A stretch of 64,000 nt of DNA. Source: Sphingobium sp. GTDB taxonomy: Bacteria; Pseudomonadota; Alphaproteobacteria; Sphingomonadales; Sphingomonadaceae. Position 1 is the first letter of the stretch; each line of letters opens with the position of its first letter. The DNA lies in assembly GCA_023266575.1 (NCBI GenBank), contig JAHFPV010000011.1, forward strand, positions 1 through 64,000, in the 5' to 3' direction. Of this stretch, positions 1 to 64,000 are shown piece after piece. Position numbers and translations under genes: made by a program. The notes beneath the pieces are model-generated. The model was not told where the DNA came from. It ran no database searches and saw only the letters and a list, made by a program, of their open reading frames with translations.

Positions 1-57
1 ACAGGCAAAATGTTGTTAGCACACCCGGTTTTGCCACCAAATCCACGCCCAGCGATA

Positions 58-345
58 TCAGATACTTACCAGCTCACGTTCTCTGCGTGTTCCGCTGGCA
101 CTGTTCAACTTGGGCTTGACCTCGACTAGCGTGCCATGGGCCGACAGGCCGATGCCGTCCGATGTTTCATTGCCTGCTATGACTGCCCAAGGGGTCAGGC
201 CACCCCCTGACGCCCCCTCCAGCGACGTGATGCCGTTGGTCAGCAGCAATTTGCCGCCATTGCGGATCGGTCTGGCCATGCCCTGTTGCGGCGACACAGC
301 GACCAGCATGAGGGCAGCAAGCAGGAGCGGACGGAGATAGGTCAT
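58..345 (-). pseudogene. DUF3034-type outer-membrane protein, truncated remnant
   Basis: The 95-residue product begins with a signal peptide (about residues 1-24) followed by GGKLLLTNGITSLEGASGGG and TPWAVIAG, which I recognise as the start of DUF3034-family proteins. The family usually runs to roughly 280-300 residues, but here similarity stops near residue 76 and a stop follows at 58-60. The DNA from about 1 to 115 looks less GC-rich than the rest. In many proteobacteria DUF3034 genes sit with a cupredoxin-like gene and a GGDEF/EAL gene, exactly the two genes found next door on the other strand. I read it as a gene cut by a rearrangement; a genuinely short protein is less likely. Confidence 0.55.
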
Positions 346-460
346 GATCGGCTGATAGGCAGATCATGGTTAAAATAGCGTTTGCCGCGCTAACCCCCCG
401 ACAATCTGATCCAAAATGAACTAAACATTTGTTCAATATTTCCATTTACCAAGCGTAACC

Positions 461-1075
461 ATGATCGAGCCACGCCTACTCCTTGCTGCCCTGTCTTTGC
501 TCGCCAGTCCGGCAATCGCGGGTGACCTTGATCTTCGGATCGTCGATTCCGCTGGTCGCCCGGTCAGTGACGCGGTCGTCACCGTTCGCCCCGCCGGCGG
601 CATCCCGGCAGGGCCGATCCGCTTTCCGTGGGGCACCACCATGGTGCAGCAGAATATCGCCTTTGCGCCCCATGTGCTGATCGTACCCGTCGGCGCGACG
701 GTGAAATTCCCCAACAAGGACAAGGTGCGGCACCATGTCTATTCCTTCTCCAAACCCGCCAGGTTTGAAATCAAGCTGTTCGGGCAGGATGAAAGCCGCA
801 GCTATATCTTTACCAGCGCGGGCGCGGTGGCGCTGGGCTGCAATATTCACGACGCGATGAGCGGCTTCATCAAGGTGGTCGACACCCCCTTTGCCACCAA
901 GAGCAATGCCGCAGGGCAAGCCCGGATCAACGGGCTGGCGACCGGCACGGCGCAGGTCACGGTCTGGCACCCCCTGCTCAAGGGCAAGGATAATGAGTTG
1001 CTCATCAACCTGCCCATTCCCGGCAGCGGCACGGTGAGCAAAAGCGTGCCAATGGCTTTGCGCGCCTCCAAATGA
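461..1075 (+). CDS. Exported cupredoxin-like protein (methylamine-utilization-protein type)
   Basis: A 204-residue protein with a signal peptide (cleavage near SPAIAG) and a cupredoxin-like beta fold. The copper-site pattern is visible: a histidine pair in VRHHVYSF, then GCNIHDAMSGFIKV supplying Cys, His and Met. Such proteins are often labelled methylamine utilization protein although no methylamine genes are present here. Its stop overlaps the start of the following GGDEF/EAL gene by 4 nt (ATGA), so the two are probably translated together. A periplasmic copper-binding or sensory partner role is an inference. The ATG at 461 has only a weak ribosome site. Confidence 0.8.
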   Translation: MIEPRLLLAALSLLASPAIAGDLDLRIVDSAGRPVSDAVVTVRPAGGIPAGPIRFPWGTTMVQQNIAFAPHVLIVPVGATVKFPNKDKVRHHVYSFSKPARFEIKLFGQDESRSYIFTSAGAVALGCNIHDAMSGFIKVVDTPFATKSNAAGQARINGLATGTAQVTVWHPLLKGKDNELLINLPIPGSGTVSKSVPMALRASK

Positions 1076-3384
1076 CCCGCGCGTTCCGCCTGAAACGACG
1101 ATGGCGGCGCTGGCGGCGCGCGGCGCAGTCGACCCTGACGATCAGGATGACGCTCTTTTACGGCGCGTTGTTCGTCGCGGTGACGACGCTGACCCTGTTC
1201 GGCACGCGCAATGCCATCGAAAGCTATGCCGAAAATGTCATTCGCCGCGAAATGAACGTCGGCAGCGCGCTGTTCGACCGGATTTCAGCGATGCAGTTGC
1301 GCCAGCTTGGCCAGGGGGCCGACGTGCTGGCCAGCGATTTCGGCTTTCGCGAGGCGGTCGGCACCGGTGACGCCCCGACGATCGAGTCCGCGCTGGACAG
1401 TCTGGAAGGGCGATTCCAGCTCGACCATGCGCTGTTCGTCGGGGTCGATGGCACGGTGGTGGGCGACATCAAGGATTTAAGCCGCCCGGAACAGGATCAG
1501 CTTTACGACGCGCTCGACGCCGGGCGCACGCAGGGCGTCGTGCGATGGGGCAGCGACAGCCATATCGCGGCCGCCGCGCCCGTGCGCGCGCCGATGCTGA
1601 CCGGCTGGGTCGTGTTCGCCCGCAACATGGGTCCAGCCGACCTCAACGCGCTGGCGAAACTCTCCTCGATCGACCTGCATCCGCAACTCATGCCACTGGC
1701 GCGTGTCGCGCGTGCGGACAAGGCCGATGGCGGCCTGCGCGAAGTCATGCGCGATGGTGAACTGATGCTGGTGCAGACCCGGCCAGTCGAAACGCTGATT
1801 AAGACCGCGCCGGAAATGCTGGTGCTGGAATATAGTCTGACCCGCGCCATGGCGGGCTATGCCCCGATCCTGTGGGCCTTGTTCGGATTTGGCGCGATTG
1901 GCGGCGTGCTGGCGGTGGCTGGCGTATTTGCGGCTTCCCGCCGCCTGACCCAGCCGATCGTCGCGCTGGAGGCTGCCGCGCGCAAGGTGAGCGCAGGCGA
2001 ACATGCGCAGGTGAAGGTCGAGACGCGCGACGAAATCGGGCGGCTGGCGCAAAGCTTCAACCGCATGGTCGAGGCGGTCGAGGCGCGTGAGGCGCAGATT
2101 GCGCACATGGCCTTCCACGACGCGCTGACCGGCCTGCCCAACCGGGCGATGCTGCGCGAACAGGTCGCGCTGGGTCTGACCCGCGCCGAGGGCGGCAATC
2201 TGATGCTGTTCAGCGTCGACATCGACAATTTCAAATCAATCAACGAATCGCTTGGCCATCCGATTGGCGACGCCTTGCTGTGCGAAGCCGGCACGCGCCT
2301 GGCCGCGACCTGCCCCAGCGGCTTTGTCGCCCGACTGGCGGGGGACGAATTTGCGGTCAAAATTCGCGCAGGCGGACAGACCGCCGATCAGGCCGGTCGC
2401 GCCATCGTCGCGGCTATGGCCGAACCTTTCGATATTGACGGCCATCGCATCATCGTCAGCGCCAGCGTCGGCATCGCGCTCAGCCCGCAGGACGGCGCGG
2501 ACGCGACCAGCCTGCTCAAAAATGCCGAACTCGCGCTGCACCGGGCCAAGAGCGAGGGCAAGGGCAGTCATCGCTTCTTTGAAAGCGCCATGGATGCCGA
2601 GGCGCAGGCCCGCCGTGCGCTGGAAACCGACCTGCACGACGCGCTGCGCAACGGCGAGCTGGCGCTGCATTTCCAGCCGCTGTTCGGCCTGTCGCAAAAT
2701 CGCGTCACTGCGTTCGAGGCCTTGCTGCGCTGGCAGCACCCCACGCGTGGCATGGTGTCGCCGGTCAATTTCATCCCGCTGGCCGAGGAAACCGGCCTCA
2801 TCATCCCGATCGGCGAATGGGCGCTGCACGAATCCTGCCGGATCGCCGCGACCTGGCCCGACCATATCCGCGTCGCCGTCAACATATCCCCCATCCAGTT
2901 TCGCAGCCCCAATCTGGCCGCCGTGGTGCTACAGGCGCTGGCGCGGTCGGGCATCGCGCCCAACCGGCTGGAACTGGAAATCACCGAAAGCCTGTTCATC
3001 GACAATGTCGAGGCGACGTTATCCTCGCTCCACAGCCTGCGCGCGCTGGGCGTGCGCGTGGCGCTCGACGATTTCGGCACCGGCTATAGCTCGCTCAGCT
3101 ATTTGCGCAGTTTTCCCTTCGACAAGCTCAAGATTGACCGCAGCTTCATCGTCGATCTGCTGGAGCATAAGGGCGCGACCGCCATCATCCGCGCGATCAC
3201 GACGCTGGCCGACGCGCTGGGTATCGAAACCACTGCCGAGGGCGTGGAACATAGCGAGCAGCTCGACATATTGCGCGCAGAAGGGTGCGGCCAGATCCAG
3301 GGCTATCTGTTCAGCCGTCCGATCCCCGCGCAGGAGGTCGAGGCGCTGCTGGGCAAGCTGGATGGCGCACGCAAGGCGGCCTAA
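1072..3384 (+). CDS. Membrane-bound GGDEF/EAL cyclic-di-GMP protein with HAMP domain
   Basis: 770 residues: an N-terminal membrane segment (about 22-45), a periplasmic sensor region to about 255, a second membrane segment (about 258-288), HAMP, then GGDEF and EAL domains. The cyclase signature reads AGDEF (in RLAGDEFAV) instead of GGDEF, so cyclase activity is uncertain. The phosphodiesterase half looks intact: EALLRW, ITESLF, DDFGTGYSSL and KIDRSF are present. It would act on cyclic di-GMP at the inner membrane, with the periplasmic domain as input. It overlaps the upstream cupredoxin-like gene by 4 nt, which suggests that protein may feed its sensor domain. Confidence 0.9.
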   Translation: MTRAFRLKRRWRRWRRAAQSTLTIRMTLFYGALFVAVTTLTLFGTRNAIESYAENVIRREMNVGSALFDRISAMQLRQLGQGADVLASDFGFREAVGTGDAPTIESALDSLEGRFQLDHALFVGVDGTVVGDIKDLSRPEQDQLYDALDAGRTQGVVRWGSDSHIAAAAPVRAPMLTGWVVFARNMGPADLNALAKLSSIDLHPQLMPLARVARADKADGGLREVMRDGELMLVQTRPVETLIKTAPEMLVLEYSLTRAMAGYAPILWALFGFGAIGGVLAVAGVFAASRRLTQPIVALEAAARKVSAGEHAQVKVETRDEIGRLAQSFNRMVEAVEAREAQIAHMAFHDALTGLPNRAMLREQVALGLTRAEGGNLMLFSVDIDNFKSINESLGHPIGDALLCEAGTRLAATCPSGFVARLAGDEFAVKIRAGGQTADQAGRAIVAAMAEPFDIDGHRIIVSASVGIALSPQDGADATSLLKNAELALHRAKSEGKGSHRFFESAMDAEAQARRALETDLHDALRNGELALHFQPLFGLSQNRVTAFEALLRWQHPTRGMVSPVNFIPLAEETGLIIPIGEWALHESCRIAATWPDHIRVAVNISPIQFRSPNLAAVVLQALARSGIAPNRLELEITESLFIDNVEATLSSLHSLRALGVRVALDDFGTGYSSLSYLRSFPFDKLKIDRSFIVDLLEHKGATAIIRAITTLADALGIETTAEGVEHSEQLDILRAEGCGQIQGYLFSRPIPAQEVEALLGKLDGARKAA

Positions 3385-3414
3385 GCGCGTCGTCGCTCTT
3401 GGCTGAAACTCCAC

Positions 3415-3485
3415 CTCCGTTCGTTTCGAGCGAAGTCGAGAAACGTCGTGCGCAGGTTTCTCGACTTCGCTCGAAACGAACGGAG
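3415..3485. repeat. REP-like perfect palindrome, copy A
   Basis: A 30-bp arm (3415-3444) is the exact reverse complement of 3456-3485, separated by an 11-nt loop. The 32 nt at 3413-3444 recur identically at 23025-23056. It lies just after the stop of the GGDEF/EAL gene and before the convergent end of the nucleotidyltransferase gene, as expected for a dispersed REP-type element. It could also act as a bidirectional terminator or mRNA-stabilising hairpin. Confidence 0.85.
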
Positions 3486-3495
3486 ATTAGGGGGG

Positions 3496-4287
3496 CTAGG
3501 TGCTTATTCGCGCGGCGACGATCCGTTCGATCAGCACCACATCGTCCACCTTGTCCGCGTCGATACAGGCTTCGGCCTTCTCCATAGCGACCAGCCGGGC
3601 AACCAACCCAAAACGCCGCCCGATCCGCGCGATACCACCACGCAGTGTCAATAGGCGCAGCAATGTGCCGAGCAGCGCGACGGGACCAAAGGCGGACACG
3701 ATCTTCCAGCCCTTCTTGCGGTCCTGCTCGACCTCCTGCCACAAGGCGATGATGGGCCGCGCCCGGTCACTGCCGAACCAGAAGATATTGGCGCCAGACC
3801 ACCAGCCATCGCGAAATTTGAGCCAGGTGCGGCGCGACCCAGGATAGCGCGCCAGCAGCGTCGCCCGCTCCACCATGGCGACCGCAATGTCCGCCCCCGC
3901 CGCCTCGCGCGTGAACTGATCCAGCATCGCGCTATCGAGCAGCACATGGTCGGCGGTCGTCAGCAGAATCGGAAATGGCACATCGCCCCGCTCCAGCAGC
4001 GCCAGCAGCGAAGAGGCTATGCCCGCCCCGCTCTGCTCGAACCGGACATGCGGGTGCGTCAGCAACCATGCCGTCGCGGGATTAGCAGCAAAAGGATCAG
4101 CCGACTGGGTCAGGATGATGACCTGCCCCACCACCGGATGCGCCAGCAACGCGCGGGCCGGATGGTTGATCATTGGCTCGCCCGCCACCGGCACCAGCGG
4201 CTTGATCGCCACCCCTGCCGCTACGGCGAGAGGATCAGGCGTGGGCCGTGATCCGGCGAGCAGGATGGCGGTAATGGGCACGATCAT
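3496..4287 (-). CDS. MobA-like NTP transferase domain protein
   Basis: 263 residues beginning VPITAILLAGSRP, the nucleotide-binding loop of the GT-A/MobA-like nucleotidyltransferase fold, followed by KPLVPVAGEPMINH, typical of sugar-1-phosphate or molybdopterin nucleotidylyltransferases. An LLTTADHVLLD segment corresponds to the metal-binding Asp region (usually D-x-D or TxxD). It is expected to transfer a nucleotide to a phosphorylated acceptor in the cytoplasm; the acceptor cannot be told from sequence. It is convergent with the GGDEF/EAL gene, with the palindrome at 3415-3485 between them, and lies 40 nt after the M23 peptidase gene on the same strand. Confidence 0.75.
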   Translation of the reverse strand: MIVPITAILLAGSRPTPDPLAVAAGVAIKPLVPVAGEPMINHPARALLAHPVVGQVIILTQSADPFAANPATAWLLTHPHVRFEQSGAGIASSLLALLERGDVPFPILLTTADHVLLDSAMLDQFTREAAGADIAVAMVERATLLARYPGSRRTWLKFRDGWWSGANIFWFGSDRARPIIALWQEVEQDRKKGWKIVSAFGPVALLGTLLRLLTLRGGIARIGRRFGLVARLVAMEKAEACIDADKVDDVVLIERIVAARIST

Positions 4288-4327
4288 ATCCGCCCTCTAG
4301 CCAAGCAGGGGCAGCACGGAAAGCGGC

Positions 4328-5857
4328 TTATTTCCCGCTCGCCACCGGCGCGACCTGCTTTTGCGCGAAGCGGTCCTGCTGGCCGACATGCAGCCCCTTA
4401 TACTGCGCCAGCTTCGCACGAAACGCGGACAGTTCGGCGCCGGCCAGTTGCGCGGTGGTGGTGAATTTCACCGACAGCGGGTTGATCGTCGCGCCATTGC
4501 GATAGAGTTCATAATGGAGATGCGGACCGGTCGACAGGCCGGTGGAGCCGACATAGCCGATCACCTGGCCCCGGCGGACCCGCTGCCCCGGCGCAGCGGC
4601 AATGCGGTTCATATGGGCGTAGCCGGTGGCAAGACCGCCGCCATGCTGGATGCGGACATAATTCCCATGCCCGCCATGCCGCCCGGCAAAGGCGACAATG
4701 CCATCGGTCACGGCATAGATGGGCGATCCGTAACGCGCGGCGAAATCGATACCGGCGTGCATCCGCGTATAACCCAAGATCGGGTGCCGCCGCTGGCCAT
4801 AGCCCGACGTCATGCGCCCCGCGACCGGCGAGGACAGCACGCCACGCCGTTCGCCCACGCCCGATGCCTCGAACCATTCGGTGCGGCCATCCTTGGTCCA
4901 GCGCAGCATGTCGACCGACTTGCCGCTGGCGCGCTTCAGGCCTGCATAGAGAAGATCGCCCACCTCAACATCGCCGGTCTCGGCGCGGCGATAGGCAGTG
5001 ACGATGTCATAGCGGTCCCCCGCCCCGATCCCGCCCAGATCGACCTGTCCCGCAATCACCCGCAGGAACGCCTGCACCGCCTTGGGCGGCGCACCGGCTG
5101 CGCGTGCGGAACGATAGATGCTGTCGCCGACCACGCCCTGAATCCGCAATGGCGTATCGTCGACGCGGATGGGGATGCGCTTGACCGTCAGCACGCCACC
5201 GCTGCGCGTCAGTTCCAGCCCCAGGTCGAGCCGGGCGCGGAACGCCAGCCTGTCCAGCGGCCGGGGCCGGTCGCGGCTGGCGCGGCGGCCCAAAATGATG
5301 TCGAGCCGTGTGCCGGGCTTCACCCCGCCGGCAATGTCTCCCCCGACCAGCGCGTTGATCGTCGCGACGTCACCGCCGCTGACGCCAGCGCGCGACAGTG
5401 CGCGCGACAGCGTATCGCTGCTGCCAACCTGTGCATTCAATTCAATCTGCGGCCGTTCTGGCGTCTGGCGCAGCGGCTGCACGGCATCGGTCGACCCCAT
5501 GCGATGGCCACTGTCCGCGCCCAGCGCCAGCGGCGTGATCATCTGGCTGCGCACTTCGTCAAACTGCTTGTTGCCCAGCAGCGCACCCGGCGCACCCGGT
5601 ACCGGCTGAAAACCGGGCGAGAGATAGAGGGCGGTGGCGCACAGGCCGATACAGGTGGCAAGGCCACGAAACCATGTCAGGCTGCCGACACGCTGGCCAA
5701 GGTCGGGGACCAGTTCCACCTCGTCCGACCATTCGCGCAACCGCGCGCGCCAGTCCTGCGGTGGTGGGGCTATCGGCGTCCGGGCAAGCGAATCGGCCAG
5801 CCACAGCGACATGGACGCGCCGCCCTGTTGCGAACCGAACTGGCTTTCCTGAAACAA
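4328..5857 (-). CDS. Membrane-anchored M23 peptidoglycan endopeptidase
   Basis: 509 residues: a cytoplasmic N-terminus of about 60, one membrane segment (around FRGLATCIGLCATALYL), a long periplasmic linker with LysM/OPA-like character, and a C-terminal LytM (M23) zinc peptidase domain. Zinc motifs are complete: HAGIDFAA (HxxxD) and HLHYEL (HxH). It should cut peptidoglycan cross-bridges at the inner-membrane/periplasm face. The start is uncertain: the full frame opens at TTG 5857, while an ATG lies at 5812; I keep 5857 because the GGAS-type N-terminus recurs in related sphingomonad peptidases as I remember them. Divergent from the helicase gene. Confidence 0.88.
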   Translation of the reverse strand: MFQESQFGSQQGGASMSLWLADSLARTPIAPPPQDWRARLREWSDEVELVPDLGQRVGSLTWFRGLATCIGLCATALYLSPGFQPVPGAPGALLGNKQFDEVRSQMITPLALGADSGHRMGSTDAVQPLRQTPERPQIELNAQVGSSDTLSRALSRAGVSGGDVATINALVGGDIAGGVKPGTRLDIILGRRASRDRPRPLDRLAFRARLDLGLELTRSGGVLTVKRIPIRVDDTPLRIQGVVGDSIYRSARAAGAPPKAVQAFLRVIAGQVDLGGIGAGDRYDIVTAYRRAETGDVEVGDLLYAGLKRASGKSVDMLRWTKDGRTEWFEASGVGERRGVLSSPVAGRMTSGYGQRRHPILGYTRMHAGIDFAARYGSPIYAVTDGIVAFAGRHGGHGNYVRIQHGGGLATGYAHMNRIAAAPGQRVRRGQVIGYVGSTGLSTGPHLHYELYRNGATINPLSVKFTTTAQLAGAELSAFRAKLAQYKGLHVGQQDRFAQKQVAPVASGK

Positions 5858-6081
5858 ACCCGCGACCCCCAGGGCATTTTTATCATTGCGTCCGCAACGG
5901 CCCCGCGCGCCGTGCGTCGAGCTTCACTGTTGTGAACCCCCAAGGTTAAAGTCAATTTAAGACGGCCCTATGACACCTGGCCGTGCGACGAACGGTGCCA
6001 GCGGTCCGACAGGATTGCGGCTAGCGAGGGAACCTCTAAATCCGCTTGCCCCCGACCCCGTCCTGCCCGACAGAATGGGCC
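5858..6081. other. Divergent intergenic region between M23 peptidase and helicase genes
   Basis: About 220 nt that should hold promoters for both flanking genes. I see no clear -35/-10 pair, tRNA or repeat in it. An in-frame TTG at 6046 would extend the helicase by 12 residues. Confidence 0.5.
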
Positions 6082-8691
6082 ATGGTCCAGTTCACCCGTT
6101 CGCCCGTCACCGCCGTTCTGGGTCCAACCAACACCGGCAAGACCCATCTGGCCGTCGAACGCATGTGCGGCCATAGCAGCGGCATGATGGGATTTCCGCT
6201 GCGGCTGCTGGCCCGCGAAGTCTATGACCGGGTGGTGGCGATCAAGGGACCGGCCCAGGTCGCGCTGATCACCGGCGAGGAAAAGATCGTGCCCCCGCAG
6301 GCCCGCTATTTCCTCTGCACCGCCGAATCCATGCCCCTCCAGACCGATTACGCCTTCGTCGCGCTGGACGAGGCGCAGATCGGCGCGGACCCGGAACGCG
6401 GCCATATTTTCACTGACCGGCTGTTGCGCGCACGCGGGCGCGAGGAAACGATGATCCTGGGGTCAGCCAGCATCGCCCGACTGGTCAAATCGCTCATTCC
6501 CGATGTGGACATTATCGGTCGCCCGCGCTTTTCCACCCTCTCCTATGCGGGCGCGAAGAAGCTGTCCCGCCTGCCCAAACGCTCCGCCATCGTCGCCTTC
6601 TCCGCCGAGGAAGTCTATGCCGTCGCCGAAATGCTGCGCCGCTTTCGCGGCGGCGCGGCGGTGGTGATGGGCGCGCTCAGCCCCCGCACCCGCAATGCGC
6701 AGGTACAGATGTTTTTGAATGGCGAGGTCGATTATCTGGTCGCCACCGACGCGATCGGCATGGGGCTGAACCTGGACGTCGCCCATGTCGCCTTCGCTTC
6801 GCTGCGCAAGTTCGATGGCCGTCGCAGCCGCCGCCTGACCGTCGCGGAAATGGCGCAGATCGCCGGGCGCGCGGGCCGCCATCACAAGGACGGCACCTTC
6901 GGCAGTCTGGGCGGCGAGGATGGTAACGCCGCCTTCACCCCCGAAGAAATCGAAGCGATCGAGGCGCACCGCTTTCCGCCTATCGAGCATCTCCACTGGC
7001 GCGATGGCGCGCCCCGGCTGGACAGTCTGGCGACCCTGATCGCCGATCTGGAGGAACGGCCCGACCGCCCCGAACTGCGCGCCGCGCCCGAAGCTGTCGA
7101 TCTCGCTGTCTTGAAGCGCATGGCTGCCGACCCTGCCGTCATCGACCGGGTGCGCGGCCAGCGGCAGGTCGCGCGGCTCTGGGACGCCTGCGGCCTGCCC
7201 GATTTCCAGAAACTGGGCGCAGACCATCATGCCCGCACCGTCAGCCGCATCTGGCATTTTCTGTCCGAAGGCAACGGCCATATCCCGCGCGACTGGTTCG
7301 CGCAGCAACTCGCCCGGCTCGATTCGGTGCAGGGGGATATCGACACGCTGTCGGGCCGGATCGCGGCGGCGCGGACATGGGCCTATATCGCCCATCGCGC
7401 CGACTGGCTGGCCGACCCTGCCGAAATGGCCGAACGGACCCGCGCGCTGGAGGAAAAACTGTCCGACGCGCTGCACGCCGCGCTGACGCAGCGTTTCGTC
7501 GACCGGCGCACCACCGTCCTGTTGCGTGACATCGGCCAGAATGTGAACCAGTTGCCGGTAACGGTAGAGGCCGACGGCAACGTCTGTGTAGATGGCGAAA
7601 CGATCGGGCGACTTGACGGCTTTCGATTCTCGGTCGATCCCGCTACGCGCCATCAGGACAGGAAATTGCTGTTGGCTGCGGCGGAAAGGCGCCTTGGAAA
7701 GGTATTACGGGTGAAGGCAGACGAATTGATCGGCGCGGCGGACGTGGATTTCGCGCTTCTGGACGCAGCGGGCGACGCGCCCGGCATTGCGTGGAACGGT
7801 ACGCCAGTCGCCGCATTGCTGGCAGGGCCGACCCTGCTGACGCCCGAAATCCGGCTGGATCGCGCGATTCTGGCGCTGGATCAGGATGTGCAGAAACAGG
7901 TGACATCGCGCCTCACCAACTGGGTCGATGCGCAAAAGCAGAAGCATTTGCTGCCGCTGGTCAAGATGGCCGAAAGCGCCGCCGACCCGCAGGTGCCACC
8001 CGTGGTGCGCGCCGTATTTGCGCAGTTGGGCGACGCAGGCGGGGTCAGCCCGCGCACCGATCTCGATTCGGCCCTCGGCCATCTGGACAAGGACCAGCGC
8101 CATTTGCTGCGTCGCGCCGGCATCGATATCGGCGTGCTGGATCTTTATCATCCCGGCCTGCTCAAGCCCGGCGCGGCGCGCTGGCGCGGCGCGTTGCTGG
8201 CGGCGCGGATCGGCAAGCCCTGCCTGCCTTTGCCACTGCCCGGCCTCACCCTGATCCCGGCTGGCGAAAAATTCGACCAGATGGGCGCGCGGATCGCGGG
8301 CTTCCGTACCTTTGGCGAACAGATGCTCCGCATCGACATGGCTGAACGCATGGCCCGCACCGCGCATGAAGCCATTGCCAAGGGCGAAGCTTTCACCGCC
8401 ACAAGCCCCCAGATCGTCTCGCTCGGCCTGTCCGAGCCTGCGTTCCTTTCGCTGATGCGCGCCGCGGGTTTCCGTGCCGTGGAAGGCGCAGAGGAAGGCA
8501 AGCCCAACTGGGTGTTCAAGGGGCGGCAAAAGGCGCGCCCGCCCCAGCAGCCGCCCGCCCCGGCGCGCGACGGCAAACCACGCGGCAAGCCCGCGCCACG
8601 GCCCGCCGCCGCAACGCCTGCCAGAGCGCCCGCGGCCCCCGCCAACAACGCCTTTGCCGGTCTCGCCGCGCTGCTCGGCCGCAATGGCTGA
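6082..8691 (+). CDS. Suv3-like DEAD/DEAH-family RNA helicase
   Basis: 869 residues from ATG 6082. Walker A reads GPTNTGKTH near the N-terminus, the DExH-type box appears as ALDEAQIG, motif III as LGSAS, and motifs V/VI as ATDAIGMGLNL and QIAGRAGR. This set is characteristic of the Suv3/mitochondrial-type RNA helicases found across Alphaproteobacteria. The C-terminal tail is rich in Pro, Lys, Arg and Ala, probably RNA-binding and disordered. The likely role is RNA unwinding linked to degradation or ribosome metabolism. It overlaps the following S4-domain gene by 8 nt, and helicase/S4/ferredoxin/CarD is a recurrent alphaproteobacterial gene order. An upstream in-frame TTG at 6046 is less likely as start. 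Confidence 0.88.
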   Translation: MVQFTRSPVTAVLGPTNTGKTHLAVERMCGHSSGMMGFPLRLLAREVYDRVVAIKGPAQVALITGEEKIVPPQARYFLCTAESMPLQTDYAFVALDEAQIGADPERGHIFTDRLLRARGREETMILGSASIARLVKSLIPDVDIIGRPRFSTLSYAGAKKLSRLPKRSAIVAFSAEEVYAVAEMLRRFRGGAAVVMGALSPRTRNAQVQMFLNGEVDYLVATDAIGMGLNLDVAHVAFASLRKFDGRRSRRLTVAEMAQIAGRAGRHHKDGTFGSLGGEDGNAAFTPEEIEAIEAHRFPPIEHLHWRDGAPRLDSLATLIADLEERPDRPELRAAPEAVDLAVLKRMAADPAVIDRVRGQRQVARLWDACGLPDFQKLGADHHARTVSRIWHFLSEGNGHIPRDWFAQQLARLDSVQGDIDTLSGRIAAARTWAYIAHRADWLADPAEMAERTRALEEKLSDALHAALTQRFVDRRTTVLLRDIGQNVNQLPVTVEADGNVCVDGETIGRLDGFRFSVDPATRHQDRKLLLAAAERRLGKVLRVKADELIGAADVDFALLDAAGDAPGIAWNGTPVAALLAGPTLLTPEIRLDRAILALDQDVQKQVTSRLTNWVDAQKQKHLLPLVKMAESAADPQVPPVVRAVFAQLGDAGGVSPRTDLDSALGHLDKDQRHLLRRAGIDIGVLDLYHPGLLKPGAARWRGALLAARIGKPCLPLPLPGLTLIPAGEKFDQMGARIAGFRTFGEQMLRIDMAERMARTAHEAIAKGEAFTATSPQIVSLGLSEPAFLSLMRAAGFRAVEGAEEGKPNWVFKGRQKARPPQQPPAPARDGKPRGKPAPRPAAATPARAPAAPANNAFAGLAALLGRNG

Positions 8692-8980
8692 TCCAGTCGC
8701 GGTGGGCGGCCATGGCCCCACGCTGCGCATCGACAAATATCTGTGGTTCGTCCGGCTATGCCCCAGCCGGTCGAGCGCACAGAAGCTGGCGGAGGACGGC
8801 CACATCCGCGTCAATGGCCGCCGGATAGAACGCGCCCACGCCGCCATCCGCGTGGGCGACCTCATCACCTTCCCTCACGGCCAGAGCGTGCGCGTGGTGC
8901 GGGTGGCGCAACTACCGGTCAGGCGCGGACCGGCGGTCGAGGCGCAGGGATGCTATGAAGAGCTGACGGTGGGGGAGTGA
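8684..8980 (+). CDS. S4 RNA-binding domain protein (HslR-like)
   Basis: 98 residues. After a short lead the sequence LRIDKYLWFVRLCPSR and the KLAEDGHIRVNGRRIERA segment form a complete S4 fold, as in the heat-shock protein Hsp15/HslR, which rescues stalled 50S subunits carrying nascent chains. The ATG at 8684 lies inside the end of the helicase gene (8-nt overlap), so translational coupling is expected. Function as a ribosome-associated RNA binder is a family inference. Confidence 0.85.
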   Translation: MADPVAVGGHGPTLRIDKYLWFVRLCPSRSSAQKLAEDGHIRVNGRRIERAHAAIRVGDLITFPHGQSVRVVRVAQLPVRRGPAVEAQGCYEELTVGE

Positions 8981-9075
8981 AGTGCAAGCTGCAGGCGCCC
9001 AACATTATCCTCATTGACCTTGCGCTTGCCTGCGCATAGCAGGACCGCGCTTTTCCAACCAAGAGTGCCCTGACA

Positions 9076-9414
9076 ATGACCTATGTCGTGACCGACAACT
9101 GCATCCGCTGCAAATATATGGATTGCGTCGAGGTCTGCCCCGTGGACTGTTTCTACGAGGGCGAGAATATGCTGGTCATCAATCCGAGCGAATGTATCGA
9201 TTGCGGCGTGTGCGAACCGGAATGTCCGGCCGAGGCCATCCTGCCCGATACCGAGAACGGCCTGGAAAAATGGCTGGAACTCAACACCAAATATTCGGCT
9301 GAATGGCCCAACATCACCGTCAAGGGCGAAGCGCCTGCCGACGCCGACGCCATGAAGGGCGTTGAAGGCAAGCTGGAAAAGTTTTTCTCGCCCGAACCCG
9401 GTTCCGGCGACTGA
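9076..9414 (+). CDS. fdxA: Seven-iron ferredoxin FdxA
   Basis: 112 residues with two cysteine clusters: [17 protein letters not shown] and [12 protein letters not shown], the arrangement of 3Fe-4S plus 4Fe-4S ferredoxins of the FdxA/ferredoxin II family. The C-terminal extension, with KWLELN followed by an acidic tail, is also typical. It is a cytoplasmic low-potential electron carrier whose partner is not revealed here. It follows the S4 gene by 95 nt and precedes carD. Confidence 0.93.
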
Positions 9415-9659
9415 TCCGGGCGGCCACGCGCCGCACCCTTCCTATCCGTTTTGCCTTGCACTCCCGGCGATTATGTCCGGGGGTGGTAATTTTGTTACGA
9501 ATCTGCTATGTCACTTTTTAACGGTCGGACACCCTCCTGTCCGTCCCTGGAGAATTAGCTTCATGTCCTGACGGTGGCGCCGTGGACCCCCCATGCATAT
9601 GCCCCTTGCGCATATGTTCCGCGACGGCCCCGTTCCCCGGTTGATTGGAAAGGTTCCAA
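9415..9659 (+). promoter_or_regulatory. carD leader region with minimal ORF and hairpin
   Basis: The 245-nt gap before carD contains a GGAGA (9549-9553) placed 9 nt before an ATG-TCC-TGA two-codon ORF at 9563-9571, and a 7-bp inverted repeat CATATGC / GCATATG (9596-9602 and 9610-9616). The gap probably contains the carD promoter. Whether the mini-ORF or hairpin has a role is unknown. Confidence 0.35.
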
Positions 9660-10187
9660 ATGGCTGCCAAGGCGCTGTCCTTTGACGTTGGTGATTATGT
9701 CGTTTACCCCAAGCATGGCGTGGGCCGTGTGATCGAACTGCAAAAGGAGCAGATCGCCGGCATGGAGCTGGAGCTATATGTGCTCCGCTTCGAAAAAGAG
9801 CGGATGACGCTCCGCGTGCCGACCAACAAGGCCGAAGGCGTGGGCATGCGCAAGCTCTCGTCCAACAAGACGCTCGAAGAATCGATGGAAACATTGAAGG
9901 GCAAGCCCAAGGTCAAGCGCACCATGTGGTCGCGCCGCGCGCAGGAGTATGAAGCGAAGATCAATTCGGGCGACCTGGTGTCGATCGCCGAAGTGACCCG
10001 CGACTTGTTCCGCGCCGACGACCAGCCCGAACAAAGCTATTCCGAACGCCAGATTTTCGAAGCCGCGTCCAGCCGCCTCGCCCGCGAACTGGCAGCAATG
10101 GAAGAGACGGACGAACCCGCCGCGCTCAAGAAGATCCTCGCGATCCTCAACGAAGCCGCGCCGAAATATGTCAAGGTCGAAGGCTGA
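9660..10187 (+). CDS. CarD/CdnL-family transcriptional regulator
   Basis: 175 residues from ATG 9660, with a GGAAAGG ribosome site 6 nt upstream; an in-frame TTG at 9645 is rejected because it would include that site. The N-terminal RNA-polymerase interaction domain is recognised from FDVGDYVVYPKHGVGRV and KERMTLRVPTNKAE, followed by a helical DNA-binding region (KVKRTMWSRRAQEYEAKI). CarD proteins bind the RNA polymerase beta subunit and stabilise open complexes at rRNA and other promoters. The gene ends in a strong intrinsic terminator. Confidence 0.92.
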   Translation: MAAKALSFDVGDYVVYPKHGVGRVIELQKEQIAGMELELYVLRFEKERMTLRVPTNKAEGVGMRKLSSNKTLEESMETLKGKPKVKRTMWSRRAQEYEAKINSGDLVSIAEVTRDLFRADDQPEQSYSERQIFEAASSRLARELAAMEETDEPAALKKILAILNEAAPKYVKVEG

Positions 10188-10204
10188 CCTCAGCCATTGA
10201 CGCG

Positions 10205-10243
10205 AAAAAGGGGCGCGCCTTGCGAAAGGCGCGCCCCTTTTTT
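10205..10243 (+). terminator. Intrinsic terminator after carD
   Basis: A GC-rich stem AAGGGGCGCGCCTT / AAGGCGCGCCCCTT with a GCGA tetraloop, ending in a run of six T. It sits 18 nt after the carD stop and, being preceded by a run of A, could also terminate leftward transcription. Confidence 0.93.
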
Positions 10244-10261
10244 GTGCAGCGATGCGCGGGC

Positions 10262-10504
10262 TTATTCTCCCTTGGTGTCGACCGCATCCTTGGCCGCATC
10301 GCCGACATCGCTGGCAGCCTGCCCGACCTCTGTCGCGGCGCTGGTGACGGCATTATCCTTGCTCGTCTCGCTGCTGACCAGGAAGAAGGCGGCAACTGCC
10401 ACCACGACCACCAGCAGCAGGATCGCGAAGGTCATGCCCCCGCCACTGCGCTTTTCAATCACCGTGGTCGTCGTCGTTGCCGGACGCTCCTGATAGTCGG
10501 CCAT
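10262..10504 (-). CDS. Small single-pass membrane protein
   Basis: 80 residues from ATG 10504, with a GGAGAG ribosome site. A polar, Thr-rich N-terminus is followed by one membrane helix (about residues 25-43, Val/Ala-rich) and a soluble C-terminal tail in which AATEVGQAASDVGDAAKD looks like an amphipathic helix. I do not recognise a family. The next gene on this strand is a lipoprotein upstream. A sequence resembling a sigma-EcfG promoter precedes it, which would place it among general stress genes, but that is tentative. Confidence 0.7.
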   Translation of the reverse strand: MADYQERPATTTTTVIEKRSGGGMTFAILLLVVVVAVAAFFLVSSETSKDNAVTSAATEVGQAASDVGDAAKDAVDTKGE

Positions 10505-10539
10505 AAAACTCTCCTCCTCTTCATCATAGATGGCCGCAT

Positions 10540-10565
10540 AATGCGCGGAGGAGGGAGAGGGTTCC
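10540..10565 (-). promoter_or_regulatory. Possible sigma-EcfG-like promoter for the 80-residue membrane protein
   Basis: Reading the minus strand, GGAAC (plus 10561-10565) is followed after 17 nt by CATT (plus 10540-10543). The alphaproteobacterial general-stress consensus is GGAAC, 16-17 nt, CGTT, so one base of the -10 box differs. The predicted transcript start would leave a leader of about 30 nt before ATG 10504. Confidence 0.3.
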
Positions 10566-10571
10566 GGGCCG

Positions 10572-11465
10572 TCAGCGCCCCAGCATCCGGTCCAGTGCCG
10601 CGGCAATCGCCGTCATGCCCGCCAGATTGGGGTGGTAGGGCGCAAAGGGAGCGCCACCCTGGCTCGGGACAAAGCCATTGGCCCACGGCTCCGCCGCACA
10701 GGCGTCATGCCCCTGCGACAGGTTCGACGCGCGCAACACCTCCGCCCCTGCCCGCTTGGCGGCAGCAGCGGTTTCCTGCGCCAGACGCCGGGCCGTCGCG
10801 CGCGCACTGGCGGCGTCATCAGCGCTCAGCGGGACTTGCGGACACGACGCTCCAGACGGCAGCAAGGTCACATAATCCACGAAGATCAGCCGCGCGCGCG
10901 GCGCACGACGACGCACTTCCGCGGTGATCCGGTCCAGGCTGACGGCCAGTGTCGCCCAAGCAGCTTCAGTCGGAATCGCTGGCAGACTGGCCGATGGGCC
11001 GCCTGCCTGTTGCCGCGCTGCCATCCCCTTGCACATGGCGGCGGCAGAGGCTGGCAGTTCGCTTCCGCCTTTACAGGACGCAGCAAACAGACGCCCGACA
11101 TAACCGACATCATTGCCACCGATCGTGATCGTCACCAGCGCGGTGTCGGCGGTCAGCGCGTCGATTTGCGGTGCCAATTCATTCCATGGTCCCAGCAGGT
11201 GCGTGCTCGTCGCGCCGCCGCAACTGACATCCACCAGATCGAGCTGTCGCAGCCGCGCAAGTTGCCGGGCATAATTGTCGCGCGAGCGGGTGCAGCGCGT
11301 GGCCGGAGAGTCCGCCGAATCGGTCACGCCCGGCCCGGCTGCGAACGAACTGCCCATGGCGACATAGCGGGCGGACGGCGCGACCGGCGCTCTCGCCACT
11401 TCCGGTCCGGCAGCGCATCCGGCCAGCAGAAGCGCACAGAGTGAGACGCCGATGCCTTTGATCAT
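10572..11465 (-). CDS. SGNH/GDSL-family hydrolase lipoprotein
   Basis: 297 residues from ATG 11465, chosen for the GAGGAAA ribosome site 6 nt upstream; an ATG at 11480 would instead overlap the previous gene by 4 nt. A lipoprotein signal ends in LLAGC. SGNH blocks are present: AMGSSFAAGPG (block I), the Gly of CGGATS, TIGGNDVGY (block III, GxND) and HPNLAGM near the C-terminus (block V His). It should be a lipid-anchored periplasmic esterase or lipase. It directly follows the asparaginase-like gene in the same direction. The substrate is unknown. Confidence 0.85.
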   Translation of the reverse strand: MIKGIGVSLCALLLAGCAAGPEVARAPVAPSARYVAMGSSFAAGPGVTDSADSPATRCTRSRDNYARQLARLRQLDLVDVSCGGATSTHLLGPWNELAPQIDALTADTALVTITIGGNDVGYVGRLFAASCKGGSELPASAAAMCKGMAARQQAGGPSASLPAIPTEAAWATLAVSLDRITAEVRRRAPRARLIFVDYVTLLPSGASCPQVPLSADDAASARATARRLAQETAAAAKRAGAEVLRASNLSQGHDACAAEPWANGFVPSQGGAPFAPYHPNLAGMTAIAAALDRMLGR

Positions 11466-11476
11466 GTCGTTTTTCC

Positions 11477-11974
11477 TCATAACGGCACGAACGCGCCCTT
11501 GGCGCGATCCTTGACCACGGCATCGGCGCGGAACACCGAACCGCTCATCGTGATATAGATGCCGGGCTGCGCCACCTGCGCCGTCGCAAAGGCCATGCCC
11601 AGATTGAAGCTCGCGTCGCTCTCGCCAAAGCGGGCCGGGGCCAGCGCGCCGACCAGCACCACCGTCTTGCCGGGGATGTCGGCCAGTGCCTTGGCGGTGT
11701 CGGTCATCGTGTCGGTGCCATGGGTAATGACGATATGGCTTTCCGGCGCAGCAGCGACGCTGGCATGGATCAGCGCCCGGTCGGCATCGTCCAGTTCCAG
11801 ACTATCCTTGCGCACGATTTCCTCGATACGGAAGGGCCGCTTGACCCGCGCCACGTCCAGCAGCCGGGCCATCACCGTTTCACCGACCTGATAGTCGGAC
11901 AGGGCATCGAAATAGATTTTGTCGATCGTGCCGCCCGTCGTCAGGATCAATATCGGGGTGTTCGGGGTCAGCAT
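11477..11974 (-). CDS. Half-length asparaginase-domain protein
   Basis: 165 residues corresponding only to the N-terminal domain of type I/II asparaginases, which normally have about 320-340 residues. The first catalytic threonine motif (TTGGTIDKIY) and the second (THGTDTMTDTA) are both present. The C-terminal domain that contributes to the dimeric active site is absent, and the frame ends cleanly with the next gene starting at once, so this looks like the native length. Short asparaginase-domain proteins of this kind occur in other proteobacteria; activity is unproven. Confidence 0.8.
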   Translation of the reverse strand: MLTPNTPILILTTGGTIDKIYFDALSDYQVGETVMARLLDVARVKRPFRIEEIVRKDSLELDDADRALIHASVAAAPESHIVITHGTDTMTDTAKALADIPGKTVVLVGALAPARFGESDASFNLGMAFATAQVAQPGIYITMSGSVFRADAVVKDRAKGAFVPL

Positions 11975-12004
11975 GATGAGGCTCCGATATAAGAAGGCAA
12001 AGGC

Positions 12005-12829
12005 TTATGCGCCGCGCCCCATCGCTTCGCCACGATCGCGGGCAGCGGTCAGCGTGTCGATAAGCAATGCCAGCAGCCGGTCGTCGGCGTCCAGCACATT
12101 CATTCCCTCGCGCGTCATGCCGCCGGGGCTGGCGACGCGATCGGCCAGCACGGCCGGACTGTCGCCGGTGCGGGCACTCGCCCGCGCAGCCATATTGGCC
12201 GAACCTTGCACCGTCGCCAGCGCCATGCGCGCGGCCTGATCGGCGGGGATGCCCAACGCCTCCCCAGCCCGTGCCAGCGCGTCGATGAAGCGGAACAGGA
12301 AGGCGGGTCCACAGCCCGACAGTGCCGTCACCTGATTGAACAAGGCTTCATCGCCAATCCATTCGGCCAGGCCCAGCGGCTCGATCAGTGCCTCGACATC
12401 CGCCTTTGCCTGCGCCGCCGTGATATCGTCAGCGAACAGCGCAGTCACGCCCTCGCCGAGCCCCACGGGCAGATTGGGCATCGCCCGCACCATATCCCGC
12501 ACCGCCGGAAAACGCGCCCGCAAATCAGCGAGCGGCGTACCAGCGAGGATCGAAACGATCCGCGTATCCGCCCTGCACAAGGGCGCCAGCGCCGCGGCAA
12601 CATCGGCGATCTGATAGGGCTTCATGCCCAGCAACACGGTCGTCCCGGCGGGCAGCGTGGCCGGATAGTCAGTGACGACCGTCACCCCATCGGCGACCGG
12701 ACGCCCGCTTGGCCGCAACACCGTCACCCGCCCGGCATCCAGCCCGCAATCCAGCCAGCGCGCCAGCATCTGCCCGGCCATATTGCCGCAGCCGACGAGG
12801 AACAGATGATCGGGCCAACGGATCGCCAC
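12005..12829 (-). CDS. proC: Pyrroline-5-carboxylate reductase
   Basis: 274 residues starting with GTG at 12829. The Rossmann motif LVGCGNMAGQML (GxGxxA/G) opens the protein, and the C-terminal dimerisation/active-site region reads TALSGCGPAFLFRFIDAL and VASPGGMTREGM, diagnostic for ProC. It reduces 1-pyrroline-5-carboxylate to proline with NAD(P)H in the cytoplasm. It lies 4 nt after the YbjN-type gene, so the two are probably co-transcribed. Confidence 0.95.
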   Translation of the reverse strand: MAIRWPDHLFLVGCGNMAGQMLARWLDCGLDAGRVTVLRPSGRPVADGVTVVTDYPATLPAGTTVLLGMKPYQIADVAAALAPLCRADTRIVSILAGTPLADLRARFPAVRDMVRAMPNLPVGLGEGVTALFADDITAAQAKADVEALIEPLGLAEWIGDEALFNQVTALSGCGPAFLFRFIDALARAGEALGIPADQAARMALATVQGSANMAARASARTGDSPAVLADRVASPGGMTREGMNVLDADDRLLALLIDTLTAARDRGEAMGRGA

Positions 12830-12833
12830 GCGC

Positions 12834-13340
12834 TCAGGCCTCGCCGCGGGTTTCGATCAGGCTGGCAGCAATCGCCTCGGTCGGGCTTTTGCCACCCCAC
12901 AGCACGAACTGGAACACTGGATAGAAACGCTCGCACTCGTCGATCGCGGTTTCGACCAGCAATTGCGCCTGATCCAGCGTCAGCGTGCCGCCAGCCCCCA
13001 GCAGCGCGCCATGGCGGAACAGGATGATACCGCTCGACGACCATAGCTCGAAATGGCCGAGCCACAGTTGCTCGTTGATCAGCCCCAGCGTCTCGTAGAT
13101 CGTGCCGCGCTTTTCGTCGGTAACGCGAATGTCGGGCAGTGCCAGCAGTTGCAGCACCTGATCCTCGTCACGCCAGATGCCGCGCAGCTCATATTGCGCC
13201 CAGCTGCCTTGCGTGTTGGCGACGATCTCATCCTCGCCAACCTGCTCGTAGGTCCAGCCATGCGCCTCGAAAAAGGCGGCCAGCATGTCGATCGGCGCGG
13301 CTTCCTGGCCGCCATGCTCAAACTCGTCACTATCCATCAT
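12834..13340 (-). CDS. YbjN-domain protein
   Basis: 168 residues: an acidic N-terminus, then a domain with AHGWTYEQVGEDEI and a C-terminal region with GHFELWSSSGIILFRHG and ECERFYPVFQFVLWGGKSP, matching the YbjN / sensory-transduction-regulator family related to type III secretion chaperones. Family members have been tied to motility and stress phenotypes in Enterobacteria, but the biochemical role is not settled. It sits directly upstream of proC. Confidence 0.82.
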   Translation of the reverse strand: MMDSDEFEHGGQEAAPIDMLAAFFEAHGWTYEQVGEDEIVANTQGSWAQYELRGIWRDEDQVLQLLALPDIRVTDEKRGTIYETLGLINEQLWLGHFELWSSSGIILFRHGALLGAGGTLTLDQAQLLVETAIDECERFYPVFQFVLWGGKSPTEAIAASLIETRGEA

Positions 13341-13382
13341 CGGCGCGCCTTAACACCGCGAACGGCGAAAGGACAGACAGGA

Positions 13383-13682
13383 TCAGTCCGCTTCAACGGG
13401 CTTGGTCTTGGTCGCCTTGACGGTCTTTTTGACCGGTTCGGACGTCTTGCCTTCCAGCGCGTCGATGCGAGCCTTGAGCAGCTCGACCTCTTCGCGCGCA
13501 GCTGCCGCCAGCGCCTTGACCGCGTCAAACTCCTCACGCGACACGAAGTCCGCGCCGCCCATCCATTCCTTGGCCTTCTCGCGCGCATTGGCCTCAAACT
13601 CGCGGCTCATGCCCGCCACGGTCCCGGCCGCGCCATTTACCAGCTTGGCCAGATCGTCGAAAAAGCGATTCTCGCTCTGCAT
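13383..13682 (-). CDS. ubiK: UbiK-type accessory factor (BMFP/YqiC domain)
   Basis: 99 residues from ATG 13682. An N-terminal amphipathic segment (NRFFDDLAKLVNGAAGTV) is followed by a C-terminal coiled coil (FDAVKALAAAAREEVELLKARIDALEG) and a Lys-rich tail, the layout of the BMFP/UbiK family. In Enterobacteria UbiK assists aerobic ubiquinone biosynthesis by binding UbiJ and lipids. That role is transferred from the family; no ubiquinone gene lies nearby. Confidence 0.8.
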   Translation of the reverse strand: MQSENRFFDDLAKLVNGAAGTVAGMSREFEANAREKAKEWMGGADFVSREEFDAVKALAAAAREEVELLKARIDALEGKTSEPVKKTVKATKTKPVEAD

Positions 13683-13723
13683 GATGCTCATCCTCTCAAC
13701 TGGCGCGGCAACCGCGCCAAAAA

Positions 13724-14272
13724 TCATATCTGGGTCTGGAGCGCGGGCGCGACAAGGGTTTCCGCATCCGGGTTCAGGCGATTAAGCTCATAATTGAGGA
13801 AGGAGGCAAAGGCCAGCCAGGCCAGATAGGGCAGCAGCAGCCAGCCAGCAACGCGGCGGATACGGCTGAACAGCCAGGCGGTGAGCGCCACCAGCACGAA
13901 CAGGGCAAGGATCAGGACCAGCGCGCTGCCGACCTGATGCGCGCGGAAAAAGAGCGGCGACCAGGCGAGGTTCATGACAAACTGCACCAGAAACAGGGTG
14001 ATCGCCACGCCCCGCCCCTTCGCCCCGCGCGCGTGCAGAACGATCGCCAGCGCCAGTGCCATCGCAATGTAGAGAATGGTCCAGGCGACGCCAAATGCCC
14101 AGCCCGGCGGCATCAGCGCGGGCTTTACCAGCGCGTCGAACCAGCGATTGCCAAAACCGCTATTGGCGAATTGACCGGACAGGAAACCCAGCAGGACGAT
14201 GACCGGCACGGTCACCAGCGCCCAGCGCAGATAGGCAAGGCGCAATTGGCCGGGGGACGCGATTTCGTTCAT
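13724..14272 (-). CDS. tspO: TspO/MBR-family tryptophan-rich sensory protein
   Basis: 182 residues with five predicted membrane helices. Family signatures are visible: KPALMPPGWAFGVAWTILY and LVQFVMNLAWSPLFF, and the C-terminal YLAWLAFASFLNYELNRLN. ATG 14272 is chosen because GGAGAAG lies 8 nt upstream; a TTG at 14278 is the alternative. TspO proteins bind porphyrins and affect tetrapyrrole and stress regulation. It lies 18 nt after the RND permease on the same strand. Confidence 0.92.
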   Translation of the reverse strand: MNEIASPGQLRLAYLRWALVTVPVIVLLGFLSGQFANSGFGNRWFDALVKPALMPPGWAFGVAWTILYIAMALALAIVLHARGAKGRGVAITLFLVQFVMNLAWSPLFFRAHQVGSALVLILALFVLVALTAWLFSRIRRVAGWLLLPYLAWLAFASFLNYELNRLNPDAETLVAPALQTQI

Positions 14273-14296
14273 CGGCAACGCTTCTCCACGCTCATC

Positions 14297-17200
14297 CTAT
14301 TCGGCCGGATCGGGCGAATCCTTCAACGCCGAATCCAGCTTGCGACCAACGGTTTGCGGAGAAACGGTCCGCTTCGCAACACGCGAATAGAATATGGGGA
14401 TCAGGAACAGGGTGATCAGCGTCGCCAGACTGACGCCAAAGACGATGACCACGCCGATCGAGTTGCGCGCCGCCGCGCCAGCGCCGCCACGAATCACGAG
14501 TGGCACCGCGCCGATGACGGTCGCGATCGACGTCATCAGGATCGGCCGCAGGCGGCGGGTCGCGGCCTCCCGAATGGCCTGCGCCACCTCCAGCCCCTCG
14601 TCGCGCAACTGATTGGCGAACTCGACGATCAATATGCCGTTCTTGGCCGCCAGACCCACCAGCATGACGATGCCGATCTGGCTGTAGAGATTGATCGACC
14701 CGCCGGTGACGATCAGCCCCAGCACGCCACCGGCCACCGCCAGCGGCACCGTGGCGATGATCACGCCGGGGTGAATGAAACTTTCGAATTGCGCCGCCAG
14801 CAGCAGATAGACGATCAGGATCGTGAGGCCAAAGATCAGCCAGATCGACCCGCCGGTTTCGCGCAGCGACTGGCTTTCACCGCGATAGCCGATCGCCAGC
14901 ACTTCGGGCGATTGGCGCGCTTCATTCTCCAGGAAGGCGAGCGCCTGTCCCAGCGACGTGCCGGGGGCCAGCGCCGCCGACAGGGTGATCGCGCGCAGCT
15001 TGTTGTAGCGGTTGAGCTGGCGCGGCCCGGCCACTTCGCGCACGGTGACGAGCGCCGAGAGGGGGACGAGCGCACCATTGGTCGCGCGCACCTGTATCCG
15101 CTCCAGATCGGCCAGCGTCTGCCGCCCTTCCTGTTCCGCCTGCACCAGCACGCGATATTCCTCGCCCCGGTCGACATAGGTGGTCACGCGCCGCGACCCC
15201 AACAGGCTTTGCAAGGCCTGGCTGATGTCGTTAACCGACACGCCCAGATCACCCGCGCGCTGCTGGTTGACGTCGATCCGCATCTGCGGCTTGGTTTCCT
15301 TATAGTCGCTGTCCAGGTTGATCAGCCCCGGATAGCTGGCCGCTGCGGCAATGATCCGATCGCGCGCCGCCACCAGCCCTTCATAGGTCGATCCGGCCAG
15401 CACGATATTGACCGGCAGGCCGCGCCCACGCCCCAGCCCCGATCGCGGTGCCGCATTGCCCCGGACGCCGGGCTGGTCGGCAATCACCTTGTTGATGATG
15501 GTCGCGACTTCCGCCGTTGTGATCGTGCGGTCCTCCCATGGACGCAGGAAGGCGATGACATTGCCGCTGTTGAAATCGTCCGACGTCCCGAAACCTGCCG
15601 GCGCACGGACAATCAGGTTCTGGAGCGTTCCGTCTTTCCGCAACGGGGCCAGCTCATTTTCGATTTTGCGCATATAGGCCAGCATCCGGTCAAAGCCCGC
15701 CCCCTCCGGCGCGCTGATCTGGCTGTCGACGACACCGGTATCCTCGGCAGGTGCCAGTTCGCTCGGCAGGAAAGTGAACATGCCACCGGCAAGGCACAGG
15801 AACAGCCCAACCCCGATCAGCGGCAGCAGCGGCTTGCGCAAGACATGGTCCAGCCAGCGGGCATAACCGCCCTCCAGCCGCTGGAACCGGGCATCGACCC
15901 AGCGCGCCAGCCGCCCGCGCTCGGCATTGTTGAGCAATTTGGAACAGAGCATCGGTGCGAGGCTGAGCGAGATGAAGCCTGAAAAGGCAATCGCGGCGAT
16001 CATCGCGATGGCCAGTTCGCGGAACAGCAATCCGGTCTGCCCGGCCAGGAACATCACCGGCACGAACACCGCGCATACGACCAATGTGGTGGAAATGATC
16101 GCAAAGCCCACCTGCCGCGTGCCGAGATAGGAAGCGACCAGCGGGTCCTCCCCCTGTTCGATGCGGTGATAGACATTTTCCAGCACGACGATGGCGTCAT
16201 CCACCACCAGCCCGATCGCCAGCACGAAGGCGAGCAGGGTCAGCAGGTTGATCGACAGGCCCAGCAACCACATGACCGCGCAGGTCGCCAGCAGGCAGAT
16301 CGGCACGGTAATGGCCGGAACGATCGTCGCCCGCACCGACCCCAGAAACAGGAAGATGACGAGGATGACGAGCAGCGCCGCCTCGATCAGCGTGTCATAG
16401 ACATTGTCGATCGCGCGGCTGATGAACAGCGATTCGTCGGAGCCAACCGCCACCCGCATCCCCTGCGGCAGGGTCGGGCGCAATTGTTCGGCCAGCGCCT
16501 TGGCCTTGTCCGCAACCTCCAGCGTGTTTGCGCCCGACTGCCGCACAATGCCAAGGCCGATCGCGGTCCCGGCGTTGGAGCGGAAGCTGCTATAGGGGTT
16601 TTCCGGCCCTTCCTCGATCCGCGCGACATCGCCCAGCTTGACCTGATAGCCATTGTCGCCCCGACCAACGACCAGCTGGGCAAATTGCTCCGGCGTGGCG
16701 AACGGGCGATCGACACGCAGCGTCTGGTTCTGGTCCTTCGATTCAAACCGCCCGGCGGGCAGTTCGACATTCTGCGCACGCAGCGCATTTTCGACATCGG
16801 CCGGGGTCAGGCCAAAGGCCGCAAGACGTTCGGCGTTCATCCAGACGCGGGTCGATGGCCGCGCCTCGCCGCCGATCGTCACGCGCGCCACCCCGTCAAT
16901 CGCGGAAAAACGGTCGGCAATATTGCGGTCGATATAATCGCTCAGCTGGATCGCGCTCCAGCCGGGGCGGGAGAAGGCCAGGAACAGGATCGGCCGCGCA
17001 TCCGCATCGACCTTGCGGATCTCTGGTGCCAGCGCATCCTCCGGCAGATCCTCGACGACCGACCCCACCCGGTCGCGCACATCGTTGGCGGCGGTGTCAA
17101 TGTCGCGCGACGGGTCGAATTCGATGCTGATGTTGGACGTGCCGTCCTGCGACGTCGATGTAATCGTAACGATGCCCTGCACACCGGCCACAGCATCCTC

Positions 17201-17401
17201 GATGAGCTGGGTGATGCGCGTTTCCACGACCGAAGCGGCAGCGCCCGTATAATTGGTCTCGACCGACACGACCGGCGGATCGGTATCGGGATATTCGCGC
17301 ACCGACAGGCTGAGATAGCCCACCACCCCGACGATGCAGAGCAGCACCGCGACGACGGCGGAGAAAACCGGGCGGCGGACGGACAGGTCGGACAGCTGCA
17401 T
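14297..17401 (-). CDS. RND efflux permease (HAE-1/AcrB type)
   Basis: 1034 residues, the normal size for a hydrophobe/amphiphile RND pump. It opens with SVRRPVFSAVVAVLLCIVG (first membrane helix) and keeps the proton-relay helix GLVVDDAIVVLENVYHRIE with its Asp pair, plus the second-repeat motif VGLAAKNGILIVEFANQL. It should work as a trimer in the inner membrane using proton motive force. The adaptor gene ends 8 nt upstream, forming a two-gene unit. No outer-membrane channel gene or local regulator is present, so it probably shares a TolC-type channel encoded elsewhere. Confidence 0.95.
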   Translation of the reverse strand: MQLSDLSVRRPVFSAVVAVLLCIVGVVGYLSLSVREYPDTDPPVVSVETNYTGAAASVVETRITQLIEDAVAGVQGIVTITSTSQDGTSNISIEFDPSRDIDTAANDVRDRVGSVVEDLPEDALAPEIRKVDADARPILFLAFSRPGWSAIQLSDYIDRNIADRFSAIDGVARVTIGGEARPSTRVWMNAERLAAFGLTPADVENALRAQNVELPAGRFESKDQNQTLRVDRPFATPEQFAQLVVGRGDNGYQVKLGDVARIEEGPENPYSSFRSNAGTAIGLGIVRQSGANTLEVADKAKALAEQLRPTLPQGMRVAVGSDESLFISRAIDNVYDTLIEAALLVILVIFLFLGSVRATIVPAITVPICLLATCAVMWLLGLSINLLTLLAFVLAIGLVVDDAIVVLENVYHRIEQGEDPLVASYLGTRQVGFAIISTTLVVCAVFVPVMFLAGQTGLLFRELAIAMIAAIAFSGFISLSLAPMLCSKLLNNAERGRLARWVDARFQRLEGGYARWLDHVLRKPLLPLIGVGLFLCLAGGMFTFLPSELAPAEDTGVVDSQISAPEGAGFDRMLAYMRKIENELAPLRKDGTLQNLIVRAPAGFGTSDDFNSGNVIAFLRPWEDRTITTAEVATIINKVIADQPGVRGNAAPRSGLGRGRGLPVNIVLAGSTYEGLVAARDRIIAAAASYPGLINLDSDYKETKPQMRIDVNQQRAGDLGVSVNDISQALQSLLGSRRVTTYVDRGEEYRVLVQAEQEGRQTLADLERIQVRATNGALVPLSALVTVREVAGPRQLNRYNKLRAITLSAALAPGTSLGQALAFLENEARQSPEVLAIGYRGESQSLRETGGSIWLIFGLTILIVYLLLAAQFESFIHPGVIIATVPLAVAGGVLGLIVTGGSINLYSQIGIVMLVGLAAKNGILIVEFANQLRDEGLEVAQAIREAATRRLRPILMTSIATVIGAVPLVIRGGAGAAARNSIGVVIVFGVSLATLITLFLIPIFYSRVAKRTVSPQTVGRKLDSALKDSPDPAE

Positions 17402-17409
17402 GGCGCTAC

Positions 17410-18453
17410 TTAGCCTGCGGGCTTGGCTGATGGTGCAGGCTTGTCCCCTGCCAGTCGCACCGGCGCGCCATCGCTCAGCTTGACGACGCCATCGGTAACG
17501 ACCATCTGCCCGGCCTTCACCCCGCCCAAAATCTCGACCAGTCCATTCTGGCGCAGGCCGGTATCGACCTTGACCCGTTTGGCCTTGCGATCATCCAGCA
17601 CGAACACGAAGCGATCCTCGCCATCGCCGACCACTGCCAGTTCTGGCAGCGCCAGCGACTTGCGCTGTCGCGACACGATGCTGACGGTCAGCAACATGCC
17701 GGGCTTCAACGCACGGTCGGGATTGGGCAGGATCGCGCGCACGCGCACGGCACGGGTGGCGGGATCGATCACCGGGTCGATCGTTGCGATCGTGCCGGTA
17801 AAGGGCCGGTCGGGCCAGGCGGCGGAGACAGCGCGGATCGCCTGACCCGCGCGAATGGTGGCGAGGCGCGTCTCCGGCACGGTGAAGTCCAGCTTGATTC
17901 GCGAAATGTCGCTGACCGTGGCGATCGCCGTCCCCGCCGTCACGATCGCGCCGGGCGATACGGTGCGCAGGCTGACCCAGCCGCCAAAGGGCGCGCGGAT
18001 CACCCGGTCGCTGATCGCGGCCCGGCTCTGGTCCGCGCTCGCCTTGGCCGCATTGGCCAGCGCCAGTTGCTGGTCGAGCGAGGCGGCGGTAGCAAAACCC
18101 CGTGCCTTCAACGCCTGCACCCGCTGCAATTGCTGTCCGGCCTGCAACGCCTGCGCCTGCGCCGCCGCCAGTTCCGCCTGTTCCTGCGCAATCGCCATGG
18201 TCGCGATCACCTGCCCCTTGGCGACATAGCCGCCATCGGCAAAGTTGATCGACGTAACCCGCTCCGTCACCGGCGCAGACAAAATCACCTGTTCATTGGC
18301 AAGCGCAGTGCCGACCGCGTCAAGCGTATCGGCGAAATCGGCGGTTGCGATCGGCGCGGCCTCGACCAGCGCAGCCGGGCGCGGCTTGGGCGCCTTGTCG
18401 CCGCTGCAACCGGCAAGGCAAAGGGCGGTGAAAAGAAACAGGGAATTACGCAT
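17410..18453 (-). CDS. RND periplasmic adaptor lipoprotein
   Basis: 347 residues with a lipoprotein signal (FTALCLAGC). It contains a split lipoyl/barrel-sandwich domain around VTSINFADGGYVAKGQ and VIRAPFGGWVSLRTVSPG, a helical hairpin rich in Ala/Gln between them, and a C-terminal beta-barrel and membrane-proximal domain (LKPGMLLTVSIV). This is the membrane-fusion protein that links the downstream permease to an outer-membrane channel. Confidence 0.94.
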   Translation of the reverse strand: MRNSLFLFTALCLAGCSGDKAPKPRPAALVEAAPIATADFADTLDAVGTALANEQVILSAPVTERVTSINFADGGYVAKGQVIATMAIAQEQAELAAAQAQALQAGQQLQRVQALKARGFATAASLDQQLALANAAKASADQSRAAISDRVIRAPFGGWVSLRTVSPGAIVTAGTAIATVSDISRIKLDFTVPETRLATIRAGQAIRAVSAAWPDRPFTGTIATIDPVIDPATRAVRVRAILPNPDRALKPGMLLTVSIVSRQRKSLALPELAVVGDGEDRFVFVLDDRKAKRVKVDTGLRQNGLVEILGGVKAGQMVVTDGVVKLSDGAPVRLAGDKPAPSAKPAG

Positions 18454-18542
18454 GGTGGAGGGCTATCGGGCCTTTCGGTGCGACACAACATGGCCTTTTG
18501 TCGCAAGATGTAACAACGTCCCAAACAACGAACATAAGGCGT

Positions 18543-19280
18543 TTATCCACCAAGCCGGGCATGGAGCAGAAATTCGACATTGCCCTGCGGTCCGGTGATC
18601 GGACTGGGCGTGATGCCGATAACGGTCCAGCCCTGCGCCTGTATCCATGTACGGACCTCTTCGCAGACACGCTGGTGGATTTCAGGATCGCGCACCACCC
18701 CGCCCTTGCCGACTTCCTCCCGCCCCGCCTCGAACTGCGGCTTGATGAGGGCTACCAGCGCCGCGCCGGGACGGGCGAAGGTCAAGGGCCGCTCCAGCAC
18801 CTTGGCCAGCGATATGAAGCTGGCGTCGCACACGATGATGTCGATCGGTTCTGGGATGTGCGCCGCTGTCAGGACGCGCGCGCTCGTCTGTTCATGGACG
18901 ATGACGCGATCGTCGCTGCGCAATTTCCACGCCAGCTGGTTGGTGCCGCTGTCCACCGCATAGACCCGAACCGCGCCATTGGTCAGCAGCACGTCGGTAA
19001 AGCCGCCGGTCGAGCTGCCCACGTCCAGCCCGACCATGCCGGTCACGGGAATCGCATATTCGGCCAAGGCATGGGCCAGCTTGATGCCGCCGCGCGACAC
19101 CCAGGGATGGTCCCGGCCCCGCACGTCCAGATCGGCGTCGAGCGCAACCTGTTGGCCAGCCTTGTCGATCTTCCGGTCGCCCAGAAAGACCAGGCCCGCC
19201 AGGATCAGCGCCTGCGCCCGCGCCCGGCTTTCCGCCAGGCCATTGTCGACAAGCAACTGGTCGGCGCGAATCTTCGCCAT
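18543..19280 (-). CDS. tlyA: TlyA-family rRNA 2'-O-methyltransferase / hemolysin-like protein
   Basis: 245 residues. An N-terminal S4 domain (RADQLLVDNGLAESRARAQ) is followed by an FtsJ-like Rossmann methyltransferase with VGLDVGSSTGGFTDVLL as the SAM-binding loop and IIVCDASFISL as motif IV. TlyA proteins 2'-O-methylate 16S/23S rRNA. Its ATG shares one base with the stop of the dsbD-type gene (TGATG), indicating translational coupling. Confidence 0.92.
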   Translation of the reverse strand: MAKIRADQLLVDNGLAESRARAQALILAGLVFLGDRKIDKAGQQVALDADLDVRGRDHPWVSRGGIKLAHALAEYAIPVTGMVGLDVGSSTGGFTDVLLTNGAVRVYAVDSGTNQLAWKLRSDDRVIVHEQTSARVLTAAHIPEPIDIIVCDASFISLAKVLERPLTFARPGAALVALIKPQFEAGREEVGKGGVVRDPEIHQRVCEEVRTWIQAQGWTVIGITPSPITGPQGNVEFLLHARLGG

Positions 19281-21301
19281 CAGCGCACCAGCGCCGTCAG
19301 CGTGGCCGGGGTCAGCAATTGCGGCAGCGTCTGCGCCTCCTTGCCCGGCGCATACCAGAGGTACAGCGGCACGCCCGATCGGCCCTGCCCTTCCAGAAAG
19401 CGGGTGATCGCAGGGTCGGCATTGGTCCAGTCGCCGACCATCACCGTCACGCCACCCTTGTCGAATGCCGCGCGGGTTTCGGCACGGTCGATCGCGGCGG
19501 CTTCATTGGCCTTGCAGGTCAGGCACCAGTCGGCGGTGAAATAGAGAAATACCGGCTTGTCGGCTGCCCGCAGACTGGCCAGTTTCGCTTCGTCGAAGGG
19601 CAGCGCCGCGCCTTCCTGAGCCGCGGCGGCAGGCGCGCGCGACGGCAGCAACGCCACCGCCCCGCCCAGCACGGCCAGCCCCGCCAGCGCGACGATCCAG
19701 CCACCACCCCGCCCGGCCCGCTGCCGACTGCCCAGCCACCAGAGCAGCAGGACAAAGGTCAGCATAGCGGCCAGGCCAATGGTCATGCCCACAACGCCGC
19801 GTTGCTGCCCCAGCAGCCAGGCCAGGCCCAGCGCAGTCAGGAACATCGGGATCGCCAAAATCTTCTGGAACCGCGCCATCCATGGTCCGGGCCGTGGCAG
19901 CCGCGTGCGCAGCGCCGGGATATAGGCCAGCAGCAGGAAGGGCAGCGCCAGCCCCAGCCCCAGCCCGGCAAACACTGCCAGCGCGGCCGCCAGCGGCAGC
20001 ACCATCGCCGCGCCCATCGCCGCGCCCATGAACGGCCCGGTGCAGGGCGTCGCGACGAAGGCGACCAGCGTCCCGGTCCAGAACGCGCCCGCCATACCGC
20101 CCTTGCCCGCCAGCCCCTCGCCCCCGCCGACCGCGCGCAATTCAAACAGTCCCGCCAGATTGAAGGCGATGGCGCTGACCAGCAGCAGCAGCGACAGGAT
20201 GATGCGCGGGTCCTGCAACTGGAACGCCCAGCCCACCGCCGCCCCCGCCGCGCGCAACGCCAGCAGCGCCGCGCCCAGCGCCAGACAGGTGGCGATCACC
20301 CCGCCCGCATAGGCCAGCGCCTCGCGCCGGACGGTCCGCTCATCGCCCCCGGCCTTGGCCAGCTTCATCGCTTTCAGCCCCAATATCGGGAACACGCACG
20401 GCATGATGTTGAGCAGCAACCCGCCCAGCAACGCGCCGCCCAGCGCGATCAGGATGGCCCCCGCCACGCCGCCTGACGCCGCGACCGCACCGGGGCGGGC
20501 CGTCAGCAGAAAGCCGACATGGTCCCCGGTGGCCAGTACCGCCTGCACTGCGCCGCCCTTGCCACCCTCGCCTGCGTCGGTTTCGACCAGCAGCCGGTCG
20601 CCATCGCGGGTCACGCTCTGCGGCGCAGCATAGCGTGCCAGCCCTTCGGCAAGCGGGAAAAGATGCACATTGCTGGCCTGCGCATCGGCGGGAAACGGCA
20701 CCGACAGGCGCAGCTTGCCACCCGCAATCGCATAGGTCGCCTCCGACCCCAATGGCCGGGGCAGATGGCTGCGCCACCCGTCGAACCGCGCCCGATCTGC
20801 CGCTACGACCTGCCCATCGCCCGCCACCAGATCGAGCGCCATCTCGCCGCTTTCGGGGACGCACACTTTGTCGGTGCAGGCCAGCCACTGCGCCTTCGCC
20901 AGCACCGGCAGTCGCGTGCCAGCCGCGACGTCTGGCGCAACGGTCAGGGTCGCCAGTACGCCGTAGGGGCCTTCATAGACATGGTTCATCAGGCCCGAAA
21001 TCAGCAGCGTTTCCGGCACCGGATAGCGCAGACGACCGACGCTCACGCCCTTGGGCAATGTCCAGTTCACTGTCATGCCCAGGCCCGCGTCGCCCGGATT
21101 TTCCCAATAGCCGTGCCAGCCCGCTTCCGGCACCATGGCAAAGGCGATGCTGGTCGATTTGCCCGGCGCGGGCGTGGCGCTTTCGGCCACCAGCCGCGCG
21201 GCGATATGCGGCGCGCCGCCCCCGAAAGCCCCCTGCGCCTGCGCGCCTGACACCCCGGCCAGCAACGCCAGCGTCATCAGTATGACATGAAAAATCCGCA
21301 T
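19280..21301 (-). CDS. DsbD/ScsB-type thiol:disulfide interchange protein
   Basis: 673 residues: signal peptide (about 1-22), an N-terminal periplasmic DsbD-like beta domain to about 250, a multi-helix CcdA-like core (includes MPCVFPILGLKAMKL and FVATPCTGPFMGA, each with a conserved Pro-Cys), and a C-terminal thioredoxin domain with ADWCLTCKANE. It should carry electrons from cytoplasmic thioredoxin across the membrane to periplasmic thiols. The large N-terminal domain is closer to the ScsB branch than to E. coli DsbD. Its stop shares a base with the tlyA start. Confidence 0.88.
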   Translation of the reverse strand: MRIFHVILMTLALLAGVSGAQAQGAFGGGAPHIAARLVAESATPAPGKSTSIAFAMVPEAGWHGYWENPGDAGLGMTVNWTLPKGVSVGRLRYPVPETLLISGLMNHVYEGPYGVLATLTVAPDVAAGTRLPVLAKAQWLACTDKVCVPESGEMALDLVAGDGQVVAADRARFDGWRSHLPRPLGSEATYAIAGGKLRLSVPFPADAQASNVHLFPLAEGLARYAAPQSVTRDGDRLLVETDAGEGGKGGAVQAVLATGDHVGFLLTARPGAVAASGGVAGAILIALGGALLGGLLLNIMPCVFPILGLKAMKLAKAGGDERTVRREALAYAGGVIATCLALGAALLALRAAGAAVGWAFQLQDPRIILSLLLLVSAIAFNLAGLFELRAVGGGEGLAGKGGMAGAFWTGTLVAFVATPCTGPFMGAAMGAAMVLPLAAALAVFAGLGLGLALPFLLLAYIPALRTRLPRPGPWMARFQKILAIPMFLTALGLAWLLGQQRGVVGMTIGLAAMLTFVLLLWWLGSRQRAGRGGGWIVALAGLAVLGGAVALLPSRAPAAAAQEGAALPFDEAKLASLRAADKPVFLYFTADWCLTCKANEAAAIDRAETRAAFDKGGVTVMVGDWTNADPAITRFLEGQGRSGVPLYLWYAPGKEAQTLPQLLTPATLTALVR

Positions 21302-21377
21302 CGGGCCTCTGGTCGGGTGGTTGTCAGCGGGCTAGGTCCGGTGGCGTTCGCCGTCAAGGCTGGAGAAGGTACAGTAG

Positions 21378-23006
21378 ATGTTGAGAAAAGTCGCCGCCGC
21401 CCTGCTGCTCGCCACCGCAATCCCCGCTGCCGCACAAACGACGCCGCCCAAGCTGATCGTCGCGATCTCGGTCGACCAGTTTTCGGCCGACCTGTTCAGC
21501 GAATATCGCCAATATTATAGCGGTGGCCTCAAGCGGCTGACGCAGGGCGTCGTGTTCCCCAAAGGCTATCAAAGCCATGCGGCGACCGAAACCTGCCCCG
21601 GCCATTCGACCATCCTGACCGGCAGCCGCCCGTCGCGCACCGGCATCATCGCCAACACCTGGTTCGACCTGTCGACCGCGCGCGATGACAAGGCGATCTA
21701 TTGCGCCGAGGATGAAAACCAGCCGGGTAGCAACAGCGGCAATTATGTCGCCTCCCCCATTCACCTCAAAGTCCCGACCCTGGGCGGCCGGATGAAGATC
21801 GCCAATCCTGCCACCCGCGTCGTGTCCGTCGCGGGCAAGGATCGCGCCGCGATCATGATGGGCGGGCCGACCGCCGACCAGACATGGTGGATCGGCGGCG
21901 CACAGGGCTTTGTCAGCTATAAGGGCGTCGCGACCCCGCCCCTGGTCGCGAAAATCAATGAGGCTTTCGCCCAGCGTCTGGCCCAGCCCAATGCGGGCTT
22001 CGAGCTGCCGCAGCAATGTGTGGCCAAGGATTTCCCCGTCGCGATCGGCGCTGGCAAGAGTGTCGGCACTGGCCGCTTCGCCCGCGCGGCGGGCGATTTC
22101 AAAAGCTTCCGCGCTTCGCCCGAACAGGATGCGATGACGCTGGTGCTGGCCGCTGGTGCAATCGAAAGCATGGCGCTGGGCAAGCAGGCGCAGACCGACA
22201 TCATCTCGATCGGCCTATCGGCGACCGACTATGTCGGCCACACCCACGGCACCGAAGGCACGGAAAGCTGCATCCAGATCGACCGGCTCGACCGCGAACT
22301 TGGCGCTTTCTTCGATCGCCTCGACAAGGACGGCATTGACTATGCCGTGGTGCTGACCGCTGACCATGGCGGCCACGACCTGCCCGAACGCCATCAGGAA
22401 AATGCCATGCCGATGGACGCGCGCGTCGATGAAGCGCTGACGCCCAAGGCGCTGACCGCAACCATCGGCGCAAAGACCGGCCTGACCGGCAAGAAGCTCA
22501 TCTGGGGCGACGGCCCGGCGGGCGACCTGTATTTCGACAAGGGGCTGACCGCCACCCAGCGCGCCAAGGTGGAGGCCGAAACGCTCAAACTGCTACGCGC
22601 CCATCCGCAGGTCGAGGCCGCCTATACCAAGGCGCAGATCGCCGCCGTCCCCTCCCCCTCCGGCCCGCCGGAAAGCTGGACCCTGCTTCAGGAAGCGCGC
22701 GCCAGCTTCGACCCGGTGCGATCAGGCGACATACTGCTGCTGCTCAAGCCGCGCGTCACGCCGATCGTCGATCCGACCAAGGGCTATGTCGCCACCCATG
22801 GCAGCCCATGGGACTATGACCGCCGCGTGCCCATCCTGTTCTGGCGCAAGGGACTAGCCCATTTCGAACAGCCGCTGGGCGTGGAGACGGTGGACATCAT
22901 GCCGACGCTGGCGGCGCTCATCGCCCTGCCGGTCGCCAAGAGCGAGATTGACGGCCGCTGCCTGGATTTGGTGGCGGGCGAAGGAACCAGCTGCCCCGCG
23001 CAGTAA
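21378..23006 (+). CDS. PhoK-like secreted alkaline phosphatase
   Basis: 542 residues with a signal peptide (cleaved near AIPAAAQ). The nucleophile loop HAATETCPGHST carries a Thr (about residue 72), not the Ser of E. coli PhoA. The metal ligands are recognisable in AISVDQF, DYVGHTHG and TADHGGHD, and a His near YVATHGSPWDYD. This matches the Sphingomonas alkaline phosphatases PhoK/SPAP (about 560 residues), which hydrolyse many phosphomonoesters outside the cell or in the periplasm. No Pho box is evident in the short upstream gap, although a pst locus is in the window. Confidence 0.9.
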   Translation: MLRKVAAALLLATAIPAAAQTTPPKLIVAISVDQFSADLFSEYRQYYSGGLKRLTQGVVFPKGYQSHAATETCPGHSTILTGSRPSRTGIIANTWFDLSTARDDKAIYCAEDENQPGSNSGNYVASPIHLKVPTLGGRMKIANPATRVVSVAGKDRAAIMMGGPTADQTWWIGGAQGFVSYKGVATPPLVAKINEAFAQRLAQPNAGFELPQQCVAKDFPVAIGAGKSVGTGRFARAAGDFKSFRASPEQDAMTLVLAAGAIESMALGKQAQTDIISIGLSATDYVGHTHGTEGTESCIQIDRLDRELGAFFDRLDKDGIDYAVVLTADHGGHDLPERHQENAMPMDARVDEALTPKALTATIGAKTGLTGKKLIWGDGPAGDLYFDKGLTATQRAKVEAETLKLLRAHPQVEAAYTKAQIAAVPSPSGPPESWTLLQEARASFDPVRSGDILLLLKPRVTPIVDPTKGYVATHGSPWDYDRRVPILFWRKGLAHFEQPLGVETVDIMPTLAALIALPVAKSEIDGRCLDLVAGEGTSCPAQ

Positions 23007-23024
23007 GCCCGATCAAACAACCAA

Positions 23025-23095
23025 CCTCCGTTCGTTTCGAGCGAAGTCGAGAAACCTCAGCCAGCGTTTCTCGACACGCTCGAAACGAACAGGTG
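23025..23095. repeat. REP-like palindrome, copy B
   Basis: The first 32 nt (23025-23056) are identical to 3413-3444 of copy A. The right arm (23067-23091) is an imperfect complement with a small deletion. It lies between the convergent ends of the PhoK-like and serine acetyltransferase genes, the same kind of location as copy A. Confidence 0.82.
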
Positions 23096-23100
23096 GTGGT

Positions 23101-24108
23101 TCAAAAATTCTCCCCCACCCCGTCCGTGCTTTCGACCATAGCATGGACGCGGTGCGGGGCGGATACGTCGACCCGGCTGGTGACTTCATATTGCGCCTTG
23201 GCCTGACGCACATTGCTGTCCGCCGGGACGCTGTCGGTCAACCAGACATTGCCGCCGATGACCGACCGACTGCCGACGATGATCCGTCCCAGCACCGTGG
23301 CACCGGCATAGATGACCACGTCATCCTCGATGATCGGATGGCGCGGCAAAGCCTTTTCCAGCGCGCCCTTCTCGTCCGACGGAAAGCTGCGCGCGCCCAG
23401 CGTCACGCCCTGATAGAGCCGCACCCGCTGTCCCACGATCGCGGTTTCGCCAATGACGACGCCGGTGCCATGATCGATGAAGAAGCTGGGACCGATCTTT
23501 GCGCCGGGGTGAATGTCGATCCCGGTCTTGCCATGGGCGATTTCGGAGATGATCCGCGCCACCAGCGGCGCACCCAGGTCGTGCAGCCGGTGCGCCAGCC
23601 GGTGGTGGATGATCGCCAGCATCGAGGGGTAGCAGATCAGCACCTCGTCCACGCTGCGCGCGGCGGGATCGCCCAGAAATGCAGCCTCCACATCGGTATC
23701 GAGCAGTTCGCGCAATCCGGGCAGCGCCTGCGCAAAGCCGCTGATGATCCGCGCCGCCTGCGCGTCGATCGCCGTCGCCGGTTCGTGCTTCAGCGCATAG
23801 ATCAGCTCCAGCCTGATCTGGCCGTAGAGGCGACTGAGCACGGTCTGGAGCGTCTCGGCGACGAAACTGTCCTCGTTATGCAGCCGCACGAAATCGGGGC
23901 CAAGCCGCAGCGGGAACAGCGCGCCGCACAGCGCCTGCATGATTTTCGTCAGATTGGCGCGCGAGGGGAAGCCCTCCGCGCCATATTCGGCATGATGCTG
24001 CTGGTCGCGCCGCCAACGGCCGCGCACCGCGCCCAGATCAGCAACCAGCTGATCCAGATCCCAATAGCCATCCACCTCGCTATTTGGCTTATCCACGTCC
24101 GCCGTCAT
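23101..24108 (-). CDS. EpsC-type serine O-acetyltransferase
   Basis: 335 residues, longer than E. coli CysE (273) because of an N-terminal helical extension typical of EpsC-like proteins. The left-handed beta-helix with hexapeptide repeats is clear: GIDIHPGAKIGPSFFIDHG, GVVIGETAIVG, then HPIIEDDVVIYAGATVLG. Catalytic His residues fall in IDIHPGA and FFIDHGTG. It acetylates L-serine from acetyl-CoA, the first step of cysteine synthesis. It is monocistronic, convergent with the PhoK-like gene. Confidence 0.9.
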   Translation of the reverse strand: MTADVDKPNSEVDGYWDLDQLVADLGAVRGRWRRDQQHHAEYGAEGFPSRANLTKIMQALCGALFPLRLGPDFVRLHNEDSFVAETLQTVLSRLYGQIRLELIYALKHEPATAIDAQAARIISGFAQALPGLRELLDTDVEAAFLGDPAARSVDEVLICYPSMLAIIHHRLAHRLHDLGAPLVARIISEIAHGKTGIDIHPGAKIGPSFFIDHGTGVVIGETAIVGQRVRLYQGVTLGARSFPSDEKGALEKALPRHPIIEDDVVIYAGATVLGRIIVGSRSVIGGNVWLTDSVPADSNVRQAKAQYEVTSRVDVSAPHRVHAMVESTDGVGENF

Positions 24109-24192
24109 ATGCGCCTCTTTGCTTGTCGCGGCTGGCTTAGCCTGTGCAGGGGCGCGGCGATAAACGAGTTTTGCTTGTAGCCGGACAGTTTC

Positions 24193-25515
24193 TCATTTGC
24201 TGGCGGGCAGGAACAGGCAGATTTCGGCGCGTAAGCCCCCTTCGGGCCGGTTAGCCAGCGTCAGCTTGCCCCCTTCGGCATCCACTGCTTTCTGCACGAT
24301 CGCCAGCCCCAGCCCCAACCCGCTCGTATTACGCTGGCGCGCGGTGTCGAGCCGGGCGAAGGGTTTGAGGACCGTATCAAGCTGGTCACGCGGAATGCCG
24401 GGGCCATCGTCATCGACCCGGATCAGCACTTCATCGCCTTTGCGCTCCACGGTTACGCGGGCGCGCTTGCCATAGTGGAGCGCGTTTTCAATGAGGTTGC
24501 GCACGGCCCGGCGCAACGACAGCGCCCGCACCGCCATTTCCAGATGGTCCGGCCCGGCATAATCGACATCATGGCCATGGTCTTGAAACGCATCGACAAT
24601 CGTCGCCACCGTGACCGCCAGGTCAGTGCGCACCGCGGGTTCGGGATCTTTCTCGCCACCCAGAAAATCGAGCAGCGATTCGATCATCTGCCCCATTTCT
24701 TCCAGATCGCCGTCCATCGCCTCGCGCGTCTCGCCATCCGGCACCGTTTCCAGCCGCAATTGCAGCCGGGCGAGCGGCGTGCGCATGTCATGGCCGACCG
24801 CCGCCAGCGTCTCGGTCCGCTCGTCGATCAGGCGATGGATGCGGGTCTGCATCACGTTGAAGGCACGGATCAGGTTGCGCACGTCACTGGTGCCTGCTTC
24901 AGGCAGGATCACCTCCCGCCCCAGGCCGATCTGCTCGGTCGCGCGGGTCAGGTCGCGCAGCGGGTCCAGCGTCTTACGAATCAGCACCCAGCCAGCGATC
25001 AGCAGCGCCAGTACCGGGATCAGCGCCATCCCCATCCGTCCGATGGTGAAGGCCCATTTGCCCCCGCTATGATGCATCCCGAAATAGAGCCAGCTGCCAT
25101 CGGGCAATTGCAGCCCGCCATTGATTTCCGAATGGCGACCGGGCGACGCCAGTCGCAGCCACAGCCGCGACCGTTCCAGACTGGGCTCCCAGGCGATGAT
25201 CTGTTGCCGCATCCGCTCCAGTTCGGGCGATAGCGGCGGCGGCGGCGGCGCAGCGGGCGACCAGTGAACGTCGTAGCGATCCGTGGTCAGCTGCACGCCC
25301 ATGGTGCGCCGTTCCTCGACCGGTTGTTCGGTCAACAGCTTGCGCGCGATCACCAGATGCTCGGCCAGCCGCCGCGCCTCGTCATCCTGCAGGGATAGCT
25401 GGCTGGCGCGTTCGTACATCAACGTGCCAACCGCAAATTCCAGCATCACCGTCAGCAACAGAATCGCGAAAATGCGGCCGACCAGCCCCAGCGATCCTTT
25501 GAAATGCCGTTTCAA
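24193..25515 (-). CDS. EnvZ-like sensor histidine kinase
   Basis: 440 residues: membrane helix (about 12-32), a periplasmic domain with a run of Pro (about 89-96), second membrane helix (about 162-180), HAMP, then a DHp domain with the phospho-acceptor His in AAVGHDMRTPLARLQ (H242) and a HATPase domain with NLIENALHYG (N box), DDDGPGIP (G1) and GLGLGLAIV (G2). It should autophosphorylate in response to an envelope signal and pass phosphate to the response regulator gene just upstream, whose stop overlaps its start by 4 nt. Confidence 0.93.
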   Translation of the reverse strand: MKRHFKGSLGLVGRIFAILLLTVMLEFAVGTLMYERASQLSLQDDEARRLAEHLVIARKLLTEQPVEERRTMGVQLTTDRYDVHWSPAAPPPPPLSPELERMRQQIIAWEPSLERSRLWLRLASPGRHSEINGGLQLPDGSWLYFGMHHSGGKWAFTIGRMGMALIPVLALLIAGWVLIRKTLDPLRDLTRATEQIGLGREVILPEAGTSDVRNLIRAFNVMQTRIHRLIDERTETLAAVGHDMRTPLARLQLRLETVPDGETREAMDGDLEEMGQMIESLLDFLGGEKDPEPAVRTDLAVTVATIVDAFQDHGHDVDYAGPDHLEMAVRALSLRRAVRNLIENALHYGKRARVTVERKGDEVLIRVDDDGPGIPRDQLDTVLKPFARLDTARQRNTSGLGLGLAIVQKAVDAEGGKLTLANRPEGGLRAEICLFLPASK

Positions 25516-26222
25516 GCGCGGCTGACCTCGGCATTGAACATGTATCCGACGCCGCGCACCGTGGTGATCGGCGCGGGTCGGTCCTCGGTTGTCAGCTTGC
25601 GGCGCAGGCGGCTGACCAGCACGTCGATGCTGCGGTCGCTGCTGTCACCCATGCGGGTGCGCGACAGTTCGATCAGTCGCTCCCGCGCGATCACCCGCTG
25701 CGGATGGCTGAGGAAGCTGCCCAGCAGATCAAATTCCGCACCGGTCAGGTCAACGATCGCGCCGGTGGGCGACCGCAGTTCGCGACGGGGGAAATTGACC
25801 ACCCAATCGTCGAACCGCGCTTCATTTTCGCGATGATCGTCCGGCCCGCGCTCCAGCCCCACCCGACGCAATATGGCGCGGATGCGGGCGATCAACTCGC
25901 GGGTGCCGAACGGCTTTGGCAGATAATCGTCCGCGCCCAGTTCCAGCCCGACGATCCGGTCGGTCTCGCTGCCCTTGGCGCTGATGAAGATGATGGGAAC
26001 GTCGCTCTTGCGCCGGATCTGGCGGCACAGGTCAATGCCGTTGGTGCCGGGCAGCATGACGTCCAGCACGACCAGATCAACGGGGCCAGCATCGAACGCC
26101 ACCCACATTTCCGGTCCCGACGAGGCGGGGCGGACCTGATAGCCATGTTCCTGCAACGCCCGCGCGGTCAGGGTGCGCAGCGGCGGGTCATCCTCGACCA
26201 GGATGATGGTGGGGGCAGTCAT
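25512..26222 (-). CDS. OmpR/PhoB-family response regulator
   Basis: 236 residues. The receiver domain is canonical: acidic pair ILVEDD (D11, D12), phospho-acceptor VVLDVMLPG (D54), Ser in IFISAKGSE (S81) and Lys in LPKPFG (K103). The C-terminal winged helix carries DRSIDVLVSRLRRKL and RGVGYMF. It is first in a two-gene operon with the EnvZ-like kinase. Its DNA-binding domain closely resembles that of the orphan regulator at 29857-30573, suggesting paralogy. The TorF porin gene downstream could be a target, by position only. Confidence 0.94.
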   Translation of the reverse strand: MTAPTIILVEDDPPLRTLTARALQEHGYQVRPASSGPEMWVAFDAGPVDLVVLDVMLPGTNGIDLCRQIRRKSDVPIIFISAKGSETDRIVGLELGADDYLPKPFGTRELIARIRAILRRVGLERGPDDHRENEARFDDWVVNFPRRELRSPTGAIVDLTGAEFDLLGSFLSHPQRVIARERLIELSRTRMGDSSDRSIDVLVSRLRRKLTTEDRPAPITTVRGVGYMFNAEVSRA

Positions 26223-26363
26223 GATGGGGACGACAGAGCGTTGGTCATGTCAGCTGGGATAGGGTCGCCCTTAACAGGGGTCAACCATGAGCGGCTTGCG
26301 AAACGTTCCGCAGCGGCAACAGCAACAATTTGTCATGCCAGCGCCATCGCGGCAGGTAAAGGT

Positions 26364-26393
26364 GCGCCGGGCCTGCATGAACAGGCCCGGCGC
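26364..26393 (-). terminator. Hairpin terminator after the TorF-type porin gene
   Basis: A perfect 12-bp stem (GCGCCGGGCCTG / CAGGCCCGGCGC, 26364-26375 and 26382-26393) with a 6-nt loop lies 7 nt past the porin stop on the minus strand. The following T-run is short (CCTTTACC), so efficiency is uncertain. Confidence 0.65.
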
Positions 26394-26399
26394 TTTAGA

Positions 26400-27239
26400 T
26401 CAGAAAGCGGCGGTCAGCGAGAATACGACCTGGCTGCGCGCGATCGACTTGCCGACATCCTTGCTGTCGCCCGAAACGGCGAAGTTGGGACGCAGGTAAT
26501 TTTCCTCGACGCGGGCAATGTCGGTGTCGACATAGGCGACGCCCAGGGTCAGCGGGGTGCCGGGGATGGCGACATCCGCGCCAACCAGCCAATCGACATA
26601 TTTGCCGGTCGGGGCGACCGACGTGCCGTTCGGGCCAAGGCCGGGGTTACCGTTCGAATAGCCCAGATGCGCCTTCAGCGTGACAGGCGTGTTGGGAACA
26701 GCACCGCTCACGTCAGCCCAGACGTACAGGTTATCTTCCTTGTCGCCGGGGTTGAAGATGGTGCAAGCCGCATCGCTGCACCAGTTGCCCAGGGCTTCCT
26801 GCTTGGGCGCATAAGCAACGCCAACCAGACCCTTGACCGGGCCGATCGTGCTGGACAGCTTGACATAGGGCTCAGCGAAATCGGTGATGTCGGCGCCCGA
26901 CGGATACATGTACCAGGTCAGACCGACGTCCAGCGTCGCGCCGCCCAGCGGAATGGCGTAACCGGCGAACAGGTCGAGTTCCATGTTGGAACCACCAAAA
27001 CGGCCCCAGCCGCCCAGGTTCGATGCCCAGGTGCCGACATAGGCACCGCTTTCATGCGTGGCGGTGATGCCACCCTGAACGGCCATGCCCTTGTCGCTCT
27101 GCGACACGCCACGGAAGCGATAGTCGGAAACGAGGCCAACGCTGCCCGTAACGGTGACGGGGCTGGCAGGTTCTTCCTGCGCGAAAGCCGGTACGCTAGA
27201 CATAAGCGCGAGGGCGACAGTAGCGATCTTATACTTCAT
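26400..27239 (-). CDS. TorF-family putative porin
   Basis: 279 residues from ATG 27239, chosen because AGGGGA lies 6 nt upstream; an ATG at 27245 overlaps that site. A signal peptide (ending near VPAFAQ) precedes a 12-14-strand beta barrel that starts with GSVGLVSDYRFRGVSQSDKG, the hallmark of the TIGR02001/TorF family, and ends with the Phe-terminal strand ARSQVVFSLTAAF expected for BAM-dependent outer-membrane insertion. The substrate is unknown. Confidence 0.88.
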   Translation of the reverse strand: MKYKIATVALALMSSVPAFAQEEPASPVTVTGSVGLVSDYRFRGVSQSDKGMAVQGGITATHESGAYVGTWASNLGGWGRFGGSNMELDLFAGYAIPLGGATLDVGLTWYMYPSGADITDFAEPYVKLSSTIGPVKGLVGVAYAPKQEALGNWCSDAACTIFNPGDKEDNLYVWADVSGAVPNTPVTLKAHLGYSNGNPGLGPNGTSVAPTGKYVDWLVGADVAIPGTPLTLGVAYVDTDIARVEENYLRPNFAVSGDSKDVGKSIARSQVVFSLTAAF

Positions 27240-27511
27240 GAACATTCCCCTTTACGAAAGAATGTTCCGTCCTGCGTCCACTCTGATCCGAAAGTCTGTT
27301 GCTTGCGCTTCCAGTACCGGTGGTCGAGGTCTGCCTAATTCTCAAATGCCCTACAGGCAAACAGGATTTTCTCGCAGATGCGAGATGATGCTAATCGCTG
27401 TGACATAAAAGTAACTATTCATTGTCGGTACAATGCGGTCCCAAGACGTAAAATGCCGCCGTGTCGGGGGGACACGGCGGCACCTTTTGTCACCTGGTCG
27501 AGGGGGGATGA
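27240..27511. other. Intergenic region between the porin and SulP genes
   Basis: 272 nt on the upstream side of the porin gene. It is visibly more AT-rich between about 27260 and 27440, as expected for a promoter region, and contains the SulP terminator hairpin at 27455-27481. No gene is supported in it. Confidence 0.6.
27455..27481 (-). terminator. Terminator after the SulP gene
   Basis: An 11-bp perfect stem (GCCGCCGTGTC / GACACGGCGGC) with a 5-nt loop of identical bases. On the minus strand it is followed by ATTTTACG, and it starts 31 nt after the SulP stop codon. Confidence 0.75.
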
Positions 27512-29008
27512 TCAGGCGACGAGCTGGCGCATCCGTCCGGTTGCGCCAAACAGTTCTACAGGCGACCCGGCACCGCGACGGCGATCGACCCATTCGCGCA
27601 CCATTTCCGCGCATGTATGGTCGATATGCCCCAGCCGCTCGACATTCAGGATGACGAGACCAGCGGTCGGCAGCGAATCGAGCTTGGCCGACAGCTTGGG
27701 CAGGTTGAGGAAGGTCGCCGACCCGCGCAGCGCGACTTCATGCGCGTCACCCCGGCTTTCTTCCTCCATCCTGAGCCGCAGACGGCTAAGGTGCGGCACC
27801 AGTTCCAGCATCGACAGGCCGATGCCGACCAGCACGCCGGTCAACAGGTCGGTAGCAACGACGCAGATCAGCGTCGCGGCCCACACCACTGCGGGCAACG
27901 GGCCATAACGGTGGAGCAGATGGCGAACATGATCGACACTGACCAGACGCACACCGGTGACGACGAGGATGCCCGCCAGCGCGGCCATCGGGATTTCGCG
28001 CAGCAGCCATGGTAGCAGCGCGACGAAGCCCAAAATCCAGATGCCATGCAGCACGGTCGACATCCGGGTCTTGGCCCCCGCCTGCACGTTGGCGGAGCTG
28101 CGGACGATAACGCCGGTCATCGGCAGCGCCCCGGCAAAGCCGCAAAGCAGATTGCCGACGCCCTGGGCGCTCAGTTCCCGGTTATAGTCGGTGCGCACAC
28201 CATCATGCATCCGGTCGACCGCTGCGGCCGACAGCAATGTTTCGGCACTGGCGATGAAGGCAATGGCAATCGCTGTGGTAAAGATCGCGGGGTTGAGCAA
28301 TTGCGCCAACAGCCCGCCTTCGGGCAGCGCAATCGCGCCCACAATCGATTCAGGCACTGTGACACGCGCGACCGGCAGGCCGAGCAGGAACGCGATCAGC
28401 GTGGCAGCAACCACGCCAACCAGCGCGCCAGGCACCAGCTTGAGCGAGGCGGGACGAAATTTCTCCCAGCCCAACATGCCAAAGATGGTGACCATGCCGA
28501 CCGCAAAGGCCGTCGCTGCATCGCCATTGCTCAGCCCGAAAATCTGGCCCGGCATCGCGATCAGATTTTGCAGGCCGCTCGACAGCGGCTTGTCGTCGAA
28601 CAGCACATGGAACTGGCCGACCACGATCAGCACGCCGATGCCCGCCAGCATCCCGTGGACGACCGCAGGCGAAATCGCGCGAAACCAGCCGCCAACCCGC
28701 AACAGGCCAGCAACGACCTGGATCGCGCCTGCCAGGATCAGGATGGGACCAAGGGCGGACAGCCCCTGTTCGCGGACGATTTCAAAAACGATGACCGCCA
28801 GACCCGCCGCAGGACCGCTGACCTGCAACGGTGAACCTGCCAGCAATCCCACGACGATGCCGCCGATAATTCCGGTGATCAGGCCCTTTTCCGGCGGCAC
28901 GCCAGATGCAACCGCAATGCCCATGCACAGCGGCATCGCCACCAGAAAGACAACGATCGACGCTACGAAATCGCGGCTGAATGTGCCGCCGGAAAAGGCT
29001 TTCAACAT
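27512..29008 (-). CDS. SulP-family inorganic anion transporter
   Basis: 498 residues. It begins with a cytoplasmic stretch then FVASIVVFLVAMPLCMGIA and GIIGGIVVGLLAGSPLQVSG, the conserved first SulP helices, continues with about 10-14 membrane segments, and ends in a STAS domain (about 400-498, ILNVERLGHIDHTCAEM). Members carry sulfate or bicarbonate. The gene starts 3 nt after the stop of a beta-carbonic anhydrase, so bicarbonate transport is the best inference from context, as for BicA-like systems. Confidence 0.9.
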   Translation of the reverse strand: MLKAFSGGTFSRDFVASIVVFLVAMPLCMGIAVASGVPPEKGLITGIIGGIVVGLLAGSPLQVSGPAAGLAVIVFEIVREQGLSALGPILILAGAIQVVAGLLRVGGWFRAISPAVVHGMLAGIGVLIVVGQFHVLFDDKPLSSGLQNLIAMPGQIFGLSNGDAATAFAVGMVTIFGMLGWEKFRPASLKLVPGALVGVVAATLIAFLLGLPVARVTVPESIVGAIALPEGGLLAQLLNPAIFTTAIAIAFIASAETLLSAAAVDRMHDGVRTDYNRELSAQGVGNLLCGFAGALPMTGVIVRSSANVQAGAKTRMSTVLHGIWILGFVALLPWLLREIPMAALAGILVVTGVRLVSVDHVRHLLHRYGPLPAVVWAATLICVVATDLLTGVLVGIGLSMLELVPHLSRLRLRMEEESRGDAHEVALRGSATFLNLPKLSAKLDSLPTAGLVILNVERLGHIDHTCAEMVREWVDRRRGAGSPVELFGATGRMRQLVA

Positions 29009-29011
29009 GGC

Positions 29012-29710
29012 TTACTCCGCCGCTAGGGCATATTCGCCTTCGCCGGCGAGGCGACGGGCGTGAGGCAGCGCGACGGGCATTGGCTGCCCTTCACGCAACG
29101 GCGAGAAGCGTCCGGTTTCGCCATCAAGGCCCATCACCAGACCGGCATGGATGTCGACATACCAACCGTGCAGAGCGATCTCGCCACGCGCGATGCCGGA
29201 TGCGACCGAAGGATGGGTCCGCAGGTGCGCGAGTTGCGCGACGACATTTTCCAGCGCCATGTTGCGCAGCTTTTCAGCATCGCTCAGATCGGCAGGATAG
29301 CTGGCCTTGCACACCTGCTGCGCGGCATGGCTGTGGCGCAGCCAGGCAGCGACATTGGGCATGTTGGTCAGGTCGGCCTCGGTGGACAGCGCCTTCATCG
29401 CGCCGCAATCGCTATGGCCACACACGATGATGTCGCGCACGCCCAGCACCATGACGGCATATTCGACCGTCGAGGTCACGCCGCCATTTTGCGTCGCGTG
29501 CGGCGGAACAATATTACCCGCATTGCGGCATACGAACAGATCGCCGGGCTGTGCCTGCATAATATGTTCGGGCACGATCCGCGAATCGGCGCAGGAGATC
29601 ATCAGCGCCTTGGGGCTCTGGCCGTCACTGGCGAGTCGATTGTAAAGCGCGCTTTCATTCGGAAAAGTGTGCTTTTCGAAGTTGAAAACGCGACCGATAA
29701 GCTCGTTCAT
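29012..29710 (-). CDS. Beta-class carbonic anhydrase
   Basis: 232 residues from ATG 29710 (AAGGAT ribosome site); a longer frame to 29764 lacks support. Zinc ligands and catalytic dyad: ISCADSRIVPE (C40, D42, R44) and IVCGHSDCGAM (H99, C102). It interconverts CO2 and bicarbonate in the cytoplasm. It forms an operon with the SulP transporter 3 nt downstream, a pairing that couples anion movement to hydration of CO2. Confidence 0.93.
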   Translation of the reverse strand: MNELIGRVFNFEKHTFPNESALYNRLASDGQSPKALMISCADSRIVPEHIMQAQPGDLFVCRNAGNIVPPHATQNGGVTSTVEYAVMVLGVRDIIVCGHSDCGAMKALSTEADLTNMPNVAAWLRHSHAAQQVCKASYPADLSDAEKLRNMALENVVAQLAHLRTHPSVASGIARGEIALHGWYVDIHAGLVMGLDGETGRFSPLREGQPMPVALPHARRLAGEGEYALAAE

Positions 29711-29782
29711 GGAGTCTATCCTTTTGTTGCTTTGCCGGTCAGGGGGCGGACCGGCCTGCAGCATAGATAGGAGAGCGGTTTT

Positions 29783-29795
29783 GCTGCGTCGCAGC
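29783..29795. promoter_or_regulatory. Palindrome upstream of the carbonic anhydrase-SulP operon
   Basis: GCTGCG-T-CGCAGC is a perfect 13-bp palindrome 73 nt before the carbonic anhydrase start, in a gap that otherwise shows AT-rich stretches (GTTAAATAG nearby). It could be an operator or a hairpin in the leader. A binding protein cannot be named. Confidence 0.3.
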
Positions 29796-29856
29796 GGCTT
29801 TGTTAAATAGTATGTCTGGACGTTGAATTGATACGCCAGCGCGACAAAGCCCGATT

Positions 29857-30573
29857 TCAGCGGCGATCGACCGTTGCGCTCAACATATAGCCGACGCCGC
29901 GCGCGGTCACGATCGGTGCGGGCCGGTCGCCATGGCGCAGCTTGCGGCGCAGGCGGCTGATCAGCACGTCGATGCTGCGATCGGACGATGGCGCATCCCG
30001 CACCCCGGCCAGTTCCATAAGCCGCGCCCGCGCAATCACCGTCTGCGGATGATCGAGCAACACAGCCAGCAATGTAAACTCAGCCGCCGTCAGATTGACT
30101 GGCGCACCAGCCGGATCGAGTACCTCCCGTCGCCCGAAATGCACCACCCAACCATCGAACAGCGCTTCGGTCTGGCGGCCAAGGCCCAGCGACCGGTCGC
30201 TCCGCCCCCGGCGCAGCACCGCCCGCACCCGCGCGGCCAGTTCGCGGCCCGAATAGGGCTTGGCCATATAATCGTCCGCCCCCAGCTCCAGCCCGACCAC
30301 TCGGTCAACCTCGCTGCTGTTGGCGCCGACCAGGATCACCGGCACATCGCTGCGTTCGCGCACGTCGCGGCACAGGTCCAGCCCGTCCGCCCCGCGCAAC
30401 GCCGAATCCAGCACGACGACACCGACCGGCATTGTGCCCAGCGCCTGGAATATATCATCGGAGGATTTGGCCGGCAGGACGCGAAAGCCGCTCTCCTCCA
30501 GAAATTCGCGGATCGTCCGGCGCAGGTCCGGCTGCGTCTCGGCGACCATGATCAGCGGCGCGGTTACCGGCAT
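29857..30573 (-). CDS. Orphan OmpR-family regulator with atypical receiver
   Basis: 238 residues. The phospho-acceptor Asp (VVVLDSALRG, D56) and Lys (MAKPYS, K105) remain, but the acidic pair that binds magnesium is replaced by Thr-Gln (MVAETQPDL, positions 13-14) and the switch Ser/Thr is Gly (LVGANSSE, G83). The winged-helix domain is intact (DRSIDVLISRLRRKL, RGVGYML) and resembles the regulator at 25512-26222. No kinase gene is adjacent. It may therefore work without classical phosphorylation. It lies upstream of the carbonic anhydrase-SulP operon on the same strand. Confidence 0.88.
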   Translation of the reverse strand: MPVTAPLIMVAETQPDLRRTIREFLEESGFRVLPAKSSDDIFQALGTMPVGVVVLDSALRGADGLDLCRDVRERSDVPVILVGANSSEVDRVVGLELGADDYMAKPYSGRELAARVRAVLRRGRSDRSLGLGRQTEALFDGWVVHFGRREVLDPAGAPVNLTAAEFTLLAVLLDHPQTVIARARLMELAGVRDAPSSDRSIDVLISRLRRKLRHGDRPAPIVTARGVGYMLSATVDRR

Positions 30574-30712
30574 CGCGGGCCGTCCGGCGCGGCATTGTCC
30601 GTCATCATCGCAACTCCTGCTCGGGCGAAAGCATCCGATCCCTGCGGAACCGGAGCGCCCGAATTAGGGACGGCGAATGTCTCCGAAATTTGCCGGACGT
30701 AACAAATTGTTG

Positions 30713-31240
30713 CTACCGGGACATCAGCGGCATCCGGGCGGCCGGATAACCCGTCACATCGGGCCATAGCTGCGCCATCACGCTCGCCAGCCACAAGGCG
30801 TCGCTGCCCGCCCAGTGTCGCGTCGGACAGCGCTGGTCTGCTATCCGCACCGCCGCGCTGATCTGCGCTTCATCGACCTGCCGCTCATCCATCAGCGTCG
30901 CGACATGATCGATGGCAAAGGGAGCCTCCCGTCCAGCGGCTGCCGCCAGCGTATCCAGCCAATAGGGATCGATCAGGCTGTCGGCGACCACCCGTCGCCC
31001 GCCCACCGCATCGGCCAACTGGTCCAGCACGACATGGGCAGGCAGGCCATCGCTCTCAATCCGCGCCCGGCTAAGCCCGTGCAGGGCCTCCGCCTCCGCC
31101 GTCCAGTCCCACCCCGACCAGTCGGGGTGCGGCCGGATCAGCCAGCTGCGCGCACCGTCCCTGCCCGCCAACCCGACCTCGATGGGAAAGGATCGTCCGT
31201 GGCGCGGCAGGCAGGACGCCTCGAAATCTATGGCAAACAT
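30713..31240 (-). CDS. DEDD-type 3'-5' exonuclease-like protein
   Basis: 175 residues. The N-terminal FAIDFEASCLPRHG matches Exo I of the DnaQ-like (DEDD) exonuclease fold (Asp-x-Glu), and RHWAGSDALWLA near the C-terminus could supply the Exo III His/Asp. The middle Asp is probably in VVADSLIDPYW. It is shorter and more divergent than RNase T or DnaQ, so the substrate is unclear. It stands alone between an orphan regulator and the divergent corA. Confidence 0.6.
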   Translation of the reverse strand: MFAIDFEASCLPRHGRSFPIEVGLAGRDGARSWLIRPHPDWSGWDWTAEAEALHGLSRARIESDGLPAHVVLDQLADAVGGRRVVADSLIDPYWLDTLAAAAGREAPFAIDHVATLMDERQVDEAQISAAVRIADQRCPTRHWAGSDALWLASVMAQLWPDVTGYPAARMPLMSR

Positions 31241-31417
31241 GGGCAGAACCGTCTCCGCTTTCGCGCGCTTTTTGATGCTCCCCTGTCGCCCCCAACTATG
31301 TCACGCCAAAGTCAGCCGCCACCCCCTTGACGAAAAATCATGCAAGTCGTGGTCCGACTGGGGTAGAGCGTCGGCATCTGCTAATCGGCAATCATCTTGC
31401 CTCAGCCGGACCCGCTT

Positions 31418-32386
31418 ATGACCGTCGTTGCTGCCTATCTCTATCGCAATGGTGCCCGCGTCCGGGCCGTGTCGATCGACGAACGAATCGACTGCGCCCA
31501 CGACAAGTCAGAATTCGTCTGGATCGGTGTCGCCGACCCGACGCTGGCTGAAATGCAGGCGCTCCAGCACGCCTATGATCTGCACCCGCTGGCGATCGAG
31601 GATGCGATCAAGGCCAACCAGTTGCCCAAGGTAGATCTCTATGGCGACCAGCTGTTCGTGGTCGCCCGCACTGCCCATGTCGAGGATGGCAGCATCTGCT
31701 ATGGCGAAACCGCGATCTTCGTGGGCCACAGCCATATCATCACCGTCCGCCACGGTTCGGCCCGCGCGCACCTGGCCTTACGGCAGGATCTAGAGGCAGT
31801 GCCTGCCCGCCTGTCCCAGGGGGTCGATTATGTCCTGCACGCCATTCTGGATTTCGTCGTCGATGGCTATCTGCCGATTATCGAGGGGATAGAGGAAGAG
31901 GTGCTGGCGATGGAGCAGCATACGGTCGACACATTCCTGGGCCGCGACGACATCACCCGCATCTTCAACCTGCGCCGCCAGCTGCTGCGCTTCCAGCGTA
32001 TCCTGACCCCGATGCACGAGGTCGCGACCAAATTCGTCAAGCAGGAACTGCCCTGCATCGACCCCGAAGCACGCCCCTATTTCAGCGACGTGCGCGACCA
32101 TGTCCGCCGGGTCCAGACGATGGTGGAGGATCTGCGCGAAATCCTGACATCAGTGTTTGAATTCAGCAATCTGCTGGAACAGCAGCGCACTGGCGTCATC
32201 ACCCGCCAGCTCGCCGCCTGGGCCGCGATCCTGGCGGTGCCGACCGCGATTGCGGGCATTTACGGCATGAATTTCGAACATATGCCCGAACTGCGCACCC
32301 GCTATGGCTATTTCGTGGTGCTGGGCGTGATCAGCATCGTCTGCACCCTGCTCTATGCCCGCTTCAGGAAACTCAAATGGCTGTGA
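31418..32386 (+). CDS. corA: CorA-family magnesium/cobalt transporter
   Basis: 322 residues from ATG 31418; a TTG at 31397 would add seven residues. A large N-terminal cytoplasmic domain ends in a long helix, then two C-terminal membrane helices. The pore signature YGMNFEHMPEL contains the invariant GMN. The short basic tail FRKLKWL is typical. It forms a pentameric divalent-cation channel in the inner membrane. Its end overlaps the next small gene by 10 nt. Confidence 0.94.
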   Translation: MTVVAAYLYRNGARVRAVSIDERIDCAHDKSEFVWIGVADPTLAEMQALQHAYDLHPLAIEDAIKANQLPKVDLYGDQLFVVARTAHVEDGSICYGETAIFVGHSHIITVRHGSARAHLALRQDLEAVPARLSQGVDYVLHAILDFVVDGYLPIIEGIEEEVLAMEQHTVDTFLGRDDITRIFNLRRQLLRFQRILTPMHEVATKFVKQELPCIDPEARPYFSDVRDHVRRVQTMVEDLREILTSVFEFSNLLEQQRTGVITRQLAAWAAILAVPTAIAGIYGMNFEHMPELRTRYGYFVVLGVISIVCTLLYARFRKLKWL

Positions 32387-32598
32387 CCAACGCCGTAGAG
32401 CGCGCCGCCCGCGCCATGTATGCCAACATCGCGCCCGACTGGGACTGGGACGATCCCGACGCGGAACCGATGCGGCATATGTATCGCGAAAACGCGCGTG
32501 TCGTGCTGACCACGATCCGCGATCCGGGCGTGCCGATGGACGCGCCAGCGCTTGCTGCCTGGCAGGCGGTCATCGACGCGATGCTGGCTGAGGCTTGA
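32377..32598 (+). CDS. Conserved-looking small hypothetical protein
   Basis: 73 residues starting 10 nt inside the end of corA. The sequence is Trp/Asp-rich near the start (APDWDWDDPDAEP) then helical (ALAAWQAVIDAMLAEA). I do not recognise a family. The tight overlap with corA supports it being real and co-translated. It ends 8 nt before the convergent tRNA gene. Confidence 0.6.
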   Translation: MAVTNAVERAARAMYANIAPDWDWDDPDAEPMRHMYRENARVVLTTIRDPGVPMDAPALAAWQAVIDAMLAEA

Positions 32599-32605
32599 GA
32601 AAAAA

Positions 32606-32682
32606 TGGTGCACCCGACGGGATTCGAACCCATGGCCCTCAGATTAGGAATCTGATGCTCTATCCTGCTGAGCTACGGGTGC
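32606..32682 (-). tRNA. tRNA-Arg (anticodon CCT)
   Basis: The minus strand folds into a full 77-nt cloverleaf: acceptor GCACCCG / CGGGTGC, D-arm GCTC / GAGC, anticodon stem TCAGA / TCTGA with loop TTCCTAA (anticodon CCT, reading AGG), T-arm ATGGG / CCCGT with TTCGAAT loop, and an encoded CCA end. Confidence 0.97.
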
Positions 32683-32718
32683 CCATGGCTTGGCCTCTAT
32701 TATGGGCGGGCGACGCGG

Positions 32719-33198
32719 TCAATTCTTCGCTTCGGGGGGGATGACCGGAAAAGGCAGCGGCGCGACTGGCACGCCTTCTTCCATCAGTGCCTTGGCCTCC
32801 GCCGGGGCGACCTCGCCATGGATGCTGCTATTGGCCTGCTCGCCATAATGCATGGCGCGCGCCTGTTCGGCAAAGCCGCGCCCGACCCAGGTGGAGCCTT
32901 CCAGCGCCTTTTTCTGCGCCTGGGCCAGCGCATCGACCATCGCGCGCATCTTGGCCGCGTCGCCCGCGCTGATTGCAACAGGCGCGTCCGGGGTGGGCGC
33001 ATCCTGCACCGCGACTGCCCGGCTGTTCCCCTTGGCTGCAACGGCAGGGGCCATCACGGCCTTCACCACCTGTGCGTCGCCGCAGATCGGGCAGGTCAGA
33101 AGGCCCCGCGCCTGCTGGTCCGCATAGTCCGCGCTGGAGCCGAACCAAGCCTCGAACACATGGCCCTGACGCTCACATTTCAGGTCGAACACGATCAC
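32719..33198 (-). CDS. DUF1178-family protein
   Basis: 159 residues from GTG 33198, which overlaps the amidase stop by 4 nt (GTGA). The N-terminus VIVFDLKCERQGHVFEAWF and the following LLTCPICGD give the Cys pattern of a small zinc-ribbon-like domain typical of DUF1178. The function is unknown. The three-gene order glutaredoxin, amidase, DUF1178 recurs in alphaproteobacteria as I recall. Confidence 0.85.
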   Translation of the reverse strand: MIVFDLKCERQGHVFEAWFGSSADYADQQARGLLTCPICGDAQVVKAVMAPAVAAKGNSRAVAVQDAPTPDAPVAISAGDAAKMRAMVDALAQAQKKALEGSTWVGRGFAEQARAMHYGEQANSSIHGEVAPAEAKALMEEGVPVAPLPFPVIPPEAKN

Positions 33199-34025
33199 GA
33201 AATTTGCACTTCCTGCGGAATGATACGGCGGTTGGCGATGGCGGGCACCCGCGCCCGCACATCCCCTAGCCGCGTCAGGTTGATATCGACAAGCCCCAGC
33301 CCCGCGCTCTCGCCCATATCCAGCAGCACCTCGCCCCATGGGTCGATCACCACACTATGGCCATAGGTGACGCGCCCGTCCGCATGGGTGCCGACCTGCG
33401 CGGTGGCGATCACGAAACAGCCCGCCTCAATCGCGCGCGCGCGCAACAGGACATGCCAGTGCGCCTGTCCCGTCGGCACGGTGAAGGCCGCCGGTGCCAG
33501 CAGGATCGTCGCCCCGGCATTGGTGAGTGCGCGATAAAGATCGGGAAAGCGCATGTCGTAACAGATCGAAAAGCCCATCCGCCCCCAGGGCGTATCGGCC
33601 GCGACCACCTGTTCGCCCGGCCCATAGACCGACGACTCGCGCCAGCTTTCGCCGGTAGCGAGATCGACGTCGAACAGGTGAATCTTGTCATAACTCGCCC
33701 GTATCGCGCCTGTATCATCGATCAGGAAACTGCGATTGGCCCAGCGCCCGTCGGCCCGCTCGTCCTTCAGCGGCAGCGATCCGATATGGACCCACAAGCC
33801 ATGTCTGGCTGCTGCATCCCGCACGGCGGCCAGCACGCCATCCTCGGCCTGCGACCGCAAAGTCGCGGCGGCGCGGCTGCGGTCGCGGTCCAGATAGCCC
33901 GCCATTTCCGGGGTGAAGAACATGTCCGCTCCCTCGCCCTTGGCCCGCTCCACCATCTCGACAATCGCCGCGGCATTGGCGGCTGGGTCGATGCCGCTGG
34001 TCATCTGGAACAGCGCGGCGCGCAT
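33195..34025 (-). CDS. Nit2-type carbon-nitrogen hydrolase
   Basis: 276 residues from ATG 34025 (MRAALFQMTSG); a GTG at 34034 would overlap grxC by 4 nt. The Glu-Lys-Cys triad of the nitrilase superfamily is present: FFTPEMAGY (Glu), SYDKIHLFDVD (Lys) and FSICYDMRFPDLYR (Cys). The closest type is omega-amidase/deaminated glutathione amidase, a metabolite repair enzyme. Its position directly after glutaredoxin fits a glutathione-related role. Confidence 0.88.
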   Translation of the reverse strand: MRAALFQMTSGIDPAANAAAIVEMVERAKGEGADMFFTPEMAGYLDRDRSRAAATLRSQAEDGVLAAVRDAAARHGLWVHIGSLPLKDERADGRWANRSFLIDDTGAIRASYDKIHLFDVDLATGESWRESSVYGPGEQVVAADTPWGRMGFSICYDMRFPDLYRALTNAGATILLAPAAFTVPTGQAHWHVLLRARAIEAGCFVIATAQVGTHADGRVTYGHSVVIDPWGEVLLDMGESAGLGLVDINLTRLGDVRARVPAIANRRIIPQEVQIS

Positions 34026-34030
34026 CGTCG

Positions 34031-34288
34031 TCACAGGCCCAATAGCGGGTCGAGCTTGCCCTGCCGGTTCAGCGCCGCCATGTCATCGCTGCCGCCAATA
34101 TGCTGACCGTCGATGAAAATCTGCGGCACGGTGCTGCCGCCCCGGCTGCGCTCCAGCATTTCGGCGCGTTTCGGCCCGCCCATGCTGATATCATATTCCT
34201 CGAACGCGACGCCCTTGTCGGTCAGCAACGCCTTTGCCCGCGCGCAATAGCCGCAAAATGCCTTGGTGTAGATTTCGACCTTTGCCAT
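34031..34288 (-). CDS. grxC: Glutaredoxin 3
   Basis: 85 residues, the standard length. The dithiol active site is FCGYCARAK, followed by GGSTVPQIFIDGQHIGGSDDM, which holds the conserved cis-Pro and glutathione-binding Gly-Gly. It reduces disulfides in the cytoplasm with glutathione. First gene of a grxC-amidase-DUF1178 operon and downstream of comF on the same strand. Confidence 0.95.
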   Translation of the reverse strand: MAKVEIYTKAFCGYCARAKALLTDKGVAFEEYDISMGGPKRAEMLERSRGGSTVPQIFIDGQHIGGSDDMAALNRQGKLDPLLGL

Positions 34289-34339
34289 CTGTCCGTCATC
34301 ACTCCTTATTCCCTGAAATTGGGGCTTATCGCAGCTTTG

Positions 34340-35089
34340 TCAATCGACGCCTTCGCGCGGCAAGGCCCGCGCCCAGCAGAGCAACCGCACCTCGCCTGCC
34401 CCGCCGCGCTTCAAAACGCGGGTGCAGGCCGCCGCCGTCGCGCCGCTGGTATGCACATCATCGATCAGCAGGATGCGCCGTCCCTTCAGCCCATGCCCGT
34501 CCGCCAGCGCGAATGCCCCGTGCACCGCTTTGGCGCGCTGGCCCGGATGCATACCGCGCAGGGGCACCGTCCGTTTGACCCGCAACAGGCTGTGCTTGTC
34601 CACCGCCAGTCCCGTCAGCCGCCCCAGATGATCCGCGATCAGCGCCGACTGGTTGAACCCCCGCCCCCATAGCCGCCAGCGATGCAGCGGCACCGGCACG
34701 ATCAGCGGCGGATCATCACCCGCCACCGGCACATGGCGCAGCATCTGCCGCGCGACCAGCCGGGCGAGGCCAATGCGTCGCCCATATTTCAGCCGCAGCG
34801 CCACCGTGCGCGCCACATCGCCATAGGCCAGCACTGCCCGCGCGCTGTCGAAGGGCGGCGGATCAGCCAGGCACGCGCCGCACGCCGCCCCATCCCCCAT
34901 GTCATGCGGAAAAGGGATGCCGCAACGCGCGCAGCAAGGTTCGCCCAAAAATTCCATGCCGCCCCAGCAAGACAGACAGAAACCATGATCCTCCCCCACG
35001 ATCGTCCCGCAACCGGGGCAGCGCGGCGGCAACGCATAATCGAGCGCGGGGCGGATCGCGCTCTTGAGAAGCGGCAGGAAAGGCATCAT
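34340..35089 (-). CDS. ComF-family phosphoribosyltransferase-like protein
   Basis: 249 residues from ATG 35089. An N-terminal double zinc ribbon is visible (CPGCGTI, CLSCWGG, CARCGIPF, CGACL), then a type I phosphoribosyltransferase domain with the PRPP loop RRILLIDDVHTSGAT. ComF proteins are linked to DNA uptake in naturally competent bacteria, but many non-competent bacteria have them. Divergent from the methyltransferase gene, with only 41 nt between starts. Confidence 0.9.
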   Translation of the reverse strand: MMPFLPLLKSAIRPALDYALPPRCPGCGTIVGEDHGFCLSCWGGMEFLGEPCCARCGIPFPHDMGDGAACGACLADPPPFDSARAVLAYGDVARTVALRLKYGRRIGLARLVARQMLRHVPVAGDDPPLIVPVPLHRWRLWGRGFNQSALIADHLGRLTGLAVDKHSLLRVKRTVPLRGMHPGQRAKAVHGAFALADGHGLKGRRILLIDDVHTSGATAAACTRVLKRGGAGEVRLLCWARALPREGVD

Positions 35090-35130
35090 CTGCCTTGTCC
35101 CCCCTTCCCGCCCGTTGCACAAGGCCCGGC

Positions 35131-35979
35131 ATGAGCAGCCCCGACATCTTCGACCGATCCCTGCGCAGCATCCGGCGGGACCGGATGCTGGCCGATTTCG
35201 CGGCCCACGACTTTCTCTATCGCGCGATGCTGGACGAACTGCTCGACCGGCTGGGCGATGTGCAGCGCGACCTGCCCGAAGCGCTGGTGATCGGCTGCCC
35301 GGACGGTAGCGCCAGGACCGCGCTGGAAGCGATGGGCAAGCGTGTCGCCTGTATCGATCCCGGCTTCCTCGCTGCCCGTGCCCATGGCGGGGTGCAGGGG
35401 GATGAGGATGCCCTGCCCTTTGCCGACAATAGTTTCGATCTGATCCTGGCCTGCGGCACGCTCGACAGCGTCAATGACCTGCCCGGCGCGCTGATCCTGA
35501 TGCGGCGGGTGCTGCGGCCCGACGGGCTGATGCTTGCCGCCTTCACGGGCGCGGGCAGCCTGCCCCGCCTGCGCGCCGCGCTGATGGCGGGCGAAGGCGA
35601 CCGGCCCGGCCAGCATATCCACCCGCAGGTCGATGTGCGATCGGCTGGCGACCTGCTCAGCCGCGCGGGTTTCGCGATGCCGGTCGCGGATGGCGAAACG
35701 CTGAGCGTCCGCTATGGCGACCTGCTGCGCCTGATGCACGACCTTCGCGGCATGGGCGCGGGCAACATGTTGACGGCACGCCCGCCCGCATTGCGCCGGG
35801 ACGCGCTGGTAGGTGCCGCCGCCCATTTTGTCGATGCCGCCGACCCGGACGGCCGCACGGCGGAGCAGATCGCCATCGTCTATCTCTCCGGCTGGAAACC
35901 CGACCCCAGCCAGGCCGCCCCGGCCCGGCGCGGCAGCGCGACGGTCTCGCTGGCGGCGGCGTTGAAAGGGAAGGATTGA
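35131..35979 (+). CDS. SAM-dependent methyltransferase (BioC/NDUFAF5-like)
   Basis: 282 residues from ATG 35131. After IFDRSLRSIRRDRM, the Rossmann-type methyltransferase fold shows ALVIGCPDGSA (motif I position), the acidic end of ACIDPGF, and LPFADNSFDLILACGTLDSV (motif IV/post-I), followed by LRPDGLMLAAFTG. This layout matches the BioC-like group that includes mitochondrial NDUFAF5. The substrate is not determined; the GxGxG loop is somewhat degenerate. Confidence 0.8.
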   Translation: MSSPDIFDRSLRSIRRDRMLADFAAHDFLYRAMLDELLDRLGDVQRDLPEALVIGCPDGSARTALEAMGKRVACIDPGFLAARAHGGVQGDEDALPFADNSFDLILACGTLDSVNDLPGALILMRRVLRPDGLMLAAFTGAGSLPRLRAALMAGEGDRPGQHIHPQVDVRSAGDLLSRAGFAMPVADGETLSVRYGDLLRLMHDLRGMGAGNMLTARPPALRRDALVGAAAHFVDAADPDGRTAEQIAIVYLSGWKPDPSQAAPARRGSATVSLAAALKGKD

Positions 35980-36141
35980 GCGCGACCGGTCTGCTGTCCT
36001 ACATGAATACCCCGTGCTAAAAGCCGCATCCGGCTCTTTCCATCGTATAATTGCTCGACCCAGATGCGTAATATTATTATCCAATCCTGTTCGCAAATGT
36101 CACGATTGCCGGGAAATATGCGAAGTTAAGCCCGGAAAATC

Positions 36142-37008
36142 CTATTCGCCCGCCATCGCCCCGATAACCGGCGCATCCGCCACATCCCGCCCGGTCCAAT
36201 CCGCCCCGTCATGCCGATACTCAACATGGCTGGCCCGGCGGAAGCCTGCGCCGTCCCACACGATCACTTGCAACTCCATCTCGTCATGCCGCCGCACATG
36301 CAGCCAGTTGAAGCTTTGAGGTTCGGCGTTGCGCAGCCGGGTCGATGTCGCGGTGCCTGCCTGTATGATCAGCGCGCCGCCCGCCTTCTCCACCATCTTG
36401 CGCGCGGCCTGCGCATAGGTGCGGTGGAAATGGCCAGCCAGCGCCAGATGCACCCCTGCCTCGCTCGCCGCCTGCACGGCATCATCATGCTGGCCGACCG
36501 CTTCGCTCAGCTCCCCGCCCCGGCCGATCGGCATGGCGAACAGCGGATGATGGGTCACCAATATGCGCGTCTTGGCGCTGGCGACCGACGCAAAGCGCTC
36601 CCGCAGCATGTCCATCTGGTTATGGTTGATCCGCCCGTCCTTGATCGTCAGGGACCGGGCGGTGTTGAGGCCCAGGATCGCGACCTCGTCATCCTCATAC
36701 CAGGGGCATAGGTCCGGGCTGATATAGCGCTTGTAGCGGTCGAGCGGCGCGGCGAAGCGCCGCATCACGTCATAGAGCGGAATGTCATGATTGCCGGGGA
36801 TCACCAGCAGCTTCAGCCCCACCGCGCGCAACCCGTTGATCCAGGCGGACGCCGCGCGGAACTGTTCCACCCGCGCCCGCTGGGTCAGGTCGCCGCTGAT
36901 GATGACAAGGTCGGGCCTGTGCTCCTCCAGCCAGGCAGTGGCAGCGTCGACGATGCGGGGATCATGCGCGCCGAAATGAATGTCGGACAGGTGAGCGATA
37001 CGGGCCAT
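36142..37008 (-). CDS. Calcineurin-like metallophosphoesterase
   Basis: 288 residues from ATG 37008 (MARIAHLSDIHFGAHD). Metal-binding motifs of the family: HLSDIHFG, IISGDLTQRA, VIPGNHDIPLY, LVTHHPLF and LALAGHFHRTYA. Such enzymes hydrolyse phosphodiesters or phosphomonoesters; this length and motif spacing are similar to CpdA-like and lipid-related phosphoesterases. Divergent from the lipid kinase gene (68 nt between starts), which suggests a shared regulatory region. Confidence 0.88.
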   Translation of the reverse strand: MARIAHLSDIHFGAHDPRIVDAATAWLEEHRPDLVIISGDLTQRARVEQFRAASAWINGLRAVGLKLLVIPGNHDIPLYDVMRRFAAPLDRYKRYISPDLCPWYEDDEVAILGLNTARSLTIKDGRINHNQMDMLRERFASVASAKTRILVTHHPLFAMPIGRGGELSEAVGQHDDAVQAASEAGVHLALAGHFHRTYAQAARKMVEKAGGALIIQAGTATSTRLRNAEPQSFNWLHVRRHDEMELQVIVWDGAGFRRASHVEYRHDGADWTGRDVADAPVIGAMAGE

Positions 37009-37076
37009 GGTCGGATAACGATCCGGCGCGATATGGTTTCCCCGGACCCGAACAGCCTCTCGCGAGTTGTTGTGCC

Positions 37077-37997
37077 ATGGAAACGAAATCCCCCACCCGC
37101 CCAACTACCCGTCCACTGCCACGTCAGGCCGCGCTGATCGTCAACGCGCACAGCCGCAAGGGCGAGGCGCTGTTTGCGCAGGCCAAGGAAAAACTGGAAC
37201 AGGCGGGGATGGAGCTTCTCGCTGCTCACGCGATCAAGAACCCCGAACTGATGGAAGAAACCGTAGCTAAGGCGATCGCCGACGGCGCGCCGATGGTGAT
37301 CGTGGGCGGTGGCGACGGCTCCATGTCCGGCACGGTCGATCAGCTGGTGGGCAAGGATTGCGTGTTCGCGGTCCTGCCGCTCGGCACCGCGAACAGTTTT
37401 GCGCGAACGCTCGGCCTGCCGCTCGACCTGGACGGCGCGGTCGCGACGATTGCCAACGGACGCCGCCGCCGGGTGGACCTGGGCATGATCGACAAGGATT
37501 ATTTCGTCAACGCCGCCTCACTCGGCCTCTCACCGATGATCGGCCAGACGGTGCCGCACAAGCTGAAACGCTATCTGGGGCGGATCGGTTACCTGCTATG
37601 GGCGGTCAAATGTTCGGTGGGGTTTCGCGCCTTCCGCCTGACCATCGACGACGGGCAGCAGGAATGGCGGCTATGGTCGACCGAAGTGCGCATCCTCAAC
37701 GGCCCCTATCATGGCGGGGTCGAACTGTCCGACCATGCCGATGTCGATACCGGCGAAATCGTCATTCAGGCGGTGGTCGGGCGCAGCAAGCCGCGGCTGG
37801 CATGGGACTGGTACGCCAAATTCTTCAAGCTGCGTGACCGCGACGCCCATACCGAGGAGTTTCACGGCAAGGCCTTCACCCTGACCACCCACCCGCGCCA
37901 GCGCATCTCGATCGACGGCGAAGTGCTGGCGAAAACCCCGGTCGTGGCAAAGGTCGCGCCGGGCGCGATCGAGGTCGCGGTCCCGGCGGAGAGCTGA
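37077..37997 (+). CDS. Diacylglycerol-kinase-fold lipid kinase (first copy)
   Basis: 306 residues. The catalytic domain has ALIVNAHSRKG, the nucleotide loop VIVGGGDGSMSG and LPLGTANSFARTLGLP, all typical of DAGK/YegS/sphingosine-kinase folds. A second beta-sandwich domain completes the protein (ISIDGEVLAKTPV). It should phosphorylate a lipid head group at the inner membrane. In Caulobacter a ceramide kinase belongs to this fold, so ceramide is a possible substrate given the neighbours. A second family member is at 43319-44287. Confidence 0.9.
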   Translation: METKSPTRPTTRPLPRQAALIVNAHSRKGEALFAQAKEKLEQAGMELLAAHAIKNPELMEETVAKAIADGAPMVIVGGGDGSMSGTVDQLVGKDCVFAVLPLGTANSFARTLGLPLDLDGAVATIANGRRRRVDLGMIDKDYFVNAASLGLSPMIGQTVPHKLKRYLGRIGYLLWAVKCSVGFRAFRLTIDDGQQEWRLWSTEVRILNGPYHGGVELSDHADVDTGEIVIQAVVGRSKPRLAWDWYAKFFKLRDRDAHTEEFHGKAFTLTTHPRQRISIDGEVLAKTPVVAKVAPGAIEVAVPAES

Positions 37998-39170
37998 TCA
38001 GAGCGGCTTTTCGTACAGCTGATAGACCTTATTGATCTTGCTGCCGATCGCCTCGGCAATCGCGTTCATGCCCTGATTATCGTCCAGCACCCAGCTGATC
38101 TCGCCCCGCGTCGCGCCATATTGGGCCAGCGCTTCCAGCCGGATCGTCTCGATCATCATGAAGGCCAGCTGGCTGGCCAGCCGCGACGCCTGCAACCGTT
38201 GGAGCACGCCCATCAACGGCACCCGCATCGTCCGCACCCTGGGCTTGCGCAGCCACCAGAGCAGCTTGGCCCAGCCGAACGGGAACAGCGCGCCGTTGAG
38301 CGGCTTGATCGCTTCATTCAGGTCCGGCAGCGTCATCATGAAGGCGACCGGCTCGCCATCGACCTCCGCGATCATGATCAGATCCTCAAACACGATGGGT
38401 TTCAGCTTCTTGCCGGTATGCGCGATTTCCGAATCGGTGATCGGCACAAAGCCCCAGTTGCGGCCCCAGGCATCGTTGAGGATATTGAGGATGATCGCCG
38501 CTTCTGCGTCGAATTTCGACTTGTCGACCTTGCGGATGCGGATGCGGTCATTTTTGTGGCCCGACGCGACGATCCGCTGGATCAGCGGGGGAAAGCTTTT
38601 GGTGATGTCCAGCTCGAAGCAGTTGAGCGTCTTGACGGGTTGATAGCCCGCGCCCTCGACCATCGCCTGATAGGCCGGGCTGTCATGGCCCATCATGACC
38701 GTGGGGGGATGATCATGCCCGGCGATCAGCAGGCCCGGCTCCTCCCAGATCGACAGCGAGATCGGCCCGACCACGCGGGTCATGCCCTGTTCGCGCAGCC
38801 ATTGCTCGGCGCGCGCGATCAGGGCCGCGCCGACCGCCTTATCCTCCGCCTCGAACAGGCCGAAATTGCCCGTTCCCGGCCCAATCCCCTGTTCGCGCGG
38901 CATTGCCAGCGCCAGCTCGTCATAATGGGCCGAAATGCGGCCGACGACGCGACCCTGGCGGCGGGCCAGGAAATATTGCGCCTTGGCATGTTCGAAAAAC
39001 GGGTTCTTGCCCGGCGTCAGCAACTCGTGCATTTCCGCCTTCAGCGGCGGCACCCAATTGGGATCGTTGGCGTAGATCGACCAGGGCAGGTCGATAAAGG
39101 CCTTGAGGTCGCCCTTGCCCGAAACGGGGGTAATCACCAGATCATTCTGTGCCACGGCTGCCGCTTTCAC
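37998..39170 (-). CDS. GNAT-fold acyltransferase, candidate bacterial ceramide synthase
   Basis: About 390 residues if translation begins at GTG 39170; a TTG at 39212 and GTG 39155 are other options. Segments WSIYANDPNWVPPLKAEM, GRVVGRISAHYDEL, FEAEDKAVGAALI and GPISLSIWEEPGLLIAG define a GNAT-like family often labelled N-acetyltransferase or dATP pyrophosphohydrolase. As I recall, the Caulobacter ceramide synthase (bCerS) belongs to this type. Its end touches the end of the lipid kinase gene (convergent), and it is divergent from a desaturase-like gene. Ceramide synthesis is an inference; the GNAT fold is better supported. Confidence 0.7.
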   Translation of the reverse strand: MKAAAVAQNDLVITPVSGKGDLKAFIDLPWSIYANDPNWVPPLKAEMHELLTPGKNPFFEHAKAQYFLARRQGRVVGRISAHYDELALAMPREQGIGPGTGNFGLFEAEDKAVGAALIARAEQWLREQGMTRVVGPISLSIWEEPGLLIAGHDHPPTVMMGHDSPAYQAMVEGAGYQPVKTLNCFELDITKSFPPLIQRIVASGHKNDRIRIRKVDKSKFDAEAAIILNILNDAWGRNWGFVPITDSEIAHTGKKLKPIVFEDLIMIAEVDGEPVAFMMTLPDLNEAIKPLNGALFPFGWAKLLWWLRKPRVRTMRVPLMGVLQRLQASRLASQLAFMMIETIRLEALAQYGATRGEISWVLDDNQGMNAIAEAIGSKINKVYQLYEKPL

Positions 39171-39299
39171 CAAAAGAGGGGAGCAGTTCGCCGCTTGTTT
39201 GCGGATTGTCAATCACAGGCCGCCGCCAGCCCGCTATCGGGCAGAATATGTCATCGTGCTGCCACGATATCAGCGCATTTGGAGATTAGGACGCCTGTC

Positions 39300-40367
39300 A
39301 TGACTGTGCATGATCCCATACTTGCCGCCGCGCAGCGCGCGCGGGCGACCATTCCTGATGACGTGGCGATGCTGCGCGCGGCGGCGGAACTGACCCGCGA
39401 CCTGTCCAGCGCCGATGCGCGCATCTACTGGCCCGATTTGCTGGCGTCGGCGCTGATCGGCTGGGGTGCGCTGGCGGGTGCGGTGCTGGTCGACAGCGTG
39501 CCGCTGGCCATCGCCTGCGCTGTGGTGGCGATGCTGGCGCTCTATCGGGCGGCGAGCTTCATTCACGAACTCACCCATATTCGCGCCGGTGCGCTGCCCG
39601 GTTTCCGGGCGGGATGGAACCTGATCGTCGGCATTCCGCTGATGATCCCGTCGTTCATGTATGAAGGCGTCCATACCCAGCATCATGCCCGCACCCGCTA
39701 CGGCACGGCCGAGGATCCGGAATATCTGCCGCTGGCACTGATGAAGCCCTGGTCGCTGCCTCTGTTCATCCTGGTCGCCTCGCTGGCCCCGGTCGGCCTG
39801 ATCCTGCGCTTTGGCGTGCTGACGCCGCTGTCGCTGATCATCCCGCCGCTGCGCGCGAAGCTGGTGGCGGAATTGTCGGCCTTGTCGATCAACCCGGCCT
39901 ATCGCCGTCGCGCGCCCGAAGGTGCCTTTGCACGGATGTGGGCGTGGCAGGAGGCGGGCGCGTGCCTGTTTGCGCTGGCGCTGGTCGGCAGTGTGTTCCT
40001 GTTCGGGTGGAAGCCGCTGCTGGTCTATATGGCGATCCATTCGGCGATGACCGTCATCAACCAGCTGCGCACCCTGGTCGCGCATCTGTGGGAGAATGAG
40101 GGCGATCCGATGACGGTGACCGCGCAATATCTCGATTCGGTCAATGTGCCACCGCCCGGCAGCCTGCCTGCACTCTGGGCGCCGGTCGGCCTGCGCTACC
40201 ATGCGCTGCACCACCTGTTGCCCAGCGTACCTTATCACAATCTGGCCGCCGCGCACCGCAAGCTGATCGCCACGCTGGACCCGCAGTCACCCTATCATCG
40301 CGGCAATTATCGCGGGATGCTGCCGCTGGTCGGCAAGATCGCGCGCAGCACGATGGCGGCGCGATAA
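39300..40367 (+). CDS. Membrane fatty-acid-desaturase-like di-iron enzyme
   Basis: 355 residues from ATG 39300 with GGAGATTAGGA just upstream. Three His boxes of the membrane desaturase/hydroxylase superfamily are present: SFIHELTHIRAG, VHTQHHARTR and RYHALHHLLPSVPYHN. Hydrophobic helices flank them. It should desaturate or hydroxylate a lipid acyl or long-chain base in the inner membrane; sphingolipid modification is possible because of the adjacent candidate ceramide synthase and lipid kinase. Convergent with lptG, 1 nt apart. Confidence 0.85.
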   Translation: MTVHDPILAAAQRARATIPDDVAMLRAAAELTRDLSSADARIYWPDLLASALIGWGALAGAVLVDSVPLAIACAVVAMLALYRAASFIHELTHIRAGALPGFRAGWNLIVGIPLMIPSFMYEGVHTQHHARTRYGTAEDPEYLPLALMKPWSLPLFILVASLAPVGLILRFGVLTPLSLIIPPLRAKLVAELSALSINPAYRRRAPEGAFARMWAWQEAGACLFALALVGSVFLFGWKPLLVYMAIHSAMTVINQLRTLVAHLWENEGDPMTVTAQYLDSVNVPPPGSLPALWAPVGLRYHALHHLLPSVPYHNLAAAHRKLIATLDPQSPYHRGNYRGMLPLVGKIARSTMAAR

Positions 40368-40368
40368 A

Positions 40369-41469
40369 TCACTCTTCCGTCCTGAATAGCACGGTTTCAC
40401 CGACCAGCAGGAACAGGAAGAAGGGCGCCCAGGCCGCCAGAAACGGCGGGTAAGCGCCAAGGCTGCCCATCGCCAGCGAGAAATTGTCGGCGACGAAATA
40501 GGCAAAGCCCAGCGCCATGCCCATGACCGCGCGGACGAACAACTGGCCGGATCGCGCGAGGCCAAAGGCGGCGACCGATCCCAATATCGGCATCAGCAGC
40601 GCCGAGAGCGGCCCCGACAGCTTGTGCCACAAATTGGCCTCCAGCTCCGCCGTGGGCCTTCCGGCGTCATGCAGGTCTGAAATCGCCGCCTGAAGCTGGC
40701 TGAAGGTCAGCGCGTCGGGATCGACCTTGGCCAGGGTGAACTGGTCGGGGCGAATGTCGCGGCCAAAGCGGACGGTGCCGACATTGGCGACCGTGCCACG
40801 CGCCACGTCGAACTGGCGCGCATCTTCCAGCACCCAGCTTTTGTTCGCCGCGTCATAATGGCCGCGCGGAGCCTGGACGATGGTCGTCAGGCTGTTGTTG
40901 ATGCGGTTGAAAATCTCGACCTTGCGCAACTGCACCTGCGTGCCGCGCCCCGCCACGATCGCGGCGTTGACCAGATTATTGCCGTCGCGCACCCAGGGGT
41001 TGCTTTTGACCCCGCTGTCGCGCGGGATCGGGCCATAATCGACCGCCTGCCAGGCGCTGAGCGACGCAGTGGATCGCGCGACGATGCGTTCGTTGAAGGC
41101 ATAGCTGATCACCGCCACGCCGAGCGCCGCCACCACGAGCGGCGCCAATATCTGGTGCGCGGACAGGCCAGCCGCCTTCATCGAGATGATTTCGCTATTC
41201 TGGTTGAGCGTCGCCAGCATCACCAGCGTGCCGAGCAGCACCGAGAAAGGGAGAAAGCGGGCGACGATCTGCGGCACGCGCAGGCCGACATAATGCCATA
41301 GTTGCGCGTCGCCATTGCCGGGATAGGCAAGGATGTCGCCTGACTGGCCGAGCAGGTCCAGCGTCTGCAACACCAGCACCAGCAGCGCCAGCACGGCCAG
41401 CGTCCGGGTGAGGAACAGGCGCGCCATATACCAGCTGATCTGGCGCGAGGGGAAGAAAGCAAATTGCAT
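40369..41469 (-). CDS. lptG: LPS export ABC transporter permease LptG
   Basis: 366 residues with the YjgP/YjgQ layout: three N-terminal membrane helices, a periplasmic beta-jellyroll (about 130-270) and three C-terminal helices. Recognisable stretches include SRQISWYMARLFLTRTLAV at the start and LATLNQNSEIISMKAAGLS, the coupling region. With LptF and LptB it lifts lipopolysaccharide, or in this lineage possibly also glycosphingolipids, from the inner membrane. It follows lptF by 3 nt. Confidence 0.92.
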   Translation of the reverse strand: MQFAFFPSRQISWYMARLFLTRTLAVLALLVLVLQTLDLLGQSGDILAYPGNGDAQLWHYVGLRVPQIVARFLPFSVLLGTLVMLATLNQNSEIISMKAAGLSAHQILAPLVVAALGVAVISYAFNERIVARSTASLSAWQAVDYGPIPRDSGVKSNPWVRDGNNLVNAAIVAGRGTQVQLRKVEIFNRINNSLTTIVQAPRGHYDAANKSWVLEDARQFDVARGTVANVGTVRFGRDIRPDQFTLAKVDPDALTFSQLQAAISDLHDAGRPTAELEANLWHKLSGPLSALLMPILGSVAAFGLARSGQLFVRAVMGMALGFAYFVADNFSLAMGSLGAYPPFLAAWAPFFLFLLVGETVLFRTEE

Positions 41470-41472
41470 CGG

Positions 41473-42684
41473 TCAGGCGGCTCCTTCCGCCAAGGGCGGG
41501 CGTCGGCGGCCCAGCCGCAACAGGCGCACGATCTGCTTGCCGATCTTGGCGAAGGCCACTTCCAGCGCGCCGATCGGCTGGCCACCGGGGCGGTGCGCGA
41601 TGACATGATACATCCAGAAGATCAGGCCCGACGTCAGCAGGAACGGTCCCCATAGCGCGATGATCGGGTCCACCTTGCCCAGCGCGCCGACGCTTTCGCC
41701 ATATTGGTTGATCTTATGATAGGTGACGATGAAGATGATCGACAGGAACACGCCGAGCGCCGATGTCGATCGCTTGGGCGGGATCGCAAAGGCGAGCGCC
41801 GCCAGCGGCAACAGCATCATCATCACCACCTCCACCATGCGGAAATGGAAATTGGCGCGCACTTCGTCGCGCAATTTTTCCGGGGTCGCCGGGTTGCGGC
41901 CAATCACCATCAGTTCGGGAATCGTCTTTTCCCGGTCCACGTCGCGCCCGCGGAAATTTTCGATCTGCGGCAGATCGATCGGCAGGTCATGGCTGGAAAA
42001 AGACAGGATACGCGGCGTCTTATATTTGGGCGCATCGTTGACCAGCACGCCATCGCGCAGGCGGAAGATGATCGTGTCGGGATCATCCGTCGCCAGGAAC
42101 ATGCCCTGCGCCGCGGTGACCGCGACCGACTGCCCGTCGCGGCTGACGGCGCGCACGAAAATCCCTTGCAGATTGCGCCCTTCGTCCAGGCTGCGTTCGA
42201 TCCGCATCGTCATCCGCTTGCCCAGATTGGTGAATTCGCCGACCTTGATCGACGCGCCCAGCGCGCCCGACCGCAGCTCGAATCGCAGCGCCTCATAGGC
42301 GTGGCGAGAAAGGGGCTGGACGAAACCGACAATGCCGAAATTGAGCAAAGCCAGCGCGATCGCATACATGTACGGCACCCGCAGCAGGCGTCCGTAGGAA
42401 AGGCCGATCCCGCGCATCACGTCCAGTTCCGACGATAGCGCCAGTTTGCGGAAGGCCAGCAATATGCCCAGCATCAGGCCGATCGGAATACCGAGCGAGA
42501 GATATTCGGGCAGCATATTGGCCAGCATCCGCCACACGACGCTGACCGGTCCGCCTTCCGCCGCGACGAAATCGAACAGGCTGAGCATCTTGTCCAGCAC
42601 CAGCAGCATCGCGGCGATCACCAGCGTACCCAGCATGGGCACCGCGATCAGGCGGGCGAGATAACGGTCGGTGGCGGTCAGCAT
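41473..42684 (-). CDS. lptF: LPS export ABC transporter permease LptF
   Basis: 403 residues, same architecture as the next gene. DRYLARLIAVPMLGTLVIA opens the first helix, and ALSSELDVMRGIGLSYGRLL is the coupling helix segment after it. The periplasmic jellyroll lies about residues 130-270. LptF and LptG form the transmembrane part of the Lpt export ABC transporter; the ATPase LptB and the periplasmic parts are encoded elsewhere. First gene of an lptF-lptG pair; divergent from the DUF2141 gene. Confidence 0.93.
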   Translation of the reverse strand: MLTATDRYLARLIAVPMLGTLVIAAMLLVLDKMLSLFDFVAAEGGPVSVVWRMLANMLPEYLSLGIPIGLMLGILLAFRKLALSSELDVMRGIGLSYGRLLRVPYMYAIALALLNFGIVGFVQPLSRHAYEALRFELRSGALGASIKVGEFTNLGKRMTMRIERSLDEGRNLQGIFVRAVSRDGQSVAVTAAQGMFLATDDPDTIIFRLRDGVLVNDAPKYKTPRILSFSSHDLPIDLPQIENFRGRDVDREKTIPELMVIGRNPATPEKLRDEVRANFHFRMVEVVMMMLLPLAALAFAIPPKRSTSALGVFLSIIFIVTYHKINQYGESVGALGKVDPIIALWGPFLLTSGLIFWMYHVIAHRPGGQPIGALEVAFAKIGKQIVRLLRLGRRRPPLAEGAA

Positions 42685-42814
42685 TCTCTAAGTCGTCGTC
42701 CCATCACCATGTTTTGGCCGCAAACCCATCCCATATCGGAATCAGGGAAAGTAGCGGGGCGAACAGGGGCTGTCCGTCCGACCCGGTCGGGCGGCTATAG
42801 CTTCCAGGAGTCTA

Positions 42815-43309
42815 ATGGTCATGGTAAAAGTTGCAGTGGGTCTGATGTCGGTGGCAGCGATGATCGCAGCCGTCCCGGCAATGGCCCATGGCCAGGTTAT
42901 CGGCAATGATCTGGAACGCTGCGCCAGCAGCGGGAACGGCCCGGCCGTGCTGGTCGATGTGCGCGGCTTTGCGGCCGCGACCGGCAAGGTGCGCGTCCAG
43001 TCCTACCCCGCCACCAAATCGGCCTGGCTGACCAAGGGTGAATGGCTCAATCGGATCGACAGCCAGGTTCGCCCGGCCAATGGCGCGATGCGCTTTTGTA
43101 TGCCGGTGCCGCAGCCGGGCAAATATGGCATTGCCGTGCGCCACGATCGCGACGGCAATGGCAAGACCGACATATCACGGGACGGCGGTGGTTTTTCCAA
43201 CAACCCGTCGATCAGCATCTTCAACCTGGGCAAGCCTGGGGTTGAAAAGGCCGCTTTCTATGCCGGTCCCGGCGTGACGAAAATCACTATCACCCTCAAA
43301 TATATGTGA
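42815..43309 (+). CDS. DUF2141-family exported protein
   Basis: 164 residues with a signal peptide (cleavage near PAMAHG). The DUF2141 beta-sandwich is recognised from GKVRVQSYPATKSAWL, the KYGIAVRHDRDGNGKTD calcium-binding-like loop and NNPSISIFNLGKP. The function is unknown. AGGAG precedes the start; ATG 42821 is an alternative with better spacing. It is 9 nt upstream of the second lipid kinase on the same strand. Confidence 0.82.
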   Translation: MVMVKVAVGLMSVAAMIAAVPAMAHGQVIGNDLERCASSGNGPAVLVDVRGFAAATGKVRVQSYPATKSAWLTKGEWLNRIDSQVRPANGAMRFCMPVPQPGKYGIAVRHDRDGNGKTDISRDGGGFSNNPSISIFNLGKPGVEKAAFYAGPGVTKITITLKYM

Positions 43310-43318
43310 TCAAAAGCC

Positions 43319-44287
43319 ATGGTCTGCGTCGCGCTCCTGTCCAATCCCAAATCCACGGGCAACCGCCAGACCCTGCCGCGCGTGCGCAGCTATTGCGCCA
43401 GCAACCCGGACATCTTCCATTATGAAGTGGAGCATGTCGATCAGATCGGCCGCGCGCTCCAGACGATCGCCCGTGTCGATCCCGTCGTCATCGTCATCAA
43501 TGGCGGCGACGGCACGGTGCAGGCGGCGCTGACCGAACTGTATCAGGGCGAACATTTCAAAGGCCGGGTGCCGCCGATCGCAGTGCTGCCCAACGGCAAG
43601 ACCAACCTGATCGCGCTCGACCTTGGCATCCATGGCGATCCGATCAAGGCGTTGGAGCGGATCGTCGCGCTGGCCAAGGCCGGCGTGGACGACCATGTCG
43701 TTGCGCGCGAACTGATCGCCCTGTCGGACGGCAAGGTCGGCAGTCGGCCAGTGCTGGGCATGTTTCTGGGCGGCGCGGGGCTGGCCGATTATATGCTCTA
43801 TTGCCGCAACCAGATCTATCCGCTGGGCCTGTCCAATGGCCTTAGCCATTTCCTGACGGCGATGGCAGTGCTGGTCTCGCTGATCTTCGGCATCCGCGCG
43901 AAATTCCTGCCGCCGTCGAGCAAGCCGGTCAGCATCTCGCTGATTCGCGACGGGCAGTTGGCCGGGCGATTCTCCGTGCTGATCGTCACCACGCTGGAGC
44001 GGTTGCTGCTGGGCGTGCAGCCGGGCGACAGCCGTCGCGGCAACATGAAACTGATGGCAGTCGAGCAGAATTTGCCCGCCCTGCTGCGCCTGATCTTCGC
44101 GAGCATCTTCAAGCGGGTCGGCAAGAGTCAGATGCAGGGCATCCATCTGGAACAGGGCGACACCATCCGCATCGAGGGCAATCATAGCAGCGTCATTCTG
44201 GACGGCGAACTGTTCGAAGCGTCCGAGGGCAAGCCGATCGTGCTGCGTTCGACCAAGCCAGTGCCGTTCCTGCGGCTGGCGGCTTAA
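43319..44287 (+). CDS. Diacylglycerol-kinase-fold lipid kinase (second copy)
   Basis: 322 residues. VALLSNPKSTGNR, VVIVINGGDGTVQAAL and IAVLPNGKTNLIALDLG mark the DAGK catalytic domain; the C-terminal beta domain includes DTIRIEGNHSSVILDGELFE. The nucleotide loop reads GGDGTVQ while the first copy has GGDGSMSG, so the two are distant relatives, not recent duplicates. It is probably co-transcribed with the DUF2141 gene. A lipid substrate is expected, identity unknown. Confidence 0.88.
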   Translation: MVCVALLSNPKSTGNRQTLPRVRSYCASNPDIFHYEVEHVDQIGRALQTIARVDPVVIVINGGDGTVQAALTELYQGEHFKGRVPPIAVLPNGKTNLIALDLGIHGDPIKALERIVALAKAGVDDHVVARELIALSDGKVGSRPVLGMFLGGAGLADYMLYCRNQIYPLGLSNGLSHFLTAMAVLVSLIFGIRAKFLPPSSKPVSISLIRDGQLAGRFSVLIVTTLERLLLGVQPGDSRRGNMKLMAVEQNLPALLRLIFASIFKRVGKSQMQGIHLEQGDTIRIEGNHSSVILDGELFEASEGKPIVLRSTKPVPFLRLAA

Positions 44288-44310
44288 GCGCGGGATCTTG
44301 TCCCGACGAT

Positions 44311-44490
44311 CCTTCTCCCTTGGGGGGAGAAGGATACGAAGCCTTACCGGTGCAACCGGTTAGGCGAAGTTGGATGAGGGGGATCGACGATGATCGTGTG
44401 CGTTTCCTTGAGGTCAGCACACCCTCTCCCAGCTGCGACTAAGGCAGCAAGCTGCCAAGTCTCCGCAGCCCTCTCCCTCAAGGGAGAGGG
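44311..44490. repeat. Cluster of intergenic inverted repeats
   Basis: Several hairpins crowd this 216-nt gap: CCTTCTCCC / GGGAGAAGG (44311-44319 and 44325-44333), an ACCGGT-based stem near 44345-44365, GGCAG / CTGCC near 44444-44457, and CCCTCTCCC / GGGAGAGGG (44469-44477 and 44482-44490). The first and last are alike, so the block looks like a dispersed repeat (BIME-like) between convergent genes. It could also terminate transcription from both sides. Confidence 0.65.
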
Positions 44491-44503
44491 ATAAGCCTCC
44501 CCC

Positions 44504-45277
44504 TCACCCCCGCAATTCCACCCAGGTCGGCGCATGGTCGCTGGCCTTCTCTCTGCCGCGAAAATCCTTGTCCACCTGCGCATCGACCAGCCGGTCGGCG
44601 GCAGCGGGGCTGAGCAGCAGATGGTCGATGCGGAAGCCCGCGTCGCGGGGCCAGGCGTTCATCTGATAATCCCAATAGGTCCACACCCCGCCCGCCGGAT
44701 GGCGGCTGCGCAGCGCGTCGGTCCAGCCATCGGCCAGAAGGCGGCGATAGGCGGCGCGGCTTTCCGGCTGCATCAGCGCGTCACTGGCCATCGCCTTGAC
44801 CGAATAGACGTCATTGTCGCGCGGGATGACATTATAGTCGCCCGCCAGAATCGCAGGCACTTCCTCCGCCCAGATTTCCGCCGCGCGGGCGCGCAGGCGC
44901 TTCATCCAGCGCAGCTTGTAATCGAATTTGGGGCCGGGCTGCGGATTGCCATTGGGCAGATAGATGCTGGCGACGCGCACACCCTTCACGTCCGCTTCCA
45001 GATAGCGGCTATGCTCATCCTCCGGCTCGCCATCCAGGCCGCGCCGCACTTCCACGGGGGTTTCGCCGCGCGCGAGGATGGCAACGCCGTTAAAGCCCTT
45101 CTGCCCGTGCCAGATCGCGCCATAGCCCGCCGCTTCGATATCCTTGGCCGGAAAGGTTTCGTCCGACGTCTTGATTTCCTGCAGGCAGGCAATGTCGGGC
45201 CGCGTTTCGTCCAGCCACTCCAGCAGGCGCGGCAGGCGCGCCTTGGTGCCGTTGATGTTGAAGGTGGCGATACGCAT
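44504..45277 (-). CDS. xthA: Exodeoxyribonuclease III
   Basis: 257 residues, full length. Motifs of the exonuclease-endonuclease-phosphatase fold: FNINGTKARL (Asn), CLQEIKTSDE (catalytic Glu), AGDYNVIPRD (Asp/Asn) and KASDHAPTWVEL (Asp-His). It acts on apurinic sites and 3' ends in base excision repair. Upstream lies erpA on the same strand, with a 50-nt gap. Confidence 0.94.
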   Translation of the reverse strand: MRIATFNINGTKARLPRLLEWLDETRPDIACLQEIKTSDETFPAKDIEAAGYGAIWHGQKGFNGVAILARGETPVEVRRGLDGEPEDEHSRYLEADVKGVRVASIYLPNGNPQPGPKFDYKLRWMKRLRARAAEIWAEEVPAILAGDYNVIPRDNDVYSVKAMASDALMQPESRAAYRRLLADGWTDALRSRHPAGGVWTYWDYQMNAWPRDAGFRIDHLLLSPAAADRLVDAQVDKDFRGREKASDHAPTWVELRG

Positions 45278-45327
45278 GGACGATTCTCCTCGTCCAAGTC
45301 CCTAATGGGAAGATCGGCTTTTGGCTA

Positions 45328-45654
45328 TCAGACCGAGAAGCTGGTGCCGCAACCGCAACCGGCGGTGGCGTTGGGGTTGGTCACCTTGAACGCCGCGCCG
45401 CCCAGATCGGACACGAAATCCACCGCCGACCCGCGCACCAGGTCCAGGCTGACGTCATCGACCACCAGCGTCACGCCATCGCGCTCGACCGACAGATCGT
45501 CCGCCTCGATGCTGTCGGCCAGGCCGAAGCGATATTGGAAGCCCGAACAGCCGCCACCCTCCACCGCCAGCCGCAGGATCGCAGGCTTGCCCTGTTTGGC
45601 GGCGATCGCGGCGACACGGGCAGCGGCAGATGGGGTGAGATCAATATCTGTCAT
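45328..45654 (-). CDS. erpA: Iron-sulfur cluster insertion protein (ErpA/A-type carrier)
   Basis: 108 residues. A-type carrier motifs: LAVEGGGCSGFQYRF (C36) and TAGCGCGTSF (C100, C102), the three conserved cysteines that bind the cluster. ErpA/IscA proteins pass Fe-S clusters to target enzymes in the cytoplasm. Upstream of xthA on the same strand. Confidence 0.9.
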   Translation of the reverse strand: MTDIDLTPSAAARVAAIAAKQGKPAILRLAVEGGGCSGFQYRFGLADSIEADDLSVERDGVTLVVDDVSLDLVRGSAVDFVSDLGGAAFKVTNPNATAGCGCGTSFSV

Positions 45655-45717
45655 GGCACCCTAGATAGGGTCAAGCAAAAGGCACGGCAACCCTGACGCA
45701 ATCTATCAGCCTGCCAA

Positions 45718-45939
45718 TCAGCCCAAGCATGTACCGCACGCCTTAGAATCAGCGCGTTTTAACTTTCCAGCAAATAGTCTTGCGGAAGCTTCATCATTAT
45801 ATGGCCCATGCCATCTGCCATTACGATTGGAATCTGACGACTGCGTTCCACGGCCATCGTTACAATAGCCACAATTCGCCGTGTGTATCCGGACACGATC
45901 ATGTGTCCAATTTTCATAGATGTAAAAGATTTCCGACAC
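45718..45939 (-). CDS. Small Cys-rich hypothetical protein of low-GC composition
   Basis: 73 residues. It carries NCGYCNDGRG and a C-terminal ACGTCLG, two Cys-x-x-Cys pairs suited to a zinc-ribbon-like site, with an aromatic start (EIFYIYENWTHDRVRIH). I have an impression of similar short proteins in varied bacteria but no named function. The gene is visibly poorer in GC (about half) than its neighbours and uses AT-ending codons, which suggests horizontal acquisition. It lies 8 nt before the end of the M23 gene frame on the same strand. Confidence 0.65.
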   Translation of the reverse strand: MSEIFYIYENWTHDRVRIHTANCGYCNDGRGTQSSDSNRNGRWHGPYNDEASARLFAGKLKRADSKACGTCLG

Positions 45940-45946
45940 AGCCTGT

Positions 45947-46675
45947 TTAGTCGACGCTCTTTTCCTGCGCCTTGGTCGGGCCGCCCATGGCGATCGGCGG
46001 CTTGCTGTTCATCGCCACCAGATAATCGGGACCGGCGACGAAGGGCAGCGGGTTGATCGCGGCGCCGTCGACACGGACTTCATAATGAAGGTGGCTACCG
46101 GTCGAGCGACCGGTCGAGCCCATCAGGCCGATGATCTGGCCGCGCTTGACGAAGCTGTTGGCAGGCACGAGCAGCTTGGACATATGGCCGTAGCGCGTTT
46201 CCATGCCGCTGCCATGCGAGATCTGAACGAGGTTGCCATAGCCGCTGGCCCAGCCTGCGCGGTTGACGATGCCGTCGGCAGTGGCGTGGATCGGGGTGCC
46301 GATGGGGCCGGGAATATCGATCCCCTTATGCATCCGTGCGCCGCCGTTGAAGGGGTCAGACCGGACGCCGAAATTGGAGGTCAGCGACAGCTTTTCGACC
46401 GGGCGGCCCGACGGGATATAGGCCGCGGTCTTGGCATTGCCGTCAAGGCGCTGGAGGCTGGAGAAGAGGTTGGAGAAACCGACATCCTGCGGCCCCAGGG
46501 CGCTGGTGTTGATTTCCGACGCATCGCCATAGGGATCGTCTGTTTCGGTCGCATGGGCCGGGGCAGCGGCGCAGAGCGCGCCTGCAATGCCTAGTCCTGC
46601 AAAAATCTGTGTCGCCTTGACGGCAGAATGGAACAAACGCGCACCACGAGTATTGATCATATCAAGTTCAAACAT
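45947..46675 (-). CDS. M23-family peptidoglycan endopeptidase (second)
   Basis: 242 residues with a signal or anchor (FAGLGIAGALCAAAPAHA). The LytM domain is complete: ARMHKGIDIPGPIG (HxxxD), THLHYEV-type HxH in SHLHYEVRVDG, and the TRYGHMSKL segment. It should hydrolyse peptidoglycan peptides in the periplasm. It lacks the long linker of the M23 protein at 4328-5857. Position relative to neighbours gives no clear pathway. Confidence 0.9.
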   Translation of the reverse strand: MFELDMINTRGARLFHSAVKATQIFAGLGIAGALCAAAPAHATETDDPYGDASEINTSALGPQDVGFSNLFSSLQRLDGNAKTAAYIPSGRPVEKLSLTSNFGVRSDPFNGGARMHKGIDIPGPIGTPIHATADGIVNRAGWASGYGNLVQISHGSGMETRYGHMSKLLVPANSFVKRGQIIGLMGSTGRSTGSHLHYEVRVDGAAINPLPFVAGPDYLVAMNSKPPIAMGGPTKAQEKSVD

Positions 46676-46781
46676 GCCGACCCCGACTGTGTCACCGGAG
46701 GCTTATGCCCCTCGGCGCTTCCCGTGTTACTTTTTGGCGACCTGGATCGCCCCCGCAGTTACGCAGACTGCAAATCGCCGG

Positions 46782-47582
46782 TCATGTTGCAAGCGCGGCG
46801 TAAAATTCCCGCGTTAAACCGGCCTGTCGACGCGCTGAGTCGTTGAACGGAGGCTTAACCGAACCACGAAAATGCCTTTTCACAAGCATTTGGTAATGAT
46901 TTGGGGCGGATAGGCCCAATCGGTTCGTCGCCGCCAGGAACCATGTCGTCCCGGCGGCCACATGGCGAATCTCATCCGCCATGATGCGGCGCAAAAATTT
47001 GGCGGAGGTGAAATCCCCTGCCCCCTCGAACCGTTCGACCGTCGCCGGGGTGATGTCGAGCGCGCGGGCTTCCAGCACCATCGGAACGATCGCCAGCCGG
47101 GCGAGAACGTCATGCGCGGTTTCCTCCGCCGCCTGCCACAGCCCGTCATGCGCGGGGAGCGCGCCATAATGGCTGCCGCACTGGCGCAGGCGCCGGTCGA
47201 GCAGGGCGAAGTGCATCGCTTCTTCCGCGCCGACTTGCATCCATTCATTCGTGAAGGCGGTGGGGAACTGATCGCCGAAGCGGCCGATCAGGTCGAAGGC
47301 CAGGTCGATCGCGACAAATTCGATATGGGCGAGCGCATGGAGCATCGCGATGCGGGACCGTTCCGACCCCATCTTGCCGCGCCGGGGCATTTGGCCCGGA
47401 TGCAGCAATATCGGCGCGTCCGGGCGCGCTGGCTGGTCGGGCATCGTCCCATCGAACCGATGCGCCAGTCGGCCCAGCCGCCACGCCCGCGCCACCGCGC
47501 GCGCGGCCATGACCTTGGCATGGGGATCGGAGGTCAGCAGGACATCGCGGCACGCCGCGCCGACGCTATCGGGCAAGATCAA
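46782..47582 (-). CDS. DUF455-family ferritin-like protein
   Basis: 266 residues starting at TTG 47582, which overlaps the bcp stop by 4 nt. Ferritin-like helices are visible: HALAHIEFVAIDLAFDL, WMQVGAEEAMHFALL (the E/H metal motif) and IMADEIRHVAAG (ExxH). DUF455 proteins resemble di-iron oxygenases of the MiaE/ferritin group; the reaction is unknown. The region N-terminal to the first helix (LTSDPHAKVMAARAVARAW) matches the family start, supporting TTG. Confidence 0.85.
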   Translation of the reverse strand: MILPDSVGAACRDVLLTSDPHAKVMAARAVARAWRLGRLAHRFDGTMPDQPARPDAPILLHPGQMPRRGKMGSERSRIAMLHALAHIEFVAIDLAFDLIGRFGDQFPTAFTNEWMQVGAEEAMHFALLDRRLRQCGSHYGALPAHDGLWQAAEETAHDVLARLAIVPMVLEARALDITPATVERFEGAGDFTSAKFLRRIMADEIRHVAAGTTWFLAATNRLGLSAPNHYQMLVKRHFRGSVKPPFNDSARRQAGLTREFYAALAT

Positions 47583-48043
47583 AGCGCCCTCGCCGCCTCC
47601 AGCACCTCGGCGGCATGGCCCTTGACCTTCACCTTGGGCCAGACCCGCGCGATGGCGCCGTCCGCGTCGATCAGGAAGCTTGCCCGCTCGATCCCCATAT
47701 ATTTGCGGCCATAGAGCGACTTTTCGACCCAGGTGCCGAACGCCTCGCAGGCGTCGCCCGGCTCGTCCGACGCCAGCGTGACGGTCAGGCCATATTTGTC
47801 GGCAAACTTCTTGAGCTTGGCGGGCTTGTCCTTCGACACGCCGACGACCGGCACGCCGATCGCGGCAAAGTCGCTGGCCAGTTCGGTAAAGTCCTTGGCC
47901 TCATTGGTGCAGCCGGGCGTATCCGCCTTGGGATAGAAATAGACCACCACCGGCTTGCCGCGATAGCGGGCCAGGGTGAAGTCCGCGTCATCGGCATCCT
48001 TGAGCGCGACGTCGGGCGCGCTGTCGCCTTGTACCAGCATCAT
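47579..48043 (-). CDS. bcp: Thioredoxin-dependent peroxiredoxin (Bcp type)
   Basis: 154 residues from ATG 48043, overlapping the glnE stop (ATGA). The peroxidatic Cys is in YPKADTPGCTNEAKDF (C45). The usual resolving Cys five residues later is replaced by Lys (CTNEAK), but another Cys occurs in PGDACEAFG (C99), a position used by some Bcp proteins. It reduces hydroperoxides in the cytoplasm. Middle gene of a glnE-bcp-DUF455 run. Confidence 0.92.
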   Translation of the reverse strand: MMLVQGDSAPDVALKDADDADFTLARYRGKPVVVYFYPKADTPGCTNEAKDFTELASDFAAIGVPVVGVSKDKPAKLKKFADKYGLTVTLASDEPGDACEAFGTWVEKSLYGRKYMGIERASFLIDADGAIARVWPKVKVKGHAAEVLEAARAL

Positions 48044-50730
48044 TTGTCCTCCTGATAGGGCGCGGCGAGCGCGGCCCAAGCTTGGCCTATGCTTTGCCGC
48101 GCCTTGGCATAGCTTTCAAGCAGACTGTCCCAATGGCCAGCCCCGCAAGCCCGTGCGACCAGCGGACGGGTCGCTTCGGGCGGCTCTGTGGATGAAGGCG
48201 ACACTAACCTGGACACAATCAGATAGCGTGTGATGAGGTCATGGGCGGCTATCAGGTCGGCGGGCAGATGGCCCGCCGCGACCAGCATCGCCAGCGCCTT
48301 GCCAAGATCGGGATCAAAGGCCATGCCGTAGCGGAATTGGGTGATGTGGATCAGGAATTCGAGGTCAACCAGACCGCCCGGCACCAGCTTGACGTCCAGG
48401 TCGCTGGCGGGCGGTTTGTGGGTGGCGATGTCGCTCCGCATCTTGACCGCTTCTTGCGACAGATCATTGATATCACGGTCTTTTTCCAGTGTTTCGGTCA
48501 GAATCGCGGCCAGCGCCGTGCGCGCTTGCGACGACCCGAATATCGGCCGCGCCCGTGTCAGCGCCAGATGCTCCCAGGCCCAGGCCTCTTCACGCTGATA
48601 TTTGGCGAAACTGTCGAAGCTGACCGCCAGCAAGCCCTGCGCGCCGGATGGGCGGAGGCGCGTATCGACCTCATAGAGCGGACCGGACGCGGTATGCACC
48701 GACAAGGCATTGACGATGCGCTGCGCCAGCCGGTTGAAATATTGGGTCGCGCCCAGCGGCTTGGGTCCATCGGATTCGGCGCGGAAATCGCCGGTGAACA
48801 GGAAGATGACGTCCAGGTCCGACGCATGGGTCAGCACCCCGCCGCCCAGCCGCCCCAGCGCGAGGATGACGATCTCTCCACCCACCACCTTGCCGTGGGC
48901 AGTCTCAAACTCCGCGACCGTGCCAGCCGCCAGCGCCTCCATCGCGGCCTCCGCCACCCGACCATAGCCGCGCCCGGCCTCTAGCGGATCGCCACCCCGG
49001 ATGATCTGCGCGCCCAGCGCGAAGCGGCGATCGCCCACGCGCTGGCGCACCCGGTCGAGCAAGGCCTGATAATCCTCGCCCGGCTCCAGCGCGGCGAGTT
49101 GCGTCACCAACACATCGACAGGCGGCGGCGGATCGAAGGCGGTGGCGTCGATCAGCCCGTCGATCAGCTCCGCCCGCCGCGCCAGCGCATCGGCCAGCGT
49201 CGGCGCATGACTCAATATCTCCGCCAGCAGCGCGACCAAAGCGGGCCGCGCGGCGAGCAGCTTGAAGAAATTGATCGCGCTGGGCAGCCGCCCGATCATA
49301 TCGTCCAGCCGGTTGAGCGCGCGCGACGGATCGGGCGCGGTCGCCAGCGCGCGCATCAGGCCGGGCAGCAGGCTTTCCAGCGCCTCGCGCGAGGGACCGC
49401 TGCGCAGCGCGCGCACCTTTCCGCCACGCCAGTGGGCGATCCGCGCCAGCGCGGTTTGAGGATCGGCAAAACCCATCTCGGCCAGTTGCGCGGCCAACAG
49501 CGCCTCATCCTGCGACAGCGAGGCATCGTCCTTTTCCGGGCTGAGCCGGTCATAATTGCGCCCGACCCATTCGACCTGGGGCCGCAGCAGGTCGAGCAAA
49601 GCGTCGCCATCGGCCAGACCATGTAGCCGCGCGACATTGTCCATGGCGGCGGCCGATTTGGGCAGTTCATGGGTCTGCAAATCCTCGACCATCTGAAGCC
49701 GATGTTCGATCGTGCGGAACAGGATGTAAGCCTCGTCCAGCTGCGCCGCGACGTCAGGCTCGATCACGCCTGCCTGCGCCAGCGCGGCCAGCGCCTGCCG
49801 CGTATTGCCCGATCGCAGCGCCGGATCGCGCCCACCATGGATCAGCTGATGCACCTGCGCGAAAAATTCGACCTCGCGAATGCCGCCGCGCCCGCGCTTC
49901 AGGTCATAGCCCGGCCCGAACGCCTGCCCCTGCGCATAATGGTCGCGAATCCGGCGGCTGATATCGACGATCGCGTCGATCGCGCTGAAATCCAGATGTC
50001 GCCGCCAGACGAAGGGGCGAATCTGGCGCAGGAAATAGTCGCCCAGCGGCAAGTCGCCCGCCGCCGCGCGCGATCGGATGAAGGCGGCCTGCTCCCAGCC
50101 CAGCGCGGTCGATTCATAATAGCCAATCGCCGCCTCGACCGGCAGCGCGATCGGCGTGGCTTCGGGCGAGGGGCGCAGGCGCAGGTCGACGCGGAACACA
50201 TAGCCGTCAGCATCACGGGCAGTCAGCAATTCGCTCATCCGCCGCCCGATTCGGACGGCGGCATCGGCAGGATCTTCGCGCGGCCCGTGCGGCAGGGTGG
50301 CCGGGTCGTAGAGCAGGATCGGGTCGATATCCGACGAATAATTAAGTTCGCGGCTGCCATGCTTGCCTAAAGCGAGCACGACGAAACCCTTATGTTCGGC
50401 GTCGGGATAGCGTTCGGCCATGGCGGCGGCCAGCGCCTCCTCCACCGCGCTATCGGCGAAGTCCGACAGGGTGCGCGTCACCCGGTCCAGTCCCCAGGCA
50501 CCCGACAGGTCGGCCGCCGCCGTTACAAGCGCGATCCCCGTGCGCCGCCGCCGCAGCGACCGGGCGACGCCATCCTCCGGCCCGCCCAGCGCCTGCGCAA
50601 CGGCCAGCGCCGCTTCCATATCGCCGGTCGCCAGCGCCTCCGCGACGTCCGGATAGCGATCCAGCGCGCGTGTCAGGAAGGGCGAATGGCCGCGTATCCG
50701 TGCCTGCGTTTCGGGCCAGTCCGTCACCAT
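48040..50730 (-). CDS. glnE: Bifunctional glutamine synthetase adenylyltransferase/removase
   Basis: 896 residues from ATG 50730 with an AGGGGAGAG ribosome site; normal for alphaproteobacteria and a little shorter than E. coli GlnE (946). Two nucleotidyltransferase domains are visible: the N-terminal one with KHGSRELNYSSDIDPILLY and the C-terminal one with LGRLGGGVLTHASDLDVIF, separated by helical linkers and PII-binding regions. It adenylylates and deadenylylates glutamine synthetase according to nitrogen status. Followed by bcp with a 4-nt overlap. Confidence 0.95.
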   Translation of the reverse strand: MVTDWPETQARIRGHSPFLTRALDRYPDVAEALATGDMEAALAVAQALGGPEDGVARSLRRRRTGIALVTAAADLSGAWGLDRVTRTLSDFADSAVEEALAAAMAERYPDAEHKGFVVLALGKHGSRELNYSSDIDPILLYDPATLPHGPREDPADAAVRIGRRMSELLTARDADGYVFRVDLRLRPSPEATPIALPVEAAIGYYESTALGWEQAAFIRSRAAAGDLPLGDYFLRQIRPFVWRRHLDFSAIDAIVDISRRIRDHYAQGQAFGPGYDLKRGRGGIREVEFFAQVHQLIHGGRDPALRSGNTRQALAALAQAGVIEPDVAAQLDEAYILFRTIEHRLQMVEDLQTHELPKSAAAMDNVARLHGLADGDALLDLLRPQVEWVGRNYDRLSPEKDDASLSQDEALLAAQLAEMGFADPQTALARIAHWRGGKVRALRSGPSREALESLLPGLMRALATAPDPSRALNRLDDMIGRLPSAINFFKLLAARPALVALLAEILSHAPTLADALARRAELIDGLIDATAFDPPPPVDVLVTQLAALEPGEDYQALLDRVRQRVGDRRFALGAQIIRGGDPLEAGRGYGRVAEAAMEALAAGTVAEFETAHGKVVGGEIVILALGRLGGGVLTHASDLDVIFLFTGDFRAESDGPKPLGATQYFNRLAQRIVNALSVHTASGPLYEVDTRLRPSGAQGLLAVSFDSFAKYQREEAWAWEHLALTRARPIFGSSQARTALAAILTETLEKDRDINDLSQEAVKMRSDIATHKPPASDLDVKLVPGGLVDLEFLIHITQFRYGMAFDPDLGKALAMLVAAGHLPADLIAAHDLITRYLIVSRLVSPSSTEPPEATRPLVARACGAGHWDSLLESYAKARQSIGQAWAALAAPYQEDK

Positions 50731-50793
50731 CGTCTCTCCCCTTGCGGCGGGCGTGCTTTGGGGCGCTATCGCTTGGGCTTGCGACGAACGCCA

Positions 50794-50818
50794 GAAACTT
50801 TTGCTTGCGCCGTCCGTT
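50794..50818 (+). promoter_or_regulatory. Possible sigma-EcfG-like promoter before the NepR-like gene
   Basis: GAAAC (50794-50798), 16 nt, CGTT (50815-50818): one mismatch from the general-stress consensus GGAAC-N16/17-CGTT. The implied start site is within a few nt of ATG 50828 (or ATG 50834), so the transcript would be almost leaderless. nepR genes are commonly under their own sigma factor in related bacteria. Confidence 0.3.
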
Positions 50819-50827
50819 CTTACTGAC

Positions 50828-51034
50828 ATGGAAATGCAGCGCAAATCTTCCGGCCGATCGGCACCGGGTCGCCAAGGCGACGACGGGCGGATCGTGACCG
50901 TCGCGCTCCCCCTGCCCTATGAGGGCGTGGGCAATGCGCTGCGTTCCACTTATGCGCCCCCGCGTGACGCATTGCCCGACGACATGACCGCAATGCTGGC
51001 CCGGCTGGATAAATTAGGCCAAGTAAAGGGCTGA
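50828..51034 (+). CDS. NepR-like anti-sigma factor (orphan)
   Basis: 68 residues from ATG 50828. The C-terminal 35 residues (EGVGNALRSTY...LPDDMTAMLARLDKL) follow the NepR pattern: LR..Y, then a Pro-Asp turn and a Leu-rich helix ending LD. NepR binds the general-stress sigma factor EcfG and is displaced by phosphorylated PhyR. Here neither ecfG nor phyR is adjacent, so it is an orphan copy. It is divergent from glnE. A frame starting at 50753 is longer but lacks family support. The assignment rests on a short motif. Confidence 0.6.
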   Translation: MEMQRKSSGRSAPGRQGDDGRIVTVALPLPYEGVGNALRSTYAPPRDALPDDMTAMLARLDKLGQVKG

Positions 51035-51106
51035 TCACCCGCAGCTTTTTGTTTACCCATTCTGACTATTGTTGGCCAAGCCGTCGGCCAGCAAGAAGTT
51101 CAAGCC

Positions 51107-51442
51107 ATGATATATCGCAATTTTGCTATCTGTACGCTGGTCGTCGCACCGCTGATCGTGCTGGCGGTCCAGAACATTATGCCAAAGCCGCCGGAATCCG
51201 CGCCTGTGCAGGGCAATATCGCGGATGCCCCGCCGCCGGTCGCCGTTCCTGTGGCACCCCCCGTCGCCCCGCCACCTGCAGACGCAAGCGCGCCCGGTTT
51301 CGGTCAGCCGATGCCGCAAGCGGGCCAGCCGATGCTGGCCCCCGGCGCTGGCCTGCCCGAAACGACGGTCGCGCCGACGGTCGAAACCGATCAGATGACT
51401 ACGCCGGACACAGCCGCGCCCGGATCGCCCAACGCGGAATAA
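51107..51442 (+). CDS. Proline-rich exported or anchored hypothetical protein
   Basis: 111 residues. One hydrophobic N-terminal segment (about 6-22, FAICTLVVAPLIVLAVQ) is followed by a Pro/Ala-rich low-complexity periplasmic tail with AVPVAPPVAPPPAD. There is no recognisable domain. It probably spans the inner membrane with an extended periplasmic linker. Convergent with the ypfJ-type protease gene, 3 nt apart. Confidence 0.6.
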   Translation: MIYRNFAICTLVVAPLIVLAVQNIMPKPPESAPVQGNIADAPPPVAVPVAPPVAPPPADASAPGFGQPMPQAGQPMLAPGAGLPETTVAPTVETDQMTTPDTAAPGSPNAE

Positions 51443-51445
51443 GCG

Positions 51446-52324
51446 TCAGACCGATCCCTTGAACGTATCGCATTGGGCGGGATCGCCGGTCGACAGCCCC
51501 TTGCGCAGCCAGGCCATGCGCTGGGCGCTGCTACCATGGGTGAAGCTTTCGGGCACGGGCCGCCGCCCCGCCGCCTTTTGCAGCGTATCGTCGCCAATCG
51601 CCTCCGCTGCGCGCATCCCTTCTTCCAGGTCGCCCGCTTCCATCAAATTGGTATCCCGCGCCGCCCAGACACCGGCATAGCAGTCCGCCTGCAATTCCAT
51701 CTGCACCTGCAGCGCATTGCCCTCGGCTTCCGATGCGCTCTGCTGCGCCTTGCGAATCCGGTCCGCCTGCCCCGTGATCGTCTGGATATGATGGCCCACC
51801 TCATGGGCGATGATATAGCCGATCGGGAAATCGCCCGGCGCGTTGAAGCGGCTCTCCATTTCGTTGAAGAAATCGGTGTCGATATAGATGCGCTGGTCGG
51901 CCGGGCAGTAGAACGGACCCATCGCCGCCTGCGCCGCGCCGCAGCCCGACTGGCCGTTCTGGCTGTAGAATACCAGCGTTGGTGGCGGATATTGCTCGCC
52001 CGACGCCTTGAATATCTCGTCCCAGCGGCGCTCGGTCGATCCCAGCACCTTGAGCGACGTGCGCTGAATGTCGGTCAGTTCGGTCGTCGCAGGGCGCTGC
52101 GTCTGGACCGGCTGGCCGCCGCCACCGCCCCCGCCAATCAGGCTAAGCGGATTGATGCCCATCACCACCATGATGATCAGCGCCACGACAATGCCGCCGC
52201 AGCCGAACCTGCTGCCGATCAGCGGCAGGAGCATTCCGAGGCCGCCGCCAAAGCCGCCACCGCCGCCACCCCGGCCGTCCTGCACCTCGAAATGGCTGCT
52301 TTCCTGTTCGTCGTCGAGACGCAT
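51446..52324 (-). CDS. YpfJ-type neutral zinc metallopeptidase
   Basis: 292 residues from ATG 52324. An acidic N-terminus and Gly-rich stretch lead to one membrane helix (GCGGIVVALIIMVVMG), another Gly-rich linker, then a periplasmic protease domain with the zinc motif IIAHEVGHHIQTITG (HExxH with Val) and a downstream MELQADCYAGVWA Glu/Asp ligand region. This is the YpfJ/neutral zinc metallopeptidase family, of unknown substrate. Divergent from the patatin gene. Confidence 0.9.
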   Translation of the reverse strand: MRLDDEQESSHFEVQDGRGGGGGGFGGGLGMLLPLIGSRFGCGGIVVALIIMVVMGINPLSLIGGGGGGGQPVQTQRPATTELTDIQRTSLKVLGSTERRWDEIFKASGEQYPPPTLVFYSQNGQSGCGAAQAAMGPFYCPADQRIYIDTDFFNEMESRFNAPGDFPIGYIIAHEVGHHIQTITGQADRIRKAQQSASEAEGNALQVQMELQADCYAGVWAARDTNLMEAGDLEEGMRAAEAIGDDTLQKAAGRRPVPESFTHGSSAQRMAWLRKGLSTGDPAQCDTFKGSV

Positions 52325-52470
52325 GACGCCCTCCCTGTTTAGGCTTCTGCCTACCCGATTCACGGAATGCTGCAAACCGCCGGGATGGGCAGAGGGTTGC
52401 GGACAAAGCAAATTTTATCTGGCGACATAAAGTTGGATTGCGGTCGGCAAAGACTATATTGCACCGCATC

Positions 52471-53646
52471 ATGGATAATCAGCCCAAGCCCCTCCGCCGC
52501 GCCCGCACGCCTTTGCCCCTGCCCCGCGAAGTCGCGCTCCTGCTCCAGGGGGGGGGCGCGCTTGGCTCCTTCCAATCGGGCGTCTATGAGCGGCTGGACG
52601 AACTGGGGGTCGATGTCAGCTGGGTTGCGGGCATTTCGATCGGCGCAGTCAATGCCGCGATCATCGCGGGCAACCCGCCGCACAGGCGGATCAGCCGCCT
52701 CAAGAAATTCTGGTACACCGTGTCCGGCGGGATGCCCAATGTGCTGCTGCCCGACATCGACCATATACGCGAGATCGCGCATCTGGCCGCCGCCGGCACG
52801 GTCGCGACCTTCGGCGTGCCGGGCATGTTCCGCCCCCGCCTGTGGCCCGCGACGATGATGCCCGAAGGATCATCCGGCGCGATCAGCTTTTACGACAGCG
52901 CGCCGCTGAAGGACACGCTGGACGCCTGTATCGACTGGGATCTGCTGAACGACGGGCCAGTGCGGCTGTCGGTCGGCGCGGTCGATGTGGAGACCGGTAA
53001 TTTCGCCTATTGGGACACGCGCGGGCCGGGCGGCAATACCCGGATCGACGCGCGCCACATCATGGCGTCGGGCGCGCTGCCGCCTGGCCTGCCGCCGGTC
53101 GAGATTGACGGGCGCTGGTATTGGGATGGCGGCATCGTGTCCAACACCCCGCTGGCCCATGTGCTGGACCATCAGACCGAAGATATGCTGGTGTTTCAGG
53201 TCGACCTGTTCCCCGCCGAAGGGCCGATGCCACGCCAGATGACCGACGTCTATTCGCGCGCGAAGGATATTCAGTATAGCAGCCGCACCCGGCAGGTGAC
53301 CGACCAATATCTGCGCCTGCGCCGCGAACATGGGGCGATCTGCGCGCTGCTCGACAAGCTGCCGCCCGAATTGCGCAACGAACCGGAGGCCCAGAAACTG
53401 CGCGACATTCTCGATGGCGGTTCGATCAACATCGTTCACCTGATCTATCGCAGCCGGAACTGGGAAAGCGGGGCGAAGGACTTTGAATTTTCCCGCGCCA
53501 CGATGCTGGACCATTGGAGCCAGGGCCGCGACGCAGTGGAAGAAGTGATGCACAAGGGCGACCTGATCGCCCGCAACATATTGGACGGCAAGAGCGCGAC
53601 CTTCGACCTCGACGCGCCCGATCATCTCAAGGAGAAAAAGGCATGA
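52471..53646 (+). CDS. Patatin-like phospholipase (DUF3734 group)
   Basis: 391 residues from ATG 52471. Oxyanion loop LLQGGGALGSFQSG, nucleophile elbow VAGISIGAVNAA (GxSxG) and the catalytic Asp in YWDGGIVSNTPL are all present. The extra C-terminal half is typical of the group carrying DUF3734. It should hydrolyse acyl esters of lipids. It overlaps the 3-hydroxybutyrate dehydrogenase gene by 4 nt, a recurrent pairing in bacteria that handle polyhydroxybutyrate or its monomer. Confidence 0.9.
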   Translation: MDNQPKPLRRARTPLPLPREVALLLQGGGALGSFQSGVYERLDELGVDVSWVAGISIGAVNAAIIAGNPPHRRISRLKKFWYTVSGGMPNVLLPDIDHIREIAHLAAAGTVATFGVPGMFRPRLWPATMMPEGSSGAISFYDSAPLKDTLDACIDWDLLNDGPVRLSVGAVDVETGNFAYWDTRGPGGNTRIDARHIMASGALPPGLPPVEIDGRWYWDGGIVSNTPLAHVLDHQTEDMLVFQVDLFPAEGPMPRQMTDVYSRAKDIQYSSRTRQVTDQYLRLRREHGAICALLDKLPPELRNEPEAQKLRDILDGGSINIVHLIYRSRNWESGAKDFEFSRATMLDHWSQGRDAVEEVMHKGDLIARNILDGKSATFDLDAPDHLKEKKA

Positions 53647-54434
53647 GCAAGGCTTTTGCGGGCAAGACAGCCCTGATCACCGGTTCGACCTCCGGCATTG
53701 GCCTGGCCTATGCCAAGGCGCTGGCGGGCGAAGGCGCGAATGTCGTCATCAACGGCTTTGGCGACAAGGATGCGATCGAGCAGGAGCGGCTGGGGCTGGA
53801 GGCGCTGAGCGGCGCGAAGGCGCTCTATAGCGGGCATGACCTGACCAAGCAGGACCAGATCGAGTCGATGATGGCGGAGGCAGCGGCTGCCTTTGAGGGG
53901 GTCGATATCCTGATCAACAATGCCGGGATGCAGCATGTCGCGCCGGTCGAGGATTTTCCGGTCGACAAATGGAACCTGATCATCGCGCTGAACCTCACCA
54001 GCGCGTTCCACACGACGCGGCTGGCGGTCCCCTATATGAAGGGCAAGAAATGGGGCCGGATCATCCAGACCGCCAGCGCCCATTCACTGACCGCCTCTCC
54101 GTTCAAAAGCGCCTATGTGACGGCCAAACATGGCCTGGCCGGTTTTACCAAGACGGTGGCGCTGGAAGTCGCGACCTTCGGCATCACCGCCAACTGCATT
54201 TCGCCCGGCTATGTCTGGACTCCGCTCGTTGAAAACCAGATTCCCGACACGATGAAGGCGCGTGGCATGACCCGCGAGCAGGTGATGAATGACGTGCTGC
54301 TGGCGGGCCAGCCGACCAAGCAGTTCGTGACGGTCGAACAGGTCGCGGCGATGGCGATGTTCCTGTGCAGCGACGCCGCCGCCAACATCACTGGCGCGAA
54401 TATGAGCATCGACGGAGGATGGACGGCGCAGTGA
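53643..54434 (+). CDS. bdhA: 3-hydroxybutyrate dehydrogenase
   Basis: 263 residues, an SDR enzyme. ITGSTSGIGLAYA is the NAD-binding loop, INNAGMQHVAPVEDF the NNAG motif with the Gln and His seen in BDH, and TASAHSLTASPFKSAYVTAKHG holds catalytic Ser, Tyr and Lys. The C-terminal CISPGYVWTPLVENQI is BDH-like. It oxidises 3-hydroxybutyrate to acetoacetate. Translationally coupled to the patatin gene. Confidence 0.92.
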   Translation: MSKAFAGKTALITGSTSGIGLAYAKALAGEGANVVINGFGDKDAIEQERLGLEALSGAKALYSGHDLTKQDQIESMMAEAAAAFEGVDILINNAGMQHVAPVEDFPVDKWNLIIALNLTSAFHTTRLAVPYMKGKKWGRIIQTASAHSLTASPFKSAYVTAKHGLAGFTKTVALEVATFGITANCISPGYVWTPLVENQIPDTMKARGMTREQVMNDVLLAGQPTKQFVTVEQVAAMAMFLCSDAAANITGANMSIDGGWTAQ

Positions 54435-54453
54435 CGCGCCGCCCCTTTTAAGG

Positions 54454-54732
54454 TCAGGCCGCAGTCGGCTGCAGCAGGCGCAGGACCGATTGCAGGCCAT
54501 CCTCGCTCGCCGTCGCCAGCGGCAGGGGGCGATCGGGCAGGCCGTCATGCTGGCTGTTGAGGAACAGGATCGCGGCGGGCGCGCCCAGTTTCTCGATCAC
54601 GATGCGGGTGACGCGACCCTGCCGTTCGGCTTCTGCCGGAGACAGGCGCACCGCATTATGCGGAATGAAGCGGCGGCCCGGCGATGTGCGGTTGGTGGCT
54701 GGCGCTGGCTGAACAGGGATATCGGTCGTCAT
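54454..54732 (-). CDS. Small protein with MbcA/ParS-like toxin-binding C-terminus
   Basis: 92 residues. The C-terminal part ILFLNSQHDGLPDRPLPLA followed by SEDGLQSVLRLL matches the MbcA/ParS/DUF2384 pattern (L-N-x-x-n-x-x-L-x-x-R-x-P-l ... V-x-x-L-L). The N-terminal half is short and has no clear Xre helix-turn-helix. No RES-type toxin gene lies beside it, so a classical toxin-antitoxin pair is not seen. It is convergent with bdhA and is followed upstream by two other tiny genes on the same strand. Confidence 0.55.
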   Translation of the reverse strand: MTTDIPVQPAPATNRTSPGRRFIPHNAVRLSPAEAERQGRVTRIVIEKLGAPAAILFLNSQHDGLPDRPLPLATASEDGLQSVLRLLQPTAA

Positions 54733-54735
54733 CGT

Positions 54736-54864
54736 TCAGCTTTTCAGCGTCACGATGCCGACCGGGCCGGGCTTGGTCGACGGGTTGGACGCATTGGCCT
54801 TGGGCGGCTTTTCCGCCTTGGGCTTGCGCGTCTCGCGGCTCGATTTCTTCTGACTTTTGGCCAT
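54736..54864 (-). CDS. 42-residue basic hypothetical protein
   Basis: An ATG at 54864 opens a frame rich in Lys, Ser and Pro (MAKSQKKSSRETRKPKAEKP at the start, VGIVTLKS at the end). It is intrinsically disordered and strongly basic, with spacing of 3 nt to the next gene downstream. Such short basic proteins recur in alphaproteobacteria as I recall; the function is unknown. Confidence 0.6.
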   Translation of the reverse strand: MAKSQKKSSRETRKPKAEKPPKANASNPSTKPGPVGIVTLKS

Positions 54865-54876
54865 GATCTGGGTCTT

Positions 54877-55146
54877 TCAGTTCGCGGGAGTCGACGGCTG
54901 TTGCGCAGCGTTCAATGCGGCTTCGGCATCCTCTTCGGCACGGAATTCGGCGGCGATCGCTTCGTCCTCCGTTTCCACCGTGCGGGTTGCGCGGCGGCGT
55001 TCGGCGCTGGCGGCGAGCTTTGCTTCGCGGCCCCAGGCGTTGGCGGCCGCAACCGCGACGCGGCGGGCGTTGGGCAGGGTTTCGGACAATGAACGGGCGT
55101 GATGGATCGACTGCTGAGCAAGGCAGAAGGCGGATGTCTGGGCCAT
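54877..55146 (-). CDS. Ala-rich helical hypothetical protein
   Basis: 89 residues, almost entirely predicted alpha-helical with many Ala, Glu and Arg (AVAAANAWGREAKLAASAERR). No known domain. It lies 12 nt upstream of the 42-residue gene on the same strand, and with the MbcA-like gene forms a three-gene run of very small proteins that is probably one transcript. Confidence 0.6.
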   Translation of the reverse strand: MAQTSAFCLAQQSIHHARSLSETLPNARRVAVAAANAWGREAKLAASAERRRATRTVETEDEAIAAEFRAEEDAEAALNAAQQPSTPAN

Positions 55147-55407
55147 GGAGCAGGCTCCTTTGCACGAGGAAATCGAGATATCGGGGCGACAGGAGGCGCT
55201 TCGTCGGACGCGCGCGGGTCAGTCATGTCGCAAGGGGGGCGGACGATCATGTGGCCGCGCAGTGCGGCGGATCGTTCCTTTCACATGTGAAATAGGTTGG
55301 ATCGCATGAGTTTACAAGGGCCGGTGCTTTTTCATCGCCCGCCACGCTCCCCCCTTTAACAGGCGTAGAATCCCCTTATGCTGCGGGCAACCAAGGGAGA
55401 CTTCATC

Positions 55408-56769
55408 ATGCGCCATGCGCTCACGGCCATATTGGCCGCCGCCAGCCTGTCGTCCATCGCTACCGCCCAGACCGAACCGACGGCTCCAGCCCCCGCACCG
55501 GCTGCGCCGCCGCAAAGCGCGATCGGCGCGACGATCGCGAAGGATATGGACGGGCTGATGACGCTCTACCGCGATCTTCACGCCAATCCCGAACTGTCGG
55601 AGCAGGAGGTAAACACCGCCGCCAAGCTGGCCAAGCGCCTGAAAGCGATGAAGTTTGACGTGACCGAGAAAGTCGGCGGCACCGGCGTCGTCGCGGTGAT
55701 GAAGAACGGGTCCGGTCCGGTGCTGCTGATCCGCGCCGATATGGACGGCTTGCCGGTGGTGGAGCAGACCGGCCTGCCCTTCGCATCGAAGGTGCGGACC
55801 AAGACCCCCGAAGGCGTGGAGACCGGCGTGATGCACGCCTGCGGCCATGACACGCACATGACCGCCTTCATCGAAACCGCGAAGCTGCTGGCGGCGGCGA
55901 AGGACGATTGGAAAGGCACGCTGGTGATGATCCTCCAGCCCGCCGAAGAGGTCGGACGCGGCGCGCGGCTGATGCTGGAGGATGGGCTTTATACCCGTTT
56001 CCCCAAGCCCACCCACGCCATCGCCTTTCACGACGCGGCCAATCTGGAAGCGGGGAAGATCGGCTATACGCCCGGCTATGCGCTGGCCAATGTCGACAGC
56101 GTGGACATAGTGGTGCGGGGCGTCGGCGGCCATGGCGCCTATCCGCAAACGACCAAGGACCCGATCGTGCTGGGATCGCGGATCGTGGGCGCGCTTCAGA
56201 CTTTGGTGAGCCGGGAGCAGGAACCGTCCGACCCGGCGGTCGTGACGGTGGGCAGTTTTCAGGGCGGGGCCAAGCATAATATCATCCCCGACGAGGCGAA
56301 ATTGCTGCTGACGATCCGCAGCTATTCGGACGAGACGCGGGCGAAGCTGATCGAGGGGATCAAGCGGATTTCGCGCGGCGAGGCGATTGCGGCAGGGGTG
56401 CCGGACGACCGGATGCCGGTGGTGACGGTGAAGGACGAATTTACGCCCTCCACCTATAATCCACCCGAATTTGCCGAACAGATGGCAGGCGTGCTGAAAG
56501 CCCATTTCCCGCAAGACCAGGTGGTCAAGACCCCGGCGGTGATGGGCGGCGAGGATTTCGGCCGCTTCTATCGCGCGGACAAGAGCATCAACAGTTTCAT
56601 CTTCTGGGTCGGCGGCGTGCCGGCTGACAAGATGGCGGCAGCTCAGGCGGGACAGACAACGCTCCCCTCCCTCCACAGCCCCTTCTGGGCGCCGCAAGCC
56701 GACAAGGTAATCGGGTCGGCCAGCGAGGCGATGACGGTGCTGGCGCTGGATATATTGAAGAAGGAGTAG
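55408..56769 (+). CDS. Exported M20-family amidohydrolase
   Basis: 453 residues from ATG 55408 (GGGAGA ribosome site). A signal peptide ends near IATAQTEP. Metal and catalytic motifs: RADMDGLPV, HACGHDTHM (zinc ligands), LQPAEEVGRGA (catalytic Glu pair) and MGGEDFGRFY. This fits hippurate hydrolase/amidohydrolase (M20D) enzymes, but secreted to the periplasm. The likely substrates are N-acyl amino acids or peptides. Convergent with the nucleotidyltransferase of the HPr-rel-A cassette. Confidence 0.9.
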   Translation: MRHALTAILAAASLSSIATAQTEPTAPAPAPAAPPQSAIGATIAKDMDGLMTLYRDLHANPELSEQEVNTAAKLAKRLKAMKFDVTEKVGGTGVVAVMKNGSGPVLLIRADMDGLPVVEQTGLPFASKVRTKTPEGVETGVMHACGHDTHMTAFIETAKLLAAAKDDWKGTLVMILQPAEEVGRGARLMLEDGLYTRFPKPTHAIAFHDAANLEAGKIGYTPGYALANVDSVDIVVRGVGGHGAYPQTTKDPIVLGSRIVGALQTLVSREQEPSDPAVVTVGSFQGGAKHNIIPDEAKLLLTIRSYSDETRAKLIEGIKRISRGEAIAAGVPDDRMPVVTVKDEFTPSTYNPPEFAEQMAGVLKAHFPQDQVVKTPAVMGGEDFGRFYRADKSINSFIFWVGGVPADKMAAAQAGQTTLPSLHSPFWAPQADKVIGSASEAMTVLALDILKKE

Positions 56770-56779
56770 GATGCGCCGC

Positions 56780-57769
56780 CTAGCTCGGCCGATGCCCCTT
56801 GCGCCATTTGGTCCACAGGTGCCGGGCGAGCATCAGCGGAGGCATACGCAACCAGTGGGAGCGCAGGAAGAAGGCGAATATCAGCGCCTTGCGGGTCTCG
56901 CGGCCCCAGCCGTCGCGCGCCAGCAACCGGGCGCGGATCAGCCGGTCCCATAAAGTCAGGCGCGCGCCGGGGCTGTAGAGCGCGGCGGCGAGGCGTCGGG
57001 CTTGCTGGACATGGGGCAGCAAACCGTGCCGGGCGGCACGGGCTATCACTATGTCCGGGTCAGTGTCGGCCAGCAGATGATGGATGTCCCACAGGTTGCG
57101 CAGGCCGCCCTGCAAATCGCCATCGGCCAGCATATGGGCGACGGCGTGGACGACGCGATCTTCGGACGAGAGGACGTACAAGCCATCACCCAAAGGCACA
57201 GCGTCAGCGATCATCGCGGCGGCGTCCGGGGTCTGGCGCGCGGTCAGCGGCAATATCGTGTGATGCACGTCGATCATCCGGTCGCGCGTGGCGTGGATCA
57301 TCGGCGGGAGTTCGTGCATCCATTGGCGATAATAGGCGTCGTCATAGGGATCATCCTTCACCCATTCCCAGCCTGCTGCGATCAGCGCCTGTTCGACCGC
57401 CGCCATCGCCTCCACCGGGACGAGGATGTCGAGATCGCCGATGAAACGGCCCTGCCCGGCCTTCAGCCCGGCGGCGGCATAGGCGGTGCCTTTGAGCAGC
57501 ACGACGCGCACGCCCAACGCCCCAAGCGCCTGTGCCGCGCGGTCGGCTTCCCATAGCGCCTGCCGCGCTTCGCGGGCGGCGTCGGCCCGCGCGTCGGACA
57601 GGATCGGCATGACCGCTGGTGGCACGGCGACGTCGGCCAGGCGAAAGGCCAGCGTCCCGATCAGCCGTTCGGCGCGGGCAGCTGCGATCAGGCCGTTCCA
57701 GCCCGATGCGTCCAGCCCGGCAACGGACGCGGGATCGCGTAGCGTCCGCACCAGCAAGGCAGCGCTCAT
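56780..57769 (-). CDS. Nucleotidyltransferase (NTP_transf_5 type) of the HPr-rel-A cassette
   Basis: 329 residues from ATG 57769 (ATGA overlap with the HprK-like gene). The conserved region VVLLKGTAYAAAGL and RFIGDLDILVP contains the G-D-x-D of this nucleotidyltransferase family; the His-rich MIDVHHTILP segment follows. The C-terminal half is helical and basic. The reaction is unknown. It is the last of a four-gene run: Tat-signal protein, PqqD-like, HprK-like, nucleotidyltransferase. Confidence 0.8.
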   Translation of the reverse strand: MSAALLVRTLRDPASVAGLDASGWNGLIAAARAERLIGTLAFRLADVAVPPAVMPILSDARADAAREARQALWEADRAAQALGALGVRVVLLKGTAYAAAGLKAGQGRFIGDLDILVPVEAMAAVEQALIAAGWEWVKDDPYDDAYYRQWMHELPPMIHATRDRMIDVHHTILPLTARQTPDAAAMIADAVPLGDGLYVLSSEDRVVHAVAHMLADGDLQGGLRNLWDIHHLLADTDPDIVIARAARHGLLPHVQQARRLAAALYSPGARLTLWDRLIRARLLARDGWGRETRKALIFAFFLRSHWLRMPPLMLARHLWTKWRKGHRPS

Positions 57770-58629
57770 GTCCTCTCCTCCCACAGCCGTTCGACCATGG
57801 CGATGGCCTCCTCACCCGTGGGGAAGTCAATGGCGCGTGCGGGAACATGCTGGACGAAACGGGTCAGCGCGGCGAAGCCCGGTTCGCCCAGCGCGACATA
57901 ATTGGTCGACGCCTGGGTCAGGCGCATGAAGATTTCCGCCTGGCGGACGGCACGCATATCGGCGGCGTGGCCGAAGCGGGGAAAGAGCAGCAGCGCGGGC
58001 ATCGCCCCCTTCCCCATACGCGCGACCGCGTCACGGCGGGGGACCATGTGGCGAATATCGCCCTTGGCAGTGGCCGCAAGCAGCGGTCCCATGCGGGCCT
58101 CCCCGACTTCGCCCGCCACCACGTCGATCGCGCGATTCTTCAGGCTGACGAGGCGGGGAAAGGGCAGGATCGCGCCGCTGTCGAGGTCCAGCAAGGCAAA
58201 TTCATCACCCATGAAGCGCCAGCCGCGTTCGCCAAGCAGCGCAGCCAGGGTCGATTTGCCGGAGCCTGACTCGCCAGTCATCACCAGCACGCGGCCATCC
58301 TTCTCCACACTCGACGCATGGAGCAGCAAATGCCGCCGCCAGCCCAGCGCCATTTGCAGGTTCATCCCCATTTCCGCCGCCAGCAGGCCATGGGACAGGC
58401 TCATCGGTGCAGCGTCTGCCAGGCCATGGTCGCCAGTGATGAAGATGGACGGGCGGATGAAGCGGCGCACAAGGCTGGTCGGCTGGAGCCGGACAGTGAA
58501 ATCGGCGATCGCGTCGATCGGCTGCGGATAGGCGGCGTAGAGGCGGGCAAGCTCTGCGATCGGCGCGGGCCAGGCAGAGCCGATGCGGAAGGTCGCAGGA
58601 CCAATGCGCAGGGTCAGGCTCTGCCTCAT
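57766..58629 (-). CDS. HPr-kinase-related protein A (HPr-rel-A system)
   Basis: 287 residues from ATG 58629. The centre matches HPr kinase/phosphorylase: LLHASSVEK, then Walker A MTGESGSGKSTLA (about 118-129) and FMGDEFALLDLD. It lacks the N-terminal HPr-kinase domain. The family is named HprK-related kinase A and is typically found with a PqqD-like protein. No HPr gene is nearby, so its substrate is probably not HPr. Overlaps both neighbours by 4 nt. Confidence 0.82.
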   Translation of the reverse strand: MRQSLTLRIGPATFRIGSAWPAPIAELARLYAAYPQPIDAIADFTVRLQPTSLVRRFIRPSIFITGDHGLADAAPMSLSHGLLAAEMGMNLQMALGWRRHLLLHASSVEKDGRVLVMTGESGSGKSTLAALLGERGWRFMGDEFALLDLDSGAILPFPRLVSLKNRAIDVVAGEVGEARMGPLLAATAKGDIRHMVPRRDAVARMGKGAMPALLLFPRFGHAADMRAVRQAEIFMRLTQASTNYVALGEPGFAALTRFVQHVPARAIDFPTGEEAIAMVERLWEERT

Positions 58630-58922
58630 GCCGGGCGCACCAGACCGAGCGCCACCAGCGCGTCGAGATGCACGGCGATTTCGCGCATGGCATCGTCCGG
58701 CACGCCAAGGTCGAAGCTGCGCGTCAGCCGGTCGTGAATCTGCGCCACGCTGGCGGGGGCGCCGTCGGCCAGTTGATCGAGAATTTCGGGGACCGGGCTG
58801 ATCACCATATGGGTCTGGCCCGACCGGGGATGATAGAGCAGCACGATATCGTCGAGCGCGCAGGCGGTCACCGCGTCCGCCCCGTCCCGCCGATAGAGTT
58901 TCGTTGCTGTCACTATCGCCAC
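58626..58922 (-). CDS. PqqD-family peptide chaperone of the HPr-rel-A system
   Basis: 98 residues from GTG 58922. The winged-helix PqqD/RRE fold is suggested by YRRDGADAVTACALDD, DIVLLYHPRSGQTHMV and HLDALVALGLVRPA. PqqD-like proteins bind the leader of a peptide and present it to a modifying enzyme. Here the neighbour is an HprK-like ATPase. It precedes that gene with a 4-nt overlap and follows the Tat-signal gene by 45 nt. Confidence 0.82.
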   Translation of the reverse strand: MAIVTATKLYRRDGADAVTACALDDIVLLYHPRSGQTHMVISPVPEILDQLADGAPASVAQIHDRLTRSFDLGVPDDAMREIAVHLDALVALGLVRPA

Positions 58923-58967
58923 CTCGCACCGTCCGCCCTGCCCTAACGCAGAGGGGTAGCCAAGTGC

Positions 58968-59408
58968 CTAACGTGGCATCTGGAGCGAGGCGTAGCAGGT
59001 GAAGCCGCTGGTGCCCGACTGGAGGCGGCGGATATAGTTGAGATAGGCCTGGTTCTGCTGATAGCTGGTGCCGGGCAGCGGGCGGCCACGCAGCGCCTGC
59101 TTGACCTGTTCTCCGGTGAAAGGGCGGCCAGTGCCGGGGAAGGCACCGGGCGTCCCGGCGGGAACGAGCTGGCCATTGGGGGCGATCAGATTGCCCGCCC
59201 GGCTGGCGTCCGGCACGGGTATCGTGCAGTTGAGGACCGAGGCAGCGGTGTTCGCCAGCGCCGGGCGGATCGACACGATCGCGGAGGCAGCCGCTGCGCC
59301 GCCCATCAGCAGCTGGCGACGCGACGGCACGGCCAGATCGGGCGTATCGGCCTGCGCAGCCGCTTCGGGCTGCTGGTCATCATCCTGTCCGGTCATCGGC
59401 TCGCTCAT
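58968..59408 (-). CDS. Tat-signal exported protein next to the HPr-rel-A genes
   Basis: 146 residues from ATG 59408; an in-frame ATG at 59471 would add 21. The twin-arginine signal is SRRQLLMGGAAAASAIVS with cleavage near RPALANTA, so the protein is exported folded. The mature part has two Cys (NCTIPVPDAS and GFTCYASLQMPR). No recognised family. Being first in the operon with a PqqD-like chaperone and kinase, it is a candidate substrate, which is inference from position only. A divergent phoR gene starts 98 nt away. Confidence 0.6.
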   Translation of the reverse strand: MSEPMTGQDDDQQPEAAAQADTPDLAVPSRRQLLMGGAAAASAIVSIRPALANTAASVLNCTIPVPDASRAGNLIAPNGQLVPAGTPGAFPGTGRPFTGEQVKQALRGRPLPGTSYQQNQAYLNYIRRLQSGTSGFTCYASLQMPR

Positions 59409-59506
59409 CTGATCCTGATCCGCTATCGGGCTTGCCAAAGCGTCATGATTGCACGCTATTGGGTCTGACATCGCAGCAAATACGCGACAAATCCAGTGCG
59501 GTAACC

Positions 59507-60751
59507 ATGAATCGACTCAGTCTTTCCCAGATCATCGCGTCCTTCGCCGTCCTCTTGCTCAGCACGGGCGCTGCCTTGATGATGGGCGCATCCCCCTTTG
59601 CCATCGCGCTGCCGGTGTTGGCCGGGGTGATCGTCCTGGCCATCACGGCGGATGCCGGGACGCCGCCGCCCGATGTGCCGGACGTGGCGATGGATGAGCC
59701 GGACCTGATCGACCATCCCGATTTCGCCAGCCTGCTGGAGGGGATTTCCGATCCGCTGATGCTGGTGGAGCGCGGGCGGATTGCGCGCGCCAACCGGGCG
59801 GCGCAGCGCCTGCTGGGCGCGCATATCGAGGGGGACGATGCACGCATCGCCATCCGCCACCCTGCCGCCGCTGAACGGCTGGCGAGCCTGGCCCCGCTGG
59901 CCGAACCGTTCATGATCGAACTGGTGGGGCTGGGAACGCGCGAGCAGCGGTGGCAGATGCGGGTCGCGCCGGTCGGTGCAGTGGCCGACATGCGCCGCCT
60001 GGTGCATCTGGTCGACCATAGCGGCACCCATGCCGCCGAGCGGATGCGGGTCGATTTCGTCGCCAATGCCAGCCACGAATTGCGCACGCCGCTGGCCGGG
60101 ATATTGGGCTTTATCGAAACGCTGGCCGACCCGGAACTCGGCAAGGATGACGAGACGCGGCAGCGCTTCCTGAAGATCATGGATGGCGAGGCGCGGCGGA
60201 TGCAGCGGCTGGTCGATGATCTCATCTCCCTTTCGCGGATCGAGGCGGAGAAATATCGCGCGCCGGACGCATCGGTCGATCTGGGCGAACTGGTCGCCGA
60301 AGCGGTCAATGTGTTCCGCTCCAGCCATGGCGAACGGGGCCGCGAGGTGGAGATGGAGGTCTCGCCGGGGCGGCAGGCGGTGCAGGGCGACCGGGCGCAG
60401 CTGTCGCAACTGCTGCACAATCTGATCGGCAATTCGGTGAAATATGGCCGCCCCGGCACGCCGATCCGGGTGACGCTGTCGGAGGGAGGCAGCCGCATGT
60501 GCCGCCTGTCCGTGGCCGACGAAGGCGAAGGGATTGGCCCGGATCATCTGCCGCGCCTGACCGAACGATTCTATCGCGTCGATTCGGGACGCAGCCGGGC
60601 GATGGGCGGCACCGGACTGGGCCTCGCGATCGTCAAACATATTGTCGAGCGGCATCGCGGACGGCTGGACGTGGCGAGCGTGCTGGGCAAAGGGACGACC
60701 GTGACCGTCTTGCTGCCGCTGATGCATGAGGCGGACGGCGGGCAGGTTTGA
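59507..60751 (+). CDS. phoR: Phosphate-regulon sensor histidine kinase PhoR
   Basis: 414 residues from ATG 59507. Two N-terminal membrane helices (about 9-47), a PAS-like domain (about 73-170) with DPLMLVERGRIARANRAAQ, a DHp domain with NASHELRTPLAGILGF (H190) and a HATPase with HNLIGNSVKYGRPG, DEGEGIGP and GTGLGLAIVKHI. The small-HAMP-less layout fits PhoR. Its position before pst supports control of phosphate starvation through PhoB, which would be encoded beyond the window. Confidence 0.92.
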   Translation: MNRLSLSQIIASFAVLLLSTGAALMMGASPFAIALPVLAGVIVLAITADAGTPPPDVPDVAMDEPDLIDHPDFASLLEGISDPLMLVERGRIARANRAAQRLLGAHIEGDDARIAIRHPAAAERLASLAPLAEPFMIELVGLGTREQRWQMRVAPVGAVADMRRLVHLVDHSGTHAAERMRVDFVANASHELRTPLAGILGFIETLADPELGKDDETRQRFLKIMDGEARRMQRLVDDLISLSRIEAEKYRAPDASVDLGELVAEAVNVFRSSHGERGREVEMEVSPGRQAVQGDRAQLSQLLHNLIGNSVKYGRPGTPIRVTLSEGGSRMCRLSVADEGEGIGPDHLPRLTERFYRVDSGRSRAMGGTGLGLAIVKHIVERHRGRLDVASVLGKGTTVTVLLPLMHEADGGQV

Positions 60752-60765
60752 CCAAAATGGCGGTC

Positions 60766-60815
60766 CTGTCATCATCGCCTTTTGCCATGTCATCAAACTG
60801 CAACCTGAATGTCAC
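60766..60815 (+). promoter_or_regulatory. Pho box upstream of pstS
   Basis: CTGTCAT at 60766-60772 is the exact Pho-box half. Further on, ATGTCAT, CTGCAAC and ATGTCAC (60787-60793, 60798-60804, 60809-60815) are spaced with 4-bp gaps, the 11-bp period of PhoB-binding direct repeats. It lies 85-134 nt before the GTG start of pstS. Confidence 0.8.
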
Positions 60816-60899
60816 AATGCCGCGATGGAGCGGCCCTATAGCGCCGGTCAAAGGGGGGCGGCGAACAGCGAATCGCGGCCTTGCATGATGGAGGTTCCC

Positions 60900-61958
60900 G
60901 TGAATAAATTCACCTTGTTCGCCGCAACGGCGTTGAGCGTTGTTTCCCTTTCCGCCTGTGGCGACCAGAGCGGCAGCGGCGGTGCGGGCCAGACCCGTGA
61001 TCAGATCCGCGCGGTCGGTTCGTCCACTGTCTATCCCTTCGCCACGGCGGTTGCCGAACTGTTCGTGCAGGGCAATCCCGGCATGAAATCGCCGATCATC
61101 GAATCGACCGGCACTGGCGGCGGCATGAAGCTGTTTTGTGCAGGCGTGGGCGCGCAGCATCCCGACATCGCCAACGCATCGCGCCGGATGAAGAAGTCCG
61201 AATTTGATATGTGCGCGGCCAATGGCGTCAAGGACATCATCGAAGTGCAGGTCGGCGTCGACGGCCTGGCCTTTGCCGAAGCCAAGAATGGCCCCGGCTA
61301 CAAGCTGACCCCCAAGATCGTGTATGAGGCGCTGGCCGCCAATCCCTATGGCAAGGGTCCGAACAAGGCGGAGACGTGGAAGGATGTCGACCCCACCCTG
61401 CCCGCCATCGCGATTTCCGTCTTTGGCCCGCCTTCGACCAGCGGCACGCGCGATTCGCTGGCTGAGCTGATCCTGGAAAAGGGCTGCCAGTCCGATCCGG
61501 CGATGAAGGAATTGAAGGACAAGAACGAGGACGAATATAAGGCGACCTGCACCCGCGTTCGCGAGGACGGCAAATATGTCGATTCGGGCGAGAATGACAA
61601 TCTGATCGTGCAGAAGCTGGGCGCCAATCCGAACGCAGTCGGCGTGTTCGGCTACAGCTTCCTGGAAGAGAATAAGGATACGCTCAAGGACGTGCCGATC
61701 AACGGCGTCGAGGCGACCTATGAGACCGTGTCGACCGGCCAATATCCCGGTGCGCGTCCGCTCTACATCTATGTGAAGAAGGCGCATATCGCCGCCATTC
61801 CGGGCTTGCAGGGCTTCCTCAACGCCTTTGCCGCCAACTGGTCGCCCGACGGAGCGCTGACCAAGCGCGGCATGGTCGCGGCACCTGAAGATGTGCGCAA
61901 GGCCAGTGCCGAAACGGTCAAGGCGCTGACCGTGCTTGACGGCTCCAAGCTGAAGTAA
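60900..61958 (+). CDS. pstS: Phosphate ABC transporter substrate-binding lipoprotein PstS
   Basis: 352 residues from GTG 60900, which has GGAGG 5 nt upstream; no ATG has a better site. The lipoprotein signal ends in SLSACGDQ. The phosphate-binding pocket motifs VGSSTVYPF and TGTGGGMK are present near the N-terminus, and GPPSTSGTRDSL in the second domain. It binds phosphate in the periplasm and delivers it to PstC/PstA. Expressed under the Pho box upstream. Confidence 0.94.
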   Translation: MNKFTLFAATALSVVSLSACGDQSGSGGAGQTRDQIRAVGSSTVYPFATAVAELFVQGNPGMKSPIIESTGTGGGMKLFCAGVGAQHPDIANASRRMKKSEFDMCAANGVKDIIEVQVGVDGLAFAEAKNGPGYKLTPKIVYEALAANPYGKGPNKAETWKDVDPTLPAIAISVFGPPSTSGTRDSLAELILEKGCQSDPAMKELKDKNEDEYKATCTRVREDGKYVDSGENDNLIVQKLGANPNAVGVFGYSFLEENKDTLKDVPINGVEATYETVSTGQYPGARPLYIYVKKAHIAAIPGLQGFLNAFAANWSPDGALTKRGMVAAPEDVRKASAETVKALTVLDGSKLK

Positions 61959-61966
61959 GGGCCATA

Positions 61967-63361
61967 ATGACCGGTCCCGCACTTTTCCTGCTGCTCGCTG
62001 GCCTGGGCGCTATCGCCTGGGTCAGCGCCCGCGCCCGCGCGCTGCGTTTGCAGATAGTGGCGCGGGCGACCGGGCGGCGCGATGCCGTCCACTCGCTGCC
62101 GGGCTATCATGGCTGGTATGTGGCGTTGTGGACGATCGCGCCGGCCATCCTGTTCCTAGCGGTCTGGGCCAATATCGTGCCCGGTCTGGTGACGCAGGCG
62201 GTGCTGGCCGATCCGGCGGCACAAAGCCTGCCGATGGACGATTTCTACCGCTCCGCCATATTGGGCGAGGCGCGGTCGATCGCGACGGGCGCGCAGGCCG
62301 GGGCGTTCAACCCGCTGGCGCAGGGACTGGTCGAGCCGTATCGCGCCGCGATCAACAAATATGGCGTCGCGGGCGCAGTGCTGGCGATCGTGCTGGCCTT
62401 TGCCGGCGGCGCCTATGCCTTCACCCGCGTCCGCCCCGATTTCCGGGCGCGCACACGGGTCGAGCGGCTGGTGATGGCGACGCTGCTGATCGCGTCGCTG
62501 CTGGCGATCGTGACCACGGTGGGCATCGTCGCCTCCCTGCTGTGGGAAAGTTTCCGCTTCTTCTCCATGGTCAATCCTCTGGACTTCCTGTTCGGCACCA
62601 AATGGTCGCCACAGTCAGCCGCGATGGGCTATGGCAATGAGGATGCGTTCGGCGCGGTGCCGCTCTTCTGGGGCACCATCTTCATCGGCGCGATCATCGC
62701 CATGGTCGTCGCGATCCCGCTGGGCCTGATGAGCGCCATTTACCTGACCCAATATGCCCAGCCGGTCGTGCGCAAATGGATGAAGCCGACGCTGGAGATG
62801 CTCGCGGGCGTGCCGACGGTGGTCTATGGCTATTTCGCGGCGCTCACCATTGCCCCGGCGCTCCGCGACTTTGCGGTGATGATCGGCATCCATGGCGCTT
62901 CGTCGGAAAGCGCGCTGGCGGCGGGTCTGGTGATGGGCGTGATGATCATTCCCTTCGTCTCCTCCATGGCCGACGACAGCATCGCCGCCGTGCCGCAATC
63001 GATGCGCGACGGCAGCCTGGCGATGGGCGCAACCACCAGCGAGACGATCCGCAAGGTGTTGATCCCCGCCGCTTTGCCCGGTGTGGTCGGCGGCGTGTTG
63101 CTGGCGGTCAGCCGCGCCATCGGCGAGACGATGATCGTGGTGATGGCCGCTGGTCTGGCCGCGAACCTGACGCTCAATCCCTTTGCCAGCGTGACCACGG
63201 TGACCACCCAGATCGTCCAGCTGCTGACCGGCGACCAGGAATTTGACAGCGCCAAGACGCTGGCGGCCTTTGCACTGGGACTGGTGCTGTTCGTCGTCAC
63301 GTTGCTGCTCAACATCGTGGCCCTGCGGGTCGTGAAGAAATATCGCGAGGCTTACGAATGA
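61967..63361 (+). CDS. pstC: Phosphate ABC transporter permease PstC
   Basis: 464 residues, longer than E. coli PstC (319) because of an N-terminal extension with extra membrane segments and a periplasmic loop. The permease core is typical: GLMSAIYLTQYAQPVV and GVPTVVYGYFAALTIAP, and the EAA loop with GATTSETIRKVLIPAALPG and RAIGETMIVVMAAG. It is the membrane part of the high-affinity phosphate importer, 8 nt after pstS, overlapping pstA by 4 nt. Confidence 0.93.
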   Translation: MTGPALFLLLAGLGAIAWVSARARALRLQIVARATGRRDAVHSLPGYHGWYVALWTIAPAILFLAVWANIVPGLVTQAVLADPAAQSLPMDDFYRSAILGEARSIATGAQAGAFNPLAQGLVEPYRAAINKYGVAGAVLAIVLAFAGGAYAFTRVRPDFRARTRVERLVMATLLIASLLAIVTTVGIVASLLWESFRFFSMVNPLDFLFGTKWSPQSAAMGYGNEDAFGAVPLFWGTIFIGAIIAMVVAIPLGLMSAIYLTQYAQPVVRKWMKPTLEMLAGVPTVVYGYFAALTIAPALRDFAVMIGIHGASSESALAAGLVMGVMIIPFVSSMADDSIAAVPQSMRDGSLAMGATTSETIRKVLIPAALPGVVGGVLLAVSRAIGETMIVVMAAGLAANLTLNPFASVTTVTTQIVQLLTGDQEFDSAKTLAAFALGLVLFVVTLLLNIVALRVVKKYREAYE

Positions 63362-64000
63362 CACCCACTCGCAACCCCACCGACTGGAAGTCGGACGAAA
63401 TGCGCAAGCGGATTGCGCGGCGCTATGCGGCGGAGCGGCGGTTCAAATTCGCCGGGCTGTTTGCAGTGGCGCTGTCTGCCGCCTTCCTGGCCTTCCTGCT
63501 GTTCACGATGATGGGCAACGGGCTGCGCGGCTTCACCCGGACGGAGATTGCGCTTCAGATCGATTTCCCGGCCTCGCCGCTGCTGCTCGATCCGGCCAAT
63601 ATCACCGACGCGGCGCTGGCCAATGCCAACCTGCCGATGGTGACGGGGCAGGTCGCCAAGGAAGCACTGGGCGCGGATGCCGATGCCTTGCTGTCATCGA
63701 CCGCCTGGATCAGCATCCGTGACGCCATCAAGGCCGACCCCGCAATATTGGGGCGGACAGTGACGATCCGCGTCCCGGCCTCCACCACCATCGACCTCGC
63801 CGCCAAGCATGAAGGCGCGCCGGAAGCGGAAGCGGCGGTCGAACGGCTGCGCAAGGCAGGCCTGCTGACCACCGGTTTCAACTGGAGCTTCCTGACCGCA
63901 AGCGACGGCACCGATCCGACCCAGGTCGGCATCTGGGGCGCGTTCAAGGGATCGTTGTTGACGATGCTGGTGACGCTGGCGCTCAGCTTCCCGGTCGGTG
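63358..64000 (+). CDS. pstA: Phosphate ABC transporter permease PstA, N-terminal part (cut by window edge)
   Basis: 214 codons are seen, starting ATG 63358 (ATGA overlap with pstC). An N-terminal membrane helix (FKFAGLFAVALSAAFLAFLL) is followed by a periplasmic region of about 160 residues (the DUF3333-type extension common in proteobacterial PstA), ending at IWGAFKGSLLTMLVTLALSF, the start of the permease core. The rest lies beyond the window; pstB and phoU are expected to follow. Confidence 0.9.
   Translation, partial: MTPTRNPTDWKSDEMRKRIARRYAAERRFKFAGLFAVALSAAFLAFLLFTMMGNGLRGFTRTEIALQIDFPASPLLLDPANITDAALANANLPMVTGQVAKEALGADADALLSSTAWISIRDAIKADPAILGRTVTIRVPASTTIDLAAKHEGAPEAEAAVERLRKAGLLTTGFNWSFLTASDGTDPTQVGIWGAFKGSLLTMLVTLALSFPVG

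Follow-up and report, generated by a model that had tools for sequence, protein, structure and literature searches.

The window, i.e., the entire stretch of 64,000 nucleotides of Sphingobium sp. DNA that was analyzed, contains a cassette of four genes on the minus strand. The proteins encoded are (i) a Tat-signal protein of 146 amino acids (positions 58968 to 59408), (ii) a PqqD-like protein of 98 amino acids of the RRE-type peptide chaperone kind (58626 to 58922; TIGR04353, 62.3 bits against a cut-off of 35), (iii) an HprK-related kinase A of 287 amino acids (57766 to 58629; TIGR04352, 229.9 bits against a cut-off of 200), and (iv) an NTP_transf_5 nucleotidyltransferase of 329 amino acids (56780 to 57769; PF14907, E 5.1e-51). 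Both TIGR scores thus exceed the curated cut-offs. Open reading frames and family profiles place the four genes at the positions and on the strand given in a preliminary description of this DNA. The coordinates also bear out its statement that the last three genes overlap by 4 nt each, namely, the PqqD-like gene with the kinase gene and the kinase gene with the nucleotidyltransferase gene, and 45 nt separate the stop of the Tat gene from the start of the PqqD-like gene. The immediate neighbors of the cassette are an amidohydrolase gene and a divergent gene for a phoR-like sensor kinase on the plus strand (59507 to 60751; TIGR02966, E 3e-88, 296 bits, which is below the cut-off of 334). Pairwise dN/dS medians were 0.153 for the Tat gene (48 sequences) and 0.344, 0.159, and 0.202 for the PqqD-like, kinase, and nucleotidyltransferase genes, respectively (46 sequences each), at a median dS of approximately 1, i.e., near saturation; these sequence-derived values indicate that the cassette is more than a chance arrangement. 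None of the four genes encodes HPr, in line with the earlier remark that the kinase has no HPr partner in the cassette. Elsewhere in the genome, a separate short HPr-kinase-like gene adjoins rapZ (TIGR00679, E 5e-22, below the cut-off).

The start of the Tat-signal protein, ATGAGCGA- at 59408, is shared by 18 of 22 compared sequences; an alternative upstream ATG at 59471 would give a protein of 167 amino acids. Its signal covers approximately residues 1 to 52 (59253 to 59408, minus strand), in which the motif SRRQLLMGG, a hydrophobic stretch, and a cleavage site between SIRPALA and N were identified by eye. The features of Tat substrates (S/T-R-R-x-x-L, hydrophobic stretch, and A-x-A) were likewise recognized by eye, without a signal predictor, in SRRQLLMGGAAAASAIVSIRPALA, which is followed by N. 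The generic NCBI Tat model TIGR01409 matched 13 places in the genome at E <= 10, and the window protein is not among them, so that the Tat assignment is based on the motif and its conservation; judging from these, the protein presumably leaves the cytoplasm by the Tat route. No Pfam or NCBIfam family was matched by the protein, nor did any model of these collections reach its cut-off for the protein or for ten counterparts. The mature part of approximately 86 residues is predicted to be folded, and since a fold search returned no PDB match at E <= 0.001, no function can be derived from the fold.

Alignment of 35 relatives of the Tat protein revealed the invariant residues R31, L34, P49, A52, S57, C61, G79, A121, G135, C138, and S141, which include both cysteines noted in the protein (C61 and C138). 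The second of these is part of a C-x-x-S motif near the C terminus (C138-Y-A-S141; 58986 to 58997, minus strand), the serine of which is a candidate phosphate acceptor. The pattern C[WYFLI]xS was present within the last 25 amino acids of 57 of the 58 Tat proteins from the family Sphingomonadaceae (mean of 0.28 in 500 shuffles) and within the last 40 amino acids of 39 of the 52 Tat proteins from outside the family (mean of 1.21 in 500 shuffles). The C-terminal C-x-x-S is absent from 13 of these 52, and this serine can therefore not be the acceptor everywhere. The signal region may have a second role as a leader for the PqqD-like protein. The pattern hydrophobic-[TS]-[LVIM]-x-[SPRQGN], which was picked after the data were seen, occurs in the signals of 53/58 family proteins and 21/29 other cassettes, compared with 1/11 other Tat signals of the genome. 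A weak test of the signal region gave a median of 10.4 for 56 cassette signals and of 4.6 for 11 others, with overlapping ranges (p 0.009).

The AlphaFold2 model of the PqqD-like protein (pLDDT 90.2) had its best PDB fold match in TbiB1 with leader (5v1v; E 3.4e-4, TM 0.66), and further fold matches were the leader-bound lasso RRE TfuB1, the RRE of PbtF, and PqqD. The protein is thus predicted to have an RRE fold, like the RREs that hold lasso leader peptides. Among PDB sequences, the PqqD profile matched 6jx3 (E 0.018) and 5v1u (E 0.033); a match to CpcN (8imn, E 2e-7) was set aside, since no stretch passes alone. The kinase residues H104, K125, D142, E143, K164, and K189 were present in all 95 aligned rows, as were K98, G99, R113, D117, and D119 of the nucleotidyltransferase in all 90 rows. 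The latter gene is the only one in the genome that matches PF14907 at E <= 0.001, and at locus L233 its counterpart forms a single open reading frame with the kinase. PDB sequences matched by the kinase were mostly of the ABC-type P-loop class, with weak matches to HPr kinase (E 0.24 or worse). Related kinases at four loci (L299, L300, L302, and L303) showed weak N-terminal PqqD-like matches, with E values of 3e-5 to 0.0017 obtained when just 11 sequences were scored; that of L299 also matches NF033530 (E 2.5e-4, below the cut-off). Following its P-loop, the kinase of the window has a D-E pair (D142 and E143), which distinguishes it from the kinases of lasso peptides if, as we presume, the last Asp of the latter is the adjacent residue. 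Lasso kinases have been described with the residues H-K-D-D (PMC9266682, excerpt).

Among 199 Sphingomonadaceae genomes, those with the HprK_rel_A kinase and those with the Tat protein were the identical 61, and the symmetric difference was empty; hence, the Tat protein is present in 61/61 kinase-bearing and 0/138 kinase-free genomes. In at least six genera that are mixed in this respect (g22, g36, g44, g51, g54, and g69), genomes always had either both genes or neither. Three family genomes carry the Tat gene apart from the kinase gene, yet both are kept. Outside the family, a Tat-signal gene was found at the PqqD gene or its position in 52 of 55 kinase genomes; G552, G205, and G650 had none at these places. 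The Tat-PqqD pair is on a different contig from the kinase in the outside genomes G541, G592, and G500. In G635, the kinase is split, and one contig holds both its first part and the Tat-PqqD pair. Conservation of the Tat partner extends across the phylum. Homologous cassettes without Tat-signal genes would have spoken against the preliminary description, which saw here a pathway of protein modification with the Tat protein as the proposed substrate; the counts given above support this proposal, and it is strengthened by the fact that the association of Tat protein and kinase outlives gene separation in three family and three other genomes. The distances of Tat and kinase sequences correlate after removal of phoR and pstC distances (partial r of 0.70, 46 loci), and there is little extra correlation between PqqD and Tat distances (partial r of 0.20). 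At L033, alone among the 61 family loci, the PqqD profile had no match; the same holds for 7 of 33 loci that carry a Tat gene and are free of contig breaks (L236, L240, and L242 to L246), where a short open reading frame is all that occupies the PqqD place. In genome G007 (locus L092), the kinase and nucleotidyltransferase are matched as fragments and the Tat protein only in part; this copy of the cassette may be broken.

Gene content, the co-occurrence of Tat protein and kinase, the predicted RRE fold, the conserved residues of active-site type, and the C-x-x-S motif support an account that we consider probable, namely, that an RRE-guided pair of kinase and NTP transferase modifies the Tat protein in the cytoplasm, followed by Tat export. 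Translation would yield a protein with a Tat signal and a long N-terminal region; gripping the latter, the PqqD-like RRE would bring the protein into contact with the HprK-like kinase. The kinase may phosphorylate, or possibly polyphosphorylate, a serine, most likely that of the C-terminal C-x-x-S. The NTP_transf_5 enzyme could then place a nucleotide or sugar onto the serine phosphate, and the folded, modified protein would exit via Tat, with signal peptidase cutting off the leader. The Tat route carries folded cargo, so that ATP-dependent chemistry can be finished before export. Physical binding and modification of the Tat protein are our inference from these data. Characterized systems speak for the account as well, given that enzymes of these types act in lasso and LPP peptide pathways (PMC9266682 and PMC13381572). 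The second step is the least sure, because deletion of the NTP transferase produced no visible change in the study of LPP (PMC13381572, excerpt).

The foremost alternative, to which we give a minor but real chance, makes the Tat protein a partner instead of the substrate: the cassette would modify a small peptide, lipid, or sugar, and the exported protein would employ, carry, or sense the product in the periplasm; in a variant of this explanation, a small precursor open reading frame may have been overlooked. Linkage cannot separate a substrate from a partner. Furthermore, most loci outside the family are near exosortase-A exopolysaccharide genes, a setting rich in small-molecule and glycan substrates. 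However, an RRE fold implies a ribosomal peptide or protein as ligand, and Tat and PqqD-like genes stay together in the three genomes that have the kinase elsewhere. Exosortase (PF09721) itself was dropped as a discriminator at the family level because it is too common, being present in 166 of 199 family genomes (as read off the listing, 59/61 with and 107/138 without the cassette).

Sphingomonad cassettes sit beside phoR–pst, and an oppositely oriented phoR relative was found within 4 kb of the kinase at 53 of 61 family loci, as well as beside the detached Tat gene in all three cases. Rather unlikely, in our view, is the explanation drawn from this linkage, according to which the cassette serves mainly phosphate physiology in sphingomonads through an exported, PhoR-linked phosphoprotein acting as a phosphate buffer or sensor. 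The linkage could be an inherited position, inspection of 22 upstream sequences by eye brought no evident PHO-box-like repeat to light, and of the 33 outside loci checked, only L241, which belongs to the same order, has phoR nearby. We regard the phoR-like gene as context and not as a proven part of the cassette. The gene neighborhoods suggest a link with phosphate sensing in sphingomonads; those of other proteobacteria suggest one with the cell envelope and exopolysaccharide.

It is very improbable that the locus is a disguised lasso or LPP cluster, with an unseen short precursor and with maturation enzymes elsewhere in the genome: although these pathways have the set of RRE, HprK-like kinase, and NTP transferase in common (PMC9266682 and PMC13381572, excerpts), the whole genome contains no match to the B2 leader peptidase domain Transglut_core3 at E <= 0.01, the immediate neighbors are the amidohydrolase and phoR genes, and the mature Tat protein is predicted to be a folded domain instead of a short core. 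We give hardly any credence to a regulatory HPr or NPr kinase with incidental neighbors, since the distant likeness to HPr kinase (Hpr_kinase_C, E 0.006; TIGR00679, 17.1 bits) is far under the cut-off of 240 bits, the rapZ-adjoining gene is available as another HPr kinase candidate, an HPr gene is missing from the cassette, and conservation of the Tat partner is phylum-wide.

Modification of the Tat protein before export is the reading that we retain, and the data suggest that this protein is the fixed partner of the three others in a widespread, unstudied decoration of exported proteins. A wider version is conceivable but tentative: Tat-exported phosphoproteins, or glyco- or nucleotidyl-phosphoproteins, might exist across the phylum, in which the RRE holds the Tat signal as a leader and masks it as long as kinase and NTP transferase are at work, and the C-terminal serine phosphate might serve in the envelope as an anchor or as a primer, e.g., of exopolysaccharide. 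Through such masking, export would be restricted to protein that is modified and folded, amounting to a RiPP-like quality check on the Tat route. If modification before export is true, (i) the HPr-rel-A proteins, which we found only as family names, gain a defined client and a testable reaction, (ii) the kinase/NTP transferase chemistry of phosphorylated lasso and LPP peptides reaches exported proteins, and (iii) the Tat route becomes a carrier of RRE-modified cargo. Studies of function could start from the phoR linkage of the sphingomonad cassettes and from the envelope and exopolysaccharide context of those in other proteobacteria.

Several known systems can be compared with the cassette. 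Its kinase and PqqD-like protein belong, by both cut-offs, to the HPr-rel-A system of NCBIfam; judged by their names, the models of this system cover only these two proteins, and the Tat protein is an addition made here. In the literature searched, no paper was found for the HPr-rel-A and TIGR names, PF14907, or exosortase with PqqD or HPr kinase, and the matches listed for lasso kinases, PqqD/HprK-like proteins with Tat or RRE, and signal-peptide RiPPs contained no account of the system as far as titles and the openings of abstracts show. The preliminary description calls the pathway "uncharacterised", but its chemistry is less uncharted than assumed there, since RRE, HprK-like kinase, and NTP transferase also act in lasso and LPP pathways (PMC9266682 and PMC13381572, excerpts). 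In the excerpted text on phosphorylated lasso peptides (paeninodin, SyanA of Sphingobium yanoikuyae, and pseudomycoidin), the kinase acts on a serine of the precursor, beside an RRE (B1), and for pseudomycoidin PsmK phosphorylates and PsmN, annotated as a nucleotidyltransferase, adds a hexose to the phosphate (PMC9266682). The cassette differs in that its proposed substrate is an exported protein, in the lack of a B2 peptidase in the genome, and in the lack of a macrolactam cyclase among the immediate neighbors of the RRE.

The LPP system (Popov et al. 2026; PMC13381572, excerpt) is similar in its discrete RRE, HprK-like kinase, and NTP transferase (LppN), a trio that is found together in the cassette, and in having no cyclase; LppK phosphorylates a serine of the precursor up to four times, and LPP clusters likewise often adjoin polysaccharide loci. 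It differs in its SipW-like leader peptidase and MsbA-like exporter, as the immediate neighbors of the cassette include neither an SpI-like leader peptidase nor an MsbA-like exporter. LPP precursors further have a YxxP leader motif and Bacillota hosts, whereas the proposed precursor here bears a Tat signal and is predicted to contain a folded domain; the motif YxxPxVLxHQ does not occur in the Tat protein, whose first Tyr is residue 116. Bufferins and other signal-peptide RiPPs also start from a precursor with an export signal, the cytoplasmic modification of which involves a partner protein, and the authors suggest that the signal is part of recognition (PMC12452194, excerpt). The terms Tat, twin, and kinase are absent from the main text of that study. 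Bufferins combine a Sec signal with MNIO oxidase chemistry and a DUF2063-type partner (PMC12452194, excerpt), whereas the cassette described here combines a Tat signal with a kinase and an NTP transferase.

The four-gene cassette was confirmed in the window sequence at 59408-56780 on the minus strand. It encodes a Tat-signal protein, a PqqD-like protein of the RRE type (the fold that holds peptide leaders), an HprK-related kinase A, and, as the final gene, the NTP_transf_5 (PF14907) nucleotidyltransferase (NTase). As the preliminary description had stated, all four genes share one strand and the last three overlap successively by 4 nt; the Tat gene is set off by a 45-nt gap. The kinase and the PqqD protein both passed the HPr-rel-A curated cut-offs, and the Tat protein matched no Pfam or NCBIfam family. 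This Tat protein shares 99% identity with its Sphingobium sp. AS12 counterpart, in line with the Sphingobium-like genome in which the window lies. Median dN/dS values were 0.15 to 0.34 across the four genes (46 to 48 sequences; dS near 1), all of which look like genes under purifying selection. An adjoining amidohydrolase gene (window:55378-56769) was found only in the window among 61 family loci. Elsewhere, at L002:1384-2858, a short HPr(Ser) kinase-like gene is immediately followed by rapZ and is likely the housekeeping HPr kinase of the window's genome.

The preliminary description had asked whether a Tat-signal gene co-occurs with kinase homologues. Among 199 Sphingomonadaceae genomes, 61 exceeded the cut-off of the HPr-rel-A kinase model TIGR04352, and a profile of 35 Tat proteins (E <= 1e-5) retrieved 61 as well; the two sets were identical (Fisher p 9e-53, a statistic that ignores shared ancestry). 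At least six genera (g22, g36, g44, g51, g54, and g69) were mixed, with both genes or neither every time. The 61 loci, the window included, were examined with 8-kb flanks or as far as the contig end. The Tat gene was upstream on the same strand in 58, and the PqqD and NTase genes were present in 60 each, the exceptions being L033 and L064, respectively, the latter on a contig ending 400 bases past the kinase. At L092 (genome G007), the cassette genes matched only as pieces, and this cassette may be broken. Three loci lacked the Tat gene (L033, L075, and L077), and their genomes carry it elsewhere, namely, on another contig in G040, ~163 kb off in G042, and ~280 kb off in G122, in each case divergent from phoR. 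The Tat-PqqD gap is 1.27 kb in one close relative (L049:6387-7659) and at most 103 nt in the other tabulated family loci.

Outside the family, 55 genomes were above the kinase cut-off, 6 from a class draw of 289 and 49 from a phylum draw of 398, and all their kinase neighborhoods were examined in sets of 33 and 22. Here, Tat signals were called by eye and by a rule combining a twin arginine with hydrophobicity. A Tat-signal ORF was directly upstream on the same strand in 47 of the 55 (29/33 and 18/22), and the next gene matched the PqqD profile in 40 of these; in the other seven (L236, L240, and L242 to L246), a short ORF without a match occupies its place. In five further genomes, the Tat-PqqD pair is beside the kinase but divergent (G602), shares a contig with the first part of a split kinase (G635), or is on a different contig (G541, G592, and G500), so that a Tat-signal gene was found at the PqqD gene or its position in 52 of 55 outside genomes. 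In the regions examined for the other three, G552 showed a PqqD gene with no Tat ORF within 3 kb, G205 had PqqD beside the kinase and no Tat gene, and no PqqD was found in G650 (57% complete), whose kinase lies at a contig end.

The genomic surroundings were also compared. Among the 61 family loci, a phoR relative was found nearby on the opposite strand in 53, pstC was found in 47, and glmS was downstream of the cassette in 39; phoR was nearby in 1 of 33 outside loci checked (L241). Relatives of six XrtA/PEP-CTERM locus genes, for each of which NCBIfam names one representative above cut-off, were near none of the 61 family loci. At least one was within 8 kb of 41 of 55 outside loci (20/33 and 21/22), a count that takes in broad families such as a sigma-54 regulator and an amidotransferase, with L291 counted by the regulator alone.

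The Tat signals have RR-x-x-L in common and often a VVTLxSGxALA-like stretch. With a profile trained on 29 nonfamily signals, 56 family cassette signals scored above 11 other Tat signals of the window's genome, with overlapping ranges (p 0.009). Near the C terminus, a C[WYFLI]xS motif was carried by 57 of the 58 family Tat proteins and by 39 of the 52 from elsewhere; the 500 shuffles averaged 0.28 and 1.21, respectively. The remaining 13 are a second kind; several show, by eye, a C-x-x-S-G close to where the mature part begins, plus a GYW/GWW-like motif. Near 10 outside loci (L222, L224, L225, L230, L236, L242, L245, L246, L250, and L252), a gene of the trypsin/DegP-like protease family recurs, and in 8 of them the Tat protein lacks the C-terminal C-x-x-S. 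In the AlphaFold2 model of the window Tat protein, the mature part is predicted with confidence: 10-residue blocks score 82-97 from residue 61 on. The model matched no solved fold. Ten Tat proteins from other loci reached no family cut-off; that of L242 came near the generic Tat model (14.7 bits versus a cut-off of 16.7).

Kinase residues H104, K125, D142, E143, K164, and K189 (95 aligned rows) and NTase residues K98, G99, R113, D117, and D119 (90 aligned rows) are invariant, and we take them to be catalytic from family knowledge. At L233, the two enzymes form a single open frame of 706 aa. The structure model of the PqqD-like protein resembles leader-bound RREs. Tat and kinase distances remain correlated once phoR and pstC are accounted for (partial r 0.70 over 46 loci), whereas the value for PqqD and Tat is much lower (0.20).

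Longer related kinases under the TIGR04352 cut-off (L294 to L303) have an NTP_transf_5 neighbor in 9 of 10 cases, and four (L299, L300, L302, and L303) show a weak N-terminal PqqD-like match. Three in family genomes have a different Tat-signal gene just upstream and form a second, divergent set (L295:6944-9602, L297:6845-9591, and L298:6947-9475), comprising a Tat-signal protein whose mature part is rich in Gly or in Gly/Pro, an HprK-like kinase of 369 to 396 aa, and NTP_transf_5; a separate PqqD match was absent. At L303:9362-10344, short ORFs upstream of the kinase carry repeated R(R/E)xxLxxLGxxA stretches, as though one kinase were shared by several precursors.

The strong genetic association supports the earlier proposal of a modification pathway with the exported Tat protein as its putative substrate. 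Related chemistry has been described. Kinases of lasso clusters phosphorylate a Ser of the precursor, one or several times, and PsmN attaches a hexose there (PMC9266682); in linear polyphosphorylated peptides (LPP), an RRE, an HprK-like kinase, and an NTP transferase yield a phosphorylated linear precursor without a cyclase (PMC13381572). Sec-signal RiPP precursors are reported to be rare, and the signal has been proposed as part of a recognition element (PMC12452194); the terms Tat and twin are absent from the main text of that source, as are Tat and kinase from an RRE survey (PMC12710340). In contrast to lasso and LPP precursors, the proposed precursor here is a Tat protein for which a folded domain is predicted, and the cassette itself showed no cyclase, peptidase, or exporter; Transglut_core3 had no match in the window's genome. 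Taken as a whole, RRE-guided phosphorylation of Tat cargo is the best reading, of which a second modification and the acceptor site are the least certain parts. The cassette would represent kinase/NTP-transferase modification of a known kind, here shifted onto a Tat-exported protein.
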